A stretch of 64,000 nucleotides of DNA from Chitinophaga pinensis (GTDB lineage: Bacteria > Bacteroidota > Bacteroidia > UBA4408): positions 186,001 through 250,000 of the forward strand of contig CAMAVS010000003.1 of the NCBI GenBank assembly GCA_945861665.1. The letters are read 5' to 3'. Positions 1-64,000 of the stretch are shown piece by piece; the stretch's first letter is position 1, and each line of letters opens with the position of its first letter. The position numbers and the translations under genes are program-made. The notes under the pieces are model-generated. The model did no database searches and was not told the DNA's origin. It saw nothing but the letters and a program-made list of their open reading frames with translations.

Positions 1-15
1 GTAATAAAATAATCT

Positions 16-771
16 ATGAAGTTTATTGCGGTTATTCCTGCTCGTTATGCTTCTACTCGTTTTCCGGGTAAACCGCTTGCTGATATTAATGGTGTGTCGA
101 TGATTGAAAGGGTTTATAACCGAGCAAAAGAATCAAAAAATATAAGCAGAGTGATAGTTGCAACGGACGATGAGAGAATTGTTGACTGTGTTAAAAAATT
201 TGGTGGTGAGGTAATCATTACGGATGTAAATCACCAAAGTGGAACCGATCGCTGTGCTGAAGTTGCTCTTAAAATTGGCTTGAAGATACAGGATGTTGTT
301 ATAAATGTGCAAGGAGACGAACCCTATATTTATGCAGCCCATATCGATGAATTAACTACTTGTTTCGAAACTGCAAAGGACGAGTTGGCAACCCTGGTTT
401 CTGTCATAAAAAGTGAACACGATGTTGTAAATTCGAACGTAGTTAAGGCAATATTGAACAAGAACAATGAAGCAATTTATTTTAGTCGCGCTGCTGTGCC
501 ACACAAACGAAATGCTGAATTAAGCGAATGGCTGAAGCAAGGACATTACTATAAACATGTTGGTATTTATGGGTATAAGGTAAGTACACTTTTAAGTATA
601 ACTCAATTGGATAAAAGTTTTTTAGAACTAACCGAGTCTCTTGAGCAGTTACGCTGGATTGAAAATGGCTACAAAATTAAAGTAAAAATTGTGTCGTCAA
701 GCACTTATACGGCAATTGATTCACCTGCCGATATTGAGCTGTTGTTGAAGCAATTAAAAGAGGGAATATGA
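16..771 (+). CDS. kdsB: 3-deoxy-manno-octulosonate cytidylyltransferase (CMP-KDO synthetase)
   Basis: MKFIAVIPARYASTRFPGKPL N-terminal nucleotidyltransferase motif; NVQGDEP motif; 251 aa. Confidence 0.95.
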   Translation: MKFIAVIPARYASTRFPGKPLADINGVSMIERVYNRAKESKNISRVIVATDDERIVDCVKKFGGEVIITDVNHQSGTDRCAEVALKIGLKIQDVVINVQGDEPYIYAAHIDELTTCFETAKDELATLVSVIKSEHDVVNSNVVKAILNKNNEAIYFSRAAVPHKRNAELSEWLKQGHYYKHVGIYGYKVSTLLSITQLDKSFLELTESLEQLRWIENGYKIKVKIVSSSTYTAIDSPADIELLLKQLKEGI

Positions 772-836
772 CTTAAGTGGCTGATTATCAGGGCAATTTT
801 ATTGCTTAATTTTTAGTATTTTTGGTGTATAAATTT

Positions 837-1901
837 ATGAAATTAGATAGCCACATAAGAGACTTATTGTTTGAGCACGACTGTGTAGTTATTCCGGGCT
901 TCGGAGGCTTCGTTGCCAATTATGCCCCTGCTCGCATACATCCTACACAACATACTTTCGAACCTCCTTCCAAGAATATTTTATTCAATAAGAATTTAAC
1001 GAACAATGATGGTTTGCTTGCAAATAAAATAGCAGGTGTGGAAGGTTGTTCTTATCAGCAAGCACTTATCAATATACAAATGGGTGTTGATGAACTTAAT
1101 GCAAATTTAAGTGAGAGCAAGAAGATTGCCATTGAAGAAGTAGGTGTTTTATATTATGATATCGAAAAGAATCTTCAATTTACCATAGCAAACGGAGTGA
1201 ATTATTTGGTTGATTCTTTTGGACTTCCATCTTTTCATTCGTCTGCCATAAAACGCGAAAATATTTCACAACGTATTGAGAAGGAGTTTATCGATCGTGG
1301 TCCAATAAAACAAGAAATAAAAAAGGTCAATTACAAAAAGGTTATTCCATATGTTGTTCTTTTGCCTATTTTGTTTCTAATGGTTTGGATACCGCTAAAA
1401 ACAGATTTATTGCATCAGGTAAATTATTCAAATTTGAATCCTTTTGCCGAAAAGGAACAGGCCTTATACAAGGAATCGAAGAGTGAATCCTTGCCTGAAT
1501 TACCGAAATTTACAGCAATAGAATCCATAGAAGCGGATGATACATTAAAATACAAGCCTTATTTTATTTCGGATAATACAACAACACCTATTACCATCAA
1601 ATTGTTTGAGGCTGTTGCCGACTCAACGAGTACGGTTGCTAAATCTGTTTTCCCGATAATTCAAGAATCTCAATCCACAAAGCAGTATTATATAATTGCA
1701 GGTTGTTTTAAGGAAGCCGAAAATGCAAACAAATTGTTGGAGAAATTAAAGTCGGAAGGCTATGCCGCATCCATTGTGGATACTACTTCCGGTGGACTAA
1801 TACGAGTTTGTTTTAGTGGACACAGCACAATGAATGAAGCCTTGAAGAGTATCGGGAAAATACAAGCATCCGGTACCAATGCTTGGTTATTGTCTATTTA
1901 A
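837..1901 (+). CDS. HU-CCDC81-like plus SPOR domain protein
   Basis: MKLDSHIRDLLFEHDCVVIPGFGGFVANYAPA..NNDGLLANKIA matches the Bacteroidota HU-CCDC81 family; one TM segment; C-terminal YYIIAGCFKEAENANKLLEKLKSEGY SPOR-like. ORF track start (822, TTG) overlaps a TATTTTTG promoter-like motif, so ATG 837 is preferred. Confidence 0.85.
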   Translation: MKLDSHIRDLLFEHDCVVIPGFGGFVANYAPARIHPTQHTFEPPSKNILFNKNLTNNDGLLANKIAGVEGCSYQQALINIQMGVDELNANLSESKKIAIEEVGVLYYDIEKNLQFTIANGVNYLVDSFGLPSFHSSAIKRENISQRIEKEFIDRGPIKQEIKKVNYKKVIPYVVLLPILFLMVWIPLKTDLLHQVNYSNLNPFAEKEQALYKESKSESLPELPKFTAIESIEADDTLKYKPYFISDNTTTPITIKLFEAVADSTSTVAKSVFPIIQESQSTKQYYIIAGCFKEAENANKLLEKLKSEGYAASIVDTTSGGLIRVCFSGHSTMNEALKSIGKIQASGTNAWLLSI

Positions 1902-2467
1902 TTATTTTCTTTACTGATATCCCCATCACTTTCTGCCTTTTCTCTTCCTCTCTTGTAAATTTTTATTGCCAACAATAAGGTTACTGCAAAAACAACAAAG
2001 CCAAGCATTCCCCAAATTAAACCGGTGTTACTTTTAAGTACAATTAAAAATACAATGGCGACTAAAAACAAGGTAGCCAATTCATTCCACATACGAAGTT
2101 TAAAAGATGAATATTTTATGTTGTTTTTTTGTAATTGTTTGAACATAACGTGACATTCAATATGGTACAATACCAATCCGCCTACAAAACATAATTTTAA
2201 AATAAAATATGCTTGAGTTAAAAAGATGGGTACTTCCCAAAGCATCCAACCGCCCAGTATCAAAGTAATTATCATTGATGGCCAAGTAATACCATACCAC
2301 AATCGTTTTTCCATTAATTTATATTGGGTTTGAAGTATGCTTTTTTCGGGTTCTTCCTTTTTTTCGGCTTCTGTATGGTAAATAAATAAGCGAACGATAT
2401 AAAATAGTCCTGCAAACCAAGTAACAACAAAAATAATGTGTAAGGCTTTTAAGTATTCAAAAGGCAT
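1898..2467 (-). CDS. hemJ: HemJ-like/CopD-family integral membrane protein (putative protoporphyrinogen oxidase)
   Basis: MPFEYLKALHIIFVVTWFAGLFYIVRLFIYHTEA..LMEKRLWYGITWPSM, typical of the HemJ (UPF0093) family. Confidence 0.8.
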   Translation of the reverse strand: MPFEYLKALHIIFVVTWFAGLFYIVRLFIYHTEAEKKEEPEKSILQTQYKLMEKRLWYGITWPSMIITLILGGWMLWEVPIFLTQAYFILKLCFVGGLVLYHIECHVMFKQLQKNNIKYSSFKLRMWNELATLFLVAIVFLIVLKSNTGLIWGMLGFVVFAVTLLLAIKIYKRGREKAESDGDISKENN

Positions 2468-2550
2468 ATAGATATTTTTTACAAATGTACACTATTTAGC
2501 TCTTTAATGTGCGTATCAATGTATGATTGTAACTATAAATTATAAAACAA

Positions 2551-2558
2551 TATCTTTG
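2551..2558 (+). promoter_or_regulatory. putative Bacteroidota -7 element TATCTTTG
   Basis: Exact TAnnTTTG; ATTG at 2526-2529 sits 21 bp upstream as possible -33 element. Confidence 0.45.
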
Positions 2559-3091
2559 TGAAAAACATACTTATGGCACTTAATCCACGCAACGCAAAAG
2601 ATTCCTTAACAATAACTACCGAACACGTATTGCCCAATGATACCAATCACATTGGTAATTTGTTTGGAGGACGTTTATTACAGTGGATGGATACTACTGC
2701 AGCTATTTCAGCTCACAGACACTGTAAAAGAGTGTGTGTTACTGCAACTGTTAACAATGTTTCGTTTAATAAACCAATAAAACAGGGTAGTATTGTAACA
2801 TTGGAAGCAAAGGTTTCACGTACGTTTAATACCAGTATGGAAGTGTTTATTGATGTGTGGGTTGAGGATCCTGTTACGAGCGAACGAACAAAATGCAACG
2901 AGGCCATTTATACTTTTGTTGCCATCGACCAAAATGGTTCGCCTTTGCCCGTTCCTCCTGTTGTTCCCGAAACAGAAGAGGAAAAGTCTCGCTACGAAGG
3001 CGCTCTGCGTAGAAGGCAGTTAGCTTTGATTTTAGCAGGTAGAATGAAGCCGGACGATGCTACCGAATTAAAAGCATTGTTTGGTAAATAG
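2558..3091 (+). CDS. acyl-CoA thioesterase (hotdog fold); start may be ATG at 2573
   Basis: NHIGNLFGGRLLQWMDTTAAISAHRHC hotdog thioesterase motif. Confidence 0.85.
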   Translation: MKNILMALNPRNAKDSLTITTEHVLPNDTNHIGNLFGGRLLQWMDTTAAISAHRHCKRVCVTATVNNVSFNKPIKQGSIVTLEAKVSRTFNTSMEVFIDVWVEDPVTSERTKCNEAIYTFVAIDQNGSPLPVPPVVPETEEEKSRYEGALRRRQLALILAGRMKPDDATELKALFGK

Positions 3092-3096
3092 ATTAT

Positions 3097-3612
3097 TCAA
3101 ACAACAATCTTTTTTCTGCGCAATTCACCTAAAACATTATTTAGTTCGTCCATTTTGATTGTTCTAAATAACACTTTCTTACCGTTTTTCAATTCAAATT
3201 GCAATCCTTTATTGCCTGATACATTATAGGCTCTTCCATTATCACTAAGTAAACCCTTTATTCCCCAGCCCCCATATTCCCATAATGGCCGATATTTTCT
3301 GGTATATACTTTTTCTACATCGTCCCATTTAATTTCTTTTTTGCTCTAGTGAAATGGAAAAAAGCGATACCTAAATCCCTCTTCATTTATTTCAGTTTCC
3401 AGTTTTAAAATTCTGAAGAGCAATGTGGCAAAGCCAAAAGGAGCTAGTGTAGTTAAAATTAGCATCGTATTTGAAACAGGTTTGTTTCCGAAAGGAATCC
3501 CTAAAATTATTTGTTGATAGACTGCCCAAACAGAAATTCCTAATAGAAATATGAGTAAGGCATAAATCCACCATTGATTGAATCGTTTGCTTTCTTTAAA
3601 CTGCATTTCCAT
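3097..3612 (-). pseudogene. small two-TM protein with PH-like C-terminal half, interrupted by one in-frame TAG at 3346-3348
   Basis: Frame reads MEMQFKESKRFNQWWIYALL...EEGFRYRFFPFH*SKKEIKWDDVEKVYTRKYRPLWEYGGWGIKGLLSDNGRAYNVSGNKGLQFELKNGKKVLFRTIKMDELNNVLGELRRKKIVV* with no frame change across the TAG; resembles a Bacteroidota DUF6141-type family. Confidence 0.75.
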
Positions 3613-3748
3613 AGCGAAGAGTTAAAGGTTCAAAATTAGGATTTTATGTCTAGTTATCGGTGATATTATCGGTAAAAAATGGCTTTAAAATTCGCTTTTT
3701 AATAGTAACTTCGCAGCATTGTGAAACAGATAAAATATTCAATCGTAA

Positions 3749-6565
3749 ATGCCAAAAGATAATTCAATAAAATCGGTCCTGATAATTGGCAGTGGTCCCA
3801 TTGTAATTGGGCAAGCCTGTGAATTTGATTACAGTGGGTCGCAGGCTGCAAAATCGCTGAAAGAAGAAGGGATTGAGGTTACACTTATTAATTCGAATCC
3901 GGCTACGATTATGACAGATAAAGTAACTGCCGATAATATTTATTTATTGCCACTTACTGTACAATCTATTCAACAAATATTAAAGGAAAGAAAGATTGAT
4001 GCCGTATTGCCTACTATGGGCGGTCAAACTGCCTTAAATTTAGCAATGAAATGCGATGAAATGGGTGTTTGGAAAAAGTACAACGTTCGTATGATAGGGG
4101 TTGACGTAGATGCCATAGTAATAACAGAAGACAGAGACAAGTTTCGCAATAGAATGAATGAGATTGGGGTGAATTCGGCTCCTTCCAAAATTGCAAAATC
4201 CTTTTTAGAGGGAAAAGAAGTTGCACAAGAATTTGGTTTTCCATTGGTAATTCGCCCTTCGTTTACCTTGGGTGGAAGTGGTGGAGCGGTGGTATATAAA
4301 AAGGAGGAGTTTGATGCGGCACTAAATCGTGGTTTACATACTTCACCGATACACGAAGTGTTAATTGATAAAGCTGTATTGGGTTGGAAAGAATTTGAGT
4401 TAGAATTGTTGCGCGATGCTGCCGATAATGTTGCTATCATTTGTTCGATAGAAAATTTTGACCCTATGGGAGTGCATACAGGCGACAGTATCACTATTGC
4501 TCCTGCGCAAACATTAAGTGATACAACCTATCAAAAAATGCGTACAATGGCCATTAAGATGATGCGTTCCATAGGTAATTTTGCAGGTGGTTGTAATGTA
4601 CAGTTTGCAGTAAGTGACGATGAAAACGAAGATATTATTGCCATAGAAATAAATCCGCGTGTATCCCGTTCATCTGCATTGGCAAGTAAAGCAACAGGTT
4701 ACCCCATTGCTCGTATTGCTGCTAAATTAGCAATCGGTTACAATTTGGATGAATTACAAAATCAAATTACAAAATCAACATCGGCTTATTTTGAGCCAAC
4801 TTTGGATTATGTGATTGTGAAAATACCTCGTTGGAACTTTGATAAATTTAAAGGTGCAAATCGCGAACTTGGTTTTCAAATGAAATCGGTGGGAGAGGTG
4901 ATGGCAATAGGACGAACGTTTCAAGAAGCCTTGCAAAAAGCTTGTCAGTCATTGGAAATAAAGCGTAACGGATTAGGTGCTGATGGAAAAGAAGTACGCA
5001 ATCAAAGTGAATTATTAAAAAGTTTAGAGCGCCCAAGTTGGAACCGATTGTTTCACATTTATGATGCAATGAAGTTAGGAATTGCATTCAATACCATTCA
5101 AAAACTAACTCGAATAGATCCTTGGTTTCTTTCTCAAATAGAGGAATTGGTAGTGCTTGAAAGGGAGATTGAAAGATTCAGTTTGACTACGATTCCGCGT
5201 GATTTGTTATACACAGCAAAGCAAAAAGGATATGCTGATAGGCAAGTTGCACATTTATTAAAATGTTTCGAAAGTGAAGTGTTTATTAAGCGAATAGAGA
5301 TGGGTATTAAACGTGTTTATAAAATGGTTGATACTTGTGCTGCTGAATTTGAAGCTAAAACACCGTATTACTATTCTACTTTTGAGGATGAAAACGAAAG
5401 CATTCCTTCCGACAAAAAGAAAGTGATTGTGTTAGGCAGCGGACCGAATCGCATTGGACAAGGAATTGAATTCGATTACAGTTGTGTGCACGGAATACTT
5501 GCTGCCAAAGAATGTGGTTATGAAACAATTATGATTAATTGTAATCCAGAAACCGTTTCAACGGATTTTAGTACTGCCGATAAACTTTATTTTGAGCCGG
5601 TTTTTTGGGAACATATTTACGATATTATTTTAAATGAAAAGCCTGAAGGTGTTATTGTTCAGTTAGGCGGGCAAACAGCGTTAAAGCTTGCTGAAAAATT
5701 AGACAGATATGGTATTAAAATATTGGGAACATCCTTTAAAGCATTAGATTTAGCCGAAGATAGAGGTAGCTTTTCTACCTTGTTAAAGGATAATAACATT
5801 CCTTATCCAAAGTTTGGTGTGATTGAGGATGCTGAACAAGCCGTTCGTTTGTCTCGCGAATTGGGTTATCCGTTACTAGTTAGACCATCTTATGTGTTGG
5901 GTGGACAAGGAATGAAGATTGTTATCAATGAACAGGAATTGGAGCAGCACGTTGTAAATATTTTGCGCGATATACCCGATAATAAAGTATTGTTGGATCA
6001 CTTTTTAGAAGGCGCTATTGAAGCGGAAGCTGATGCTATTTGTGATGGCAAGGATGTTTACATTATTGGCATAATGGAGCACATTGAGCCTGCCGGAATT
6101 CACTCAGGTGATTCATATGCCGTATTGCCGCCATTCGATTTGAGTGAAAATGTAATGAAGCAAATAGAGCAGTATACTAAAACCATTGCACTGGCGTTAG
6201 AAACTGTGGGTTTAATTAATATTCAGTTTGCCATTAAAGACGAAATAGTGTACATCATTGAAGCGAATCCACGTGCATCGCGAACTGTTCCTTTTATTGC
6301 GAAAGCCTACGATGAGCCTTATGTGAATTATGCAACAAAAGTAATGCTAGGTGAAAAAAAAGTAAAGGATTTTAAATTCAATCCGCGCAAAAAAGGTTAT
6401 GCCATTAAGATTCCTGTTTTTTCGTATGAAAAATTTCCTGAGGTAACAAAGGAGTTAGGACCTGAAATGAAGTCGACCGGGGAAGCAATTTATTTTATTG
6501 ATGACTTAACAGATGAGTATTTCCATACCATCTATTCAGAACGTAATTTGTATTTAAGTAAATAA
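3749..6565 (+). CDS. carB: carbamoyl-phosphate synthase large subunit
   Basis: [25 protein letters not shown] and internally duplicated [26 protein letters not shown]-grasp halves; 938 aa. Confidence 0.96.
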
Positions 6566-6567
6566 AA

Positions 6568-6792
6568 ATGCAGGAATTTATTTTAACATTGGTTATTGTT
6601 TTCGTTCTATTCAGAATATTTAGCAGCAACTCTTCTTCATCAAGGAGTAGCTTTAATTTTACTCAAAATAATTACAATCAAAAGCAAGATAAAAGTGAAG
6701 AGGCAGGGAAAGTTTCTATTAATAAGCCCGATTCAAATCTTTCAAAAAATAAGGACATAGGTGAATACGTTGATTACGAAGAAGTAAAATAA
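6568..6792 (+). CDS. DUF4834-like small membrane protein
   Basis: N-terminal TM, low-complexity Ser/Asn linker, C-terminal GEYVDYEEVK. Confidence 0.6.
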   Translation: MQEFILTLVIVFVLFRIFSSNSSSSRSSFNFTQNNYNQKQDKSEEAGKVSINKPDSNLSKNKDIGEYVDYEEVK

Positions 6793-6813
6793 TAACCACA
6801 ATTCATTTGAAAT

Positions 6814-9354
6814 ATGAAAAATATAGATTTTAAAAAATTACTTCCCCACTTTTTTGCAGTATTATTTTTTGCTGTTATTACATTGGCTTATTTTTCTCCT
6901 TTATGGGAATTCCCATTTTCACATGGGGAAGCTAAAAAGATAAAGCAGGGCGATATTGTGAACTTTACAGGTATGTCGAAGGAGATTGTGGACTTTAGAA
7001 AAGAAAAGGGTCAAGAACCGCTTTGGACAAATTCGATGTTCGGAGGTATGCCGGCTTATCAAATTTCGGTTGCATATCCATCTAACTTACTTCCATTTTT
7101 TCGTGGAATACTTACATTGGGATTACCATTTCCTGCAAGCATATTGTTTTTATGCCTCATCGGTTTTTATATCTTGCTTATTACTTTTAGAATAGAACCA
7201 CTGTTGTCGGCTGCCGGAGCAATTGCCTTTTCATTTTCATCCTATTTTTTCATACTCATTGAGGCCGGGCATAATACAAAAGGTTTAGCAATTGCTTTCA
7301 TGGCTCCTGTTATTGCTGGTGTAATACTCACCTATCGGGGAAGGGTGTATTTGGGTGCCGCGATTACAGCTTTATTTTTATCACTTGAAATATTGGCGAA
7401 CCACTTACAAATTACTTATTATCTGTTGTTTATATTGCTTGCCTTAGCTGCTATTGAATTGTATGATGCAATAAAAAATAAGCATATTTCGCAGTTTGTT
7501 AAGCAATCGGCTTTTTTGGTAGTTGCGGCTATTTTGGCAATTGGTCCGAATATTACCAATTTATTAGCCACAGCGGAATACGGTAAATATACTACGCGTG
7601 GTCAGTCGGAGCTTACTGAAAATGCTGATAATAAAACTACAGGCTTAGATAGAGATTATGCAACTCAATGGAGTTATGGTGTTGGAGAAAGTTTTTCTTT
7701 GATGATTCCAAATTTTAAAGGTGGAGCATCGGGAGCAATAAATACGAATAAAGATAATAAGTCGGCCCTAGAAAATGTTGACCCACAATTTCGTGAGTAC
7801 GTTGGAAATATTGACCAATATTGGGGCGATCAACCCTTTACATCAGGTCCTGTTTATGTAAGCGCCATTATTTGTTTCCTATTTATGTTGGGTATGTTTT
7901 TTATTGAAGGTCCTATAAAATGGTGGCTTCTTTCTATAACTGTACTTTCTATTATGCTTTCGTGGGGTAACAACTTTATGCCTTTAACAGATTTCTTTTT
8001 AGATTATGTACCCGGTTATAATAAATTTAGGGCAGTATCAATGATACTGGTAATAGCAGAATTAGCGATACCTTTATTAGCCATACTAGCCATTAAAAAG
8101 ATTGTTGAAAAGCCTGACATCATAAAAGAAAAGCGTAAACAGGTTTATATTGCCTTAGGCTCAACTGCCGGCTTGTGTTTGTTATTTTATTTAATGCCGG
8201 GTATGTTTTTCGATTTCTTTAAAGCAGGTGAATACGATGATATAACGCAACAATTAAAAAAGAGTAAACTGAGTGAAGAGCAAATATCTATCTTTTTGAG
8301 CGGTGTTCAAGAAGCTCGAACAAGCATATTTGATGCCGATGTGTTACGAAGTTTATTTCTTATTTTATTAAGTGCAGCAACATTGTTTTTGTATTCGTTT
8401 AGTAAAATTGGGAAGAGTCTATTGTATGGGGTATTGTTTTTATTGATATTAGGCGACATGTGGTTGGTAAATAAAAGATACCTTAACAAGGATAGTTTTG
8501 TTACGAAGTCGAAAATGGAAAATCCATTCACTGCTTCTCAAGCCGATAATTTTATATTGGAAGATAAAGAGCCAGGCTTTAGGGTGCTTAACCTAAGCGT
8601 GAGTACTTTTAATGATGCCAGCACATCGTATTTTCATAAATCTATTGGTGGTTATCACGGTGCTAAATTAAAACGTTATCAAGAGTTAATTGATCACCAA
8701 TTGCAAAACAATATTCAGGCAACTATTGCAACTTTAAAGGATACAACAAGAACTTCTAACATCAATGCCACCCTTGCATCACTTCAAGGGGTTAATATGT
8801 TAAACACTAAATACATCATTTACAATCCTGATGCAGCCCCTTTAAAAAACCCGAACGCTTGTGGCAGTGCTTGGTTTGTGAAAAAATACAAGTTTGTGAA
8901 TAATTCGGATGAAGAAATAAAAGCATTGGAGACTGTAAAATTAAAAGAAGAGGTGTTGGTGGATAAGCGTTACGAAGCCGATTTAGCTGGTTTCTCTCCA
9001 TCATTTGATTCAACTTCAACCATTAAATTGGTGAGCTATGAGCCGAATCACTTAGTGTATGAATCGAAAACAAGCAAGGAACAACTGGCTGTTTTTTCTG
9101 AAATATATTACGACAAAGGATGGAATGTATATATTGATGGCGAAGCTAAAACCTATTTTAGGGGTGATTATTTGTTACGATCTATGAAAGTACCCGCTGG
9201 AAATCATAAAATAGAATTCAAGTTTGAACCAACAGTTTATAGTTCAGGTGAAAAGGTTGCATTGATAAGCAGCATCATATTGATTTTAGGATTAATTGCA
9301 GGCATTGCATTGGATATGAGAAGTAAAAATAAGGTCGTTACACAACAAGCATAA
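6814..9354 (+). CDS. YfhO-family multi-pass membrane protein (GT-C-like)
   Basis: Many TM segments; C-terminal YDKGWNVYIDGE..YFRGDYLLRSMKVPAGNHKIEFKFEP, typical of YfhO. Confidence 0.85.
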   Translation: MKNIDFKKLLPHFFAVLFFAVITLAYFSPLWEFPFSHGEAKKIKQGDIVNFTGMSKEIVDFRKEKGQEPLWTNSMFGGMPAYQISVAYPSNLLPFFRGILTLGLPFPASILFLCLIGFYILLITFRIEPLLSAAGAIAFSFSSYFFILIEAGHNTKGLAIAFMAPVIAGVILTYRGRVYLGAAITALFLSLEILANHLQITYYLLFILLALAAIELYDAIKNKHISQFVKQSAFLVVAAILAIGPNITNLLATAEYGKYTTRGQSELTENADNKTTGLDRDYATQWSYGVGESFSLMIPNFKGGASGAINTNKDNKSALENVDPQFREYVGNIDQYWGDQPFTSGPVYVSAIICFLFMLGMFFIEGPIKWWLLSITVLSIMLSWGNNFMPLTDFFLDYVPGYNKFRAVSMILVIAELAIPLLAILAIKKIVEKPDIIKEKRKQVYIALGSTAGLCLLFYLMPGMFFDFFKAGEYDDITQQLKKSKLSEEQISIFLSGVQEARTSIFDADVLRSLFLILLSAATLFLYSFSKIGKSLLYGVLFLLILGDMWLVNKRYLNKDSFVTKSKMENPFTASQADNFILEDKEPGFRVLNLSVSTFNDASTSYFHKSIGGYHGAKLKRYQELIDHQLQNNIQATIATLKDTTRTSNINATLASLQGVNMLNTKYIIYNPDAAPLKNPNACGSAWFVKKYKFVNNSDEEIKALETVKLKEEVLVDKRYEADLAGFSPSFDSTSTIKLVSYEPNHLVYESKTSKEQLAVFSEIYYDKGWNVYIDGEAKTYFRGDYLLRSMKVPAGNHKIEFKFEPTVYSSGEKVALISSIILILGLIAGIALDMRSKNKVVTQQA

Positions 9355-9363
9355 GAAAGGTAT

Positions 9364-10959
9364 ATGCGTTCGTTTTATAGTCATTTGGAAGCCATTCAAA
9401 GCGTTGGTGAAAGTTTGGTGATAAACCAAAAACCAACTTTCCGTTCCTCGGCTATTTTTCCTGTGCTGCACAATAAATATACCAGCTCCAAAATTATTTT
9501 TATGGGCTATTGGTTACTCAAGCGCCACATAAAGGAGATTGGTTTATTGTATACCTTGCGCAGCAAAGAAGGAAAAATACTTTCACGAAAATATAAATTG
9601 ATTGACTCCGCAAAGGCATTTTCAATTCACTTAGGGGAATTTACGAATGAAATGAATGAAAGTGGAACGATTGATAATTTTGAAGGCTCACTAGAGTTAG
9701 AAATATTTTCAACGCAAGATTTAGTCTTTCCATATCCTGCTTTTGTATTGGTTTATTATGGCGATACGTATAGTACCGCTGTTCATACAGTAGGTAGAAT
9801 TTATAATGACATCGAAGATTTAAGTATAAATGAAGAGTATAAGGTACGCGAGTCGGGCTTCGATATATATGGCAATACCAATTTATCGCCTTTTGTTGCA
9901 TTTACTAACGGACCTATCAAAAATGCTACCCCAAAAATTAGCTATGAAATAGTAAATGCTTCAGGAAAAACGCTTAAAGGGGAGTTTGTAATGAAGCCCA
10001 TACAAGCCTTTGAAACGGTTTTTATTCGTTTGAAGGAATACATAAAGCTGAATGAAATACTTGGCAACGATGAAGTAGGGACTATTCGCATAGGCCATAA
10101 TCTCGAAGGGTTTTTTCCACGTTTTGCTGTGGGGAATTTTGATGATAGCACCAAAACAATAAGTATAACACATACGTTTTACGATTCTTCTGAATTGAAG
10201 GATGATAAGTCTTTTTGGAACAGAAAGGATGAGCAATTCAATGATAGTTCCATAGCTATTCCTCTATACATTAAAAATAGTTTTTATACTCGTATTGCAA
10301 TCTATCCCATATTTTCGCCTTCCGATTTTAACTTGTCTTTTTCTTTTTATGATGAGAAGGGAGTATTGGTAAAGCATTTACCTAACCATCACGAAATAAA
10401 AAGTAGCGATAATAAATACGAGCAGATTGATTTTAAATCAATCGTACTGGCTGAAAATATTAATATAGATGCTGTTAGTTCTGTAAATTTAATTTGCAAC
10501 TGGAAGGACAAAACCCGCATTCCTACTCGAGTAAAATTTGGTTTAAACATAGGTGAAGAAGGCAAAGAAGTGTTACTGCCAAGCAATATTTGCTTTGCTC
10601 CGCAATTGGGTAACCCGAATATGTTGAAAAAGAAAGCAGCTTTTCGTTGGGCTCCATTTGTGAATATTGGAAATTCGGAAGTTGTACTTACCAATTCCGC
10701 TTCACTAAAAGAGTATAACACCGAAGCCAATGTAAGTGTTACTTTTCACCGTGAAGCAGATGATGCCATTATCACTAAAAGTTATGTTATTCCTGCAAAT
10801 GCGGTAGAAGTCATCAGTGTTATGAAGGACGAAGAATTGCGTTTGTTTTTTGATGAAAAAAGTGGATGGATGGCAGCCAACTCTGACAATCCATTCTTGT
10901 ACGGATACTATTTTGATTTTAATGAAAGCGGAGCAGTAGCAGCCGATCATATTTTTTAA
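9364..10959 (+). CDS. uncharacterised 531-aa protein, apparently cytoplasmic
   Basis: Long clean ORF closely spaced with downstream methyltransferase; no recognisable domain or signal peptide. Confidence 0.75.
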   Translation: MRSFYSHLEAIQSVGESLVINQKPTFRSSAIFPVLHNKYTSSKIIFMGYWLLKRHIKEIGLLYTLRSKEGKILSRKYKLIDSAKAFSIHLGEFTNEMNESGTIDNFEGSLELEIFSTQDLVFPYPAFVLVYYGDTYSTAVHTVGRIYNDIEDLSINEEYKVRESGFDIYGNTNLSPFVAFTNGPIKNATPKISYEIVNASGKTLKGEFVMKPIQAFETVFIRLKEYIKLNEILGNDEVGTIRIGHNLEGFFPRFAVGNFDDSTKTISITHTFYDSSELKDDKSFWNRKDEQFNDSSIAIPLYIKNSFYTRIAIYPIFSPSDFNLSFSFYDEKGVLVKHLPNHHEIKSSDNKYEQIDFKSIVLAENINIDAVSSVNLICNWKDKTRIPTRVKFGLNIGEEGKEVLLPSNICFAPQLGNPNMLKKKAAFRWAPFVNIGNSEVVLTNSASLKEYNTEANVSVTFHREADDAIITKSYVIPANAVEVISVMKDEELRLFFDEKSGWMAANSDNPFLYGYYFDFNESGAVAADHIF

Positions 10960-10977
10960 TGTATAAAAATTAGCAGA

Positions 10978-11628
10978 ATGATTAAAACAGAACAAACACA
11001 ATTTTGGGAAGGTGAATTTGGTAAGGAGTATACCGACCGTAACTCACGTGATAATGCTGATTGGGATAATTATTATACCGAAAATTATGGCATCACTAAA
11101 ATTGCAATGAATGAAAATTTTCTTTCAGGATTGCCACTGGATGCAAAGTTGTTGGAAGTAGGTTGCAACACAGGTATGCAATTGGTAGGCTTTCAACGAA
11201 TGGGATTTAAAAATATTTACGGTGTGGAGTTACAACCCTATGCTGCAGAAAAGGCAAAGGAATACACCAAGAACATTAATATAATTAGTGCCTCTGGTTT
11301 TGATATACCTTTCAAGGATAAGTATTTTGATTTAGTTTGTACCAATGGTGTTCTTATACACATTGACCCAAATGACTTATCGCTTATAATGGACGAGATG
11401 TATCGTTGTTCAAAAAAATACATTTTTGGTTTGGAATATTATGCAGATAGTTTGAAGACAATAAACTACCGAGGAAACGAAAATTATTTGTGGAAAGCTG
11501 ATTATGCAAGCCTTTTCTTAGAACGTTTTCCTGATTTGAAATTAGTAAAAAAGGAAATCTATCCATACATAACAGAAGCAAATAAAGGAAACGCAGATTC
11601 AATGTACTTGTTGGAAAAAACCAAGTAA
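10978..11628 (+). CDS. SAM-dependent methyltransferase, pseudaminic-acid-biosynthesis-associated type
   Basis: EQTQFWEGEFGKEYTDRNSRDN N-terminus and LLEVGCNTGMQL SAM motif. Confidence 0.8.
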   Translation: MIKTEQTQFWEGEFGKEYTDRNSRDNADWDNYYTENYGITKIAMNENFLSGLPLDAKLLEVGCNTGMQLVGFQRMGFKNIYGVELQPYAAEKAKEYTKNINIISASGFDIPFKDKYFDLVCTNGVLIHIDPNDLSLIMDEMYRCSKKYIFGLEYYADSLKTINYRGNENYLWKADYASLFLERFPDLKLVKKEIYPYITEANKGNADSMYLLEKTK

Positions 11629-11630
11629 CA

Positions 11631-13058
11631 ATGCTCTTTAATTCCCTTGAGTTTTTACTTTTTTTTCCTTTAGTTACCATTCTTTATTTTTTATTGAAGC
11701 ACCCTTACCGATGGATTCTTCTATTGGCGGCAAGTTGTGTGTTTTATATGTTTTTTAAGCCTGTTTACATTCTTATTTTAGGGTTCACAATTGTTATCGA
11801 TTATATTGCCGGTATTTATATAGAGAAAGCAGCCGATAAGAAGCAAAAGAAAAAATTTCTTGTCCTTAGTATCATTGCGAATGTTGGTGTACTTGCCATT
11901 TTTAAATACTATAATTTTTTTAACGACAATATTACTTCCTTGGCATCTTTTATGGGGTTTTCTAACTCCATTCCCTATTTAAACATACTTCTTCCAATTG
12001 GACTCTCCTTCCATACTTTTCAAGCAATGAGTTATACCATTGAAGTGTATCGTGGAAATCAAAAGGCCGAGCGCCATTTTGGAATTTATGCATTGTATGT
12101 GATGTTCTATCCTCAGTTGGTTGCAGGTCCTATTGAGCGACCACAAAATATTCTCCCTCAATTACATACTGAGAAAAATTTTAATTATGAAAGTGCTGTG
12201 ATAGGTTTACGACTGATGCTTTGGGGCTTTTTTAAAAAGATGGTGATTGCAGATAATTTAAGCATCATAGTCGACAATGTATATAATAATCCTTCGCAAC
12301 AAAATGGATTTACTTTTTTAATAGCAACTTATTTTTTTACTTTTCAAATATATTGTGATTTTTCAGGTTATTCTGATATAGCCTTAGGTTCCGCTAAAAT
12401 TATGGGTTTCAACCTAATGAAGAATTTTAATATTCCTTATATTTCAAAATCAATTAAGGAATTTTGGGAGCGTTGGCATATCTCCCTTTCATCGTGGTTT
12501 CGCGATTATCTCTACATTCCTTTGGGTGGAAATAGGGTAAAGAAATCGAGGTGGATTTTAAATCTCTTTATCGTTTTTTTAGTGAGTGGCTTTTGGCACG
12601 GAGCAAACTGGACCTTTATTGTGTGGGGTGCCTTGCACGGTACTTACCTTATTTTGGAGATACTACTTAAACCAACAACCGATAAACTGCTTGACACAAC
12701 TTCAAAGTTCGGCAAGTTTATTTCTGTTATTATAACCTTTCATCTGGTAATGCTTGCCTGGATATTTTTCAGAGCAAGCTCTATCGAGGCGGCAATATTT
12801 GCGTTGAATCAAATATTTACCAATCTGTTCACTTCGTTTTCTCTTACAGGAACCGCATCTGCGCCTTTGCTTATTTTTTCTTTGTTTATCACTGCTACAC
12901 TGTTTTATATTATCGATTTTATGAAAGAAAACAAAAGAATCAAAGAGCTATTCTTTTCTTCATCTTACTTGCGTTACGGTGTATATTTATTTTTAATATA
13001 TACCATTTTACTTTTTGGTAATACCGATAAAACACAATTTATATATTTCCAATTTTAA
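11631..13058 (+). CDS. MBOAT family O-acyltransferase (AlgI/DltB-like)
   Basis: MLFNSLEFLLFFPLVTILYFLL; GLSFHTFQAMSYTIEVYRG; GFWHGANWTFIVWGALHG with the MBOAT His. Confidence 0.92.
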   Translation: MLFNSLEFLLFFPLVTILYFLLKHPYRWILLLAASCVFYMFFKPVYILILGFTIVIDYIAGIYIEKAADKKQKKKFLVLSIIANVGVLAIFKYYNFFNDNITSLASFMGFSNSIPYLNILLPIGLSFHTFQAMSYTIEVYRGNQKAERHFGIYALYVMFYPQLVAGPIERPQNILPQLHTEKNFNYESAVIGLRLMLWGFFKKMVIADNLSIIVDNVYNNPSQQNGFTFLIATYFFTFQIYCDFSGYSDIALGSAKIMGFNLMKNFNIPYISKSIKEFWERWHISLSSWFRDYLYIPLGGNRVKKSRWILNLFIVFLVSGFWHGANWTFIVWGALHGTYLILEILLKPTTDKLLDTTSKFGKFISVIITFHLVMLAWIFFRASSIEAAIFALNQIFTNLFTSFSLTGTASAPLLIFSLFITATLFYIIDFMKENKRIKELFFSSSYLRYGVYLFLIYTILLFGNTDKTQFIYFQF

Positions 13059-13059
13059 G

Positions 13060-13983
13060 ATGCGCAAACTGCTAAATAAAATAATTTTAATTCTGTTGTT
13101 GAGCATTGTTACTTTCCGCATTATTGGAGTTTTCGACAATATTGCATTCGATAACAGAGATGTTGCGCGAATAAAAGTTTCCGAACAATTTAAAAATTTG
13201 GATTACTTGATTTTAGGTAATTCGCATAGTTATGCAGGAGTCGATATTGCTTTATTTGATAGCGTAGGCTTAAAGGCTTATAATTTAGCTTGTCCTGCTG
13301 CTGGACCTTACACCATTAAATTGGTGCTGGAAAACTACTTAAAAACAACTAATACGCCACCAAAAAATATTATTCTGAATCTTGGTCCCGAGATGTTTTC
13401 ACCCAGCAGTGATGTGTTTGAAAAATACCCCATTCACCGCTACCTTAACCCCGCCATTAGTAATGAAAAATTATTGTTTAACGGAATGGTGGGTGCAGGA
13501 GAGTACGGTAAATTATTTGTAAAAAGTGCAAAACAGGGTGCTCAGAAATTACTTGTAACTAACAAAAAAATAACTGAATCACTTATTCAATACAATTTTT
13601 TATTGAAAGGATTTGCCGTTCGACCGACAGTTTATACTGAGTCTTTGTATAAAAAGGATTTTAGTAAGTACAAGGTTTTTTCTGGTTATGATTATGATAC
13701 AAAAAAGGAAAATGTGTTTTTGTCATTATTGGATTATTGCCATTCACTCAACATAAAAGTATACCTGCATCCTATACCCAATAACAAACTGGGTGCTTTT
13801 TTAAGTCCACAATTGGCACAGGGTTATGCTACTTTATTAAATAAGTTAATGGTTGATAAAAATGTAGCTGTTTTAATTTACCCCGATTATTTTCCGGAAT
13901 ATTGGTTTGCCGATATTGACCATATGAATAACAGTGGAGCAACTATTTACACACGGTTTTTATTACAAAAAATTATACATTAA
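13060..13983 (+). CDS. membrane-anchored SGNH/GDSL-like protein, probable partner of the MBOAT
   Basis: N-terminal TM; DYLILGNSHSYAGVD block and C-terminal DIDHMNNSGA (DxxH); ATG 1 bp after the MBOAT stop. ORF track start at 13015 overlaps the MBOAT gene. Confidence 0.65.
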   Translation: MRKLLNKIILILLLSIVTFRIIGVFDNIAFDNRDVARIKVSEQFKNLDYLILGNSHSYAGVDIALFDSVGLKAYNLACPAAGPYTIKLVLENYLKTTNTPPKNIILNLGPEMFSPSSDVFEKYPIHRYLNPAISNEKLLFNGMVGAGEYGKLFVKSAKQGAQKLLVTNKKITESLIQYNFLLKGFAVRPTVYTESLYKKDFSKYKVFSGYDYDTKKENVFLSLLDYCHSLNIKVYLHPIPNNKLGAFLSPQLAQGYATLLNKLMVDKNVAVLIYPDYFPEYWFADIDHMNNSGATIYTRFLLQKIIH

Positions 13984-14010
13984 CTTTGTCTAACATTCAA
14001 AAACCGTATT

Positions 14011-14682
14011 ATGATTGAAATGCCCGATTTCTCGAAACCGTATTTTTACGAAAACAATTACAACTTGACTTCCGATGTGAATCGCTTGGCAAAAGTACTT
14101 GCACATTATGAAATTTATAAGTTGCAACACGATGTACCTGGAGCCATTGTAGAATGTGGCGTATTTAAAGGTTCTTCCCTTATTCGCTTTACTACAATCC
14201 GCCACCTAATGGGAAATCCCGTTGGAAAAAAGGTAATAGGTTTTGATATGTTTGGGGAATTTCCCGAAACCAAGTTTGATGCGGATCAAAAATCACGACA
14301 AAAGTTTATTACCGATAGTGGTGAGCAAGGCATTGACGAAGACCAGTTGATGAAAGTGTTTAAACACAAAGGCATTGACCAAAATGTGGAATTGGTAAAA
14401 GGGGATGTGAATATTACTGTTCCGGAATATTTAAAAAAGAACCCCGAGTTAAGAATATCTTTGTTGAACATTGATGTGGATGTATATGAGGCAACTAAAA
14501 CCTGTATAGAAAGTTTGTACCCTCACGTGGTGAAAGGCGGAGTGATTGTGTTAGACGATTATGTAAGTACTTTTCCGGGTGCAAACAAAGCAGTGGAAGA
14601 TTATTTACGCGATAAGAAAGTAGATATTAAACGGTTTCCGTTTAGTGTTACTCCGTGTTATTTTGTGAAACAAGAAATGTAA
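14011..14682 (+). CDS. TylF/MycF-type methyltransferase
   Basis: GAIVECGVFKGSSLIRF; VIGFDMFGEFPET; LLNIDVDVYEATKTCIESLYPHVVKGGVIVLDDY. Confidence 0.85.
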   Translation: MIEMPDFSKPYFYENNYNLTSDVNRLAKVLAHYEIYKLQHDVPGAIVECGVFKGSSLIRFTTIRHLMGNPVGKKVIGFDMFGEFPETKFDADQKSRQKFITDSGEQGIDEDQLMKVFKHKGIDQNVELVKGDVNITVPEYLKKNPELRISLLNIDVDVYEATKTCIESLYPHVVKGGVIVLDDYVSTFPGANKAVEDYLRDKKVDIKRFPFSVTPCYFVKQEM

Positions 14683-14689
14683 TTCGCGT

Positions 14690-16474
14690 ATGAAAACCTA
14701 CAATATACTTGAAATTGCTAATGTGCACGCAGGCAGTGTTGAATATATGCATAAGCTGTTGGATGAATATGAGGAATTTAAAACCGATTTCGGTATTAAA
14801 TTCCAACCCTTTAAATACGACAAGATTGCCCTAGCAGATTATGCTTGGTACGAAGTCTACAAAGAATTGTATTTTTCACCTGAGCAATGGAAAAACTTAA
14901 TTTTAAAAGCATCTAAGACCAAGGATGTGTGGATAGATACTTTTGATGAATATACTTTTCAAATTGTATCGGAGAATCTTGCTTTGATAAAAGGACTGAA
15001 ATTTCAAGCATCGGTGTTGAACAATAAAAAGCTCATTCGTCAGTTTTCTTCACTTGATTTTACAACTAAAACCATCATTCTTAATATTTCAGGGATTGAA
15101 CTGGATGCTATTGATAAAGTAGTTGCGGAATTCAAACAACTTCTTAATCCCAAAGAAATTATTTTGCAGATTGGATTTCAGAGTTATCCCACACAAATGG
15201 AAGACAGTGGTTTAACAAAAATTAAAACCTTGCAAAGCAGGTATAATAACGACTTGAGTTTTGCCGACCACATAGCTCCCGAAAATGAGGATGGCTATAT
15301 TTTACCTGTTACGGCTGCTTTGATGGGTGTAAAATACATTGAGAAACACATACGTTTATCGGGCGAAAAACCCAAGTATGATTTTCATAGCAGTATGGAT
15401 TTGAAAGAGTATAGAAAATACCTTGAAGTATTATCGGCATATAGCCTCGCTATGGATCAGCCATTTATCAATACACAAGAAGAAAATTACCTTTCAGCTT
15501 CTATTCAAATTCCGGTTTTGGCGCACGATATGGCTGCCGGTAAAATACTTTCGTTGAACAGTGATTTTGAATTTAAGCGAAGCAATCAAACAGGTTTACG
15601 GGCAAACGAAATAGAAAATGCCATCAATAATTTTTCAGTATTGTCTACTTCAAAAAAGGCATTTGAAACATTACAGGAAGGTGATTTTAAAAAGGCAAAC
15701 ATTGCGAGTATTATTGCTTGCCGAATGAAATCATCGCGTTTACCTAAAAAGGCAATTTTACCAATAGGTAATTTGCCATCGGTTGAATTGTGTATAAAAA
15801 ACGCTCTCTCGTTTAAAAATGTACAACAAACCATATTGGCTACATCAACGGTTGAAGAAGATGCAGTCTTAAGCAAGTATACTTTTAATAAAGGTGTGTT
15901 GTTTCACCAAGGGCATCCTTTGGATGTTATGCAACGCTACATCGATGCAGTTGAAAAATACAATATTGATGTTATTATCCGTATTACTGCTGATATGCCT
16001 TATGTTAGTAATGAGGTAGCCGAAATTATGCTCAAATCACATTTCGAAACTGGTGCCGATTATTCACGACCTGTAAAAGCAGCTATAGGTACAGGTTTGG
16101 AAATAATAAATACAGAAGCATTGAAGAGGGTGAAATCTTATTTCCCATCGGCTGATTACTCTGAGTATATGACCTATTACTTTACCAATAATCCAGCTTA
16201 TTTTAAAATCAATGAAGTTCAATTCCCGGATAATTTAGTAAGAGATTACAGACTGACCCTCGATTACGAAGAGGATTTGGTTTTATTCAATAAGGTGCAA
16301 AAGTATTTAGACGATAATAAATTAGAAAACACACTCAAAAACATTTACAGCTATTTAGATCGTAATCCTGAAATTGCTTCTATTAATAAGGGTTTAGAAG
16401 TGAAGTATCTTACTGATAAAACACTTATTGATACACTTAATAAGTACACTACAATAAAAAGCATAGCGGATTGA
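14690..16474 (+). CDS. fused nonulosonate synthase (NeuB/PseI-type, with SAF-like region) and SpsF/PseF-type cytidylyltransferase
   Basis: N-term ILEIANVHAGS..IKFQPFK, YIEKHIRL; middle IQIPVLAHDMAAGKIL SAF-like; C-term IASIIACRMKSSRLPKKAILPIGNLPSVELCIKNAL..RITADMPYVSNEV..DYRLTLDYEEDL SpsF-like. Confidence 0.85.
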   Translation: MKTYNILEIANVHAGSVEYMHKLLDEYEEFKTDFGIKFQPFKYDKIALADYAWYEVYKELYFSPEQWKNLILKASKTKDVWIDTFDEYTFQIVSENLALIKGLKFQASVLNNKKLIRQFSSLDFTTKTIILNISGIELDAIDKVVAEFKQLLNPKEIILQIGFQSYPTQMEDSGLTKIKTLQSRYNNDLSFADHIAPENEDGYILPVTAALMGVKYIEKHIRLSGEKPKYDFHSSMDLKEYRKYLEVLSAYSLAMDQPFINTQEENYLSASIQIPVLAHDMAAGKILSLNSDFEFKRSNQTGLRANEIENAINNFSVLSTSKKAFETLQEGDFKKANIASIIACRMKSSRLPKKAILPIGNLPSVELCIKNALSFKNVQQTILATSTVEEDAVLSKYTFNKGVLFHQGHPLDVMQRYIDAVEKYNIDVIIRITADMPYVSNEVAEIMLKSHFETGADYSRPVKAAIGTGLEIINTEALKRVKSYFPSADYSEYMTYYFTNNPAYFKINEVQFPDNLVRDYRLTLDYEEDLVLFNKVQKYLDDNKLENTLKNIYSYLDRNPEIASINKGLEVKYLTDKTLIDTLNKYTTIKSIAD

Positions 16475-17481
16475 AAAGGCGTGTTATTTTCAGGGTAGAT
16501 GGTAATAGCCAAATTGGCTTGGGGCATATTGTTAGGTGTTGTGCTTTTGCTGAAATGTTGAGAATGGATTTCGAAATTCTATTTTCTGTTATTTCACCCT
16601 CTGAATCGATTAAGCAAATAATTAATAGTGTTTCAACTCATATTACTGAACTTTCAGATAAGGATGAATTAGTTTTCTTTAAGAGTCTTGAAAAGAATGA
16701 TATTGTAATATTGGATGGTTATGCCTTTAGTTCGGAATATCAAAAAAGTATAAAGGGAAAAGGTTGCAAGTTAATATGTATAGATGATTTACATTCTATT
16801 CATTTTGTTGCGGATGCTGTCATTAATCAAAGCGCCTCAGTTTCAATTCAAGAGTATTCGATTGAGGATTATACGAAATTATATTTGGGCTTTGATTATG
16901 CTTTATTGAGAACTCCTTTTCTAATTGTAGCAAAGATAAAAAGAGAAATAGGTAATGTAAGTAAAGCTTTTGTGAGTATGGGTGGAGCTGATAGTAATAA
17001 TGTATCACTAAAAGTAATTGATGCAATAATTGAAAGTGGTAGGTTTAATCTTGTTAATGTTTTAATTGGTTCAGCAAATAAGAATACTGAATTGATAAAG
17101 GAATATACTAAGAAGCAAAGCAATTTTAGAATACAGTTACACCTTGACTTAAGTGCAGAACAAGTATTTAAAACTATTCAAGGTAGTGATGTTGCATTTT
17201 GTCCGGCAAGTTCCATTGCACTTGAATGTTGTGCAGTTGGGATTCCTCTTTTTGTTGGATTTACAGCTGATAATCAGATAGGGATTTTAAATACACTGGT
17301 TAAGAAAGGTGCTGCAATAAATGTGGGTAATTGGAATGAACTTGATTCATCCAAAATTGCATCAAAAATCAATGAATGTGATTTTAGTATTGATTTCTGC
17401 AACAGTATGATTGATGGCCAAAAGAAGCTCATTGATGGTAAGTCTGGAAGTCGGTTATTAGAAATTGTTAAAATACTTTAA
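16471..17481 (+). CDS. pseG: PseG-like UDP-sugar hydrolase
   Basis: RVIFRVDGNSQIGLGHIVRCCAFAEML; TTG start overlapping upstream TGA by TTGA. Confidence 0.85.
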   Translation: MKRRVIFRVDGNSQIGLGHIVRCCAFAEMLRMDFEILFSVISPSESIKQIINSVSTHITELSDKDELVFFKSLEKNDIVILDGYAFSSEYQKSIKGKGCKLICIDDLHSIHFVADAVINQSASVSIQEYSIEDYTKLYLGFDYALLRTPFLIVAKIKREIGNVSKAFVSMGGADSNNVSLKVIDAIIESGRFNLVNVLIGSANKNTELIKEYTKKQSNFRIQLHLDLSAEQVFKTIQGSDVAFCPASSIALECCAVGIPLFVGFTADNQIGILNTLVKKGAAINVGNWNELDSSKIASKINECDFSIDFCNSMIDGQKKLIDGKSGSRLLEIVKIL

Positions 17482-17955
17482 ATGTTACATTACAGATTTG
17501 CGCAAGAGTCCGATGTTGACCTGTATTATGAGTGGGCGAATGATGTGTCTGTGAGAAGTAATTCATATAGTCAATCAAAAATCGACTACGATATTCATGT
17601 AAATTGGTTTTTAAGAAAATTAAACAATAAGAATTGTTTTTTCTATTTATTTTTTAATGAAAAAAAAGAGGCTGTTGGTCAAGTTAGGATTGAAAAGAAG
17701 GGGAATGAAACAATAATTGGAATATCGATTGATACTTTTCATAGAGGGCATTCATATTCCTGTGAAATGCTAAAGAAATCGTGTCATGATTATTTAGAAA
17801 AATATCCTTTAGATAAAATTACTGCTTATATTAAAATTGAAAACACCCTATCTTTAAAAAGCTTTCAGAATGCGGGTTTTATGGATTTGCAAGAAGTTAA
17901 TTTTGAAGGAGTAAAAAGTTGTAAATTGGACTATTTTTTTCTCGAAATAGATTAG
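17482..17955 (+). CDS. GNAT acetyltransferase, PseH-like
   Basis: MLHYRFAQESDVDLYYEWANDVSVRSNSYSQSKI; starts directly after the pseG stop. Confidence 0.8.
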   Translation: MLHYRFAQESDVDLYYEWANDVSVRSNSYSQSKIDYDIHVNWFLRKLNNKNCFFYLFFNEKKEAVGQVRIEKKGNETIIGISIDTFHRGHSYSCEMLKKSCHDYLEKYPLDKITAYIKIENTLSLKSFQNAGFMDLQEVNFEGVKSCKLDYFFLEID

Positions 17956-18080
17956 AATAGCGATTTAACAAGCATAAAATCTTCCTGATAGTAGAGGGTT
18001 AGTAGCAGACACAGCATTTTTAAAAGAATTAAAGAGTTGAGTTTGCTTTAATGATATAATTTTAAGCGTTTTTTATTGTC

Positions 18081-19370
18081 CTACTTTGTGTAATTGTATA
18101 TTCTGCCTTCTCTCAAAAGGTCTGCCATTTTATAATATTCATCTTTGTAAGTTTCACTCCTAATTAGTACATAATCATTGTCTGAAAAGTGGTTTAAAAC
18201 TTTAACAAAGTTGAAGTTTATTGATTTATAGCTATTTTCCTCTCCATATTTCCACGTCTCGGAATATCCATATTTTTTTGCCACGTTTGGAGGGCCGTAA
18301 ATAATATATATAATTCCCCTATCTGTTTTCCAGCCTTCATCGTAGGAGGTGAAAAATTCATTCGCATTTTGTACTCTATTGTAATATGCTTTTATAACCT
18401 CTCTTGCTCTCTCTGGATTACCCGCATTTTTTATCCAAAAATCATCCAAACTGGCTTTCTGGTTTTTGCTATTAAGAATTTCATTGTACTCATGTGAGAT
18501 TGTTAAATATCGCAAGGGTGCCACCATTTTAGCGGTCGTATTTATAATGGGGAAATCCTCTGCGAAACGATACAATGTTATACCTTCTTTTTGAGTTGTG
18601 TCGGCCTGTATATGATAAAACCCTCTTTTGTTAAAACGTACAATCGCAGTGCTGCTATCACTTAAATTAATAGTAAAAATGCTGTCAGCTGTGTAGGGAA
18701 ACGGTTTATTATTTGAAACGATGAAAGGAGGAGCAGGGAAGGGGAATGAACGATTATAATAGCGAACAGTTAATTCTTTTTTATTCACAACTTTATTGTA
18801 TTTAAGCAGTACGCTTTCGTTCTCACGTAGCAAGTTTCTAAATATAGGTTGTTGGCTGTTTATAGAGGTGATAAAATAATTTTGACGGGTAAATAGGCTT
18901 GATTTGTCAATGTTTATGATTGATTTCACTTCCTGATTTCGGTTTAGGTCAGTAAGTGTAATCTCCATTTCATATGTGTTTCGATATGCAGCATTAAATT
19001 CTATTTTCCCTATCAAATAACCTCCATCATAGTTGTATTCATTGTCATTTACCTTAACGGTGGATGAATCAATAATTTGTTTTTTTTCAACGTATGAGAA
19101 TAGTTGGTATGATATTTTTACCAGAGCCTCAGCATTTTGTTTTTCCGGACTTTTAATATACAGTAAATCTTTGCAGTTAATCTTAAAATACAAAAGCGAC
19201 TTTGATTCGGAGTTATGGTATACTTCATATTGAGGGTGTAAAAAGGATGCTTCTTTTTGATAGGCAGAAGCAAAATTCTGATTGCTTATTTTTCTGGGTG
19301 CCAAACAACTTGTCAATGAAAAAGTCAGTAATAGAATAATGAATAGTTTGTTGCTCAATATAATTTTCAT
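18081..19370 (-). CDS. GWxTD domain-containing lipoprotein
   Basis: Lipobox LTSC; DEGWKTDRGIIYIIYGPPNVAKKYGYSETWKYG GWxTD motif. Confidence 0.85.
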   Translation of the reverse strand: MKIILSNKLFIILLLTFSLTSCLAPRKISNQNFASAYQKEASFLHPQYEVYHNSESKSLLYFKINCKDLLYIKSPEKQNAEALVKISYQLFSYVEKKQIIDSSTVKVNDNEYNYDGGYLIGKIEFNAAYRNTYEMEITLTDLNRNQEVKSIINIDKSSLFTRQNYFITSINSQQPIFRNLLRENESVLLKYNKVVNKKELTVRYYNRSFPFPAPPFIVSNNKPFPYTADSIFTINLSDSSTAIVRFNKRGFYHIQADTTQKEGITLYRFAEDFPIINTTAKMVAPLRYLTISHEYNEILNSKNQKASLDDFWIKNAGNPERAREVIKAYYNRVQNANEFFTSYDEGWKTDRGIIYIIYGPPNVAKKYGYSETWKYGEENSYKSINFNFVKVLNHFSDNDYVLIRSETYKDEYYKMADLLREGRIYNYTK

Positions 19371-19376
19371 ACTTAC

Positions 19377-20750
19377 TTATTCTATTAATAAATCTTCGTT
19401 TGTGTTTTCTTCCGACATTTCATCTATCAATATTTTTGATGTTTTCCCTCCTAATTCCTTTATTTTATTGGCTGTGGTTATTAAATTCCCTTTACCAGTT
19501 GTTAGTCTTTTATAAGCACAGCTCCAAGCATTTTGCGATTTCAGAAGGTGTTTTTCTACCTCTTTCATGTCTTCGCTTAAGCGTGCAATTTCATCGTGCA
19601 GGCCGCCACCAATACGTGCAATTTCCTGGACATTTTTGTTTTGGCGTTCTTGTTTCCATAAGGATGCAATGGTCCGTAAGGTAGCCAATAAGGTAGAAGG
19701 ACTAACAATCACTATTTGCTTTTCCCAGGCGAAGCTAAATAAGTCTTTATCGGCCTCAATGGCAATGCTGAAGGATGATTCTATTGGTACGAAAAGCATT
19801 ACAAAATCAGGAGTATCAAAATTGGAAGCACTGTGGTATTTTTTTTCGCTTAGTTGTTTAATATGATTTTTTATGGAAAATAAATGTTCACGTTTATATA
19901 ATTCTCTTTCTATATCATCCGAAGCATTTACACATTTTTCATATGCAATCAAGGAAACTTTCGAGTCTACTACTATGTGTTTGTTATCAGGTAAGTAAAT
20001 AACCACATCGGGCTTAATGATTTTACCATCCTCATTATTGGTAGTTACTTGGGTTTTATATTCCCTGTCTTTTACTAAACCCGAACGCTCCAGTATTTTC
20101 TCAAGTATTACCTCACCCCAGTTCCCTTGCTTTTTGTTGTCGCCCTTTAATGCTGTTGCAAGGTTATTCGCCTCATTGCTAATTTGCTTGTTTAGTTCGG
20201 TTAACAGTTTTATTTCTGTTTTTAAAGAAATTCGTTCTTTGTTTTCTTCCTGGTAATTTTTATCAATTTTCGATTCAAATTCTTTTATTCTTTCTTTTAA
20301 AGGATTTAGGATAATATCTAAATTGGTTTTATTTTGTTCAGTAAATTTTTTGCTTTTTTCATCCAATATTTTGTTGGCTATATTTTCGAATTCAAGGGTG
20401 AATTTTTTCTGTAATTCTTCTATCTCCTTTTTTTGTGTTGTTAATTTTTCATTCTGACTATTAAACACCTCTTCAGCTTTGGCCAGTCGTTTATGAAGTT
20501 GGGTTGTTACGTCTCTCTCAGAGATAATTTCAACTTTAGAGTTATCGTATTCCTTTTGTAAATTACCTATTAGCTTATCTGTTTCCTTCTCTTTGTTTTT
20601 TAAACGTTCTTCCAGTATACTATTCTCCTTGTCGAGCAGCACTAGCTGTTCTTTTGCTTTAGTTTCGGGAATATTTAACGTGTTCTTGAAATACAAATAT
20701 GCTATTACAGCCCCCACAATTAATCCCGTAATAAAAAATACAAGTTCCAT
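19377..20750 (-). CDS. rmuC: DNA recombination protein RmuC
   Basis: N-terminal TM, coiled coil, KGDNKKQGNWGEVILEKILERSGL, PDVVIYLPDNKHIVVDSKVSLIAYE. Confidence 0.93.
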   Translation of the reverse strand: MELVFFITGLIVGAVIAYLYFKNTLNIPETKAKEQLVLLDKENSILEERLKNKEKETDKLIGNLQKEYDNSKVEIISERDVTTQLHKRLAKAEEVFNSQNEKLTTQKKEIEELQKKFTLEFENIANKILDEKSKKFTEQNKTNLDIILNPLKERIKEFESKIDKNYQEENKERISLKTEIKLLTELNKQISNEANNLATALKGDNKKQGNWGEVILEKILERSGLVKDREYKTQVTTNNEDGKIIKPDVVIYLPDNKHIVVDSKVSLIAYEKCVNASDDIERELYKREHLFSIKNHIKQLSEKKYHSASNFDTPDFVMLFVPIESSFSIAIEADKDLFSFAWEKQIVIVSPSTLLATLRTIASLWKQERQNKNVQEIARIGGGLHDEIARLSEDMKEVEKHLLKSQNAWSCAYKRLTTGKGNLITTANKIKELGGKTSKILIDEMSEENTNEDLLIE

Positions 20751-20800
20751 TTTTATCTATCTGATGTAAAAATACGCAATTGCTTGTACTTACTCAACAA

Positions 20801-20830
20801 AAAAGCCCCGCAATTTGCGAGGCTTTTCTT
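20801..20830 (-). terminator. Rho-independent-type hairpin downstream of the 20850-21608 gene
   Basis: AAAAGCCCCGCAATTTGCGAGGCTTTT stem with U-tract on the minus strand. Confidence 0.75.
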
Positions 20831-20849
20831 ATTATTTTAAGTATTTTGA

Positions 20850-21608
20850 TTAGTGTGTGATAACCAGTTTTTTAGTGCTCGTAGATTTGTTATCTACTAC
20901 AAGCGAATAAAAATACATTCCATCTTCCAAATCAGATGTATTTATTACAGCTTTTCCTTGTACTTCTTCCAATTTAATGTCGCGAACTAAAACTCCAACC
21001 ATATTATATAATTGTAAGTGTGTGTTGGCCGCATTTTTTGTAGAATAAGAAATAGTTGTACTATAGATAGCAGGATTTGGTTGGGCTCCTGAAATTTCAT
21101 TTTGTAACAATGAAGGATTGGTTGCAATTCCTGCTGGTGTTACATGGTAAGTTACATAGAAAAATATACTATCCGTAGTTTGTGGAACAAAAAAAGTAAA
21201 TTGAATTGTCATAAAGCCAGATGAAACTGCGTGTGGCTCAAAATCACTTACAAATGGAAAATTTCCTCCAGCTGCAATATTTTGAGGTGTTGATACAAAA
21301 ATAGTCTCACCATAGCATAAAGTCCAACAAAAATAATTTACTGTTCCGTTTAGTTTTAATCCAAAACCATCACTACTAGTCACATATCGTTTTTGTACGT
21401 TAATGCTGTATGGAACAGCACCTGTATTATCAATTTTAAAGGTATGTGAGGGAAAGGTATTTGGTTCGCAATAAATATCAATAGTACCTCCTGAAGGGAT
21501 AATAGATTGGTCTGCCATTAATTTAATTTTAACATCATTAGCAAACTGTGCGGAAACAACAGTACTAATTAGTAACAAAGAGAATAATGAAAGTATACTT
21601 TTTTTCAT
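20850..21608 (-). CDS. secreted protein with T9SS type A C-terminal sorting domain
   Basis: Signal peptide MKKSILSLFSLLLISTVVSAQ; C-term QLYNMVGVLVRDIKLEE..LEDGMYFYSLVVDNKSTSTKKLVITH. Confidence 0.85.
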   Translation of the reverse strand: MKKSILSLFSLLLISTVVSAQFANDVKIKLMADQSIIPSGGTIDIYCEPNTFPSHTFKIDNTGAVPYSINVQKRYVTSSDGFGLKLNGTVNYFCWTLCYGETIFVSTPQNIAAGGNFPFVSDFEPHAVSSGFMTIQFTFFVPQTTDSIFFYVTYHVTPAGIATNPSLLQNEISGAQPNPAIYSTTISYSTKNAANTHLQLYNMVGVLVRDIKLEEVQGKAVINTSDLEDGMYFYSLVVDNKSTSTKKLVITH

Positions 21609-21653
21609 AATTTGAAATATTGAAATTATATAACAAATATAATCAAATAATTT

Positions 21654-23318
21654 TTAAAATGAATATGTCAGTCCAGCCATTAGGTTGAATTTTTGGGTAG
21701 GGTAGTTATTCCAGCGGTAATAGCGCATACCTGCTATGTTGTTAAATCGTATAAATGTAGATAGCTTTTTGTTGTAGCGGTATTCAACCCCTACATTTAT
21801 GTCCGTAATGCCTTTAAGTGTTTTTTGTGATACCAAAGTACTGCCAGTATTCGCATCTAGTTCATTTAATTGAGCAATTTGGCTGCCAATAGTGAAAACA
21901 TCCAAGGAAACTAAAATTTTATCTTCTAAGTTGTATTTACCCAAGAGCCCAACTTCAAAGACCGGTTTATACCAAGCTTTTACTTCATTCTTTGTCGTAT
22001 AGTTGAAATAATTAGCCTTTAAGGAAATATTCAGTTTTTCTTTTTGTGTAAAGGAAACTTCTCCATGAACTGTAAGAATATTAATATCATCGTACACAAC
22101 TGTAAATTTATTTTGTAGAGTATTGGCTGCATAGCTAGTATATAAAGGCATTTGCTCACAAATTTGGTAAGAACCAAATACATTAAAGGATAATTTGGAA
22201 CTATAACTACCCCTGAATCCAATTTTGGCATCCGCCTTAGTTGTTGTGTTTTTTAAGGGGAGTGTGTGTAAAATAAATGGGTTTTCAAGTGCCAGAGATT
22301 TAAAACTGTTACGTTTGTTTGTTCCTATTAGTTCCGCATAGGCAGCAAAAATATTTTCCACTACGTTGTATTTAAATGCGAGGTTGGGTAAAAAATGGGT
22401 TTTATTTTGATCTGTTTCAATAGTAGTATTTATTCCCATATTGGCTTGCCACTTTGTGCCACTGAATTTTATAAATGGGTTAATAAGCACTATTCCTGCT
22501 GTCGTTGGTGTCCCAGTATATTTATAATCGTAATAATCAAATGAAATTGTTCCCCCAATTAATTCTTTGGTTAAGTATTTACTGCCTGTAACCGTAACTT
22601 TAACGTTGTTTTCTACTGTCGACCCGATATCCGAGAAGTTGTAATACGTTAAGCCAATGTTGTGGTTAAATACCGATGAGTCTTTGTAAGTACTTTCAAA
22701 CTGAAATTTCCCGTCAATGTTTGTATACCGATCTTTGGTCTCATCCCTTAATGAATCGGAGTCGTAAATATTGCTATTAAAACCATAGTAGTGAATCAAA
22801 TTGCTATTGAAGTTTGATTCAGCACTAAGTATATGATTGGGCACAAAATACTTTCCGTATAAACGCACATCGTTATTGCTAAATCCAGCAAAACCTACAT
22901 CATTAAGTGTTGCTTTTGATGAAAAGTGTTTTGCGTGTGCACCAATAGAGTATCTTTTTGATCGCAAATTGTTAATGAAACATTCACCATAAGGGCTGGA
23001 ATAGTTTCCTAGTCCAGCCTTTACATAACCTCTATATAATTTTGTAAGTGGCTCACCTTTCATTATTGCCGGGTTAATTGCGCTTAAATTTAATTTCCTA
23101 TCAATGTATTTAGTAATGATAGGGTATTTAAGTACAAGAATGGGGGGGGTTGTGTCTATTATTGAAGGGTTATCATTTAATTTAAATGCGTCGGAAATGG
23201 TAGGTTTGTAATCTTGTGTCACAATTACTTGTTCTGTTGTAACCTGTGCAATACTTTTTTGTGAAAAGGAGCATAAGATTACTGCTGCCGCTAAACAATA
23301 ATTAAAATTCTTATTCAT
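21654..23318 (-). CDS. outer-membrane beta-barrel protein
   Basis: Signal peptide MNKNFNYCLAAAVILCSFSQKSIAQ; amphipathic beta repeats, terminal aromatic YSF; start set at MNKNF rather than the ORF-track start at 23387. Confidence 0.75.
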   Translation of the reverse strand: MNKNFNYCLAAAVILCSFSQKSIAQVTTEQVIVTQDYKPTISDAFKLNDNPSIIDTTPPILVLKYPIITKYIDRKLNLSAINPAIMKGEPLTKLYRGYVKAGLGNYSSPYGECFINNLRSKRYSIGAHAKHFSSKATLNDVGFAGFSNNDVRLYGKYFVPNHILSAESNFNSNLIHYYGFNSNIYDSDSLRDETKDRYTNIDGKFQFESTYKDSSVFNHNIGLTYYNFSDIGSTVENNVKVTVTGSKYLTKELIGGTISFDYYDYKYTGTPTTAGIVLINPFIKFSGTKWQANMGINTTIETDQNKTHFLPNLAFKYNVVENIFAAYAELIGTNKRNSFKSLALENPFILHTLPLKNTTTKADAKIGFRGSYSSKLSFNVFGSYQICEQMPLYTSYAANTLQNKFTVVYDDINILTVHGEVSFTQKEKLNISLKANYFNYTTKNEVKAWYKPVFEVGLLGKYNLEDKILVSLDVFTIGSQIAQLNELDANTGSTLVSQKTLKGITDINVGVEYRYNKKLSTFIRFNNIAGMRYYRWNNYPTQKFNLMAGLTYSF

Positions 23319-26300
23319 TGTTACCTCCTTGGTTTGGAATAATATCATCTTCAAAAAGTTCATTATCGTTAATATTGTTTGTGTCAAACTTTATTTCCAT
23401 TTCTTGTTGTTTGCGTTTTTGCTCTTCTGCTTTTTCAATTTCTATAATTTGATTTAAACGATCTTGTGCTTCGTTCACTAAATCTTGCCCTTCATAATTA
23501 TCAATAATGCTTTGTAAAGTTGATTTAGTCTGAAAATTATCCCCCTTTGTATAATATACTTCTGCCAGTAAAATAAAACTTTTAGCTATCCAATAATCGT
23601 AAGAGGGTATCTGATCCACCAAATCGAAAATGGTTTTTTCAACTTCCTTAATTTTATTTTGTTTGAATTGTAGCAAGGCTACATTATATTTTGCTTCAGC
23701 TCCAAGTATGTTTTTTGTTAGGCTGGCGGTAGTTAAAAATTCGGTCATTGCCAAGGAATCATTTTTTAATCCCAAAGCACTTTTAGCAATTGTTAAATGC
23801 GACTCATAAACCAATTCATTGCTCACTTTATTAGTCTGAATAAGCTTGTTGGCTTGAGTTATACTGGCGAGAAATTGATTTAATTTAAAATGGCTGCGCA
23901 TTTGCCCTATTCTTGATTCAATTATGTTTGAAGGCAATTCGGCTAATTGTTCTAGTTTTTCGTAATAGCTAATTGCATCGGTGAAATTATTTTGTTTAAA
24001 ACTGATATACCCTGATCTTAGTAATGATTTTTCGGTAAACTTATTTTTCGATTGCATCGATACATACCTATAACCAATTAATGCTTCGGTTAAATTAGTT
24101 GAGTTTTCTGTTTTAAACATACACTCAGCGTAGTAAAAATTAGCATTAAGTAAGAAGTAGCCGTTGGGATACTTGTCCAAATAATTTTTTAAATCTTTCG
24201 ATGAGTTTTCGCAATCTCCTTTCATATAGCGGTTTTTGGCAGCTTCATAGGTTGTGGAATCTAATGTAGAAGGACTGATACTAACACCTGTTTGCCCTTT
24301 TAAATAGGTTTCAAATTCAGCAATGTTTCCTTGCTCTACATAAATATTTTTCATTCCGTTGATAGCCTCCTTTGCTTCAGGAGTAGATGGGTAGGCAGTA
24401 ATTACCTTTTTGTATATTTCCAATGCAGCTTCGTTTTGATCGGTGTTAAAATAGATTAATGCCGTTTTAAGTAATGCTTTTTTTGCATAACTACTATTCG
24501 GATGTTCTGCAACAACCCTCTTAAAATAAGCTAATGCGTTGTCGCTATTGTTTTGAACCTGGAAAGTATTGCCCAATTCAAATATTGCATCATCGAGGTA
24601 AGGTGACACCAGGTAATTACTAAGAATCGTTTCTAAATGAGTTATCTTCTCATTATATTTCCCAAGTACCCCCAAGGAGTTCGCTTTTTGAAACAAGGCA
24701 TAGTCGTTGTCTATTAAATGAATTTTTATGGCTTCATCGTAATAATCGATAGCATTGTTATAGTCCTTGTTTATAAAGTAACAGTCAGCGGTACGAATAA
24801 AGGCATCGTTAATTTTTTTTATATCCTTTTCGTTTTTATATCCAGTATATTTTCTAAACCAAATAGCGGCTTCTGTATAATTTGTTTTTTGAAAATAGGA
24901 ATAGCCTATATTATAATTAACAGTATTAAACGTAGCAAGTACTGCTGCTCCTGGTTCAAATAAAAAGGCTTTATAGCTAATTATAGCTTCATCGTATTTT
25001 GCTATTCGATAATTAGCATCCGCTTTCCAATAATGTGCTTCAGCATTAATGCGTTTATCTTTAGGTGTACTTAATGATTTGTCAAATAATCCAATGGACT
25101 CAACATATTTTCTATCGTTAAACAATTCCACCCCTCTATTATAGGCTATTTTTTGGTAGGCAAATTCTATGTCTAAACTTTTGTTTTTTATTTTTTCTAT
25201 AGAGTTAAGGGCTTCATCGTTGTTTTTAGTACTTAAATAAACATTCATTAAGAATTTATAAACTTCATCTAGTCGTGCTGAAGAAGGATACTCTTTGATA
25301 TATAAATCAAACCCAACTATAGCATTTTGAAAAGGATTACCATCTAGTTCGTAAGTTAATTTTGCATAGCTATAAAGGGCATCTTCTTTTATAATGGGGT
25401 CAAAATTAAATTTAGATGACGAAAAAAAAGCATTCTTAGCACTTTGTTTATTTCCTACTTGTAAATAGCAATCGGCTAATTGATAATACGCAGTTTGTGT
25501 AAGTATATCAATTGTATCTACAACAACTTTTTGAAATGACAACGCGGCTTTTTTGTAGTCGTTTGTTTTATAATAGGCATAGCCAATTTGGTAATGGTCG
25601 TTGCGGTTGATTTCTGTAGATTTTTTTAAGAATTTTTCCAAATATGGAATTGCTTCTTTGTAACGAGCGGTTCGGCAAAATGCATCTCCCACTATATGAG
25701 AAATTTCGGGAATACGTTTGGTATTTAGTGAATCGAGTAGGGAAGGACCATATGCAATTACCTCATCGTATTTTCCTTGCAGATAATATATTTGAGTAAT
25801 GTAATAAGGAACTACAGATGAAAAAAGGCTGCTTTGCTTTAATTTTATAAAACCGAGCATTGCTGTTTCGTAGTTTGTCTCTAAATAGGCTATGTGAGAG
25901 TAATAATAAGTGGCAGGTACTGCATATTTATTGTCTACATCTTTTATTTCAAAAAACATTTTCTTACTCTTATCGTATATCTTTTTATCAAAATAGCAAT
26001 AGCCGGCTTTGAAATAATATTCCGAAAGTTGATCGTTAGTGAGACTATAAACATCAACCTTTGCATACCATTCTGATGCATCTTCGAAACGCTTTTTGCG
26101 GTATTTGAAATTTCCCATTTGGAAGTAAGCTAGTTTAGCTTTTTGACTCTCGGGATGGTTGTTTATAAATGTTATAAGTTGTTGCTCTGCATCGGTATTG
26201 AAAAGTTCTAATGCACAAAGGGTTGAGTAATATTCGGAATTAATAGTAATTTCCGATTGGGCTGGCATTTTTTCAATGATGTCTTGAAAGCTTCTTTGTG

Positions 26301-26448
26301 CTGCGCTGTATTTTTCTTTGTGGAAAAGTTCTAATGCCAAGTTGTAATCAGCATCTTGGTCAACATATATTTGCGTTTTTTGGGCTATCGATGTCGCTGC
26401 AAGTGAGAAAAAAAATAGGGTACTAAAAAAGAGTGCTTTCACTTTCAT
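23311..26448 (-). CDS. large tetratricopeptide-repeat protein, exported
   Basis: Signal peptide plus many TPR motifs over 1045 aa; overlaps the start of the OMP gene by 8 nt. Confidence 0.88.
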   Translation of the reverse strand: MKVKALFFSTLFFFSLAATSIAQKTQIYVDQDADYNLALELFHKEKYSAAQRSFQDIIEKMPAQSEITINSEYYSTLCALELFNTDAEQQLITFINNHPESQKAKLAYFQMGNFKYRKKRFEDASEWYAKVDVYSLTNDQLSEYYFKAGYCYFDKKIYDKSKKMFFEIKDVDNKYAVPATYYYSHIAYLETNYETAMLGFIKLKQSSLFSSVVPYYITQIYYLQGKYDEVIAYGPSLLDSLNTKRIPEISHIVGDAFCRTARYKEAIPYLEKFLKKSTEINRNDHYQIGYAYYKTNDYKKAALSFQKVVVDTIDILTQTAYYQLADCYLQVGNKQSAKNAFFSSSKFNFDPIIKEDALYSYAKLTYELDGNPFQNAIVGFDLYIKEYPSSARLDEVYKFLMNVYLSTKNNDEALNSIEKIKNKSLDIEFAYQKIAYNRGVELFNDRKYVESIGLFDKSLSTPKDKRINAEAHYWKADANYRIAKYDEAIISYKAFLFEPGAAVLATFNTVNYNIGYSYFQKTNYTEAAIWFRKYTGYKNEKDIKKINDAFIRTADCYFINKDYNNAIDYYDEAIKIHLIDNDYALFQKANSLGVLGKYNEKITHLETILSNYLVSPYLDDAIFELGNTFQVQNNSDNALAYFKRVVAEHPNSSYAKKALLKTALIYFNTDQNEAALEIYKKVITAYPSTPEAKEAINGMKNIYVEQGNIAEFETYLKGQTGVSISPSTLDSTTYEAAKNRYMKGDCENSSKDLKNYLDKYPNGYFLLNANFYYAECMFKTENSTNLTEALIGYRYVSMQSKNKFTEKSLLRSGYISFKQNNFTDAISYYEKLEQLAELPSNIIESRIGQMRSHFKLNQFLASITQANKLIQTNKVSNELVYESHLTIAKSALGLKNDSLAMTEFLTTASLTKNILGAEAKYNVALLQFKQNKIKEVEKTIFDLVDQIPSYDYWIAKSFILLAEVYYTKGDNFQTKSTLQSIIDNYEGQDLVNEAQDRLNQIIEIEKAEEQKRKQQEMEIKFDTNNINDNELFEDDIIPNQGGNNE

Positions 26449-26581
26449 ATTGCTGCTTAGGAATTAGGCTGCTAATTTAAGTGCTATTAAAAAGGAAAAT
26501 TTTAAGGAATCGATAAGTTATTAACCCTTAACTGTTCATAGTGTTAAGGGAAAATAAATCAAAATGAAATTCCGAATAACA

Positions 26582-27607
26582 TTAATGCTGTACAACAATT
26601 TTGCATGCTTGGTCCTTTGTTTTTACAAAATAAAAACCATTTGGGAAGTTGTTTACATCAATGCTTGTCTTTAACTGACTGCTTTTTACAGATAACACCA
26701 GTTGTGATTCGCAATTGTATATGGCAATGTTTTCTCCTACAGTTTTTGTGTTAATGGTTAATATATTGTTTGCCGGGTTGGGACTAAGGGAGTTTATATT
26801 ATTTGTGTTTCCTGAAATAGAGCTAAGCATTAGGTTAATACCTCTGTACCTTGCTCTTGAAATAGTAAAATTATTTGCCAATAAAATACCACTCAGTTCA
26901 AAGTAAGGGATTTTGTCAGTATTTGTGAGCCATTTTATCGTGCGCGTATTGTTTGGAAAACTAAACCCAAAACCATTTAAATTAATACTGTCTACCGAAA
27001 TAATGTCTGAAACAACCCGTATGCAATTTGCAGTTCCAAAAGGAGTTTTTATAGTGCCCCAACCATCTACAGTGTTTATTCTGTAGCCTTTTTGTATGTA
27101 ATTCATTAATCCATTTATTTGAATTGAATAATCAAAGGTGCTACTGTCACGGTCTTGATAATTTAAAGGAAAGGTGTAAATTTCATCGTTGTCTCCATAG
27201 TAGGCAGCTAATGGGATTCCTTGATAGCTTAAGCCTGTTCCTTCTGCTTCAAATTTGCCATTTGATTTTTTATAAAAACTATAAACATTTGTAAATGAAA
27301 ATGCTCCTACACCAATTGTATCATTTGTTTTTAAGCCATATTTATTAAGTCCAAGAAAGTAAAATGCATAAGGTGTTTGTAGAGCATTTTCGTAATTATA
27401 AACCCCTTGGCTTATGCTTGCAACAGTATCAAATACCCAATTGTAATTTGGACCTGTTATTGTAGCATCAACTGAAATAGGGTTAATGTTGGTATAACGG
27501 ATAGTGTCGTCTGACGAAGGCATGTCGCTGGACGTAATGCTTATTTGAGCAAATAGTACGTTTGATAATAATGTTAATATAGAGAATAGGGAGATTGTTT
27601 TTTTCAT
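26582..27607 (-). CDS. secreted protein with T9SS C-terminal sorting domain
   Basis: Signal peptide MKKTISLFSILTLLSNVLFAQ; NSLSPNPANNILTI..NFPNGFYFVKTKDQACKIVVQH. Confidence 0.85.
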   Translation of the reverse strand: MKKTISLFSILTLLSNVLFAQISITSSDMPSSDDTIRYTNINPISVDATITGPNYNWVFDTVASISQGVYNYENALQTPYAFYFLGLNKYGLKTNDTIGVGAFSFTNVYSFYKKSNGKFEAEGTGLSYQGIPLAAYYGDNDEIYTFPLNYQDRDSSTFDYSIQINGLMNYIQKGYRINTVDGWGTIKTPFGTANCIRVVSDIISVDSINLNGFGFSFPNNTRTIKWLTNTDKIPYFELSGILLANNFTISRARYRGINLMLSSISGNTNNINSLSPNPANNILTINTKTVGENIAIYNCESQLVLSVKSSQLKTSIDVNNFPNGFYFVKTKDQACKIVVQH

Positions 27608-27719
27608 GTCAGCATGTTAAAAGCTTGCATCTTGTTCAAAAAGTATAGCGTGTTAATCATTTTGTAACAGCGAATGTGCGACTTTTGGATTAGCATTGAC
27701 GTTGCTTGAGTTGTTTGCA

Positions 27720-29312
27720 TTATTTTTTGTTCGTATTGTTGTTATTGAAATCAATAATGTATTTATTTTCATCAATTTCTCCTACATTTACAGGAGATGT
27801 TGTTTGAAGGTATTTTCCTTTATCGTTTTTGTATACAACAAAAGCGTCCGGTATTCCTGCCTTATTAATTTTTTTTCTACTAGTAATGGCCGTCTCGTAT
27901 GTTTTATAATTACCTGAAAGGTAAATATTGATTGAATCTTTTGGGTTTTTAATAACTACAATGTTACCAATGCTGAGGTATTTATTAATCAACTCTATTG
28001 GTACTTTGTTTTTAAAGGAGCCTAAAAATACAAAGTAGGATAAATTTTTCATTTTAGGGTTAAGTGAAGCAGCTACTTCTTTTGGGTTATTTAAGTTTAC
28101 CTTCATTGCGTAAGCATTAGTAGAGTCAATAAACCTAAGCCACTCTTCTTCCATTGATTGTTCGGTATAAGTTACACCTTTTGTATTTGTAATTGCACCT
28201 TGTGCGGAGCCTAACTCTTTGTCTAAAAAATCGGAAGCTAAGTCTCCATCATCATCCAATGGAACACCGGCAGTGTCTACATCAACGTCTTTAGGAGTGA
28301 ATGGGCTAAAATCTATCAGGTCGCTAATACCATCAGCGTCTTCATCTTCGTTACCAAATGCAAGATAGTTGCCATCAGAATCTTTTTCTTGTAATAGTTT
28401 TTCTTTTGTCTGCGGACCAACTAAATCAAAATTTAATGAAAAGCAACTCATAACAAACCGATCGTTTTTCTTATCGCCTAGTCGATTTCCTACACCCATT
28501 TTATTTACATTATCAATATTATCTGTTTGTGAAAAATGGATTGCAGTTGCTAATTTAAAATCAACTCTATCACTTAACTTAAAAATAACACCTGCTCCAA
28601 TTGGAAAAGCAATTGATCGTTCACGATACTTTCCCAAGCCATCTATATTGGCTTCTCGTAAATCCGATTCATAAGTATAATCTCTGACTAATAATTTTGA
28701 TTGTGATGCTAAGGGGTTAGTTTCTTCTAAATTATGGATTGATCCATCGGTCCAATAATGGTATGTTTCACCGTTGCGGTCTGTTAAATCTGTTTTTGAA
28801 AGAAATTCGAATGTCTCTATTCCTAAAAAAACATAAGGTGTTATGTTGCGCTGTGCCGGTAATAGTTGGTCGAAATTATAAGTAAGCACTGCCCCTCCAA
28901 GGCGTATTTGTGTTTCAAAATTCAAATTACGAGTAGCAGTTCTTTCGTTTGCTCCAAGTTTTCCGAACAATACATAAAACTTTAAGTCTAAATATTCATT
29001 TAAGTTTTTAGCAATATTTAATTCGTAAGCAGGTCGACTTACTTGCATTTTTGCAAATTTCTTATTACTAACCTCACCATAAAATGAAAGTTTCCCTGTT
29101 CCAAATCCTATGATTGGTTTAGATGCTTTCAAAGTATTTAACTCATATTCACTTTTAAGAATACTATCCCTAATTACTTCTTCATCTTTTAATGGTATTT
29201 CGGGGTCGACTAAATTCCTTTCCTCTGCACTATTAAGAGGGTCGTCTTGTGCATCAACTACTGTCGTAGTTATTATTATCAAAAAGATTGCCTTAATTAA
29301 TTTTCTAAACAT
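27720..29312 (-). CDS. outer-membrane beta-barrel protein with acidic thrombospondin-3-like linker and SPOR-like C-terminus
   Basis: N-term signal; beta-rich region; DEDADGISDLIDFSPFTPKDVDVDTAGVPLDDDGD; C-term YFVFLGSFKNKVP..IYLSGNYKTYETAITSRKKINKAGIPDAFVVY. Confidence 0.65.
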   Translation of the reverse strand: MFRKLIKAIFLIIITTTVVDAQDDPLNSAEERNLVDPEIPLKDEEVIRDSILKSEYELNTLKASKPIIGFGTGKLSFYGEVSNKKFAKMQVSRPAYELNIAKNLNEYLDLKFYVLFGKLGANERTATRNLNFETQIRLGGAVLTYNFDQLLPAQRNITPYVFLGIETFEFLSKTDLTDRNGETYHYWTDGSIHNLEETNPLASQSKLLVRDYTYESDLREANIDGLGKYRERSIAFPIGAGVIFKLSDRVDFKLATAIHFSQTDNIDNVNKMGVGNRLGDKKNDRFVMSCFSLNFDLVGPQTKEKLLQEKDSDGNYLAFGNEDEDADGISDLIDFSPFTPKDVDVDTAGVPLDDDGDLASDFLDKELGSAQGAITNTKGVTYTEQSMEEEWLRFIDSTNAYAMKVNLNNPKEVAASLNPKMKNLSYFVFLGSFKNKVPIELINKYLSIGNIVVIKNPKDSINIYLSGNYKTYETAITSRKKINKAGIPDAFVVYKNDKGKYLQTTSPVNVGEIDENKYIIDFNNNNTNKK

Positions 29313-29426
29313 AAAGTTTACTAAGCTTTATAGGTACATTCTTAACTTGTAAATATACAATTATTTTATTTAGAATAAGGTATTTTATCCAAGTTTGGCT
29401 TGAAATCAATAATGATTGTGAAAAAG

Positions 29427-31865
29427 CTAATGAAGTATTTTAAGTTTGGCAAATTTTAAAATCAATTGCTTTTCCCCAACAGCAGTAAAGTTCACAGAAG
29501 CTTTTTGGTTTGGAAAAACGCCTTCAAGTTTCGATACTATTCCGGTTCCAAAGCGTTGGTGTTCTACGTGTTGTCCTATTTGTAATTTACTTGTATCGTC
29601 TCCTTCAAATGTTGGGCTTTTGTCGGACGTATTAATTGTAGTTGCTTTTGAAAGTTTAACCAGATTTCTTTTTTCTATGGGTGGTTTGGGTGGATGATTT
29701 GTTGCTGTTGTTTTATTCGTATTGTTCGGTTTTTGGGTATATGAAGCGGTATCTTGAAAAGAGTCAATATCACTATAGATGTGTGAACTACTTGTGTTTT
29801 TGGAATGTGGTAGTTCTAAATAGGATGGGTCTATTTCTTCAATAAAACGGCTGGGTTCACAATGAGTAACATTCCCCCATTTATACCGACTGGTTGAGTA
29901 GGATAAGGTAAGGCATTTCTCGGCACGCGTTACAGCTACATAAAATAAGCGCCTTTCTTCTTCTAGCTCAGTTCTTGAGTTTAGTGCCATTTGTGAAGGG
30001 AAAAGATTTTCCTCTAATCCAACTATATACACATAAGGGAACTCCAATCCCTTAGCTGCATGAATAGTCATAAGTGATACCTTGTCTCTGTCTTCTGGAT
30101 TTTCTGCTTCGTCATCCGTTAGCAAAGCAATGTCTTGCATATATTTATCCAATGTTCTTAATGAGTCATCCACAACTTCGGCATCGTCATTCGAAATGGG
30201 AGTATCGGAAAAATCCTTCATTCCATTTAATAACTCTTGAATGTTTTCATATCTGCTTAAACCTTCGGGTGATTTATCATTATAAAATTCGCGTAAAATA
30301 CCAGATGAAGTAGCAATGTGGCTGCCTAAATTAAAAGCATTTAGAGTGATTAATTGCACTTTAAAACTTTTAATCATTGTTATAAACTCTTGTAGTTTTG
30401 TATATGTTCCCGCATTAATACCTAAATTATATCCATTTGGGTTTTCAATAACCGACCAAAATGATACACCTGCTTCGCTAGCCGCTACTCCAATTTTTTC
30501 AATGGTTGAATTTCCTATGCCCCTTGCTGGGTAATTTATTATACGCTTTAGTGCTTCCTCGTCATTTACATTAATGGTCAAGCGAAAATATCCTAACAAA
30601 TCTTTAATCTCTTTTCTTTTGTAGAATGAAAGTCCACCATAAATTTTGTAAGGAATATTTTTTCTTCTCAAGGATTCCTCCATTGCTCTCGATTGAGCAT
30701 TGGTACGGTACAGAATTGCAAAATCTTTGTTACGCCCTTGTCTGCTATATTTTGTGTCGAATATTGAATTTGCAACCTGATTTCCTTCTTCGTTATCGGT
30801 GAGGGTACGAATAATTTTTATTTTATCGCCATCATCGTTGCTTGTCCAAACATCTTTTTTTAGTTGGTCTCTGTTATTGGAAATTATACTGTTTGCAGCG
30901 TTTACTATGTTTTTTGTTGAGCGATAATTTTGTTCAAGTTTGTATGTTTTTAACTCGGGATAATCCTTTTTAAAGTTGAGTATGTTTTGAATATTCGCCC
31001 CCCTAAAGGAATATATGCTTTGTGCATCATCACCCACAATGCAAATATTTTCGTGTGCTGCTGCAAGTTTTTTTACAATAAGGTATTGCGATAAGTTTGT
31101 ATCCTGGTATTCATCCACCAAAATGTATTTGAAACGGTGTTGATACTTGTTTTCTACATCAGGGAAATTTTTAAGCAGCACGTTCATATTGAACAATAAA
31201 TCATCAAAATCCATTGCGTTCGAACTAAAACAACGTTTTTGATATTGCTCATATATTAATCCCATTTTTGGTTTTCCTGAGGCCCTGTCATCTGCCTGAA
31301 TATCGCTATCACTATTGTATTTTTGCCAAGAAATAAGATTGTTTTTTGCTGAAGATATGCGGTTGTAAACCACGCTTGACTTGTATGTTTTTTCATCCAG
31401 GTTTTGTTCTTTCAAAATACTTTTAATCAAGCTTTTTGAATCGTCTGTATCATAAATTGTAAAATTGCTCGGGTAGCCAAGCTTCTCTCCTTCTATACGT
31501 AGTATCCGTGCAAATATGGAGTGAAAAGTGCCCATCCAAAGGTTGCGGGCTTCTTTGTTGCCCACTATTTTTTCAATCCGATCCTTCATTTCGAGAGCGG
31601 CTTTGTTTGTAAAAGTAAGGGCAAGTATGTTAAACGAGTCAACTCCTTTTTTTAACAAATGCGCAATGCGGTAGGTAAGTACACGCGTTTTTCCTGAACC
31701 TGCACCCGCAATAACCATCACCGGACCTTCTGATGAAACCACGGCCTGTTGCTGCGCCTCATTTAATTCTGATAAATAATCTTTCACACCTAAATTTTGA
31801 GTCTTCAAAAATACTAGAAATGAGTGAAGGCGCGTTTTAAAGTTTTTAACATTACCATAATTCAA
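29427..31865 (-). CDS. pcrA: UvrD/PcrA-type ATP-dependent DNA helicase (true start probably GTG near 31788)
   Basis: LNEAQQQAVVSSEGPVMVIAGAGSGKTRVLTYRIAHL; VDEYQDTN; VSLMTIHAAKGLEFPYVYIVGLEE. Confidence 0.94.
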   Translation of the reverse strand: MNYGNVKNFKTRLHSFLVFLKTQNLGVKDYLSELNEAQQQAVVSSEGPVMVIAGAGSGKTRVLTYRIAHLLKKGVDSFNILALTFTNKAALEMKDRIEKIVGNKEARNLWMGTFHSIFARILRIEGEKLGYPSNFTIYDTDDSKSLIKSILKEQNLDEKTYKSSVVYNRISSAKNNLISWQKYNSDSDIQADDRASGKPKMGLIYEQYQKRCFSSNAMDFDDLLFNMNVLLKNFPDVENKYQHRFKYILVDEYQDTNLSQYLIVKKLAAAHENICIVGDDAQSIYSFRGANIQNILNFKKDYPELKTYKLEQNYRSTKNIVNAANSIISNNRDQLKKDVWTSNDDGDKIKIIRTLTDNEEGNQVANSIFDTKYSRQGRNKDFAILYRTNAQSRAMEESLRRKNIPYKIYGGLSFYKRKEIKDLLGYFRLTINVNDEEALKRIINYPARGIGNSTIEKIGVAASEAGVSFWSVIENPNGYNLGINAGTYTKLQEFITMIKSFKVQLITLNAFNLGSHIATSSGILREFYNDKSPEGLSRYENIQELLNGMKDFSDTPISNDDAEVVDDSLRTLDKYMQDIALLTDDEAENPEDRDKVSLMTIHAAKGLEFPYVYIVGLEENLFPSQMALNSRTELEEERRLFYVAVTRAEKCLTLSYSTSRYKWGNVTHCEPSRFIEEIDPSYLELPHSKNTSSSHIYSDIDSFQDTASYTQKPNNTNKTTATNHPPKPPIEKRNLVKLSKATTINTSDKSPTFEGDDTSKLQIGQHVEHQRFGTGIVSKLEGVFPNQKASVNFTAVGEKQLILKFAKLKILH

Positions 31866-31910
31866 TTGTTCGTATGAATATTATTCCCATTTATCTTCCA
31901 CTAAAAATGC

Positions 31911-31918
31911 TAATTTTG
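31911..31918 (+). promoter_or_regulatory. putative -7 element TAATTTTG upstream of the DegT-family gene
   Basis: Exact TAnnTTTG 17 bp before ATG 31936; no clear -33 element. Confidence 0.35.
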
Positions 31919-31935
31919 CAATTCAAACTATATTT

Positions 31936-33150
31936 ATGATTCCATTTTCACCTCCTCACATCGATCAAAAAATAATCGATGAAGTAATAGCTGCACTTAA
32001 ATCGGGCTGGATAACCACCGGTCCGCGTACCAAAAAATTCGAAAAGCAATTAACGGCATATTGTGGTAATAAAAGTACTATTTGTTTAAATTCAGCCACT
32101 GCTGGTTTGGAGCTAATGTTGCGTTGGTATGGAGTTAAAGAGGGTGATGAGGTAATATTACCTGCTTATACTTATTCGGCTACAGCAAATGTAGTGATGC
32201 ATTGTGGGGCAATCCCTGTTTTTGTAGATACAAATGCCGATGATTTCAATATAAACATTTCGGCCATTGAAAAGGCAATTACAAATAAAACAAAAGTGGT
32301 AATGCCTGTTGATTTTGCAGGATTTCCTTGTGATTACGACAACATTAATGCCTTGATTTCACGAGCAGATATAGTAGCGAAATTTAATGCAAGTACCGAA
32401 AATCAAAAATTGTTAGGAAGGATATTAGTTTTATCCGATTCAGCACATTCTATTGGAGCAGAATACAAAGGCAAAAAAACAGGTAGTCTTACAGATGTAT
32501 CCGTATTTTCATTTCACGCTGTAAAAAATTTGAGCACTGCCGAAGGTGGTTCCATCGCTTTTAATTTACCCGAACCATTTAACAACGATGAAATTTATGC
32601 CAAGCTTTGTATTTCATCTTTACACGGACAAAACAAAGATGCTTTGGCTAAAATGCAAAAAGGGAATTGGAAGTACGATATTGTAGAGGCAGGCTATAAA
32701 TGTAATATGACTGACATTATGGCTGCTATTGGTTTGGTGGAATTGGAGCGTTATGACAGTGATACATTGGTAAAACGAGCAGCTATCTTCGAGAAGTATG
32801 TACAGGCTTTGAGCAAAAAAGCTTGGGCGGAACTGCCTGTTTACAAAACAAATGAGAGACTCACTTCATACCATCTATTTCCATTACGAATAAAGGGTGT
32901 TACAGAAGCGCAACGTGATGAAATTATGAAAAATATTTTTGATGAGGATGTATCGGTTAACGTTCACTTTATTCCTGTTCCGATGCTTAGTTTTTATAAA
33001 AATCAAGGTTATGATATTAAAAACTATCCCATTACATACAATAATTTTTCGCGCGAAATAACATTGCCCGTATTTTACGATTTAAGCGATGTGCAAATAG
33101 ATACTGTAATTGCCGCTGTTATAAAAGCTGTTCACAAGGTATTAGGATAA
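31936..33150 (+). CDS. DegT/DnrJ/EryC1/StrS-family PLP aminotransferase
   Basis: MIPFSPPHIDQKIIDEVIAALKSGWITTGPRTKKFE; VFSFHAVKNLSTAEGG PLP-Lys region. Confidence 0.92.
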   Translation: MIPFSPPHIDQKIIDEVIAALKSGWITTGPRTKKFEKQLTAYCGNKSTICLNSATAGLELMLRWYGVKEGDEVILPAYTYSATANVVMHCGAIPVFVDTNADDFNINISAIEKAITNKTKVVMPVDFAGFPCDYDNINALISRADIVAKFNASTENQKLLGRILVLSDSAHSIGAEYKGKKTGSLTDVSVFSFHAVKNLSTAEGGSIAFNLPEPFNNDEIYAKLCISSLHGQNKDALAKMQKGNWKYDIVEAGYKCNMTDIMAAIGLVELERYDSDTLVKRAAIFEKYVQALSKKAWAELPVYKTNERLTSYHLFPLRIKGVTEAQRDEIMKNIFDEDVSVNVHFIPVPMLSFYKNQGYDIKNYPITYNNFSREITLPVFYDLSDVQIDTVIAAVIKAVHKVLG

Positions 33151-33151
33151 T

Positions 33152-33742
33152 ATGTTAAAACGCTTATTCGATATTTTTTTCTCTTTATTAGGTCTCATTA
33201 TATTGGCAACAATTTTTTTAATTATTGCAATTCTCATTTTGGTTGATTCTCGAGGAGGTTTGTTTTATAAGCAGTTGCGTGTTGGATATAATAATACCGA
33301 CTTCAAACTTTTTAAATTTCGTACGATGGAAGCAGGTGCTGATACAAAAGGTTTGATTACAGTTGGCTCGCGTGATAGTCGGGTTACACTAATTGGCTAT
33401 TATTTACGAAAATATAAAATAGATGAATTGCCGCAACTATTTAACGTATTAATTGGAGATATGAGTTTGGTTGGACCACGTCCGGAAGTTAGGAAGTACG
33501 TAAATATGTATACAAAAAATCAGTTAAGAGTTTTGTCAGTAAAGCCCGGAATTACAGACTATGCTTCCATAGAATACTCAAATGAAAATGAAGTGTTGGG
33601 AAAAGTAAACAATCCTGACGAGCTGTATATTACCGAGATAATGCCTGCAAAATTGGCACTTAATGTGAAATATATTGATGAAAAAAACACTTTCAAAGAC
33701 ATCTCAATTATTTTAAGAACATTGTTCAAAATTGTTTCATAG
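33152..33742 (+). CDS. sugar transferase, PglC-like monotopic phosphoglycosyl transferase
   Basis: LKRLFDIFFSLLGL; KFRTMEAGADTKG; LRKYKIDELPQLFNVLIGDMSLVGPRPE. Confidence 0.92.
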   Translation: MLKRLFDIFFSLLGLIILATIFLIIAILILVDSRGGLFYKQLRVGYNNTDFKLFKFRTMEAGADTKGLITVGSRDSRVTLIGYYLRKYKIDELPQLFNVLIGDMSLVGPRPEVRKYVNMYTKNQLRVLSVKPGITDYASIEYSNENEVLGKVNNPDELYITEIMPAKLALNVKYIDEKNTFKDISIILRTLFKIVS

Positions 33743-33754
33743 TATGTAAAAATA

Positions 33755-33781
33755 ATCGCCTCACAATGGTTGCAAGGCGAT
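33755..33781. terminator. hairpin between convergent genes, possibly bidirectional
   Basis: ATCGCCT..AGGCGAT stem between genes ending at 33742(+) and 33805(-). Confidence 0.55.
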
Positions 33782-33804
33782 AAAATATTTACTCAATGAA
33801 GTTT

Positions 33805-34569
33805 TTAAACTGTAGCTTCTTCCAAGATAGCAGCATCAACTAATACTCTCCCACAATGTTCACAAACGATAACTTTCTTGTGCATACGTATATCCAAATG
33901 AGTTTGTGGCGGTATTTTATTGAAACATCCCCCACAAGCGTCTCGTTCAACTGTAACTACAGCTAAACCATTGCGAGAGTTTTTGCGTATTCTGTGGTAT
34001 GCATTTAGGAGTCGATTCTCAATATTCTTTTCTGTTTTTTCTGCTTTTTTAAGTAGGGCCTCTTCGTCTTTTTCTGTTTCAGCGATAATCGCTTTTAACT
34101 CTTTTTGTTTGTGTTTTAAATCACTTTTTCTTTCTTCAAAAATTGTCTTCGATTGCTCCAATATTTCATTTTTGCTTTCTATATTGGCACTGTATTCTTT
34201 AATTCTTTTTTCAGACAATTGTATATCTAAATTCTGATATTCCATTTCTTTTGTAATAGAGTCGTACTCACGATTATTACGAACTTTACTTTGTTGCGAT
34301 TCGTATTTTTTAATTGCAGCTTTCGCATCCTTAATTGCGTTATTTTTTTCAACTACACTACCCTTAAGTGTACTTACTTCTTCTGTAAGGTTAGTGATTC
34401 GAGCCTCTAAACCTGTAACTTCATCTTCTAAGTCAGTTACTTCAAGTGGTAATTCTCCTCTAACAATTCTAATTTTGTCAATTGTTGAATATACTTTCTG
34501 CAATTCATAAAGATTTCGCAATTTTCCTTCCACAACTTGTTCATTTAAAGTAGTTTTTGCTTTTGCCAT
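33805..34569 (-). CDS. coiled-coil protein with C4-type zinc ribbon (DUF164-like)
   Basis: Long coiled coil then CGGCFNKIPPQTHLDIRMHKKVIVCEHCGRVL. Confidence 0.85.
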   Translation of the reverse strand: MAKAKTTLNEQVVEGKLRNLYELQKVYSTIDKIRIVRGELPLEVTDLEDEVTGLEARITNLTEEVSTLKGSVVEKNNAIKDAKAAIKKYESQQSKVRNNREYDSITKEMEYQNLDIQLSEKRIKEYSANIESKNEILEQSKTIFEERKSDLKHKQKELKAIIAETEKDEEALLKKAEKTEKNIENRLLNAYHRIRKNSRNGLAVVTVERDACGGCFNKIPPQTHLDIRMHKKVIVCEHCGRVLVDAAILEEATV

Positions 34570-34571
34570 TA

Positions 34572-35669
34572 TTATATGTAATTAATAGGGTTGGTATTTA
34601 TTTTTGTTAAATGGACTGCGAAAGTACTAAAATTTTTCGAAATTAACTTATAAAATAGCTCCATTGTGTATTGTTCACTTTCATAATGCCCAATATCAGC
34701 CAATATTATTTTGTTTTCAGCATCGAAAAAGCTATGGTATTTTATATCTGAGGTAATTAAAATATCGGCTCCTTTTTTAATGGCTGCGGTTACTAAAAAG
34801 CTTCCAGATCCTCCACAAAGTGCAATTTTTTTAATTTTTTTGTTCAATAATGGACTATATTGTATGCTTTTTGAGTTAAAAGTCCTTTTTAATCGGGTTA
34901 AAAACTCTATTTCATCTTCTTCTTTTTCAAGATAACCTATTAAGCCTACTCCAACATAATTATTGTAATTTTCAAGAGCGGTAATATAATAAGCAACTTC
35001 TTCGTATGGATGTGATGAAATTAATGCTTCAATAACATTTGCTTCATTATAGGATTCGAATATTACCTCAATGCGTGTTTCGTTTTCTGAATGTCTTATG
35101 TTGGCTTTTCCAACATAAGGTTTTGCAATATTATTTGCTTTGAATGTACCTTCACCTTGCACAGTAAAACTAGATTCATCATAGTTCCCAATTTTCCCTG
35201 CACCTACTTTAAATAATGCATTTTGTATGATAGGAGCCTTGTCGGTAGGACAAAACGTAACCAACTTTTTAAGTGCATTTTTTTTAGGTGAAAGAATAGT
35301 GCAATTTATTAAACCTATTTTGTTAGCTATTATTGAATTTACTCCATTGATTAAATTGTCGGCATTGGTATGTGCTGCATATACAGCAATGTTGTTTTTA
35401 ATTGCTTTAATTACGGTACGTTCTACATAATTGTTGCCTGTGATTTTTTTTAAGCCTGAAAAAATAAGTGGATGGTGCGCTACTACCATATTGCAGTTAA
35501 GTGCAATTGCCTCTTCAATAATTTCTTCAGTGACATCTAAACAGATTAATACTCCTTTTATTTGTGTGTTGTAATCACCAATGAGTAAACCGCAATTGTC
35601 GTAACTTTCTTGATATGAAATGGGTGCAAACTGCTCCATTACATTACAAACTTCTTTCACTAAATTCAT
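34572..35669 (-). CDS. Nif3-like dinuclear metal centre protein, long YqfO-type
   Basis: ESYDNCGLLIGD; VVAHHPLIFSGLKKI; HTNADNLINGVN; ADIGHYESEQ. Confidence 0.92.
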   Translation of the reverse strand: MNLVKEVCNVMEQFAPISYQESYDNCGLLIGDYNTQIKGVLICLDVTEEIIEEAIALNCNMVVAHHPLIFSGLKKITGNNYVERTVIKAIKNNIAVYAAHTNADNLINGVNSIIANKIGLINCTILSPKKNALKKLVTFCPTDKAPIIQNALFKVGAGKIGNYDESSFTVQGEGTFKANNIAKPYVGKANIRHSENETRIEVIFESYNEANVIEALISSHPYEEVAYYITALENYNNYVGVGLIGYLEKEEDEIEFLTRLKRTFNSKSIQYSPLLNKKIKKIALCGGSGSFLVTAAIKKGADILITSDIKYHSFFDAENKIILADIGHYESEQYTMELFYKLISKNFSTFAVHLTKINTNPINYI

Positions 35670-35754
35670 TTTAAATCCTTTGCTTAATTGTTACGTAAAA
35701 GTATAAAATTAATTATGTGAAAGAAAATAAGTAAAATTTACTTATTTTTAAGCA

Positions 35755-36816
35755 ATGAAAGTTTGGCAACTGTTACTTCTACCCTTTTCTTATTTATATG
35801 GACTCATTACATATCTGCGAAACAAATGTTTTGATATAGGTTTATTGCCTGTTTCTGAGTACAAATCAACTGTTATTTCGGTAGGGAATCTAAGTGCGGG
35901 TGGTACGGGTAAAACTCCGCACATTGAATATTTAATACGATTGATAAAGGATAAATATTCGGTGGCTACTTTAAGTGGTGGATATGGACGTAAAAAATCT
36001 GGTTTTGTTTTGGCTACAAATCTTTCTACTGCACGAGAAATTGGAGACGAGCCTCGTCAGTTTAAAAAGAAGTTTCCGGATATAATGGTTGCTGTTGATA
36101 AAAAGCGTAGACGTGGAATAAAAAAAATATTGGATAAAAAACCTGATTTGCATATAATTCTATTGGATGATGCTTTTCAGCATCGATATGTAAAACCGGG
36201 CTTATCTATTTTATTGACAGATTATGCCAAAATGTACTATAATGATAAAATGCTTCCTTCGGGAACATTGCGCGAATTTACTAGCAGTATAAAAAGAGCC
36301 GGAATTATAATTGTTTCTAAAACTCCAAGTGTTTTTTCACCTTTAGATAGAAGGTTATTATTGAAAAAGATAGCCGCAGAAAAATACCAACGTGTATACT
36401 TCTCATACATTAAGTACGGTGAAATAATTCCTTGTTCGGATGCTCAAGAACAGAAAGAAGTTTTTTGTTTAGATAAAAGTCTGACAGTTCTGTTGCTTAC
36501 AGGAATTGCCAATCCAGCACCTTTGGAGCAATATTTAAAGTTTAAGGTAAAAAAAGTAATTCAGTGTGAGTATTCCGATCACCATAACTACTGTATGAAT
36601 GATATTGAATTGTTAGAAAAATCGTTTGGCGACATTACGAATAAAAACAAAATAATTATAACAACCGAAAAGGATGCTATGCGTTTAGAGAATTTGAATC
36701 TAAGGGAAAAATTAAAAAAGCTACCTTTGTACTTTATTCCTATTGAAATTGCTTTTCACCAAAAAGATCAAGAGGATTTTAATCGCTATATTTTGAATTA
36801 TGTTAGAACAACTTAA
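35755..36816 (+). CDS. lpxK: tetraacyldisaccharide 4'-kinase
   Basis: VISVGNLSAGGTGKTPHIEYLIRLI; HIILLDDAFQHRYVKPGLSILL. Confidence 0.94.
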   Translation: MKVWQLLLLPFSYLYGLITYLRNKCFDIGLLPVSEYKSTVISVGNLSAGGTGKTPHIEYLIRLIKDKYSVATLSGGYGRKKSGFVLATNLSTAREIGDEPRQFKKKFPDIMVAVDKKRRRGIKKILDKKPDLHIILLDDAFQHRYVKPGLSILLTDYAKMYYNDKMLPSGTLREFTSSIKRAGIIIVSKTPSVFSPLDRRLLLKKIAAEKYQRVYFSYIKYGEIIPCSDAQEQKEVFCLDKSLTVLLLTGIANPAPLEQYLKFKVKKVIQCEYSDHHNYCMNDIELLEKSFGDITNKNKIIITTEKDAMRLENLNLREKLKKLPLYFIPIEIAFHQKDQEDFNRYILNYVRTT

Positions 36817-37612
36817 GCAAACAGTTGCTTTTATTGAAAGTAAAATAAAAAATAAACCGCAGGTTGGAATTATTTTAGGTACAGGTTTGGGTGGCTTGGT
36901 AAAAGAAATCAATATCCAGGATAGTTTAGGATATGAATCCATTCCTAATTTCCCTGTTTCAACTGTAGAAGGACATTCTGGGAAACTTATTTTTGGCGAA
37001 TTAGGAGGAAAGCAAGTTGTTGCAATGCAAGGGCGTTTTCATTTTTATGAAGGGTATACTCTGCAGCAAGTTACTTTTCCTGTGCGTGTAATGAAAATGT
37101 TAGGCATTCAAACGCTGATAGTTTCAAATGCAAGTGGAGGTGTAAATGAAAATTTTTCGGTAGGCGATGTCATGATTATTGAAGATCATATTAACTTATT
37201 TCCTTCTAATCCATTGATAGGTAAAAATTATGAAGAACTGGGGCCTCGTTTCCCAGATATGAGTGAGCCATATGACCATACCCTTATAAAAATGGCGAAA
37301 GAAATAGCAAACAAAAACAATATTAAGGTTCAGTCGGGTGTATATGCCGGTTTATCGGGACCAACTTTTGAAACACCTGCAGAGTATCGTTATGCAAGAA
37401 TTATTGGTGCTGATACGGTTGGTATGTCAACCGTACCGGAAGTAATTGTTGCCCGACATATGAATATTACTTGTTTTGCTGTGTCCATTATTACCGACTT
37501 AGGGATTTATGGAAAAACTGTAGAAGTTTCGCACGAAGAGGTTCAGGAAGTGGCTAAAAATGCTGAACCTAAAATGACCTTAATAATTAAAGAATTGATT
37601 GCTTCTATTTAA
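36800..37612 (+). CDS. purine-nucleoside phosphorylase (trimeric type)
   Basis: [68 protein letters not shown]. Confidence 0.94.
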
Positions 37613-38232
37613 TGAATTTCTCCTCTAAATTAATTGAAAATGCGGTGAACGAATTTTCTCGCTTGCCGGGTATAGGTAAAAAAACTGCCTTACGTTTGGT
37701 TTTTCATTTACTTAAACAATCACCCCAAGAAGTAAGCGAATTTAGTGCTGCATTTACACAAATGCGTAACGAAATAAAATATTGTACTCGTTGCTACAAT
37801 GTTTCTGACAATACACTATGCGAAATATGCTCGAATACCAAACGCGATTCGAGTTTACTATGTGTTGTTGAAGATTTAAGAGACGTGATGGCGATAGAAA
37901 ACACGAATCAATTTAATGGGTTTTATCACGTATTAGGTGGGATTATCTCACCAATGGATGGAATTGGACCTAAAGATTTAAATATTGAACCCTTAGTTAG
38001 CAGAGTGAAGGAAGGAGAAATTAAAGAGGTAATTATGGCATTAAGTACCACAATGGAAGGCGATACTACTAATTTTTACATTTATAAAAGACTAAGTGGC
38101 ACAACCGTTAAAATTTCGACTATAGCAAGAGGTATAGCTGTAGGCGATGAACTTGAATATGCCGATGAGGTAACTTTAGGTCGCTCATTAATTAATCGTA
38201 TTCCATACGAAAATAGTCTTTCTGTACGTTAA
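37612..38232 (+). CDS. recR: recombination protein RecR
   Basis: [38 protein letters not shown]; Toprim region. Confidence 0.95.
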
Positions 38233-38241
38233 TACATTATT

Positions 38242-40224
38242 GTGTCATCGAACCCAATCAAAAATAAATTAAGTGTTGTAATCGTTAATTACAATGTAGA
38301 GTGTTTTTTGGAGCAGTGCCTTCACTCTGTTATGAAAGCCGCATCAAAAATATCGACTGAAATTTTTGTGGTTGATAATAATTCGGTTGATGGTTCGGTT
38401 CAAATGGTAAAAGATAAATTCTCCACTATTATCTGCATTGAGAATAAAGACAATAAGGGGTTTTCCTTTGCCAATAATCAAGCAATAAAAATTGCCACAG
38501 GTGAATACATTTTACTACTCAATCCTGATACTGTTGTGGAAGAAGACACTTTTGAGAAAGTGGTTGCTTTTATGGATAAACATCATGATGCTGGTGGTTT
38601 AGGTGTTAAAATGATTGATGGTAAAGGGAATTTTTTGCCCGAGTCGAAAAGAGGATTACCAACACCCACTGTTGCTTTTTATAAAATTTTTGGAATTGCC
38701 GCACTTTTTCCTAAATCCAAAATTTTCGGAAAATACCACTTAGGATTCCTCGATAAGGAGAGCATACACGAAATAGAAATACTATCGGGTGCATTTATGT
38801 TAATGCGCAAAAAAACCTTGGATAAGGTTGGCTTGCTGGATGAGAATTTTTTTATGTACGGTGAAGATATTGACTTGTCGTACCGTATTATTAAAGGTGG
38901 TTATAAAAACTACTATTTCCCCGAAACAAGCATTATACATTACAAAGGTGAGAGTACTAAAAAAAGCAGTGTAAATTATGTGATTGTGTTTTATAAAGCA
39001 ATGGTGATTTTTGCACAAAAGCATTTCTCCCAAAAAAATGCAAAAACTTTTTCCTTTCTAATCAATATTGCTATTTATTTAAGGGCAGCAGCTGCTATAG
39101 TTACCCGTTTTTTACAACGTATGGTAGCTCCTGTAATTGATTCGTTGGTGATATTTATTGGAATTTATTTGATAAAAAATTATTACGAGCATTACATAAA
39201 GCAGTCCGACAGCACTTATTATCCTGCTGAATATATGTGCTATGTTGTTCCGGCTTATATTTTAGTATGGCTTTTTTCTGTGTTTTTGGCTGGTGGTTAT
39301 GATAAACCATTACGCTTACTTAAAATAGTGAACGGATTAATGTTAGGCACTGCCATCATATTAATTGTGTACGCATTGTTACCCGAACAGTATCGCTATT
39401 CGCGAGGTCTTATTTTGTTAGGAGCCTTGTGGTCCTTGTTATCAATGTTTTGTTGCAGATTTGCGTTTCATTTGTCGGGTATAAAAAAATACTCCTTAAC
39501 AGCGTATCAAAAAAAGCGGATCGTTATTGTTGGCAGTGAAGAGGAAGTCGTTCGTGTAAATAGTTTGTTGAACCAAACTTCCATCAATGTAAATTTATTG
39601 GGATTTATATCAAGCAATGAAACAAGCTTGTCTGATAAAAGATTCATTGGAAAAGTTTCACAGTTACAAGAAATAATACAGGTTTATAAAATTGAGGAGG
39701 TGGTGTTTTGTTCAAAAGACTTAACTGTTCAGCAAATTATTTATCAAATGTCGCTCAACTGTGATATTGATTATAAAATAGCACCACCAGAAAGTTTGTA
39801 CCTTATTGGTAGTAGTTCTATTCACACTTCGGGCGATTTATATACCATTGATATAAATTCAATTTCAAAGCCAGACAATGTTAGAAATAAAAGAGTTTTG
39901 GATATTCTTACTTCTTTATTATTATTGATTTGTAGTCCTGTACTTCTTTTTTTTGTACATAACCAAATACAGTTTTTAATAAATATATTCCGCGTGCTTC
40001 TCGGTAACGTATCTTGGGTTGGCTATGCCAATGAAGGGGATAGTTTACAACAAAAATTACCCGACATTAAAAAGGGAATATTAACTCCGGCTGATTCTTT
40101 TAGTAAATTTGATACTGAGGCAAACACTCTTCATCGGTTGAATGTGTTGTATTCAAAAGACTACAGTATTTTAAATGATTTAAGTATACTGTGGCACTCG
40201 TTTAGGGAAATTGGAAGGACTTAA
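38242..40224 (+). CDS. family 2 glycosyltransferase fused to a degenerate WbaP/WcaJ-like module
   Basis: N-term SVVIVNYNVECFLEQCLHSV..FVVDNNSVDGS..LLLNPDT GT2; then TM bundle, Rossmann-like RIVIVGSEEEVVRVNSLL, and C-term RNKRVLDILTSLLLLICSP..LLGNVSWVGYANEG; GTG start. Confidence 0.85.
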   Translation: MSSNPIKNKLSVVIVNYNVECFLEQCLHSVMKAASKISTEIFVVDNNSVDGSVQMVKDKFSTIICIENKDNKGFSFANNQAIKIATGEYILLLNPDTVVEEDTFEKVVAFMDKHHDAGGLGVKMIDGKGNFLPESKRGLPTPTVAFYKIFGIAALFPKSKIFGKYHLGFLDKESIHEIEILSGAFMLMRKKTLDKVGLLDENFFMYGEDIDLSYRIIKGGYKNYYFPETSIIHYKGESTKKSSVNYVIVFYKAMVIFAQKHFSQKNAKTFSFLINIAIYLRAAAAIVTRFLQRMVAPVIDSLVIFIGIYLIKNYYEHYIKQSDSTYYPAEYMCYVVPAYILVWLFSVFLAGGYDKPLRLLKIVNGLMLGTAIILIVYALLPEQYRYSRGLILLGALWSLLSMFCCRFAFHLSGIKKYSLTAYQKKRIVIVGSEEEVVRVNSLLNQTSINVNLLGFISSNETSLSDKRFIGKVSQLQEIIQVYKIEEVVFCSKDLTVQQIIYQMSLNCDIDYKIAPPESLYLIGSSSIHTSGDLYTIDINSISKPDNVRNKRVLDILTSLLLLICSPVLLFFVHNQIQFLINIFRVLLGNVSWVGYANEGDSLQQKLPDIKKGILTPADSFSKFDTEANTLHRLNVLYSKDYSILNDLSILWHSFREIGRT

Positions 40225-40265
40225 TTAGTTATCTTTTATTAATCAGCAAGGAATAACTGAAAAAC

Positions 40266-40778
40266 TTAGTTCAAGTATTTTTTTTCTATTACTCCTAAGT
40301 GGTGTGCTTGGTGACCGGCAATTAAGAATATGATTGCTCTAACAGAAGTTTCTCTTCCACTTGCTTTCCCTTTATTGTTAAGCATATTTTCATTGAAGCT
40401 CTCAAACATCGTAATATTCGATTCTCTTAATACACCAAATTCGTGCACCAGGCTATAAAGCGAACGCTCGTTAAAGTTTGCATTTTTAACATAATCTTCT
40501 TGTTCAAATCCCGCCAATTCGCTTTTGTCGCCACGCGCAAATCGCAATGCTCTATAGCTCATTATTCTTTCGGTATCTATAATATGACCAATTACTTCTT
40601 TTATGGTCCACTTGTCTTTTTGATATGAATAGTTTTCTTTTTCTTCAGGAATTTCAGATAAAAATGCTTGCATAGAAATTATTTGGTTTTCCAAGGTTTT
40701 TATCACATTATCGCCTTTTACTAAGTCAATGTATTTTTTAAAATACTCTGGATGTTCCGTTTGTTCTGGTCGTTTCAT
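40266..40778 (-). CDS. DinB-family protein
   Basis: WTIKEVIGHIIDTERIMSYRALRFARGD; AGHQAHHLGVIEKKYL. Confidence 0.88.
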   Translation of the reverse strand: MKRPEQTEHPEYFKKYIDLVKGDNVIKTLENQIISMQAFLSEIPEEKENYSYQKDKWTIKEVIGHIIDTERIMSYRALRFARGDKSELAGFEQEDYVKNANFNERSLYSLVHEFGVLRESNITMFESFNENMLNNKGKASGRETSVRAIIFLIAGHQAHHLGVIEKKYLN

Positions 40779-40782
40779 CTTC

Positions 40783-42507
40783 TTATATTTTTTTTAACTC
40801 ATTCATAACAAAGTCGGCTAACTCCTGCACATAGCCAGGTGAGAAATCAAATTTTATTCCGGCTGTTATATATAGTTCCGGAATAGAGCATGTATAGCCA
40901 AGTTTGAGTGTGGCTTCATAGCATCCAATTGTTTTTTCGGGATTCGTTTTATAGTTTCTCCACATTGCAATGGCGCCTAATTGTGCAAAGCCGTATTCAA
41001 TGTAATAAAAGGGTACTTCGTACAAATGAAGTTGATTTTGCCAACTTCTATCGGCAGCCTTTTCATAGCCTTTCCAGTCAACAACTTTACTTCCAAATTC
41101 GGTTGATAGTTGTTTCCAATAATTTGTTCTTTCGGAAACAGTGTGACTAGGATTTTCATAAATCCAATGTTGGAATTTATCAATACGTGCTACCCAAGGA
41201 AGCACAGATAATATCTTTTGTAACTGCTCTTGTTTAGACCTTTTTAGGTCATCTTTGTTGTCGAAAAATACATCCCAATGCTCCATTGATATTAGCTCCA
41301 TCGACATAGAAGCCAATTCAGCAACTTCGGATGGTACTTCTTTGAAGGCAGACAATTCAAGTGGGTGACTTAAAAAGGAATGTATTGCGTGACCGCCTTC
41401 GTGAACCATTGTTACTAAGTCACGAAGCGACTCTACAGAATTCATAAAAATAAATGGAGCACCAGTTTCAGGTAAAGAACAATTGTATCCTCCCGGTGAT
41501 TTTCCTTTTCGAGAATCAAGGTCAAGTCTGCCAAGTTCATTCATCAAGGCAATGTATTCACCGAATTCCGGTTTTATTTTGGTAAAACAGGCAATGGTTT
41601 TGCTTATTAATTCATCACTGTTTGCGTAGGGTTTTAAGGGTTCTTTGCCACTTATATCGACTTCACTATCCCATGGTTTTAAAATGTCGTATCCAAGTTT
41701 GTTTTTTCTTTCAGTATCGAATGTATCTATAATAGGGCATATTGCAGTCGAAACAGAAGTGTGGAAATTGAAGCAATCTTCTTTTTTATAATCGAATCTG
41801 CCTAAGGATGCAAACATATAATCTCTAAAGTTTGCAAAATCAGCATTCAATGCTACTTGGTTTCTAAGTGCAATAAGTTTGTTGAATAAGTTGTTTAATG
41901 TTTCTTCATCAAGCATTTTTCTTGCCTGAATTTTATCAAATGCCTCTTGTCTAATGGCTCTGTTGGTATTTTTAAAATAACTGGCAGCTTTTTGCATTGT
42001 TACTACTGCACCTTCCATCTCAACAGTCATTGCCCCGTTTATGATACCATACTTTTGTGACTCGTTTTGTATTTGTGTTTGGAGTTCAATGTTTTTTTCG
42101 CGGTAAATGTTTGCTTCATTTTTTACTTCACGAATGTAAATACCGTATTCTTTTTTATCTAGTTCATTTGTAAAGGCACAGTCTAATATTTTTTTATTAA
42201 AAGTATCGTTATAGGGAGCCATTTTAGGCTCTATTTCATTGAGGAAAAAATTATAATTGCTTACCAATGTTTCGTTGGTATTGTCGCAGGTCATTTTAAT
42301 GTAACGCCACGAAGCATCTTCATTTACAATGGCTTCTAACTCACTCAAATCAACAAGCCATTTTTTTAATTCACTAACATTCTGTATGTTTCTTTCTGCT
42401 AGTTTTTTGTAAAAGGGTTCAATGGTAATCCAGCTATCAATGATTAAATTGGTAGGAACAAATTGTCTTTCTTTTTTTGCAAGTATGTTTTTCTCTGCGA
42501 TTTCCAT
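40783..42507 (-). CDS. M3 family oligoendopeptidase (PepF-like)
   Basis: HEGGHAIHSFL zinc motif; start set at MEIAEKN rather than ORF-track 42603. Confidence 0.92.
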   Translation of the reverse strand: MEIAEKNILAKKERQFVPTNLIIDSWITIEPFYKKLAERNIQNVSELKKWLVDLSELEAIVNEDASWRYIKMTCDNTNETLVSNYNFFLNEIEPKMAPYNDTFNKKILDCAFTNELDKKEYGIYIREVKNEANIYREKNIELQTQIQNESQKYGIINGAMTVEMEGAVVTMQKAASYFKNTNRAIRQEAFDKIQARKMLDEETLNNLFNKLIALRNQVALNADFANFRDYMFASLGRFDYKKEDCFNFHTSVSTAICPIIDTFDTERKNKLGYDILKPWDSEVDISGKEPLKPYANSDELISKTIACFTKIKPEFGEYIALMNELGRLDLDSRKGKSPGGYNCSLPETGAPFIFMNSVESLRDLVTMVHEGGHAIHSFLSHPLELSAFKEVPSEVAELASMSMELISMEHWDVFFDNKDDLKRSKQEQLQKILSVLPWVARIDKFQHWIYENPSHTVSERTNYWKQLSTEFGSKVVDWKGYEKAADRSWQNQLHLYEVPFYYIEYGFAQLGAIAMWRNYKTNPEKTIGCYEATLKLGYTCSIPELYITAGIKFDFSPGYVQELADFVMNELKKI

Positions 42508-42521
42508 AAAAATGTATGAAC

Positions 42522-42552
42522 AAAAAAACCGAAGCTTAAGCTCCGGTTTTTC
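42522..42552 (-). terminator. hairpin terminator overlapping the 3' end of the DUF5606 gene
   Basis: AAAAACCGAAGCTTAAGCTCCGGTTTTT stem; stop codon 42536-42538 lies at the centre. Confidence 0.7.
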
Positions 42553-43090
42553 TAATGGTTGATGTTGATTTAGCCTTTGACCCAGTGCTTTTTGGTTTAG
42601 CACTTATTTCTACTGGTTTAGCTTTTGGTTTAATCGCTGCATCAGTCGCATTTTTTATTTTCAGTGCTTCGTCTTTGCTTTCTGCATCAGTATTTTCGGC
42701 TGCTTTTTCTTTCAATAAGTCGTTCTTTTGCAACATATTATACCAAGTAATAAGTTTTTTCATATCCGAAAAATGCACCCTTTCCTGGTCTAAATTGGGT
42801 AACACACTCAATAAGTAATTTTTTACCTCGTCAAAAGTAGCTTTCGAATCGAGTGCTATAGCTCCTTTGCTTTCTTTGTCAGCAATTTTTTTAATTACAT
42901 CGCTAAGTGGTAAGTCTTCGTCTGTTGTAAAAATACTGATATCGTTTAAAGCACTGATTTTGTAAGTAGAGTAGGCGGGCATTCTCTTTTTGTCAATCAA
43001 CGATTCTACAATTACGCCATTTTTCGATTGTCCAACTACTTTGTACAATCCAGGGTATCCCGCTATTGAAATTATTCCGTTTAAATCCAT
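42536..43090 (-). CDS. DUF5606-like protein
   Basis: MDLNGIISIAGYPGLYKVVGQSKNGVIVESLIDKKRMPAYSTYKISALNDISIFT. Confidence 0.75.
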   Translation of the reverse strand: MDLNGIISIAGYPGLYKVVGQSKNGVIVESLIDKKRMPAYSTYKISALNDISIFTTDEDLPLSDVIKKIADKESKGAIALDSKATFDEVKNYLLSVLPNLDQERVHFSDMKKLITWYNMLQKNDLLKEKAAENTDAESKDEALKIKNATDAAIKPKAKPVEISAKPKSTGSKAKSTSTIRKTGA

Positions 43091-43249
43091 CTTTTTAGTT
43101 TAGAACTGCAAATTTAGCAAATTACCTGATGTGTCAAAGAGGTTTTAAGATATCTGTTTATTGAACGCAGGGATGGCATTTTGGGCTCAGGGCTAGTTTA
43201 ATCCTTCGTAAAAGCATTTTTGGGAATATTCTAATAGAAAAAGACAGTA

Positions 43250-44009
43250 TTATTTGTAGCGAACAAGATTTACCTCATGCTTATAAATTTTTGGATTGGC
43301 AAAATCCATAATTTTTATACAATACCAGCCATCGACATTGTTGGATAAATCAAATGCATTTTTTACCTCTAATCCTACATTTTTACAAGCAATTTTTTCG
43401 CCTCGTTTACCAGGCAGTTCTTTTTCTTAAAATACCAAATGCTTCCGAACTGCCTTTGTTTGTGTCTCCAGGACCGATGATAAAAGATGGGTTTACAATC
43501 ACCACATTCATTCCTTCTTCAACAGCTCTCCATATTACCACCTTTCTCTGTAAAAAATACCCGTAAATGGTTTTTTTCCGAAGCCTCATTTATAACTGGT
43601 AATGAACAAGCCATTATCTTCATTCGTATTATATACGTTCCGTCTTCATCCAATTGTACTGTTAATTGTGTCGTAATAGCATTATGATAACTACCAGTAT
43701 AGATTTCGTCAGTTGAGTTATAAGATTTAGCATATTGGCGAATTTGTACAAATCTGTTTAATGATAGATTGCTTACTAATGGATGTTGTGTTCCTTCACC
43801 TGGTGACTATAGATACCAACCACACATTATTTTCTTAGGGAGTCGCATATGAAATTATTAATATCTATCCACCTATGTTCGTATCCATTTCCTTTATCAA
43901 TAATGTGTTTTGCAACATGCCAATTTGGCAAAATGTTGTTTTGTGCAAATGAATTGAATGAAATTAAAAAGATAAAAATTGTAAGTGATGTAAAGAGAGT
44001 TGGTTTCAT
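43250..44009 (-). pseudogene. decayed secreted-protein gene in several frames, with an NAD-dependent epimerase-like fragment inside
   Basis: Signal-peptide segment 43827-44009; frame 43519-43806 (SPGEGTQHPLVSNL..TTQLTVQLDEDGTYIIRMKIMACSLPVINEASEKNHLRVFFTEKGGN); epimerase-like WRAVEEGMNVVIVNPSFIIGPGDTNKGSSEAFG in 43407-43589; frame 43250-43426 (ELPGKRGEKIACKNVGLEVKNAFDLSNNVDGWYCIKIMDFANPKIYKHEVNLVRYK). Confidence 0.65.
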
Positions 44010-44021
44010 TAAAATTAATTA

Positions 44022-44675
44022 TTAAAAATTTATACCGTAATTTAAAGAAAAGTAATTGTCATTATTTATATACCTAAGTTGGTATCCGTGTCCTCGACCT
44101 TTTAAGTAAGAAACCCATAAAAAATGTTTTTTATACCCACTTTTATTCGGAATAAAAAAACCTAATGAGGTGACAAAAAAGTATTTATTTAATTCCGTAT
44201 CTGTAACATCTAAAAAAGGCAACCATACATCATGTAGAAATTCTGCCTCGTTTCTATAAGAATCTTTATAAGTTAAAAGAGCAAGAGTGTTGCGATTAAT
44301 ACCCGTATTAACAAAATATTTTATTTTTTTAATACTATTTTCATACTGTAAATAAATAGGGAAAAAATTGACAAAGTAATAACATTCTCTAACGGTTCCG
44401 TAGTAGTTATATTTTAGAAATTGAGTATAAGAGCCAAGTGAACTAGTTAATTTCTAATTTTTATCAAAATTGTATTTAAAGATAAATCGTAAACCTAACG
44501 CAACATTATTATTTTTAGGGATTTTACCGAGTATTGATTCTGTTGTTTTAGGAACAAGAACAGTATTCAGTTCCAAACCATAATTCCACCTTTTAAAGGT
44601 ACTATCTCTATTTGTTGCAAAAGTTGGTGTCGCAAATAAAAAATACAGAATTAGTAAAATAGAATATCGAATCAT
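44022..44675 (-). pseudogene. outer-membrane-protein-like gene interrupted by one in-frame TAG at 44454-44456
   Basis: MIRYSILLILYFLFATPTFATNRDS..LRFIFKYNFDKN*KLTSSLGSYTQFLKYNYYGTVREC..FFIPNKSGYKKHFLWVSYLKGRGHGYQLRYINNDNYFSLNYGINF*; same frame on both sides, terminal Phe. Confidence 0.7.
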
Positions 44676-44693
44676 TTATTAGAGAATTGAACC

Positions 44694-46400
44694 CTATTTG
44701 TTTTTTAATTCCCCAATTTTCCCATTCACAATATTCAAAATTTCAGTTTCCAGCAGCTGTGCTTTTGCTTCAATTTCATTTCCTTTGCTTACAATATCGG
44801 CAGCGAAAGACTTATCGCTTAAACCTGCCGCATTTATTTTAACATTTAAAAAGGCACCCATTACTGCCGAGCGTGCACATAAGGCACCAACACCTGCATC
44901 AGTAACAGAGTTAGGGTTCCCTGTCTCTGTCATCGCCTTCATTACTTCCATTGAATCGCAGCACAATTGCATAACCTTAAAGGGAACTTCGGTAGCGTAT
45001 TTTGTGGCATCTTGTATTGCTTGGGTCCGTGCTTTCTTTTCTTCTTCAGTAGCTTTTGGTTTACCAAAAGCAGTCATAATTTTGTTAAATGCATTGGTGT
45101 CTTCATCTACCATTGAAAGCAATCTGTTTTTGTAGGCTTGACCTTTTTCTGCCCAATCGGAAAACTCTTTCCAACGCTCATCCCAACCCGGTTTATGTGA
45201 AGAAAGATTAGCAACCATTGTTCCCAATGAAATGCCAAGTGCACCCATATAAGCAGAGATTGACCCCCCACCCGGTGCCGGACTTTCACTTGCGGCTTCG
45301 TCAGCAAAAGCTTCCAAATCCATTTTAATTAAACGAGCCATAGAGTCACTTTTTAGTAAATATTCAATAATGCGTTCTTCTACTTTGAAGGGTGATAATT
45401 CATCTAGTCCAAGCGATTTTACAGCAATTTTTATCAATTCTTTTTCAGATAAACCCGTGGAGCGTTGCTGTTTTTCCAAGAAAAATTTTCCTGCATCCAA
45501 CATCGATTTTAATGGAACCAGCCCAACTAACTCTGAACCTGTTACACGGATACCTCTTTCATTCGCTTTTTTCGAAGCCTCTTCAAATGCAATGTGAACA
45601 GGAGTAATATTGATATTGGTTAAGTTCATTGAAATTTGTGCAATGCCATATTCCTCAATATACCAACCAATTGCTTTAACTGATTTTAATGAACCGGGAA
45701 TGTTTACTGGATTTCCTTTTTCATCTGTCACAATTTTTCCTGTAACGGGATTTCCTTCTCTTTTTAATCGTCCTGCCTCACGTACATCAAATGCAATAGC
45801 ATTCGCTCTTCGGGTTGAAGTTGTATTTAAATTAATGTTATATGCTACTAAAAAATCGCGTGCACCAATTACAGTTGAACCCGATTTTATGGAATGTTCA
45901 ACAGGGCCGAAATCAGGCTTCCATTCGGGTAATTTTATTTTTTTGAAAAACCCTTCGTATTCACCTGCACGAATAAGGGATAGGTTATTTCTGTTTTTAT
46001 TTGCTTGCGCAGCTTCATATAAATAAACAGGTATGCTTAATTCATTTCCAACTTTTTTACCTAATTTTTTAGCATATTCAGCTGTTTCCGCCATTGAAAT
46101 TCCCGCAATTGGAATTAAAGGGCAAACATCAGTTGCACCCATACGGGGATGTTCGCCTTTGTGTTTGCTCATATCAATAAGTTCACATGATTTTTTGATT
46201 GCAAGAAATGCAGCATCAATTACCGCTTGTGGTTCACCAACAAAGGTTACAACTGTACGGTTGGTTGCTTTGCCCGGGTCAACGTTCAATAATTTTACGC
46301 CCTCAACGGATTCAATTTCTTTGGTAATGTGGTTGATAATGTTCGTATCGTTCCCTTCGCTGAAGTTAGCAACACATTCTATTAATTGAGAATTTTTCAT
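44694..46400 (-). CDS. ftcD: bifunctional glutamate formimidoyltransferase / formimidoyltetrahydrofolate cyclodeaminase
   Basis: QLIECVANFSEGND; GEHPRMGATDVCPLIPI; C-terminal SPAPGGGSISAYMGALG cyclodeaminase. Confidence 0.93.
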   Translation of the reverse strand: MKNSQLIECVANFSEGNDTNIINHITKEIESVEGVKLLNVDPGKATNRTVVTFVGEPQAVIDAAFLAIKKSCELIDMSKHKGEHPRMGATDVCPLIPIAGISMAETAEYAKKLGKKVGNELSIPVYLYEAAQANKNRNNLSLIRAGEYEGFFKKIKLPEWKPDFGPVEHSIKSGSTVIGARDFLVAYNINLNTTSTRRANAIAFDVREAGRLKREGNPVTGKIVTDEKGNPVNIPGSLKSVKAIGWYIEEYGIAQISMNLTNINITPVHIAFEEASKKANERGIRVTGSELVGLVPLKSMLDAGKFFLEKQQRSTGLSEKELIKIAVKSLGLDELSPFKVEERIIEYLLKSDSMARLIKMDLEAFADEAASESPAPGGGSISAYMGALGISLGTMVANLSSHKPGWDERWKEFSDWAEKGQAYKNRLLSMVDEDTNAFNKIMTAFGKPKATEEEKKARTQAIQDATKYATEVPFKVMQLCCDSMEVMKAMTETGNPNSVTDAGVGALCARSAVMGAFLNVKINAAGLSDKSFAADIVSKGNEIEAKAQLLETEILNIVNGKIGELKNK

Positions 46401-46465
46401 AATTTACAATTGATAATTAGGATTATCGTTAATTATATACTTTGAATTTAATTTAGCTTTTTTAA

Positions 46466-47725
46466 TTATTTTGTTGGTGTAATAATATTTCCGTTTATGA
46501 TAACTGTTTCTATTAAATTACTTGCAAAAGCATACGGAATATATTCGTAGCCAGTTATTTCTTGGGTAATGAATACATTTGCTTGTTTACCAATGGCAAT
46601 GCTTCCGTGTGTTTTACTTAGGTCCATTGCATAAGCAGAATTAATGGTTGCGGCATTGATAGCTTCCTCCGGTGTCATTTTGTATTGAATACAACAAAGC
46701 GACAGCATAAAATTCATGTTTCCGCAGGGACTACTTCCCGGATTATAATCACTGGCAACAGCGATGGCTAAACCTGCATCTATAATTTTACGAGCAGGGG
46801 GGAAGGGTAGACCTAAAAAGAAAGCCGCACCGGGTAATACAGTTGGCATTGTTTTCGAATTTTTCAATGCTTCAATTTCAACATCTCCAACAAATTCTAA
46901 ATGGTCAACGCTTATGGCACCAACCTCTATACCTGCTAATACTCCGCCAGAATTACTTAATTGTTCAGCATGTACTTTCGGTGCCATACCGTATTTTTTT
47001 GCTGCTGTTAGAATTTCAATTGTTTCTTCTTTTGTGAAATAGTTTTGTTCACAAAATACATCGCAATATTCGGCCAATTGCTCGTCTGCAATTGCAGGCA
47101 TTATTTCATTTATGAGCAATTTTATGTAATCCGATTTCCTGTTCTTGTATTCTGTTGGAACAGCATGTGCACCCAAAAAGGTTGCCTTTATAGTAAGTGG
47201 AGAAAGCGTTTTTAGTTTTTTAATAACACGGAGCATTTTCAATTCTGAATCTTTGCTTAATCCATATCCACTTTTTATTTCAACGGCACCGGTACCCATC
47301 ATCATTATTCCATTTAAACGTTTTAAAGCGCTTTCTATCAATTCTTCTTCAGTTGCATCACTCAGCTTTTTTGCTGAATTTAAAATACCTCCACCGCGTT
47401 CAAATATTTGTTCATATGTAAGTCCGTTTATTCTGCCAACAAATTCACCTTCACGACTGCCGGCATATACAATGTGTGTGTGGCTATCACAATAGCAGGG
47501 CATTACTAATTTATTTGTAGCATCAATTACCATTAAACTGCTCCAATCTGTAACTCCACCCCAATTATCCATTGTTCCATAGCTAACTATTTTATCATTT
47601 TCAATGGCAAGCCAAGCATTGTGAATGCAAGGCAATTTTTTCATATTCATACCGCTTACTTTCAGTCGTTCACCATCGTCAACCTGAACCAGTGTTTTTA
47701 TATTTTTAATTAGAATTTTTCTCAT
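46466..47725 (-). CDS. hutI: imidazolonepropionase
   Basis: MPCYCDSHTHIVYAGSREGEF; VEIKSGYGLS; KVHAEQLSNSGG; ASDYNPGSSPCGNM. Confidence 0.94.
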   Translation of the reverse strand: MRKILIKNIKTLVQVDDGERLKVSGMNMKKLPCIHNAWLAIENDKIVSYGTMDNWGGVTDWSSLMVIDATNKLVMPCYCDSHTHIVYAGSREGEFVGRINGLTYEQIFERGGGILNSAKKLSDATEEELIESALKRLNGIMMMGTGAVEIKSGYGLSKDSELKMLRVIKKLKTLSPLTIKATFLGAHAVPTEYKNRKSDYIKLLINEIMPAIADEQLAEYCDVFCEQNYFTKEETIEILTAAKKYGMAPKVHAEQLSNSGGVLAGIEVGAISVDHLEFVGDVEIEALKNSKTMPTVLPGAAFFLGLPFPPARKIIDAGLAIAVASDYNPGSSPCGNMNFMLSLCCIQYKMTPEEAINAATINSAYAMDLSKTHGSIAIGKQANVFITQEITGYEYIPYAFASNLIETVIINGNIITPTK

Positions 47726-47728
47726 CGT

Positions 47729-48961
47729 TTAATTCTTTGGGTAACACAAAAAATATTTTTCAACTGTTTTTGATAAGGCCGAAATGTTTAATTGATCGGA
47801 GGCAGTAGCAAGGTCCTTTAAATCTCCATTTTTAAACAAAATGTTTATTTTTTCATCGTTGCTTTTATAAGCACTGTTCGTCACCTTGTCGGTAAATACG
47901 TAGTAATTAATTTCGGTATCGTTTAGCTGCTTTTCTTTTTTAATTTGTTCTCGAGTTGACTGTATTTGCTCTGCTGAAAAGGGTGAGTTCTGCAATTCTA
48001 TTTTTAAAAGTTGCCTGTTAATTAACATAGAACACATTTCTGACAATACTTTATCGGAATGTTTCATCCACACTTTTACTGAGGCGTATATATCGTAATC
48101 GTCTAGTTGCGAAAATTCCTGAAGGATATTTTCGTTGATTTCAAAATCGTTTTTTGTAAACTTATTTTCTAAAAAAAGTAATAAGGATGGTGTTGCAAAT
48201 AATTTTTCTCCTTTTAGTATAAGTTCTTTGGCTCTTTTTAAAATGTTTACCAACAGTATTTCCGCTGCCAATACTGTTTTATGGAGGTAAACTTGCCAAT
48301 ACATTAATCTACGAGCAACAATAAATTTTTCAATCGAATAAATACCTTTCGCTTCAATTGCCAAAGAATCGTTCACAACAGTTAGCATTTTAATAATCCG
48401 TTCAGCGCTAATTACCCCTTCCGAAACACCTGTAAAAAAGCTGTCTCGCATTAAATAATCCAATCGGTCCATATCCAGCTGACTGGAAACCAATTGGTGA
48501 AGAAATTTCTTTTTGTACTCGTTTTTAAAAATGCTGATAGCCAATAAAAGTTTATTGTTGAAGTGTTTATTCAATTTATCCATAAACAAAAGTGAAATAT
48601 CTTCGTGGCTTATACCATTTACAATGCTTGTTTCCAGTGCGTGTGAAAATGGTCCGTGACCAATGTCGTGCAACAAAATAGCGAGTGTTACTCCTTCTGC
48701 TTCAGCATCATTTATTTCTATCCCTTTTGCTCTTAATACTTCAATTGCTTCACCCATCAAATACATTGCTCCCATAGCGTGATGAAATCGTGTATGTAAT
48801 GCTCCCGGATAAACTAAAGAGGTTAGTCCCAATTGTTTTATTCTGCGTAAGCGTTGGTAATAAGGGTGTTCAATGATATCGAAAACTATTTCGTATGGTA
48901 TTGTAATAAAACCATAGATAGGGTCGTTTACTATTTTAAGTTTATTTGATTTCAATTTCAT
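47729..48961 (-). CDS. HD domain phosphohydrolase (dGTPase-like)
   Basis: YYQRLRRIKQLGLTSLVYPGALHTRFHHAMGAMYL; LLHDIGHGPFSHALE. Confidence 0.92.
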   Translation of the reverse strand: MKLKSNKLKIVNDPIYGFITIPYEIVFDIIEHPYYQRLRRIKQLGLTSLVYPGALHTRFHHAMGAMYLMGEAIEVLRAKGIEINDAEAEGVTLAILLHDIGHGPFSHALETSIVNGISHEDISLLFMDKLNKHFNNKLLLAISIFKNEYKKKFLHQLVSSQLDMDRLDYLMRDSFFTGVSEGVISAERIIKMLTVVNDSLAIEAKGIYSIEKFIVARRLMYWQVYLHKTVLAAEILLVNILKRAKELILKGEKLFATPSLLLFLENKFTKNDFEINENILQEFSQLDDYDIYASVKVWMKHSDKVLSEMCSMLINRQLLKIELQNSPFSAEQIQSTREQIKKEKQLNDTEINYYVFTDKVTNSAYKSNDEKINILFKNGDLKDLATASDQLNISALSKTVEKYFLCYPKN

Positions 48962-49065
48962 AAAAATATTAGTGCGAATTTACAAAACAGACCTCAACAA
49001 CATTCAAACATTTGTATATTCGTGGCATATTCTGATTATTAATTTTTGCACTAAGTTACTCTTTT

Positions 49066-50619
49066 ATGGAAAAAATAACGATTCTTTGGGCCGATGATGA
49101 AATAGATTTGCTAAAACCACACATTCTTTTTTTGGAAGAAAAGGGGTATGTTGTTTTTACTGCTAATAACGGAGAAGATGCGATTGATATGTTAAAAGAG
49201 AAGAATATTGACATTGTTTTGTTGGATGAAAATATGCCCGGTTTATCGGGTTTGGAAACCTTGGTTAAAATAAAAAATATTTACGAGCATATTCCTGTAG
49301 TAATGATTACTAAAAGTGAAGAAGAGTCAATTATGGAGGATGCAATTGGCTCAAAAATATCCGATTACCTCATAAAACCTGTTAATCCTATGCAAATATT
49401 GTTGTCTATAAAGAAGAATTTGGATAATAAACGCCTTATCAGCGAAAAAACTACCTCGGGATACCAGCAAGACTTTAGAAATATAGGAATGACACTTGGC
49501 GGCCGACTGAGCTCAAGTGAATGGGCAGAGGTATACAAAAAATTAGTGTTTTGGGAACTTGAACTTGAGCGGTCCGGAGATACAAGTATGGCGGAAGTGT
49601 TAAAAATGCAAAAAACTGAAGCAAATGCGCAGTTTTTTAAATTTGTTGAAGCAAATTATTTAAGCTGGTTTAGTGGCAAGTCAAGCGATACTCCACAACT
49701 ATCACATACATTATTTAAGAATAAGATAGCGCCATTATTGGATAAAGAAGGACCTGTGTTTGTTTTATTAATTGATAATTTGCGTTACGATCAATGGAAA
49801 ATGCTGCAACCCATATTTAATGAATATTTTCGTACAGAGGAAGAATCTACGTTCTATAGTATATTGCCTACAGCCACACAGTATGCACGGAACGCAATTT
49901 TTGCAGGCTTAATGCCATCCGAAATTGAAAAAAAATACCCAAAGTTATGGCTCAACGATGAGGATGAAGGAGGTAAAAATATGCACGAAGAAGAATTGTT
50001 GGGAGAACAATTAAAGCGGTTGGGTAAAAATATAAAAGTCTCTTACACTAAGGTAACCAATCATGCTGCGGGTAAAAAAATGGTTGAAAATATCCCAAAT
50101 ATGATGGAAAATAAACTGAATGTTATAGTCTATAATTTTGTAGATATGCTTTCACATTCCCGTACAGAAATGGAAATGATACGTGAGTTAGCCGATGACG
50201 AATCTGCTTACCGATCAATCACAGTAAGCTGGTTTGAACACTCTCCATTATTGGACGCAGTTAGATTAATTGCAGATAAAAAATGCAGAGTGGTAGTTAC
50301 TACCGATCATGGAACAATTAAAGTTACCGAGCCTTCACGTGTTGTTGGTGATAAAAATACGAATACCAATTTGCGCTATAAACAAGGAAAAAGTTTGAAT
50401 TATAATAAGAGGGAGGTTTTTGAAGTGAAGAATCCGAGTGATGCATTTTTACCTAAGCAACACGTAAGCCAAGCTTTTATTTTTGCAAAAGAGGATAGAT
50501 TTTTTGCATATCCTAATAATTACAATCATTATGTAACATACTATCGCAATACATTTCAACACGGAGGTGTTTCTTTAGAAGAAATGATTATTCCCTTTAT
50601 AAGTTTAAGTGCTAAGTAA
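49066..50619 (+). CDS. porX: PorX: response regulator with PglZ domain, T9SS regulator
   Basis: ILWADDEIDLLKPHILFLEEKGY receiver; VLLIDNLRYDQWKMLQPIFNEYF and VVTTDHGTIKV PglZ/phosphatase-like domain. Confidence 0.93.
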   Translation: MEKITILWADDEIDLLKPHILFLEEKGYVVFTANNGEDAIDMLKEKNIDIVLLDENMPGLSGLETLVKIKNIYEHIPVVMITKSEEESIMEDAIGSKISDYLIKPVNPMQILLSIKKNLDNKRLISEKTTSGYQQDFRNIGMTLGGRLSSSEWAEVYKKLVFWELELERSGDTSMAEVLKMQKTEANAQFFKFVEANYLSWFSGKSSDTPQLSHTLFKNKIAPLLDKEGPVFVLLIDNLRYDQWKMLQPIFNEYFRTEEESTFYSILPTATQYARNAIFAGLMPSEIEKKYPKLWLNDEDEGGKNMHEEELLGEQLKRLGKNIKVSYTKVTNHAAGKKMVENIPNMMENKLNVIVYNFVDMLSHSRTEMEMIRELADDESAYRSITVSWFEHSPLLDAVRLIADKKCRVVVTTDHGTIKVTEPSRVVGDKNTNTNLRYKQGKSLNYNKREVFEVKNPSDAFLPKQHVSQAFIFAKEDRFFAYPNNYNHYVTYYRNTFQHGGVSLEEMIIPFISLSAK

Positions 50620-50625
50620 TCGCGA

Positions 50626-51051
50626 TTGTCTACAAAAAGAGAAATACAGGTTGATAGTTTGCATGATTTGGAGCAGGCAGCCCAGCAGTTGATAACCCTA
50701 TGCAAGGAAAAGAAAGTTGTGTTGTTTTATGGTGAAATGGGTAGTGGGAAAACAACTTTTATCAAAGCTATATGCAAGGCTTTAGGAGTTAATGAAAATA
50801 CATCTAGTCCTACTTTTTCAATTGTGAACGAATACCTTTCAGATACAAACAAGGTAATTTATCATTTTGATTTTTACCGATTAAAAAACGAAAAAGAAGG
50901 GTATGACATGGGCTGTGAAGAATATTTTTATTCGGGTAATTATTGTTTTATCGAATGGCCCGAAAAAATTCCTTCTTTAATCCCTGAACAAACAGTTTCC
51001 GTTTCAATTGAAGTATTAGAAAATGGAAAAAGAGTTTTACATTTCCTTTAA
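50626..51051 (+). CDS. tsaE: tRNA threonylcarbamoyladenosine biosynthesis ATPase TsaE
   Basis: VVLFYGEMGSGKTTFIKAICKALGV; TSSPTFSIVNEY; TTG start. Confidence 0.92.
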   Translation: MSTKREIQVDSLHDLEQAAQQLITLCKEKKVVLFYGEMGSGKTTFIKAICKALGVNENTSSPTFSIVNEYLSDTNKVIYHFDFYRLKNEKEGYDMGCEEYFYSGNYCFIEWPEKIPSLIPEQTVSVSIEVLENGKRVLHFL

Positions 51052-51068
51052 AAAAGGAAACGTAAAAC
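51034..51068. terminator. 16-bp inverted repeat (one mismatch) spanning the tsaE stop codon
   Basis: GTTTTACATTTCCTTT / AAAGGAAACGTAAAAC, between convergent genes. Confidence 0.6.
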
Positions 51069-51081
51069 TAAAAATCAGTAC

Positions 51082-52638
51082 TTACTGTTTCATAAAACTC
51101 TTGGTAATAATTTGTCTGCCTATATTTAATTTAAACAAATACAAACCGACATTTACATTTTTAAAATCAGTTACAGGTATCGTGTAATCACTTGCTTGTA
51201 AATAGCCAAGTTCCTTTTTAAGTAAAAGTTGCCCATTGGCATTATATATTTCATAGGATACAATGTTGCCTTGGTTCAGCAAAAAATTAATATTTAATGT
51301 TTGAAGTACCGGATTAGGATACAAAACCAAATAGGCTTCTTTTGCAATACTTTCTTCAGTCCCAACCGAATGACAATTGCCTGGTAAATTGGCATCTATC
51401 CAAGTAATCCTTCGGTGGAGCCAGTCTTTTATATAACGATACTCTTCCTCAAAAGTAATGGGCACGGGGAGTGGTGAATAATTATTGTAACAATCAAAAC
51501 AACTGGGGTTTAACAATTGCGGATATAAAGTAAATTGTCGTTGACTGGCCTCTTTGAGCGAGTCGTGCATAACATCCATAATACTGTTTACGTAAACAGT
51601 GTCGAAAGTCTTTTCCCTTAACCAATCGTAACGGCAGCGTGTTTTATTTGCAAAATTACTGTCTTCCATTAATCGATTCATAAATAAGGTTGTGTTTCCA
51701 ATACCTCCTAAATAGTAGATGAAACCATTATCAACAGCACCGTACCAAGGACTGGTACCAAAAGCGTAATTGTAATCCCACACCGGTCCGGCTTTTAATT
51801 GACCACTATCATTACTAATATTTTCCTTATAAAAGTAGGTGCTTCTTGCGTAAGAATCTTGGTTACGGCCAAAATCTACTATTAGCAAATAGTCAATAAA
51901 AGTTGATGTTTTGATGTATTTGTTGTAGCCCTGTGATGGATCAGCAAAGTTTCCTCCGTATAATGCGTTACTAAAATCCGTAAAGTATTGATCGATGTAA
52001 TTTTGCTGCTGCAAAGTAGGGTTTTTTGGATATTTAGGTGGAAAACCGTATTCAACAATATATCCTCCCGTTAAGCTGTCTCCTGCATTGTCATCAAGAT
52101 CTGTTTTGTCAATATTTACCCTATTTTTTCCTCTCTTAATATTTTCCATTAAAGCATAAACACCCACATATTGTCCATTCAACGTTACTTCACAAAAGCG
52201 CATTCTGGGTGTCCAATGCCCCATTTCGGACATTAGTCGATATATCAAATAATTTCGAATCATCGATTTATCGTTGTATGGTGCATACAACACCCATTCG
52301 TCTTCGGCAGGCATCCCTAAAAGTGAAGCTTTTATAGGAAGATCACTTACAGCATCAACGGTTTCCAGTAGCCACGATTTTTGTGAGTATACTTGCGATA
52401 GAGCACCGCGTTGCTCTATTAATATTTTTCCAAAATAACCTGTGTAGGGATCGGTAACGTTATTTCTCCTACTAGGATTGTCAATAATGCCCATAACACA
52501 AGGAATTTTAGGTTCATCGGGTATTCCAACATAACCAAAAGTTTTTAGAACAACAATGGGCAAGTTGGAAGATGTAAAAACTTGCGCTTTTACAACCGAA
52601 AATAATATAATAAGTGTAAGGGTAATTTTTGATTTCAT
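51082..52638 (-). CDS. CotH kinase family protein with T9SS C-terminal sorting domain
   Basis: Signal MKSKITLTLIILFSVVKAQ; KSWLLET..NDKSMIRNYLIYRLMSEMG..YVGVYALMENIKRGKNRVNID; C-term LVLYPNPVLQTLNINF. Confidence 0.85.
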   Translation of the reverse strand: MKSKITLTLIILFSVVKAQVFTSSNLPIVVLKTFGYVGIPDEPKIPCVMGIIDNPSRRNNVTDPYTGYFGKILIEQRGALSQVYSQKSWLLETVDAVSDLPIKASLLGMPAEDEWVLYAPYNDKSMIRNYLIYRLMSEMGHWTPRMRFCEVTLNGQYVGVYALMENIKRGKNRVNIDKTDLDDNAGDSLTGGYIVEYGFPPKYPKNPTLQQQNYIDQYFTDFSNALYGGNFADPSQGYNKYIKTSTFIDYLLIVDFGRNQDSYARSTYFYKENISNDSGQLKAGPVWDYNYAFGTSPWYGAVDNGFIYYLGGIGNTTLFMNRLMEDSNFANKTRCRYDWLREKTFDTVYVNSIMDVMHDSLKEASQRQFTLYPQLLNPSCFDCYNNYSPLPVPITFEEEYRYIKDWLHRRITWIDANLPGNCHSVGTEESIAKEAYLVLYPNPVLQTLNINFLLNQGNIVSYEIYNANGQLLLKKELGYLQASDYTIPVTDFKNVNVGLYLFKLNIGRQIITKSFMKQ

Positions 52639-52720
52639 AAAGTAGTAGTTTACCCAAAGATAGATAATAAATAAGAACAGTATCATGTCAGTACTAAATA
52701 GAGTACTAACAAGAATTAAG

Positions 52721-52751
52721 TTGTTTCATAGCTTTTTAAGCCTTAAATTTG
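52721..52751 (+). promoter_or_regulatory. putative Bacteroidota promoter for ald (TTG - 20 bp - TAAATTTG)
   Basis: TTG 52721-52723 and TAAATTTG 52744-52751. Confidence 0.5.
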
Positions 52752-52813
52752 CAAAAGAGTTTACATTACAATTTTGCTTTTTTATGCTTTCTTCAAAAAA
52801 TATTTTCCTTTCA

Positions 52814-54004
52814 ATGCAAAAGCAAGCTGGCTTAATGCCAAAAGAAGAGATGCTTGAGGTGGCAAATAGAAAAGGCCAATTATATATTGGATTACCTAAG
52901 GAAACAACTTTTCAAGAGAATAGAATTGCACTCGTTCCGGATGCGGTTGCCTTATTGGTATCAAACGGACACAATTTGGTAGTTGAAACCAATGCCGGTA
53001 AAAATGCAAATTTTGATGATAAGGATTACAGTGAAGCAGGCGCACAAATAGTGTACAGTACACAAGAAGTATTTAAAGCAGATATAATTCTAAAAGTAGC
53101 ACCACCGTCAACCGATGAGATTGCTATTATGAAGAACAAGCAGACTCTTATTTCAGCATTACAACTTACTGTGCAGCCCGATAATTTTGTGAAGAGTTTG
53201 ATGGATAAAAAAATTACTGCTATTGCCTTTGATTACATTAAAGACAAAGATGGAATTTTCCCCATTATACGTTCAATGAGCGAAATTGCAGGAAATACAT
53301 CTATATTAATTGCAGCAGAATATTTAAGCAATATAAATAATGGACAAGGTGCTATGTTTGGTGGTATAACAGGCACTTCACCAACGGACGTGGTTATATT
53401 AGGTGCTGGCACTGTTGGCGAATACGCTACTAGAGCAGCATTGGGATTGGGAGCGCAAGTAAAGGTGTTTGATAATTCAGTTTACCGTTTAAGAAGGTTG
53501 CAAAGTGATATTGGCAGTAGAGTTTTTACATCCATATTACAGCCAAAAGTATTGATGAAGGCATTAAAGACGGCCGATGTTGTAATTGGTGCTATTCGTG
53601 CTCCACACGGAAGAACTCCTTGTGTAGTTACTGAAGAAATGGTAAGCGATATGAAATACGGATCGGTTATTATTGATATTAGCATTGATCAAGGCGGGTG
53701 CTTTGAAACATCAGAAGTTACGAATCATGCTAAACCTGTTTTTAGAAAGTATGGCGTTATACACTATTGTGTGCCAAATATTGCATCGCGTGTTTCACGC
53801 ACTGCATCGTATGCTTTGAGTAACGTCTTTGCGCCTATTTTATTAGGAATTGGGGAAGAAGGCGGCATTGAAAATATGTTGCGATCTGATAGTGGTGTGC
53901 GACACGGAACCTATATTTATAATGGGATTCTTGCCAATAAATTTTTAGGTGAAACGTATGATTTGCCTTATAAGGACATTGATTTATTAATGGCTGCCAT
54001 TTAA
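52814..54004 (+). CDS. ald: alanine dehydrogenase
   Basis: GLPKETTFQENRIALVPDAVALLVSNGHNLVVETNAG; VVILGAGTVGEYATRAALGLGAQVKVFD; start moved from 52685 because a promoter-like element lies between. Confidence 0.85.
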   Translation: MQKQAGLMPKEEMLEVANRKGQLYIGLPKETTFQENRIALVPDAVALLVSNGHNLVVETNAGKNANFDDKDYSEAGAQIVYSTQEVFKADIILKVAPPSTDEIAIMKNKQTLISALQLTVQPDNFVKSLMDKKITAIAFDYIKDKDGIFPIIRSMSEIAGNTSILIAAEYLSNINNGQGAMFGGITGTSPTDVVILGAGTVGEYATRAALGLGAQVKVFDNSVYRLRRLQSDIGSRVFTSILQPKVLMKALKTADVVIGAIRAPHGRTPCVVTEEMVSDMKYGSVIIDISIDQGGCFETSEVTNHAKPVFRKYGVIHYCVPNIASRVSRTASYALSNVFAPILLGIGEEGGIENMLRSDSGVRHGTYIYNGILANKFLGETYDLPYKDIDLLMAAI

Positions 54005-54020
54005 TTTTTTAAAAATAATC

Positions 54021-54404
54021 GTGGAGAATAAAAAAAGAATTAAGCTTTTTACAATTGGCGTTGCGCTTGGAAGTATTGTAATGTATTTTGCTGTTTTTAA
54101 AAATAGAAATGTATTCAAATCTCCCGAAGAAGTTGTATTGGGTAGAATGATTGACCACCCAATGAAAACAACAGATATGGCTGCTTGTAAATTGGGCTGC
54201 TATCAATTAGAGGGTGGCGATCTAAAATTGTATTTTCAAAAAGCCGATGTGAGTTTTAGTGACAGTAAAACACACGAAAAGCCTTGGCCCATTTATACTA
54301 TTAACAGTGAGCCTTATACTTTTTATTGTGAGATGGGGGAAAATGAGAATATGCTAATTGACATTGTTAGAATGGATGGTACTGATACGTGTAGTTGTAA
54401 ATAA
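54021..54404 (+). CDS. membrane-anchored DUF4258-like protein
   Basis: N-terminal TM; MAACKLGCYQLEGGDLKLYF..WPIYTI..CSCK. Confidence 0.55.
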   Translation: MENKKRIKLFTIGVALGSIVMYFAVFKNRNVFKSPEEVVLGRMIDHPMKTTDMAACKLGCYQLEGGDLKLYFQKADVSFSDSKTHEKPWPIYTINSEPYTFYCEMGENENMLIDIVRMDGTDTCSCK

Positions 54405-54412
54405 TTTTTTAA

Positions 54413-54979
54413 ATGGATTTTAGTTTTCGAGAATTTTTTACTGTAACAATGATTTTGTTTGCAGTAATCGATGTGATAGGTTCAATACCCGTTATTATTG
54501 ATTTGCGCAGCAAGGTCGGAGAGGTTCAATCAGGCAAAGCATCTTTGGCATCACTTCTTATTATGCTTGTTTTCTTTTTTGTAGGCGATAGCATACTTGA
54601 GTTGATTGGATTAGATATTAGTTCTTTTGCCATAGCAGGTTCGCTTGTTATATTTTTTATAGCCATTGAAATGATTTTAGGAGTAAGATTATACAAAGAT
54701 AGTGTACCTGAAACGGCTTCTATTGTTCCTATAGCTTTTCCCTTGATAGCCGGAGCGGGTACCCTTACTACTTTGCTTTCTATTAAAGCAGAATATCATG
54801 CCATTAATATTATTGCAGCGATGGTAGTAAATGTTTTTTTTGTATATTTAGTTTTAAGCAATGTAAAGTACCTCGAAAAAGTATTAGGCAGTGGAGGAAT
54901 TAATATTTTAAGAAAAGTATTTGGTATTGTATTGCTTGCAATCGCTATAAAGTTATTTAGAACCAATACCGGTTTTTAA
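54413..54979 (+). CDS. MarC-family integral membrane protein
   Basis: [33 protein letters not shown]. Confidence 0.88.
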
Positions 54980-55740
54980 GTTTGTTTCGGAAGCGAGGCT
55001 TCTTCTGTTTTTATAGATGTTGAAACAAGTTTGTTGATTTCATTTATTTCATCTTGTGTTAGGTTGCGCCAAGTTCCTGTTTTTAAATCACCCAGACTAA
55101 CATTCATTATTCTTGTTCGCTTTAATGTAATCACATTGTAGTTTAAATAACTGCACATCTTCCTTATTTGTCGGTTTAAACCTTGTGTTAAAATTATTTT
55201 GAAAGTAAAATTGTTTTCTTTTTTTACAACACATTTTTTTGTAACGGTATCTAAGATTGGTATTCCATTTCCCATTACTGTTATAAACTCATTTGTAATG
55301 GGTTTATTCACCGATACAATGTACTCCTTTTCGTGGTTGTTACCTGCACGCAGTATTTTGTTTACAATATCACCATCGTTGGTTAAAAAAATAAGTCCTT
55401 CCGAGGGATTGTCTAATCTGCCAATAGGAAATATTCGTTTAGGGTGTTTAATAAAATCTATGATGTTATTTTTTTCATTCGTGTCGGTAGTACAAGTTAT
55501 TCCTACTGGTTTATTGAAAGCAATATAAATGGTGGCTTCTTTTGATGCAATAGCTTTTCCATTTACCATAACATTGTCGGTTGAAACGACCTTTGTACCT
55601 AAGGAGGCAATTGTGCCATTAACCGATACATTTCCGGCCTCAATGAGCTTGTCAGCTTCTCTTCGAGAACATATTCCTGTTTCGCTAATGTATTTGTTAA
55701 GACGTATGCTTGTATTAGTTGCGATTATCTTTGTTTTAAT
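54976..55740 (-). CDS. rluF: 23S rRNA pseudouridine synthase RluF-like; S4 domain encoded upstream of first ATG (possible ATT start at 55740)
   Basis: In-frame extension [31 protein letters not shown] (S4) precedes [51 protein letters not shown]. Confidence 0.8.
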
Positions 55741-55881
55741 GGAATAGTTTTCAAATTTAAAAAATAATCCAGTAAAGAATAAGGTTTTAATAATTGAACT
55801 GATAGTGAGCTAAAAAATACCTTTAAAAGCGTTGTTTTTCTGAAAAAAATATTATATTCGCAATAACCTAAAATACAATTT

Positions 55882-58095
55882 ATGAAAAAGAAATCCTTAT
55901 ATATTAAAAATCTTTTTTTTGTAATACTGCTTACATTTTTTACAGCGAATGTTACAAAGGCACAATCAGTATCGTGGACTGATAATTTCACAAGCGGTGT
56001 TACTCCTACAGGTGCTCAGTGTACCAATTGGAATAATTTTAGAGCATTATTAACCCCTAGGTGTTATACTCAAATAAAAATCAGTGGTACTTTTGATGTA
56101 ACAGGTATCACAGTAGTAAATCAAGCAGATATAAATATTATTGCAGCAAACTTATTAGCAGGAATCGATTTTAACCTTTTTACAAATGGTCACCAATGGA
56201 CTTATTGCGCCAGCAGAAATGAATTATGGTTGGATCCTCCAAGTTTATGTTCAGGAGCTAATTGTCCAGTTGGATATATTCTACGTCCTTGTCAAGGTAA
56301 TTACAATTATGGAGGTGTTAATACTGCAACTTGTAATCCACCTACACAGACTATGAATTTAGATTTTAATTATGGAGCAGCACCGGCCGCAGCAGGTATA
56401 ATTACCGGTACTGCGAGTGTTTGTCTGGGACAAACAGGTGTGGTTTATACAGTACCTCCCATTGCAAATGCAACCGGATATAATTGGTCCTTTCCTGCGG
56501 GAGCAACTATTGTTGGTGGGGCAAATACAAATTCTGTTACCGTTAATTTTGCTTTAAATGCTGTTTCGGGTGTTGTTACTGTAATTGGAACCAGCACTTG
56601 CGGGGCGGGTCAAGTTTCCCCCAATTTTATACTCACTGTACTTCCATTGCCTGCAGCTGCCGGTATTATAACGGGACCAATTAGTGTTTGTAAAGGAAGT
56701 ACAGGTATTGTTTTTAGTGTAGCTGCTATTGTAAATGCTGTAGGTTATAATTGGATAGTTCCAGTAGGTGCTACTATTACAGCTGGTGCAAATACTGTTT
56801 CAATTACGGTTAATTTTTCCATTGGGGCACTTTCTGGTAACGTTATCGTTACCGGCACAAACACTTGTGGAAATGGCACTTTATCTTCGCATAATATTGT
56901 TCTGAATCCATTACCTACTGTTGCTCTTGCAAATTTAAATGCAGTGTGTGTTAATGCTGCAGCTTTTGCATTAAGTGGCGGAACACCTATTGGTGGAACC
57001 TATTCGGGTGTAGGTGTTGCAGGTGGAAGTTTCAATCCGGCATTAGCAGGAGTAGGTACACATACTATAACTTATTCCTATACAAACGGTAATGGCTGTC
57101 AGAATTTTGCGACCAAAACAATTGTTGTAAATCCATTACCAACAGTAACACTGTCAAACATAAATCCTATTTGTGTTGATGCACAAGTATTTCCATTAAA
57201 CGGTGGAGCACCGGTCGGAGGAACTTATTCGGGTGCTGGTGTTGCCGGCGGGAATTTTGATCCTGCAGTTGCCGGTGCTGGTACACATACAGTTACCTAT
57301 ACTTTTACAAACGGAAATAGTTGTCAAAATAGTGCAACGAATACTATTGTTGTAAACCCTTTACCCGTTGTTGGTTTAACTAATCAAAATACTGTTTGTG
57401 TTGATGCGGCATCCTTTACACTAACTGGTGGAACGCCTATTGGTGGTGGTTATTCTGGTAATGGTGTTGTTTTTGGTAATTTTGATGCAGCTACTGCTGG
57501 TGTTGGAACACATACCATCACTTACACTTACTTTGACGGAAATGGTTGTTCTAATTCTGCTAGCAATACAATTGTTGTAAATCCTTTGCCAACTGTAACT
57601 TTATCATTTACTCTTGCACCGGTTTGTGTTGATGTTTTACCTTATGCCTTAGCAGGTGGGATACCGGCTGGTGGAACCTACTCAGGAGTTGGTGTTGCCG
57701 CAGGTAACTTTAGCCCTGTTGTTGCCGGTGTTGGTACGCATGTTATCTCGTACACTTATGCCGATGCGAATGGTTGTCAAGACATAGCCACTAATAACAT
57801 TATTGTGGATGCTTGTACAGGAATAAGTGAAAATACTGATATAACACAATTAAGTGTTTTTCCGAACCCAACCAATGGAATGTTTACAGTTGATTTAACA
57901 ATCAATTCAGAACAACAAATAGAATTGGAGTTGCTAAACACTCTTGGTGATGTTGTTAAGGTTGAAAATTACAATTTACAAAAAGGAAACTCTAAAATTT
58001 CTGTTTCAATAAAGAATCTTTCAAAAGGAATGTATTATGTAAAAACACAAACTGAAAAAGGCATTTTCATAAACAGTATTATTGTAAATCAATAA
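55882..58095 (+). CDS. secreted repeat protein with PKD-like and tandem Ig-like modules and T9SS C-terminal sorting domain
   Basis: Signal peptide; repeats of VCVDA..LTGGTPIGGTYSGVGVAGGNF..AGVGTHTITYTYTNGNGCQNSATNTIVVNPLP; C-term LSVFPNPTNGMFTVDL. Confidence 0.88.
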   Translation: MKKKSLYIKNLFFVILLTFFTANVTKAQSVSWTDNFTSGVTPTGAQCTNWNNFRALLTPRCYTQIKISGTFDVTGITVVNQADINIIAANLLAGIDFNLFTNGHQWTYCASRNELWLDPPSLCSGANCPVGYILRPCQGNYNYGGVNTATCNPPTQTMNLDFNYGAAPAAAGIITGTASVCLGQTGVVYTVPPIANATGYNWSFPAGATIVGGANTNSVTVNFALNAVSGVVTVIGTSTCGAGQVSPNFILTVLPLPAAAGIITGPISVCKGSTGIVFSVAAIVNAVGYNWIVPVGATITAGANTVSITVNFSIGALSGNVIVTGTNTCGNGTLSSHNIVLNPLPTVALANLNAVCVNAAAFALSGGTPIGGTYSGVGVAGGSFNPALAGVGTHTITYSYTNGNGCQNFATKTIVVNPLPTVTLSNINPICVDAQVFPLNGGAPVGGTYSGAGVAGGNFDPAVAGAGTHTVTYTFTNGNSCQNSATNTIVVNPLPVVGLTNQNTVCVDAASFTLTGGTPIGGGYSGNGVVFGNFDAATAGVGTHTITYTYFDGNGCSNSASNTIVVNPLPTVTLSFTLAPVCVDVLPYALAGGIPAGGTYSGVGVAAGNFSPVVAGVGTHVISYTYADANGCQDIATNNIIVDACTGISENTDITQLSVFPNPTNGMFTVDLTINSEQQIELELLNTLGDVVKVENYNLQKGNSKISVSIKNLSKGMYYVKTQTEKGIFINSIIVNQ
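56383..56904 (+). repeat. two PKD-like coding repeats (267 bp and about 255 bp)
   Basis: PAAAGIITGTASVCLGQTGVVYTV and PAAAGIITGPISVCKGSTGIVFSV units. Confidence 0.75.
56905..57807 (+). repeat. four tandem coding repeats of 225, 225, 225 and 228 bp
   Basis: Unit boundaries at NPLP codons 56905, 57130, 57355, 57580, ending at 57807. Confidence 0.85.
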
Positions 58096-58113
58096 TTATT
58101 TATTATTAAAAGT

Positions 58114-58144
58114 GGCTATCTCATATAAGGGTAGCCTTTTTTTG
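58114..58144 (+). terminator. hairpin terminator after the repeat-protein gene
   Basis: GGCTATCTCATATAAGGGTAGCC followed by TTTTTTT. Confidence 0.65.
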
Positions 58145-58339
58145 TTTCCTTATTTTTTAGAATTAATTGTTCTTGAAATTTTTAAAAATATACAAAAGTA
58201 GGCAACCAAAAGGCTAAATTTGTATTATGTATAATATCTTCTTCTTATTATTTTCGATTATTGTAGTCGATTTAAAATTGTCACAAGTAAAATTTACATA
58301 CGTAAAAGAGGGATATATATATAATTACATACTAATATA

Positions 58340-58630
58340 ATGCGAAATAATAACGAACAAAGCTTGAACGATGTAATTGGTGAATTACTGAAAGCATATA
58401 AATTAGAAGATAAATTATTTGAGGTACGCTTGATAGGCTCGTGGGAAAAAGTGTTGGGTAAGGCAATTGCAAAATACACTACCAATATTCAAATAAAAAA
58501 CAAGGTGTTGTATGTAACCTTAGAATCTTCTGTAATTAGAAGTGAAATGAGTTTTGCCAAAGAAAAAATAATCGAGATGTTGAATGAAGAGTGTGGCAAA
58601 AAAGTAATAACAGATATTGTATTAAAATAA
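58340..58630 (+). CDS. DUF721 (DciA-like) domain protein
   Basis: LNDVIGELLKAYKLEDKLFEVRLIGSWEKVLGKAIAKYTTNIQIKNKVLYVTLESSVIRSEMSFAKEKII. Confidence 0.85.
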   Translation: MRNNNEQSLNDVIGELLKAYKLEDKLFEVRLIGSWEKVLGKAIAKYTTNIQIKNKVLYVTLESSVIRSEMSFAKEKIIEMLNEECGKKVITDIVLK

Positions 58631-58632
58631 AA

Positions 58633-59634
58633 CTACACCAATTTTAGTTTTTTACCTGGTCTTAAAATAGTCGTGGAGCTAATCCCGTTTGCTTTACAAA
58701 TTTTTGAAACAGTTGTACCATTTCGTTGTGCAATTCTCCCTAGTGTGTCACCATTTCGAATCGTATAAACTTTCGAATTATTATAACCTGATTTGTATTT
58801 CTTGCTGTCGTACTTTTTTGAATACTGTGGATAAGTGAATGTCACTTTCGATAATTCAACACAGTCGTCTATTAAATTATAATTGCTGAATGAAATGATT
58901 TTTTGTGGGTCAATAGCTTGGCCTTTATATCGAACTTCAAAATGTAAGTGACTCCCTTTTGATCGCCCCGTGTTTCCTCCAAGTCCTAATACATCACCTG
59001 CTTCAACGTGATCGCCAATTCTTACATTGAGTTGTGAGAGGTGGGCATAAATTGTTTCAAGTCCATTTTTGTGTCGCACAATAACGACATTTCCAAAGGT
59101 GCTACTTTTTCGTGATACACGAACAGTACCTTCAAAAGCACATTGTACCGGGTCGCCAGTTTCTAAATTAATATCAATGCCATAATGATAACGCGATCGG
59201 CTTCTTGGCCCGAATACGGAAGTCACTTCGCCTTTAATAGGATGGAAATAATCGCATTTATGTTGGTCTTCTAAATAGATAACTGTCGTATCTGTTTTTT
59301 GAGAAAAATCTAGGTGATATGGGTTTGCACTCAATGTGTCCCAAATACCAAAATAATCAAAATTGGGGTCATATTGACCAGTAATAAAAAAGGTAGAACC
59401 CAGATTTTCATCATCTAAATCATCAAAACTTTCAATGTGCTCATCTTCTACAAAAACAACTTCTAATTTTGTTTTTGTTTTGCTTGTATCCTTTAAGCTT
59501 ATGGGTGTTATTTTTTTATCGGCACCAAGGTTGTTACCCATTGAGGCAAATGACAACTTGTTTACAAGTAAAAGCATAAGGGCTAATGCGAGTAAAACAA
59601 AACCTTTTTTTATATGCGTAATAATTGCATGCAT
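58633..59634 (-). CDS. M23-family metallopeptidase with C-terminal LysM
   Basis: RSRYHYGIDINLETGDPV; GSHLHFEVRYKGQAIDP; VYTIRNGDTLGRIAQRNGTTVSKICKANGI LysM. Confidence 0.92.
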   Translation of the reverse strand: MHAIITHIKKGFVLLALALMLLLVNKLSFASMGNNLGADKKITPISLKDTSKTKTKLEVVFVEDEHIESFDDLDDENLGSTFFITGQYDPNFDYFGIWDTLSANPYHLDFSQKTDTTVIYLEDQHKCDYFHPIKGEVTSVFGPRSRSRYHYGIDINLETGDPVQCAFEGTVRVSRKSSTFGNVVIVRHKNGLETIYAHLSQLNVRIGDHVEAGDVLGLGGNTGRSKGSHLHFEVRYKGQAIDPQKIISFSNYNLIDDCVELSKVTFTYPQYSKKYDSKKYKSGYNNSKVYTIRNGDTLGRIAQRNGTTVSKICKANGISSTTILRPGKKLKLV

Positions 59635-59857
59635 TTTTTCCTAATGTCGTGCTAAGTTAGCAAAATATTTCGAGCTATCATAACTTATTTAATGTTAAAT
59701 CGTGTTTTTATGCTACTTTGTTTTTGTGAATAAAAAAATAAATTAATTCTAAATGTATAATTTAAACAGCAATTTTGGCCTAATATAAAAATATAAAATT
59801 TTATTTTTTGTCAATTTTATTACTTTAATTTTTCAGTATTTTTTATTTTTTATTTTA

Positions 59858-59865
59858 TACTTTTG
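59858..59865 (+). promoter_or_regulatory. putative -7 element TACTTTTG upstream of the PPIase gene
   Basis: Exact TAnnTTTG; no clear -33 element. Confidence 0.35.
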
Positions 59866-59885
59866 AGTTCTAAATAAAAAATATT

Positions 59886-60320
59886 ATGTCAAAAGCAGAA
59901 ATCGTTACCGACAAAGGAACTATGAATGTGGAGTTTTATGATAAGGATGCTCCCAATACAGTTAAAAATTTTATCGACCTTTCAAAAAAAGGATTTTACA
60001 CTGGACTCTCTTTTCATCGTGTGATATCTGATTTTGTGATACAGGGTGGGTGTCCGAATGGTACCGGAGCAGGCGGTCCTGGTTATGAAATTAAATGTGA
60101 AGTAAGTGGTGAAAATCAGTATCACGATAAAGGTGTGCTTTCTATGGCTCACGCAGGAAGAGATACAGGTGGGTCACAATTTTTTATTTGTTTGAGTAGA
60201 AATAATACAGCACATTTAGATAGAAATCATACTTGTTTCGGGAAAGTAGTTTCGGGAATTGAAGTTATTGATGCTATTCGTGGTGGAGATAAAATACAAA
60301 AAATTACTATTATCGATTGA
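59886..60320 (+). CDS. cyclophilin-type peptidylprolyl isomerase
   Basis: [41 protein letters not shown]. Confidence 0.94.
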
Positions 60321-60760
60321 CCGATTGCTTTGAATTAGGTTACTGGGGATTATTTGCCGCTAGTTTTATAGCAGCAACCATTTTACCTCTTAGTTCAGAG
60401 GCGTTTTTTTTATTTATGTTATCCCAAGAATACGATGCAACAAATTGTGTTGTAGTTGCAACTGTTGGGAATACGTTTGGTGGACTAACCTGCTACTTTT
60501 TGGGTTATTTATGCAAGTGGGAATGGCTTAACAAATTTATAGGTGTATCTGAAGTAAAAGTGTTGGCCTATAAAAATTACATTGATAGTTACGGTTTTAC
60601 AATTTCATTTTTTTGTTGGCTTCCCTTTGTTGGCGATATATTGGCAGTAGCCTTGGGGGCATTTAAAACTAATGTGTGGTTGGTAACCTTGTTTATGTTT
60701 ATTGGTAAACTGTTACGCTATGTGTTTTTAGTGTACTCGGCCAATCTTATTTTTAATTAA
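60317..60760 (+). CDS. YqaA/DedA-like small membrane protein
   Basis: [37 protein letters not shown] start overlapping upstream TGA. Confidence 0.75.
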
Positions 60761-60935
60761 TGAATTCAATTATATTTCATATTCCTTCACATATTGTAAC
60801 ATATTGGTTTCCAAAATATTAAATACCTGTTATAACGAATACAAACCCTTTGTAAAAAAATAATCAACTTTTTCGGAAAAAAAACACTAATATTGCACTC
60901 CTTTTTAGAAAAATAGAATTTAAAAACTGAATACT

Positions 60936-61280
60936 ATGGACTTGATAAAATTTATTGAAGAACAAGCAGAAAAGAAAGCTTTTCCTAAGTTTAAAGCCGG
61001 TGACACCTTAACCGTTCATTATAAAATTATTGAAGGAGTCAAAGAAAGGGTTCAACAGTTTCAGGGAGTTGTTTTACAACGTAGGGGTGCAGGTGCTAAC
61101 GAAACGTTTACTATCCGTAAAATATCAAACGGTGTAGGTGTTGAGCGTATCATTCCGTTAATATCTCCTTCTATCGATAAAATTGAAGTAAATAAAGTGG
61201 GTGTTGTGCGTAGATCGAAAATATTTTACTTACGCCAACTTACCGGTAAAAAAGCTAGAATTAAGGAGAAAAAGGTTTAG
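60936..61280 (+). CDS. rplS: 50S ribosomal protein L19
   Basis: [56 protein letters not shown]. Confidence 0.97.
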
Positions 61281-61318
61281 TTTTACTGTTCATACTTACA
61301 TATATAATATAATAGAGG

Positions 61319-61350
61319 ATCCTCTCATCGCTTTGTTGAGAGGATTTTTA
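61319..61350 (+). terminator. hairpin terminator downstream of rplS
   Basis: ATCCTCTCA..TGAGAGGAT followed by TTTTTATTTT. Confidence 0.75.
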
Positions 61351-61917
61351 TTTTCGGATAATGCTTACTTCCCCGTTGTTTTTTAGTTTGATAATGGAGG
61401 ATGCCTGACTCTTTGTTTTTTCGTGTTGCCTGAGTCCAACAATATAATCAACTTGCTTTAGAATTTTCCCATCAATTTCACCAAAATTAGCAGGTGAAGG
61501 TTCGTCACTGATATTTGCAGAAGTGGATATGAGGGGTTTACCCAATTTATAAATTAGTTTTTTGCAAAATTCATCTTTTGTAATGCGAATGGCTGCGCTT
61601 CCATCCAACGCTATGGCATTATGGGCCATATTTGATACATTGTCGTAAACGATGGTGAGGGGTGTGTCAGAAAATTCAATTAAATCCCAAGCAAGGGCAG
61701 GAACTTTTTTCACGTATTTGTTAAGGTTAATGTCCTGATCCAACAATACGATTAAGGATTTTGATTCATTCCTTTTTTTTATGGCAAAAATTTTTTCAAT
61801 TGCAACGCTGTTTGTTGCATCGCAACCAAGTCCCCAAACGGTGTCGGTAGGATAAAGTATAATACCACCTGTTTTTAGTGTTTCGAGTGCTCGTTTAATT
61901 TCACCGTCCATATACAC
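61348..61917 (-). CDS. L-threonylcarbamoyladenylate synthase (Sua5/YciO/YrdC family)
   Basis: GGIILYPTDTVWGLGCDATN; ISTSANISDEPSP. Confidence 0.92.
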   Translation of the reverse strand: MYMDGEIKRALETLKTGGIILYPTDTVWGLGCDATNSVAIEKIFAIKKRNESKSLIVLLDQDINLNKYVKKVPALAWDLIEFSDTPLTIVYDNVSNMAHNAIALDGSAAIRITKDEFCKKLIYKLGKPLISTSANISDEPSPANFGEIDGKILKQVDYIVGLRQHEKTKSQASSIIKLKNNGEVSIIRK

Positions 61918-63034
61918 TTTTATACAATGATGCCATTTTGTGCGCAGTATTCTCTTCTGTAAATTGTTGTGCGTGTATAGTTCCCTTTGCTACCATTGCG
62001 TTTCGTAATGTTGAATCATTCAGCAGTGTGCTAATGGCTGAACTCATTTCTTCAGAGTTTTCAGGGTTTATATACAGTGCGGCATCACCGCCTGCTTCGG
62101 GTAAACAACTGGTATTGCTTGTAATTACAGGTGTTTTACAAAACATTGCTTCCACAACCGGTAAACCAAATCCTTCAAAAAGGGAGGGGTAAATAAACAA
62201 AGTGGCTAAACTGTAAATCGCAGGAAGGTCAATTAAATGAGCGTTTTCGATAAAAATAAATTTATTTTCAGGATTTTCATTTTCAATAATTGCATTTACA
62301 TTGTCAATGTAATGTGTGTGCTTTCCTACAACTACTAAAGGAATATCAGATTTAAGTTGGTGGGTTGCTTTTATTAAGGTAACAAGGTTTTTTCGGGGTT
62401 CAACAGTACTCACGTACAACAAAAATTCAGAAGGTAAATTGTATTTATTTTTAACCGAATTTTTTTCTGCTTCGCTAATTTCTTTTGTAAAACTGGAATG
62501 AATGGAAGGTGGAATAACTTCAATTTTATTGGCATCTCCATTTAAAAACTCAACAATATCATTTTTTGTTTGCGCACTAACTGCAATAATTTTATCGCTA
62601 ACATCACAGCTATACTGAAACTTTTTTTTATATATTTTACGATCGAAAAAATTATAGTATTGCGGATAACGCATAAAAATAAGATCGTGAATAGTAACTA
62701 TTGATTTAGCATTGCTTCGTTGAATATTATAGGGTAGTTCGTGGCTTAATCCGTGGTACAAATCAATGTGATCCTTACGCACCTGTGCTGCCATCCTTAA
62801 AGATCGCCACGAATTTTTAAACGTTTTAGTGAATATGTTAGAGGGCGTTTTTACGATTGTGTTTGTAAAATCATTTATAAAAATTGTTTTACTATCTAGT
62901 TTGTAGGAAGGGGTATAAAGAAAATAATCGTTATCGGGGTAATAATGCAACAAACTATGCACTAAGCTGCGACTATAATTACCCAAGCCTGAGTTGTTAT
63001 GAAAAAAACGCTTGGCGTCAAAACCGATCTTCAT
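61901..63034 (-). CDS. glycosyltransferase family 4 (GT-B)
   Basis: FLLYVSTVEPRKNLVTLIKA; FIYPSLFEGFGLPVVEAMFCKTPVITSNTSCLPEAGGDAAL. Confidence 0.92.
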   Translation of the reverse strand: MKIGFDAKRFFHNNSGLGNYSRSLVHSLLHYYPDNDYFLYTPSYKLDSKTIFINDFTNTIVKTPSNIFTKTFKNSWRSLRMAAQVRKDHIDLYHGLSHELPYNIQRSNAKSIVTIHDLIFMRYPQYYNFFDRKIYKKKFQYSCDVSDKIIAVSAQTKNDIVEFLNGDANKIEVIPPSIHSSFTKEISEAEKNSVKNKYNLPSEFLLYVSTVEPRKNLVTLIKATHQLKSDIPLVVVGKHTHYIDNVNAIIENENPENKFIFIENAHLIDLPAIYSLATLFIYPSLFEGFGLPVVEAMFCKTPVITSNTSCLPEAGGDAALYINPENSEEMSSAISTLLNDSTLRNAMVAKGTIHAQQFTEENTAHKMASLYKSVYGR

Positions 63035-63054
63035 CCTGTAAATATACTTAATTA

Positions 63055-63618
63055 TTAAAAAATAGTTCCTGTGCCATAAAGTAAACCTATCGCTTCTATG
63101 CCTAAGGAATAACTTGCACCTATGTACATAACAAAATTTTCACCTCTCATAATTCTGAATCGACTTGCTAAAATAGGGGCTATTATAATATTGTTTTTAG
63201 TATCAAAAACAAAGCTGAAAAGCGGTCCGGCTTCAAACTCAAGTTTCGATTTCGAATCAATTTTAATTTGAAAAACTCTAAATTCTAATCCCGCTCCAAA
63301 GGTGGGAGAAGCCTTTTCATTAAACAATTTACCGTTTACCAGAAACTGTTTAGTTTCGGTAGGTAAATTAAAGAACACAGGTATTTTAATTAATTTTTGC
63401 GGCTGAAATTCTACAAAAAACAACATGGCATTTGTGGGTACTACTATGGCTGCTTGGTTTTGTATATCTGCCAATCTGCTGTTTGAAATAAACAATAATG
63501 ATTGCCCGAAACTCAATTCAAAATGTTCATTATTTTTGAGTGAGTCGGGTTGTTGAGCAAATGAGTTTGCAACAAATAGCATTAAAATTACATACAATAG
63601 CTGTTTTGATTTTTTCAT
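63055..63618 (-). CDS. exported outer-membrane-protein-like hypothetical protein
   Basis: Signal MKKSKQLLYVILMLFVANSFAQ; beta-rich. Confidence 0.55.
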   Translation of the reverse strand: MKKSKQLLYVILMLFVANSFAQQPDSLKNNEHFELSFGQSLLFISNSRLADIQNQAAIVVPTNAMLFFVEFQPQKLIKIPVFFNLPTETKQFLVNGKLFNEKASPTFGAGLEFRVFQIKIDSKSKLEFEAGPLFSFVFDTKNNIIIAPILASRFRIMRGENFVMYIGASYSLGIEAIGLLYGTGTIF

Positions 63619-63705
63619 TCAACAAAATTAAAATAAATTAGCTACTTTGTTAAAAGGGGGCTTTATTGTTGTGAAATTATATTGTAACTCTTCTTTGATA
63701 TTAAG

Positions 63706-63999
63706 CTACCAAGTCCCTCCGGGTGAAAATAAAAAATCTGTTTGGTTATCGATGTCGTATAGCCATTGATACCCTTTTGTTTCTTTTTTACAAAAGGGTT
63801 CTAATAATAGAACCATTTGTTTATATCCTTCTGTAGTTAAGTCGCAGAAGAAGTTAATTTTATCTCTTATGTTAATTCCTTCATCTGTGTCTGCGATGCG
63901 AAGCGTTAAATTGCAATTGCGTGATTGAACAAAGTCGAGACTAGTGAACTTGAGTGATTTTTGATTAGCAATAATTGTTTGTTGAATAGCCTGTCTAAA
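63706..63999 (-). CDS. C-terminal part of an uncharacterised gene running off the right edge
   Basis: Open frame to window end: FRQAIQQTIIANQKSLKFTSLDFVQSRNCNLTLRIADTDEGINIRDKINFFCDLTTEGYKQMVLLLEPFCKKETKGYQWLYDIDNQTDFLFSPGGTW*; missed by the ORF track because the start is outside the window. Confidence 0.55.
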   Translation of the reverse strand, partial: FRQAIQQTIIANQKSLKFTSLDFVQSRNCNLTLRIADTDEGINIRDKINFFCDLTTEGYKQMVLLLEPFCKKETKGYQWLYDIDNQTDFLFSPGGTW

Positions 64000-64000
64000 T

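What the first reader, a model, noticed from the sequence alone, without database searches (positions are those of the whole stretch)
9364..17955. Nonulosonic-acid synthesis and decoration locus with an unusual gene set
Eight collinear, tightly packed genes: unknown 531-aa protein, pseudaminic-associated methyltransferase, MBOAT acyltransferase, SGNH-like partner, TylF-like methyltransferase, NeuB-SpsF fusion, PseG-like, PseH-like. This contains late pseudaminic-type steps (hydrolase, N-acetyltransferase, synthase, CMP activation) plus two methyltransferases and an O-acylation pair, but no PseB-type dehydratase, PseC-type aminotransferase or glycosyltransferase in the cluster. It suggests a heavily decorated nonulosonate, perhaps with different early enzymes. 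This is the best candidate for an undescribed system in the window. The DegT aminotransferase (31936) and PglC-like transferase (33152) are separate and may or may not contribute.
Basis: partly seen in the sequence, partly recalled or inferred. Interest (0 to 1): 0.65.

Follow-up and report, generated by a model that had tools for sequence, protein, structure and literature searches.

The report
Scattered pseudaminic-acid pathway with fused enzyme
The eight genes are part of an otherwise fairly ordinary bacterial pathway for pseudaminic acid, a sialic-acid-like surface sugar, whose other steps lie elsewhere in the same genome; the unusual part is one enzyme that joins the sugar-activating domain to a second, altered copy of the sugar-building domain.

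Summary
The eight collinear genes are real. The early steps are not exotic: the same genome holds a canonical PseB about 54 kb upstream (528 bits, cut-off 408) and a canonical PseI on another contig (477, cut-off 340). The best PseC candidate is the DegT gene at 31936, below cut-off (297 vs 424). Relatives carry the same parts in complete Pse operons, e.g. PseB-PseC-fusion-PseG-PseH-PseI, and the unknown 531-aa gene sits between PseC and the methylase in a family member's Pse operon. So this is a dispersed pseudaminic-acid pathway with methylation and O-acylation genes.

The unusual part is the NeuB-SpsF fusion. SpsF is the only PseF candidate in the genome. Its NeuB half is a second, divergent NeuB-family domain, found in seven family-level groups of Bacteroidia, always beside a separate PseI where enough sequence is available. 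Pocket positions are invariant in 15 sequences, but residues beside the PEP site are uniformly replaced. I infer an active or ligand-binding domain with a changed ligand. The papers searched do not describe it. New variant of a known kind.

The parts
6814..9354 (+). YfhO-family membrane protein, possibly a polyprenyl-phosphate-dependent glycosyltransferase; possible first gene of the transcription unit
   Evidence: PF09586 34.6 bits, over cut-off; ends 9 bp before the next gene; YfhO homologues also lie near Pse loci in L049, L051, L053, L057, L064
9364..10959 (+). unknown 531-aa protein, Pse-operon-associated
   Evidence: no Pfam/NCBIfam match; 66-67% identical protein in G006 lies between PseC and PseMT of a full Pse operon; no other hit in 395 + 396 genomes; structure model unreliable (pLDDT 45)
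10978..11628 (+). pseudaminic acid biosynthesis-associated methylase
   Evidence: TIGR03587 261 bits, cut-off 112; homologues in the Pse operons of L058, L064 and L072
11631..13058 (+). MBOAT acyltransferase (DltB/AlgI-like)
   Evidence: PF03062 105 bits; 57% homologue next to the fusion in L058, 38% upstream of PseB in L065
13060..13983 (+). SGNH-like membrane-anchored partner of the MBOAT protein
   Evidence: N-terminal hydrophobic anchor, GNSH and DIDH motifs; homologue in L058 keeps G, S and DxxH
14011..14682 (+). TylF-family methyltransferase
   Evidence: PF05711 81 bits; not conserved next to other fusions
14690..16474 (+). fusion: NeuB-like barrel plus SAF domain (residues 1 to about 335) and SpsF-type cytidylyltransferase (about 338-594), proposed CMP-pseudaminate synthetase
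   Evidence: AlphaFold pLDDT 89; Foldseek TM (target-normalised) 0.76 to 3g8r and PseI 8h2c, 0.86 to cytidylyltransferase 6oew
16471..17481 (+). PseG, UDP-sugar hydrolase
   Evidence: TIGR03590 183 bits, cut-off 154; PDB 3hbm/3hbn match
17482..17955 (+). PseH-like GNAT acetyltransferase
   Evidence: PF13302 42 bits; TIGR03585 34 bits, below cut-off 93; PseH-like genes next to fusions in relatives also score below cut-off
31936..33150 (+). DegT aminotransferase, best candidate for PseC in this genome (uncertain)
   Evidence: TIGR03588 297 bits, cut-off 423.5; the next best in the genome score 235 and 229; relatives' true PseCs score 453-470 and are only 27-31% identical to it

Best explanation
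The cluster makes and decorates pseudaminic acid (Pse), with the pathway split over at least three places in the genome. Order of steps: PseB (orphan gene, C3:140270-141286) acts on UDP-GlcNAc; an aminotransferase follows, probably the DegT at 31936; PseH (17482) and PseG (16471) are in the cluster; PseI (orphan gene on contig C9) adds PEP to give Pse; the SpsF half of 14690-16474 activates it to CMP-Pse. PseMT (and perhaps the TylF enzyme) methylate the sugar; the MBOAT-SGNH pair acylates the finished glycan on the periplasmic side. Shown by sequence: the gene identities, canonical PseB and PseI in the genome, a single PseF candidate, and the recurrence of the same parts in complete Pse operons. 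Inferred: every catalytic step. The NeuB half of the fusion is an additional NeuB relative that keeps metal, sugar-side and SAF residues but has a uniformly altered PEP-side pocket. I think it is an active or ligand-binding domain that works beside PseI on a different ligand (about 0.5 for an enzyme with changed substrate, 0.25 for a ligand sensor, 0.15 for pure docking to PseI, 0.1 for degenerate).
For: PseB 527.7 bits and PseI 477.3 bits, both over equivalog cut-offs. LegB (74.5 vs cut-off 475) and NeuB (287.5 vs 399.65) alternatives for those two genes fail. Only two CTP_transf_3 proteins in the genome, KdsB and the fusion; the same holds in G279, G327 and G366, while G352 has only the fusion. 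Relatives with the fusion: L057 = PseB-PseC-fusion-PseG-PseH-PseI; L058 = PseB-PseC-PseMT-amidotransferase-HisH-like-fusion-MBOAT-SGNH-PseH-PseI; L049, L051, L053, L059, L060, L061, L062 and L065 all have PseI in the locus. G000, G279, G373 and G327 each hold exactly two NeuB domains, PseI plus this one. The NeuB-like halves form one clade (100/100) far from PseI. All 11 alignable positions of the published NeuB pocket list are invariant in 15 such sequences, which share 39-58% identity with the window's where full length (list from PMC6795526). SpsF signature residues are invariant. Literature precedent: a Vibrio Pse cluster lacking NeuA/PseF has an SpsF-like domain fused to an aldo-keto reductase, and PseAc2 was detected in that strain (PMC7371886).
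Against: No aminotransferase passes the PseC cut-off in this genome, so one step is unassigned by strict criteria. The PseH hit is below cut-off. PseB and PseI are orphans far from the cluster, so co-regulation is not shown. G316, G149 and G373 have further cytidylyltransferases, so 'sole PseF' holds only for part of the set. Standalone SpsF relatives exist beside a non-PseI synthase (L063, L064), so the NeuB half is not needed for SpsF to exist. The assignment of D83 to T110, N132 to S154 and Q164 to N184 depends on the alignment (MAFFT and hhalign differ locally).
Confidence: 0.72

Rival explanations
1. The NeuB half is a second, fully active PEP-dependent nonulosonate synthase that makes a different nonulosonate, which the attached SpsF half activates; the organism then makes two nonulosonates with one CMP-synthetase.
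For: Equivalents of E25, K53, Q55, F112, K129, Y186, H215, E234, H236, D247 and R314 are invariant; the model has the full barrel plus SAF domain. Fusion of synthase to activation enzyme would suit channelling.
Against: Positions near PEP are uniformly changed (T110 to D83, S154 to N132, N184 to Q164, S213 to A192), and the 70-85 loop that sets sugar specificity (PMC7371886) is shortened. The minimal six-gene operon L057 offers only one hexose substrate, already used by PseI.
Confidence: 0.25
2. The NeuB half no longer catalyses; as a NeuB paralogue it pairs with PseI and tethers the CMP-synthetase to the synthase, or senses Pse as feedback.
For: Presence alongside PseI in every locus of adequate length; NeuB enzymes are domain-swapped dimers (PMC6795526). 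In L063/L064, whose SpsF groups with the window's (86/95, not fully supported), the NeuB half is absent and the local synthase is not PseI-type.
Against: A docking domain need not keep every pocket residue invariant; a sensor could. No interaction data.
Confidence: 0.3
3. The locus is a decaying remnant: PseC is lost and PseB and PseI are scattered, so no Pse is made.
For: No over-cut-off PseC; PseB and PseI are displaced from the cluster.
Against: All ORFs are intact and tightly packed; PseB, PseG and PseI score over equivalog cut-offs; a DegT candidate exists; the genome is in 13 contigs, so a gene could lie in a gap.
Confidence: 0.1
4. One reading: an undescribed nonulosonate made by different early enzymes.
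For: No early genes in the cluster itself; PseC step unassigned.
Against: Canonical PseB and PseI in the same genome and in relatives' operons.
Confidence: 0.05

Closest known systems
Pseudaminic acid pathway of Campylobacter jejuni (PseB, C, H, G, I, F)
   Same: PseB, PseG and PseI are over equivalog cut-offs; PseH- and PseC-like genes present
   Different: genes dispersed; PseF replaced by an SpsF-type domain; SpsF fused to an extra NeuB-like domain; added methylase, MBOAT-SGNH and the 531-aa gene
SpsF-aldo-keto reductase bifunctional protein of the Vibrio sp. B9-25K2 Pse cluster (PMC7371886)
   Same: an SpsF-like cytidylyltransferase fused to another enzyme domain stands in for NeuA/PseF in a Pse cluster; PseAc2 was detected in that strain
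   Different: the partner domain is an aldo-keto reductase, not a NeuB-like barrel with SAF domain
Bacillus subtilis sps genes (SpsE, SpsF, SpsG; PMC7439481)
   Same: SpsF as CMP-nonulosonate activation step; SpsE and SpsG are the NeuB- and PseG-type relatives
   Different: legionaminic acid, separate proteins, one synthase only
Leptospira NeuB-phosphatase fusion (PMC3438082)
   Same: a NeuB-family domain fused to another pathway domain
   Different: the fused partner is a phosphatase; the reaction proposed goes through a phosphorylated Neu5Ac
SfmA of Shewanella oneidensis (PMC3765264)
   Same: a PseI-like NeuB-domain protein needed for normal, species-specific modification around a Pse-like sugar
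   Different: 290 aa, not fused to a cytidylyltransferase, no clear separate PseI in that genome, different gene neighbourhood
AlgI/AlgJ or PatA/PatB type O-acylation pairs (recalled, not tested)
   Same: MBOAT gene followed by a membrane-anchored SGNH-like gene
   Different: next to nonulosonate genes; donor and target unknown

Membership tests
Pseudaminic acid biosynthesis | inverting UDP-GlcNAc 4,6-dehydratase PseB | tested here: met
   TIGR03589 527.7 bits vs cut-off 407.75, elsewhere in the genome
Pseudaminic acid biosynthesis | PseC aminotransferase | tested here: inconclusive
   best DegT (31936) 297 bits vs cut-off 423.5; relatives' PseCs 453-470
Pseudaminic acid biosynthesis | PseH N-acetyltransferase | tested here: inconclusive
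   GNAT family with 33.7 bits vs cut-off 93; similarly weak scores in complete operons of relatives
Pseudaminic acid biosynthesis | PseG hydrolase | tested here: met
   183.3 bits vs cut-off 153.55
Pseudaminic acid biosynthesis | PseI synthase | tested here: met
   separate gene on contig C9, 477.3 bits vs cut-off 340.25; the fusion's NeuB half does not meet it (59.5 bits)
Pseudaminic acid biosynthesis | CMP-Pse synthetase (PseF) | tested here: inconclusive
   the SpsF domain is the only non-KdsB CTP_transf_3 in the genome but matches no PseF equivalog model; activity not testable
Pseudaminic acid biosynthesis | pseudaminate present in the cell | not testable with these tools
   needs DMB/quinoxaline LC-MS
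Legionaminic acid biosynthesis | LegB dehydratase and NeuB/LegI-type synthase | tested here: not met
   PseB protein scores 74.5 vs LegB cut-off 475; PseI protein scores 287.5 vs NeuB cut-off 399.65
NeuB synthase family (for the NeuB half of the fusion) | NeuB barrel and SAF domain | tested here: met
   PF03102 64.5 bits, cut-off 22.1; model matches 3g8r, 8h2c and 1xuu with TM about 0.7-0.76
NeuB synthase family (for the NeuB half of the fusion) | residues on the PEP side: T110, S154, N184, S213 | tested here: not met
   replaced by D83, N132, Q164, A192 in all 15 sequences; D83, N132 and Q164 are alignment-dependent, A192 is anchored on the invariant DH motif; N184 varies in known synthases too (PMC7371886)
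NeuB synthase family (for the NeuB half of the fusion) | metal and sugar-side residues E25, K53, Q55, K129, Y186, H215, E234, H236, D247, R314 | tested here: met
   E8, K37, Q39, K104, Y166, H194, E218, H220, D231, R297 invariant
SpsF cytidylyltransferase | N-terminal CMP-sugar synthetase signature | tested here: met
   A343, C344, R345, S348, R350, L351, K354 invariant; CTP_transf_3 88.8 bits; 6oew TM 0.86

The most novel reading that the evidence does not exclude
The NeuB half of the fusion is an enzyme with an undescribed reaction: a NeuB-fold domain with a re-built PEP pocket that acts next to PseI (on a different donor, a different sugar, or Pse itself), giving a new nonulosonate that the attached SpsF half activates, across several Bacteroidia lineages.
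Probability: 0.35. Interest if true: 0.68.

Novelty: new variant of a known kind. Interest (0 to 1): 0.45.

Why it matters
NeuB sequences are used to predict which nonulosonate a bacterium makes. A NeuB-family domain that accompanies PseI, yet differs at the PEP-side positions, would mislead such predictions, and would be either a new reaction or a rare case of a synthase reused as a sensor or dock for the next enzyme. The fusion also adds to the evidence that SpsF-type domains replace PseF in pseudaminic-acid pathways, and the 531-aa gene is a Pse-operon-associated family without any known function.

Tried and rejected
Different early enzymes: rejected after finding canonical PseB and PseI in the genome. 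Legionaminic type: rejected on LegB and NeuB scores. Azospirillum plasmid hit as a distant fusion: rejected, because the locus has PseI and PseF as adjacent separate ORFs. Structure of the 531-aa protein: a two-sequence alignment gave pLDDT 45, not usable; a profile search in 396 genomes of the phylum gave no new members. A first alignment suggested that K129 was lost in the NeuB half; this came from a one-column shift, and anchoring on L066/L067 and on the predicted strand 100-105 restores K104. Literature searches for a NeuB-SpsF fusion in pseudaminic clusters found none; the library holds only open-licence papers, so this is weak evidence of absence. The sites used in the permutation test were partly chosen after seeing the alignment; the fairer statement is 11 of 11 alignable positions of the published list invariant, against 58 of 328 columns overall.
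Full report
Observation. They are packed with gaps of -4 to +27 bp. The SGNH-like gene more likely starts at 13060 than at the TTG at 13015. The YfhO-family gene 6814-9354 ends 9 bp before the cluster on the same strand and may be part of the unit; the promoter and terminator scans add nothing.

Where the missing steps are. The window lies at C3:186001-250000 of a 2.49-Mb, 13-contig genome of 99.8% completeness. PseB is an orphan gene at C3:140270-141286, 527.7 bits against a cut-off of 407.75; PseI is an orphan on contig C9, 477.3 against 340.25. Scores for LegB and for NeuB-type synthase on the same proteins stay far below their cut-offs, so the type is pseudaminic rather than legionaminic. 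No aminotransferase passes the PseC cut-off. The best is the DegT at window 31936 (297 bits); the other two candidates sit in other nucleotide-sugar and glycan clusters. Relatives have true PseCs of 453-470 bits that are only 27-31% identical to the DegT. This step is therefore open. There are only two CTP_transf_3 proteins in the genome, KdsB at window 16-771 and the fusion, so the SpsF half is the only PseF candidate.

Relatives. The fusion is absent from the seven other genomes of the order that are held, but occurs at 45-57% identity in six other genomes of a 395-genome sample of the class, each in a different family-level group, as split adjacent genes in G366, and in further Bacteroidota contigs. 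In these it sits in Pse operons: L057 is PseB-PseC-fusion-PseG-PseH-PseI; L058 adds PseMT, an N-acetyl sugar amidotransferase with a HisH-like protein, and an MBOAT-SGNH pair like that of the window. PseI is encoded in the locus of every relative whose contig is long enough (L049, L051, L052/L062, L053, L057-L061, L065). G000, G279, G373 and G327 hold exactly two NeuB domains, PseI and the fusion's. In L063 and L064 an SpsF 62-63% identical to the window's stands alone, and the synthase tested there (L063) scores as NeuB-type rather than PseI. The SpsF tree puts these two inside the fused group, without full support, which suggests a loss of the NeuB half.

The 531-aa gene. One homologue, 66-67% identical, was found in 395 genomes of the class, in the family member G006, which lacks the fusion. 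There it sits between PseC (470 bits) and PseMT in an operon with PseB, a PseG-PseH fusion and PseI. It therefore belongs with Pse synthesis, and the adjacency to PseMT is conserved. Its fold could not be predicted.

The NeuB half. It scores 64.5 bits for the Pfam NeuB family but only 59.5 for the PseI and 73 for the NeuB equivalog models. A 14-sequence alignment gave a confident model (pLDDT 89.4) with the complete barrel, SAF domain and cytidylyltransferase; nearest solved structures are 3g8r and PseI 8h2c for the first half and 6oew for the second. The fifteen NeuB halves (one from the split pair) form one clade with full support, far from PseI. Published pocket positions of N. meningitidis NeuB are E25, Q55, N74, T110, F112, K129, N184, Y186, S213, H215, E234, F288 and R314 (PMC6795526). 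Eleven can be aligned and all eleven columns are invariant in the fifteen sequences, against 58 of 328 columns overall. E25, Q55, F112, K129, Y186, H215, E234 and R314 are kept, as are K53, H236 and D247. T110, S154, N184 and S213 are replaced by D83, N132, Q164 and A192 in every sequence, and the loop holding N74 is shortened. PMC7371886 places positions 110, 129, 131, 132, 182 and 184 around PEP and the 70-85 loop at the sugar's C4-C6; that S154 and S213 line the PEP site is from my own knowledge of the structure. The conserved but altered pocket argues against a decayed domain and for a changed ligand. The exact column for D83, N132 and Q164 depends on the alignment; A192 and H194 do not.

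Likely working. PseB, an aminotransferase, PseH and PseG make 2,4-diacetamido-2,4,6-trideoxy-L-altrose, PseI adds PEP, and the SpsF half activates the product. A precedent exists in Vibrio sp. B9-25K2, whose Pse cluster lacks NeuA/PseF and has an SpsF-like domain fused to an aldo-keto reductase; PseAc2 was found in that strain. PseMT and perhaps the TylF enzyme methylate the sugar; the MBOAT-SGNH pair probably acylates the finished glycan outside the inner membrane, by analogy with alginate acetylation (own knowledge). What the NeuB half adds is not known. An enzyme with changed substrate is my first choice, a sensor or dock for PseI the second. All catalytic steps are inferred.

Verdict. The finding is real, its main reading (exotic early steps) is not supported, and the interesting core is the fusion protein, a new variant of a known kind.

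Noticed in passing
L066:8496-9191 and L067:7793-8488 (G035, G031): A 231-aa PseI-like barrel without SAF domain next to an SpsF gene and a second NeuB with SAF domain; the short one keeps the PEP-side residues. Possible two-subunit synthase.
   Followed up: partly
L049, L051 (Flavobacteriales contigs): Pse loci with PseB, fusion and PseI but without a recognised PseC or PseG; instead a Cys/Met-type PLP enzyme (417 aa), a GDSL-like protein and a double-GNAT protein whose second half is PseH-like.
   Followed up: partly
L058:6595-8351 (G149): N-acetyl sugar amidotransferase (TIGR03573, over cut-off) with a class-I glutamine amidotransferase (HisH-like) inside the Pse operon, pointing to an acetamidino-type Pse.
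   Followed up: partly
window 6814-9354; L049, L051, L053, L057, L064: YfhO-family membrane protein genes repeatedly lie near Pse loci, though on varying strands; possible functional link or shared genomic neighbourhood.
   Followed up: no
window 38242-40224: 660-aa protein with an N-terminal glycosyltransferase-2-like part followed by a membrane part resembling the polyprenyl glycosylphosphotransferase family (read by eye).
   Followed up: no
window 31936-33742: DegT aminotransferase directly followed by a short PglC-like phosphoglycosyltransferase, an arrangement that could also serve a bacillosamine-like sugar; a 633-aa PglF-like dehydratase lies on contig C12 (L013:254-2155).
   Followed up: partly
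L014 (G000:C4:104000-123999): Cluster of UDP-sugar dehydrogenase, Gfo/Idh-type oxidoreductase, acyltransferase and DegT aminotransferase, resembling a UDP-2,3-diacetamido-uronic acid pathway (read by eye).
   Followed up: no
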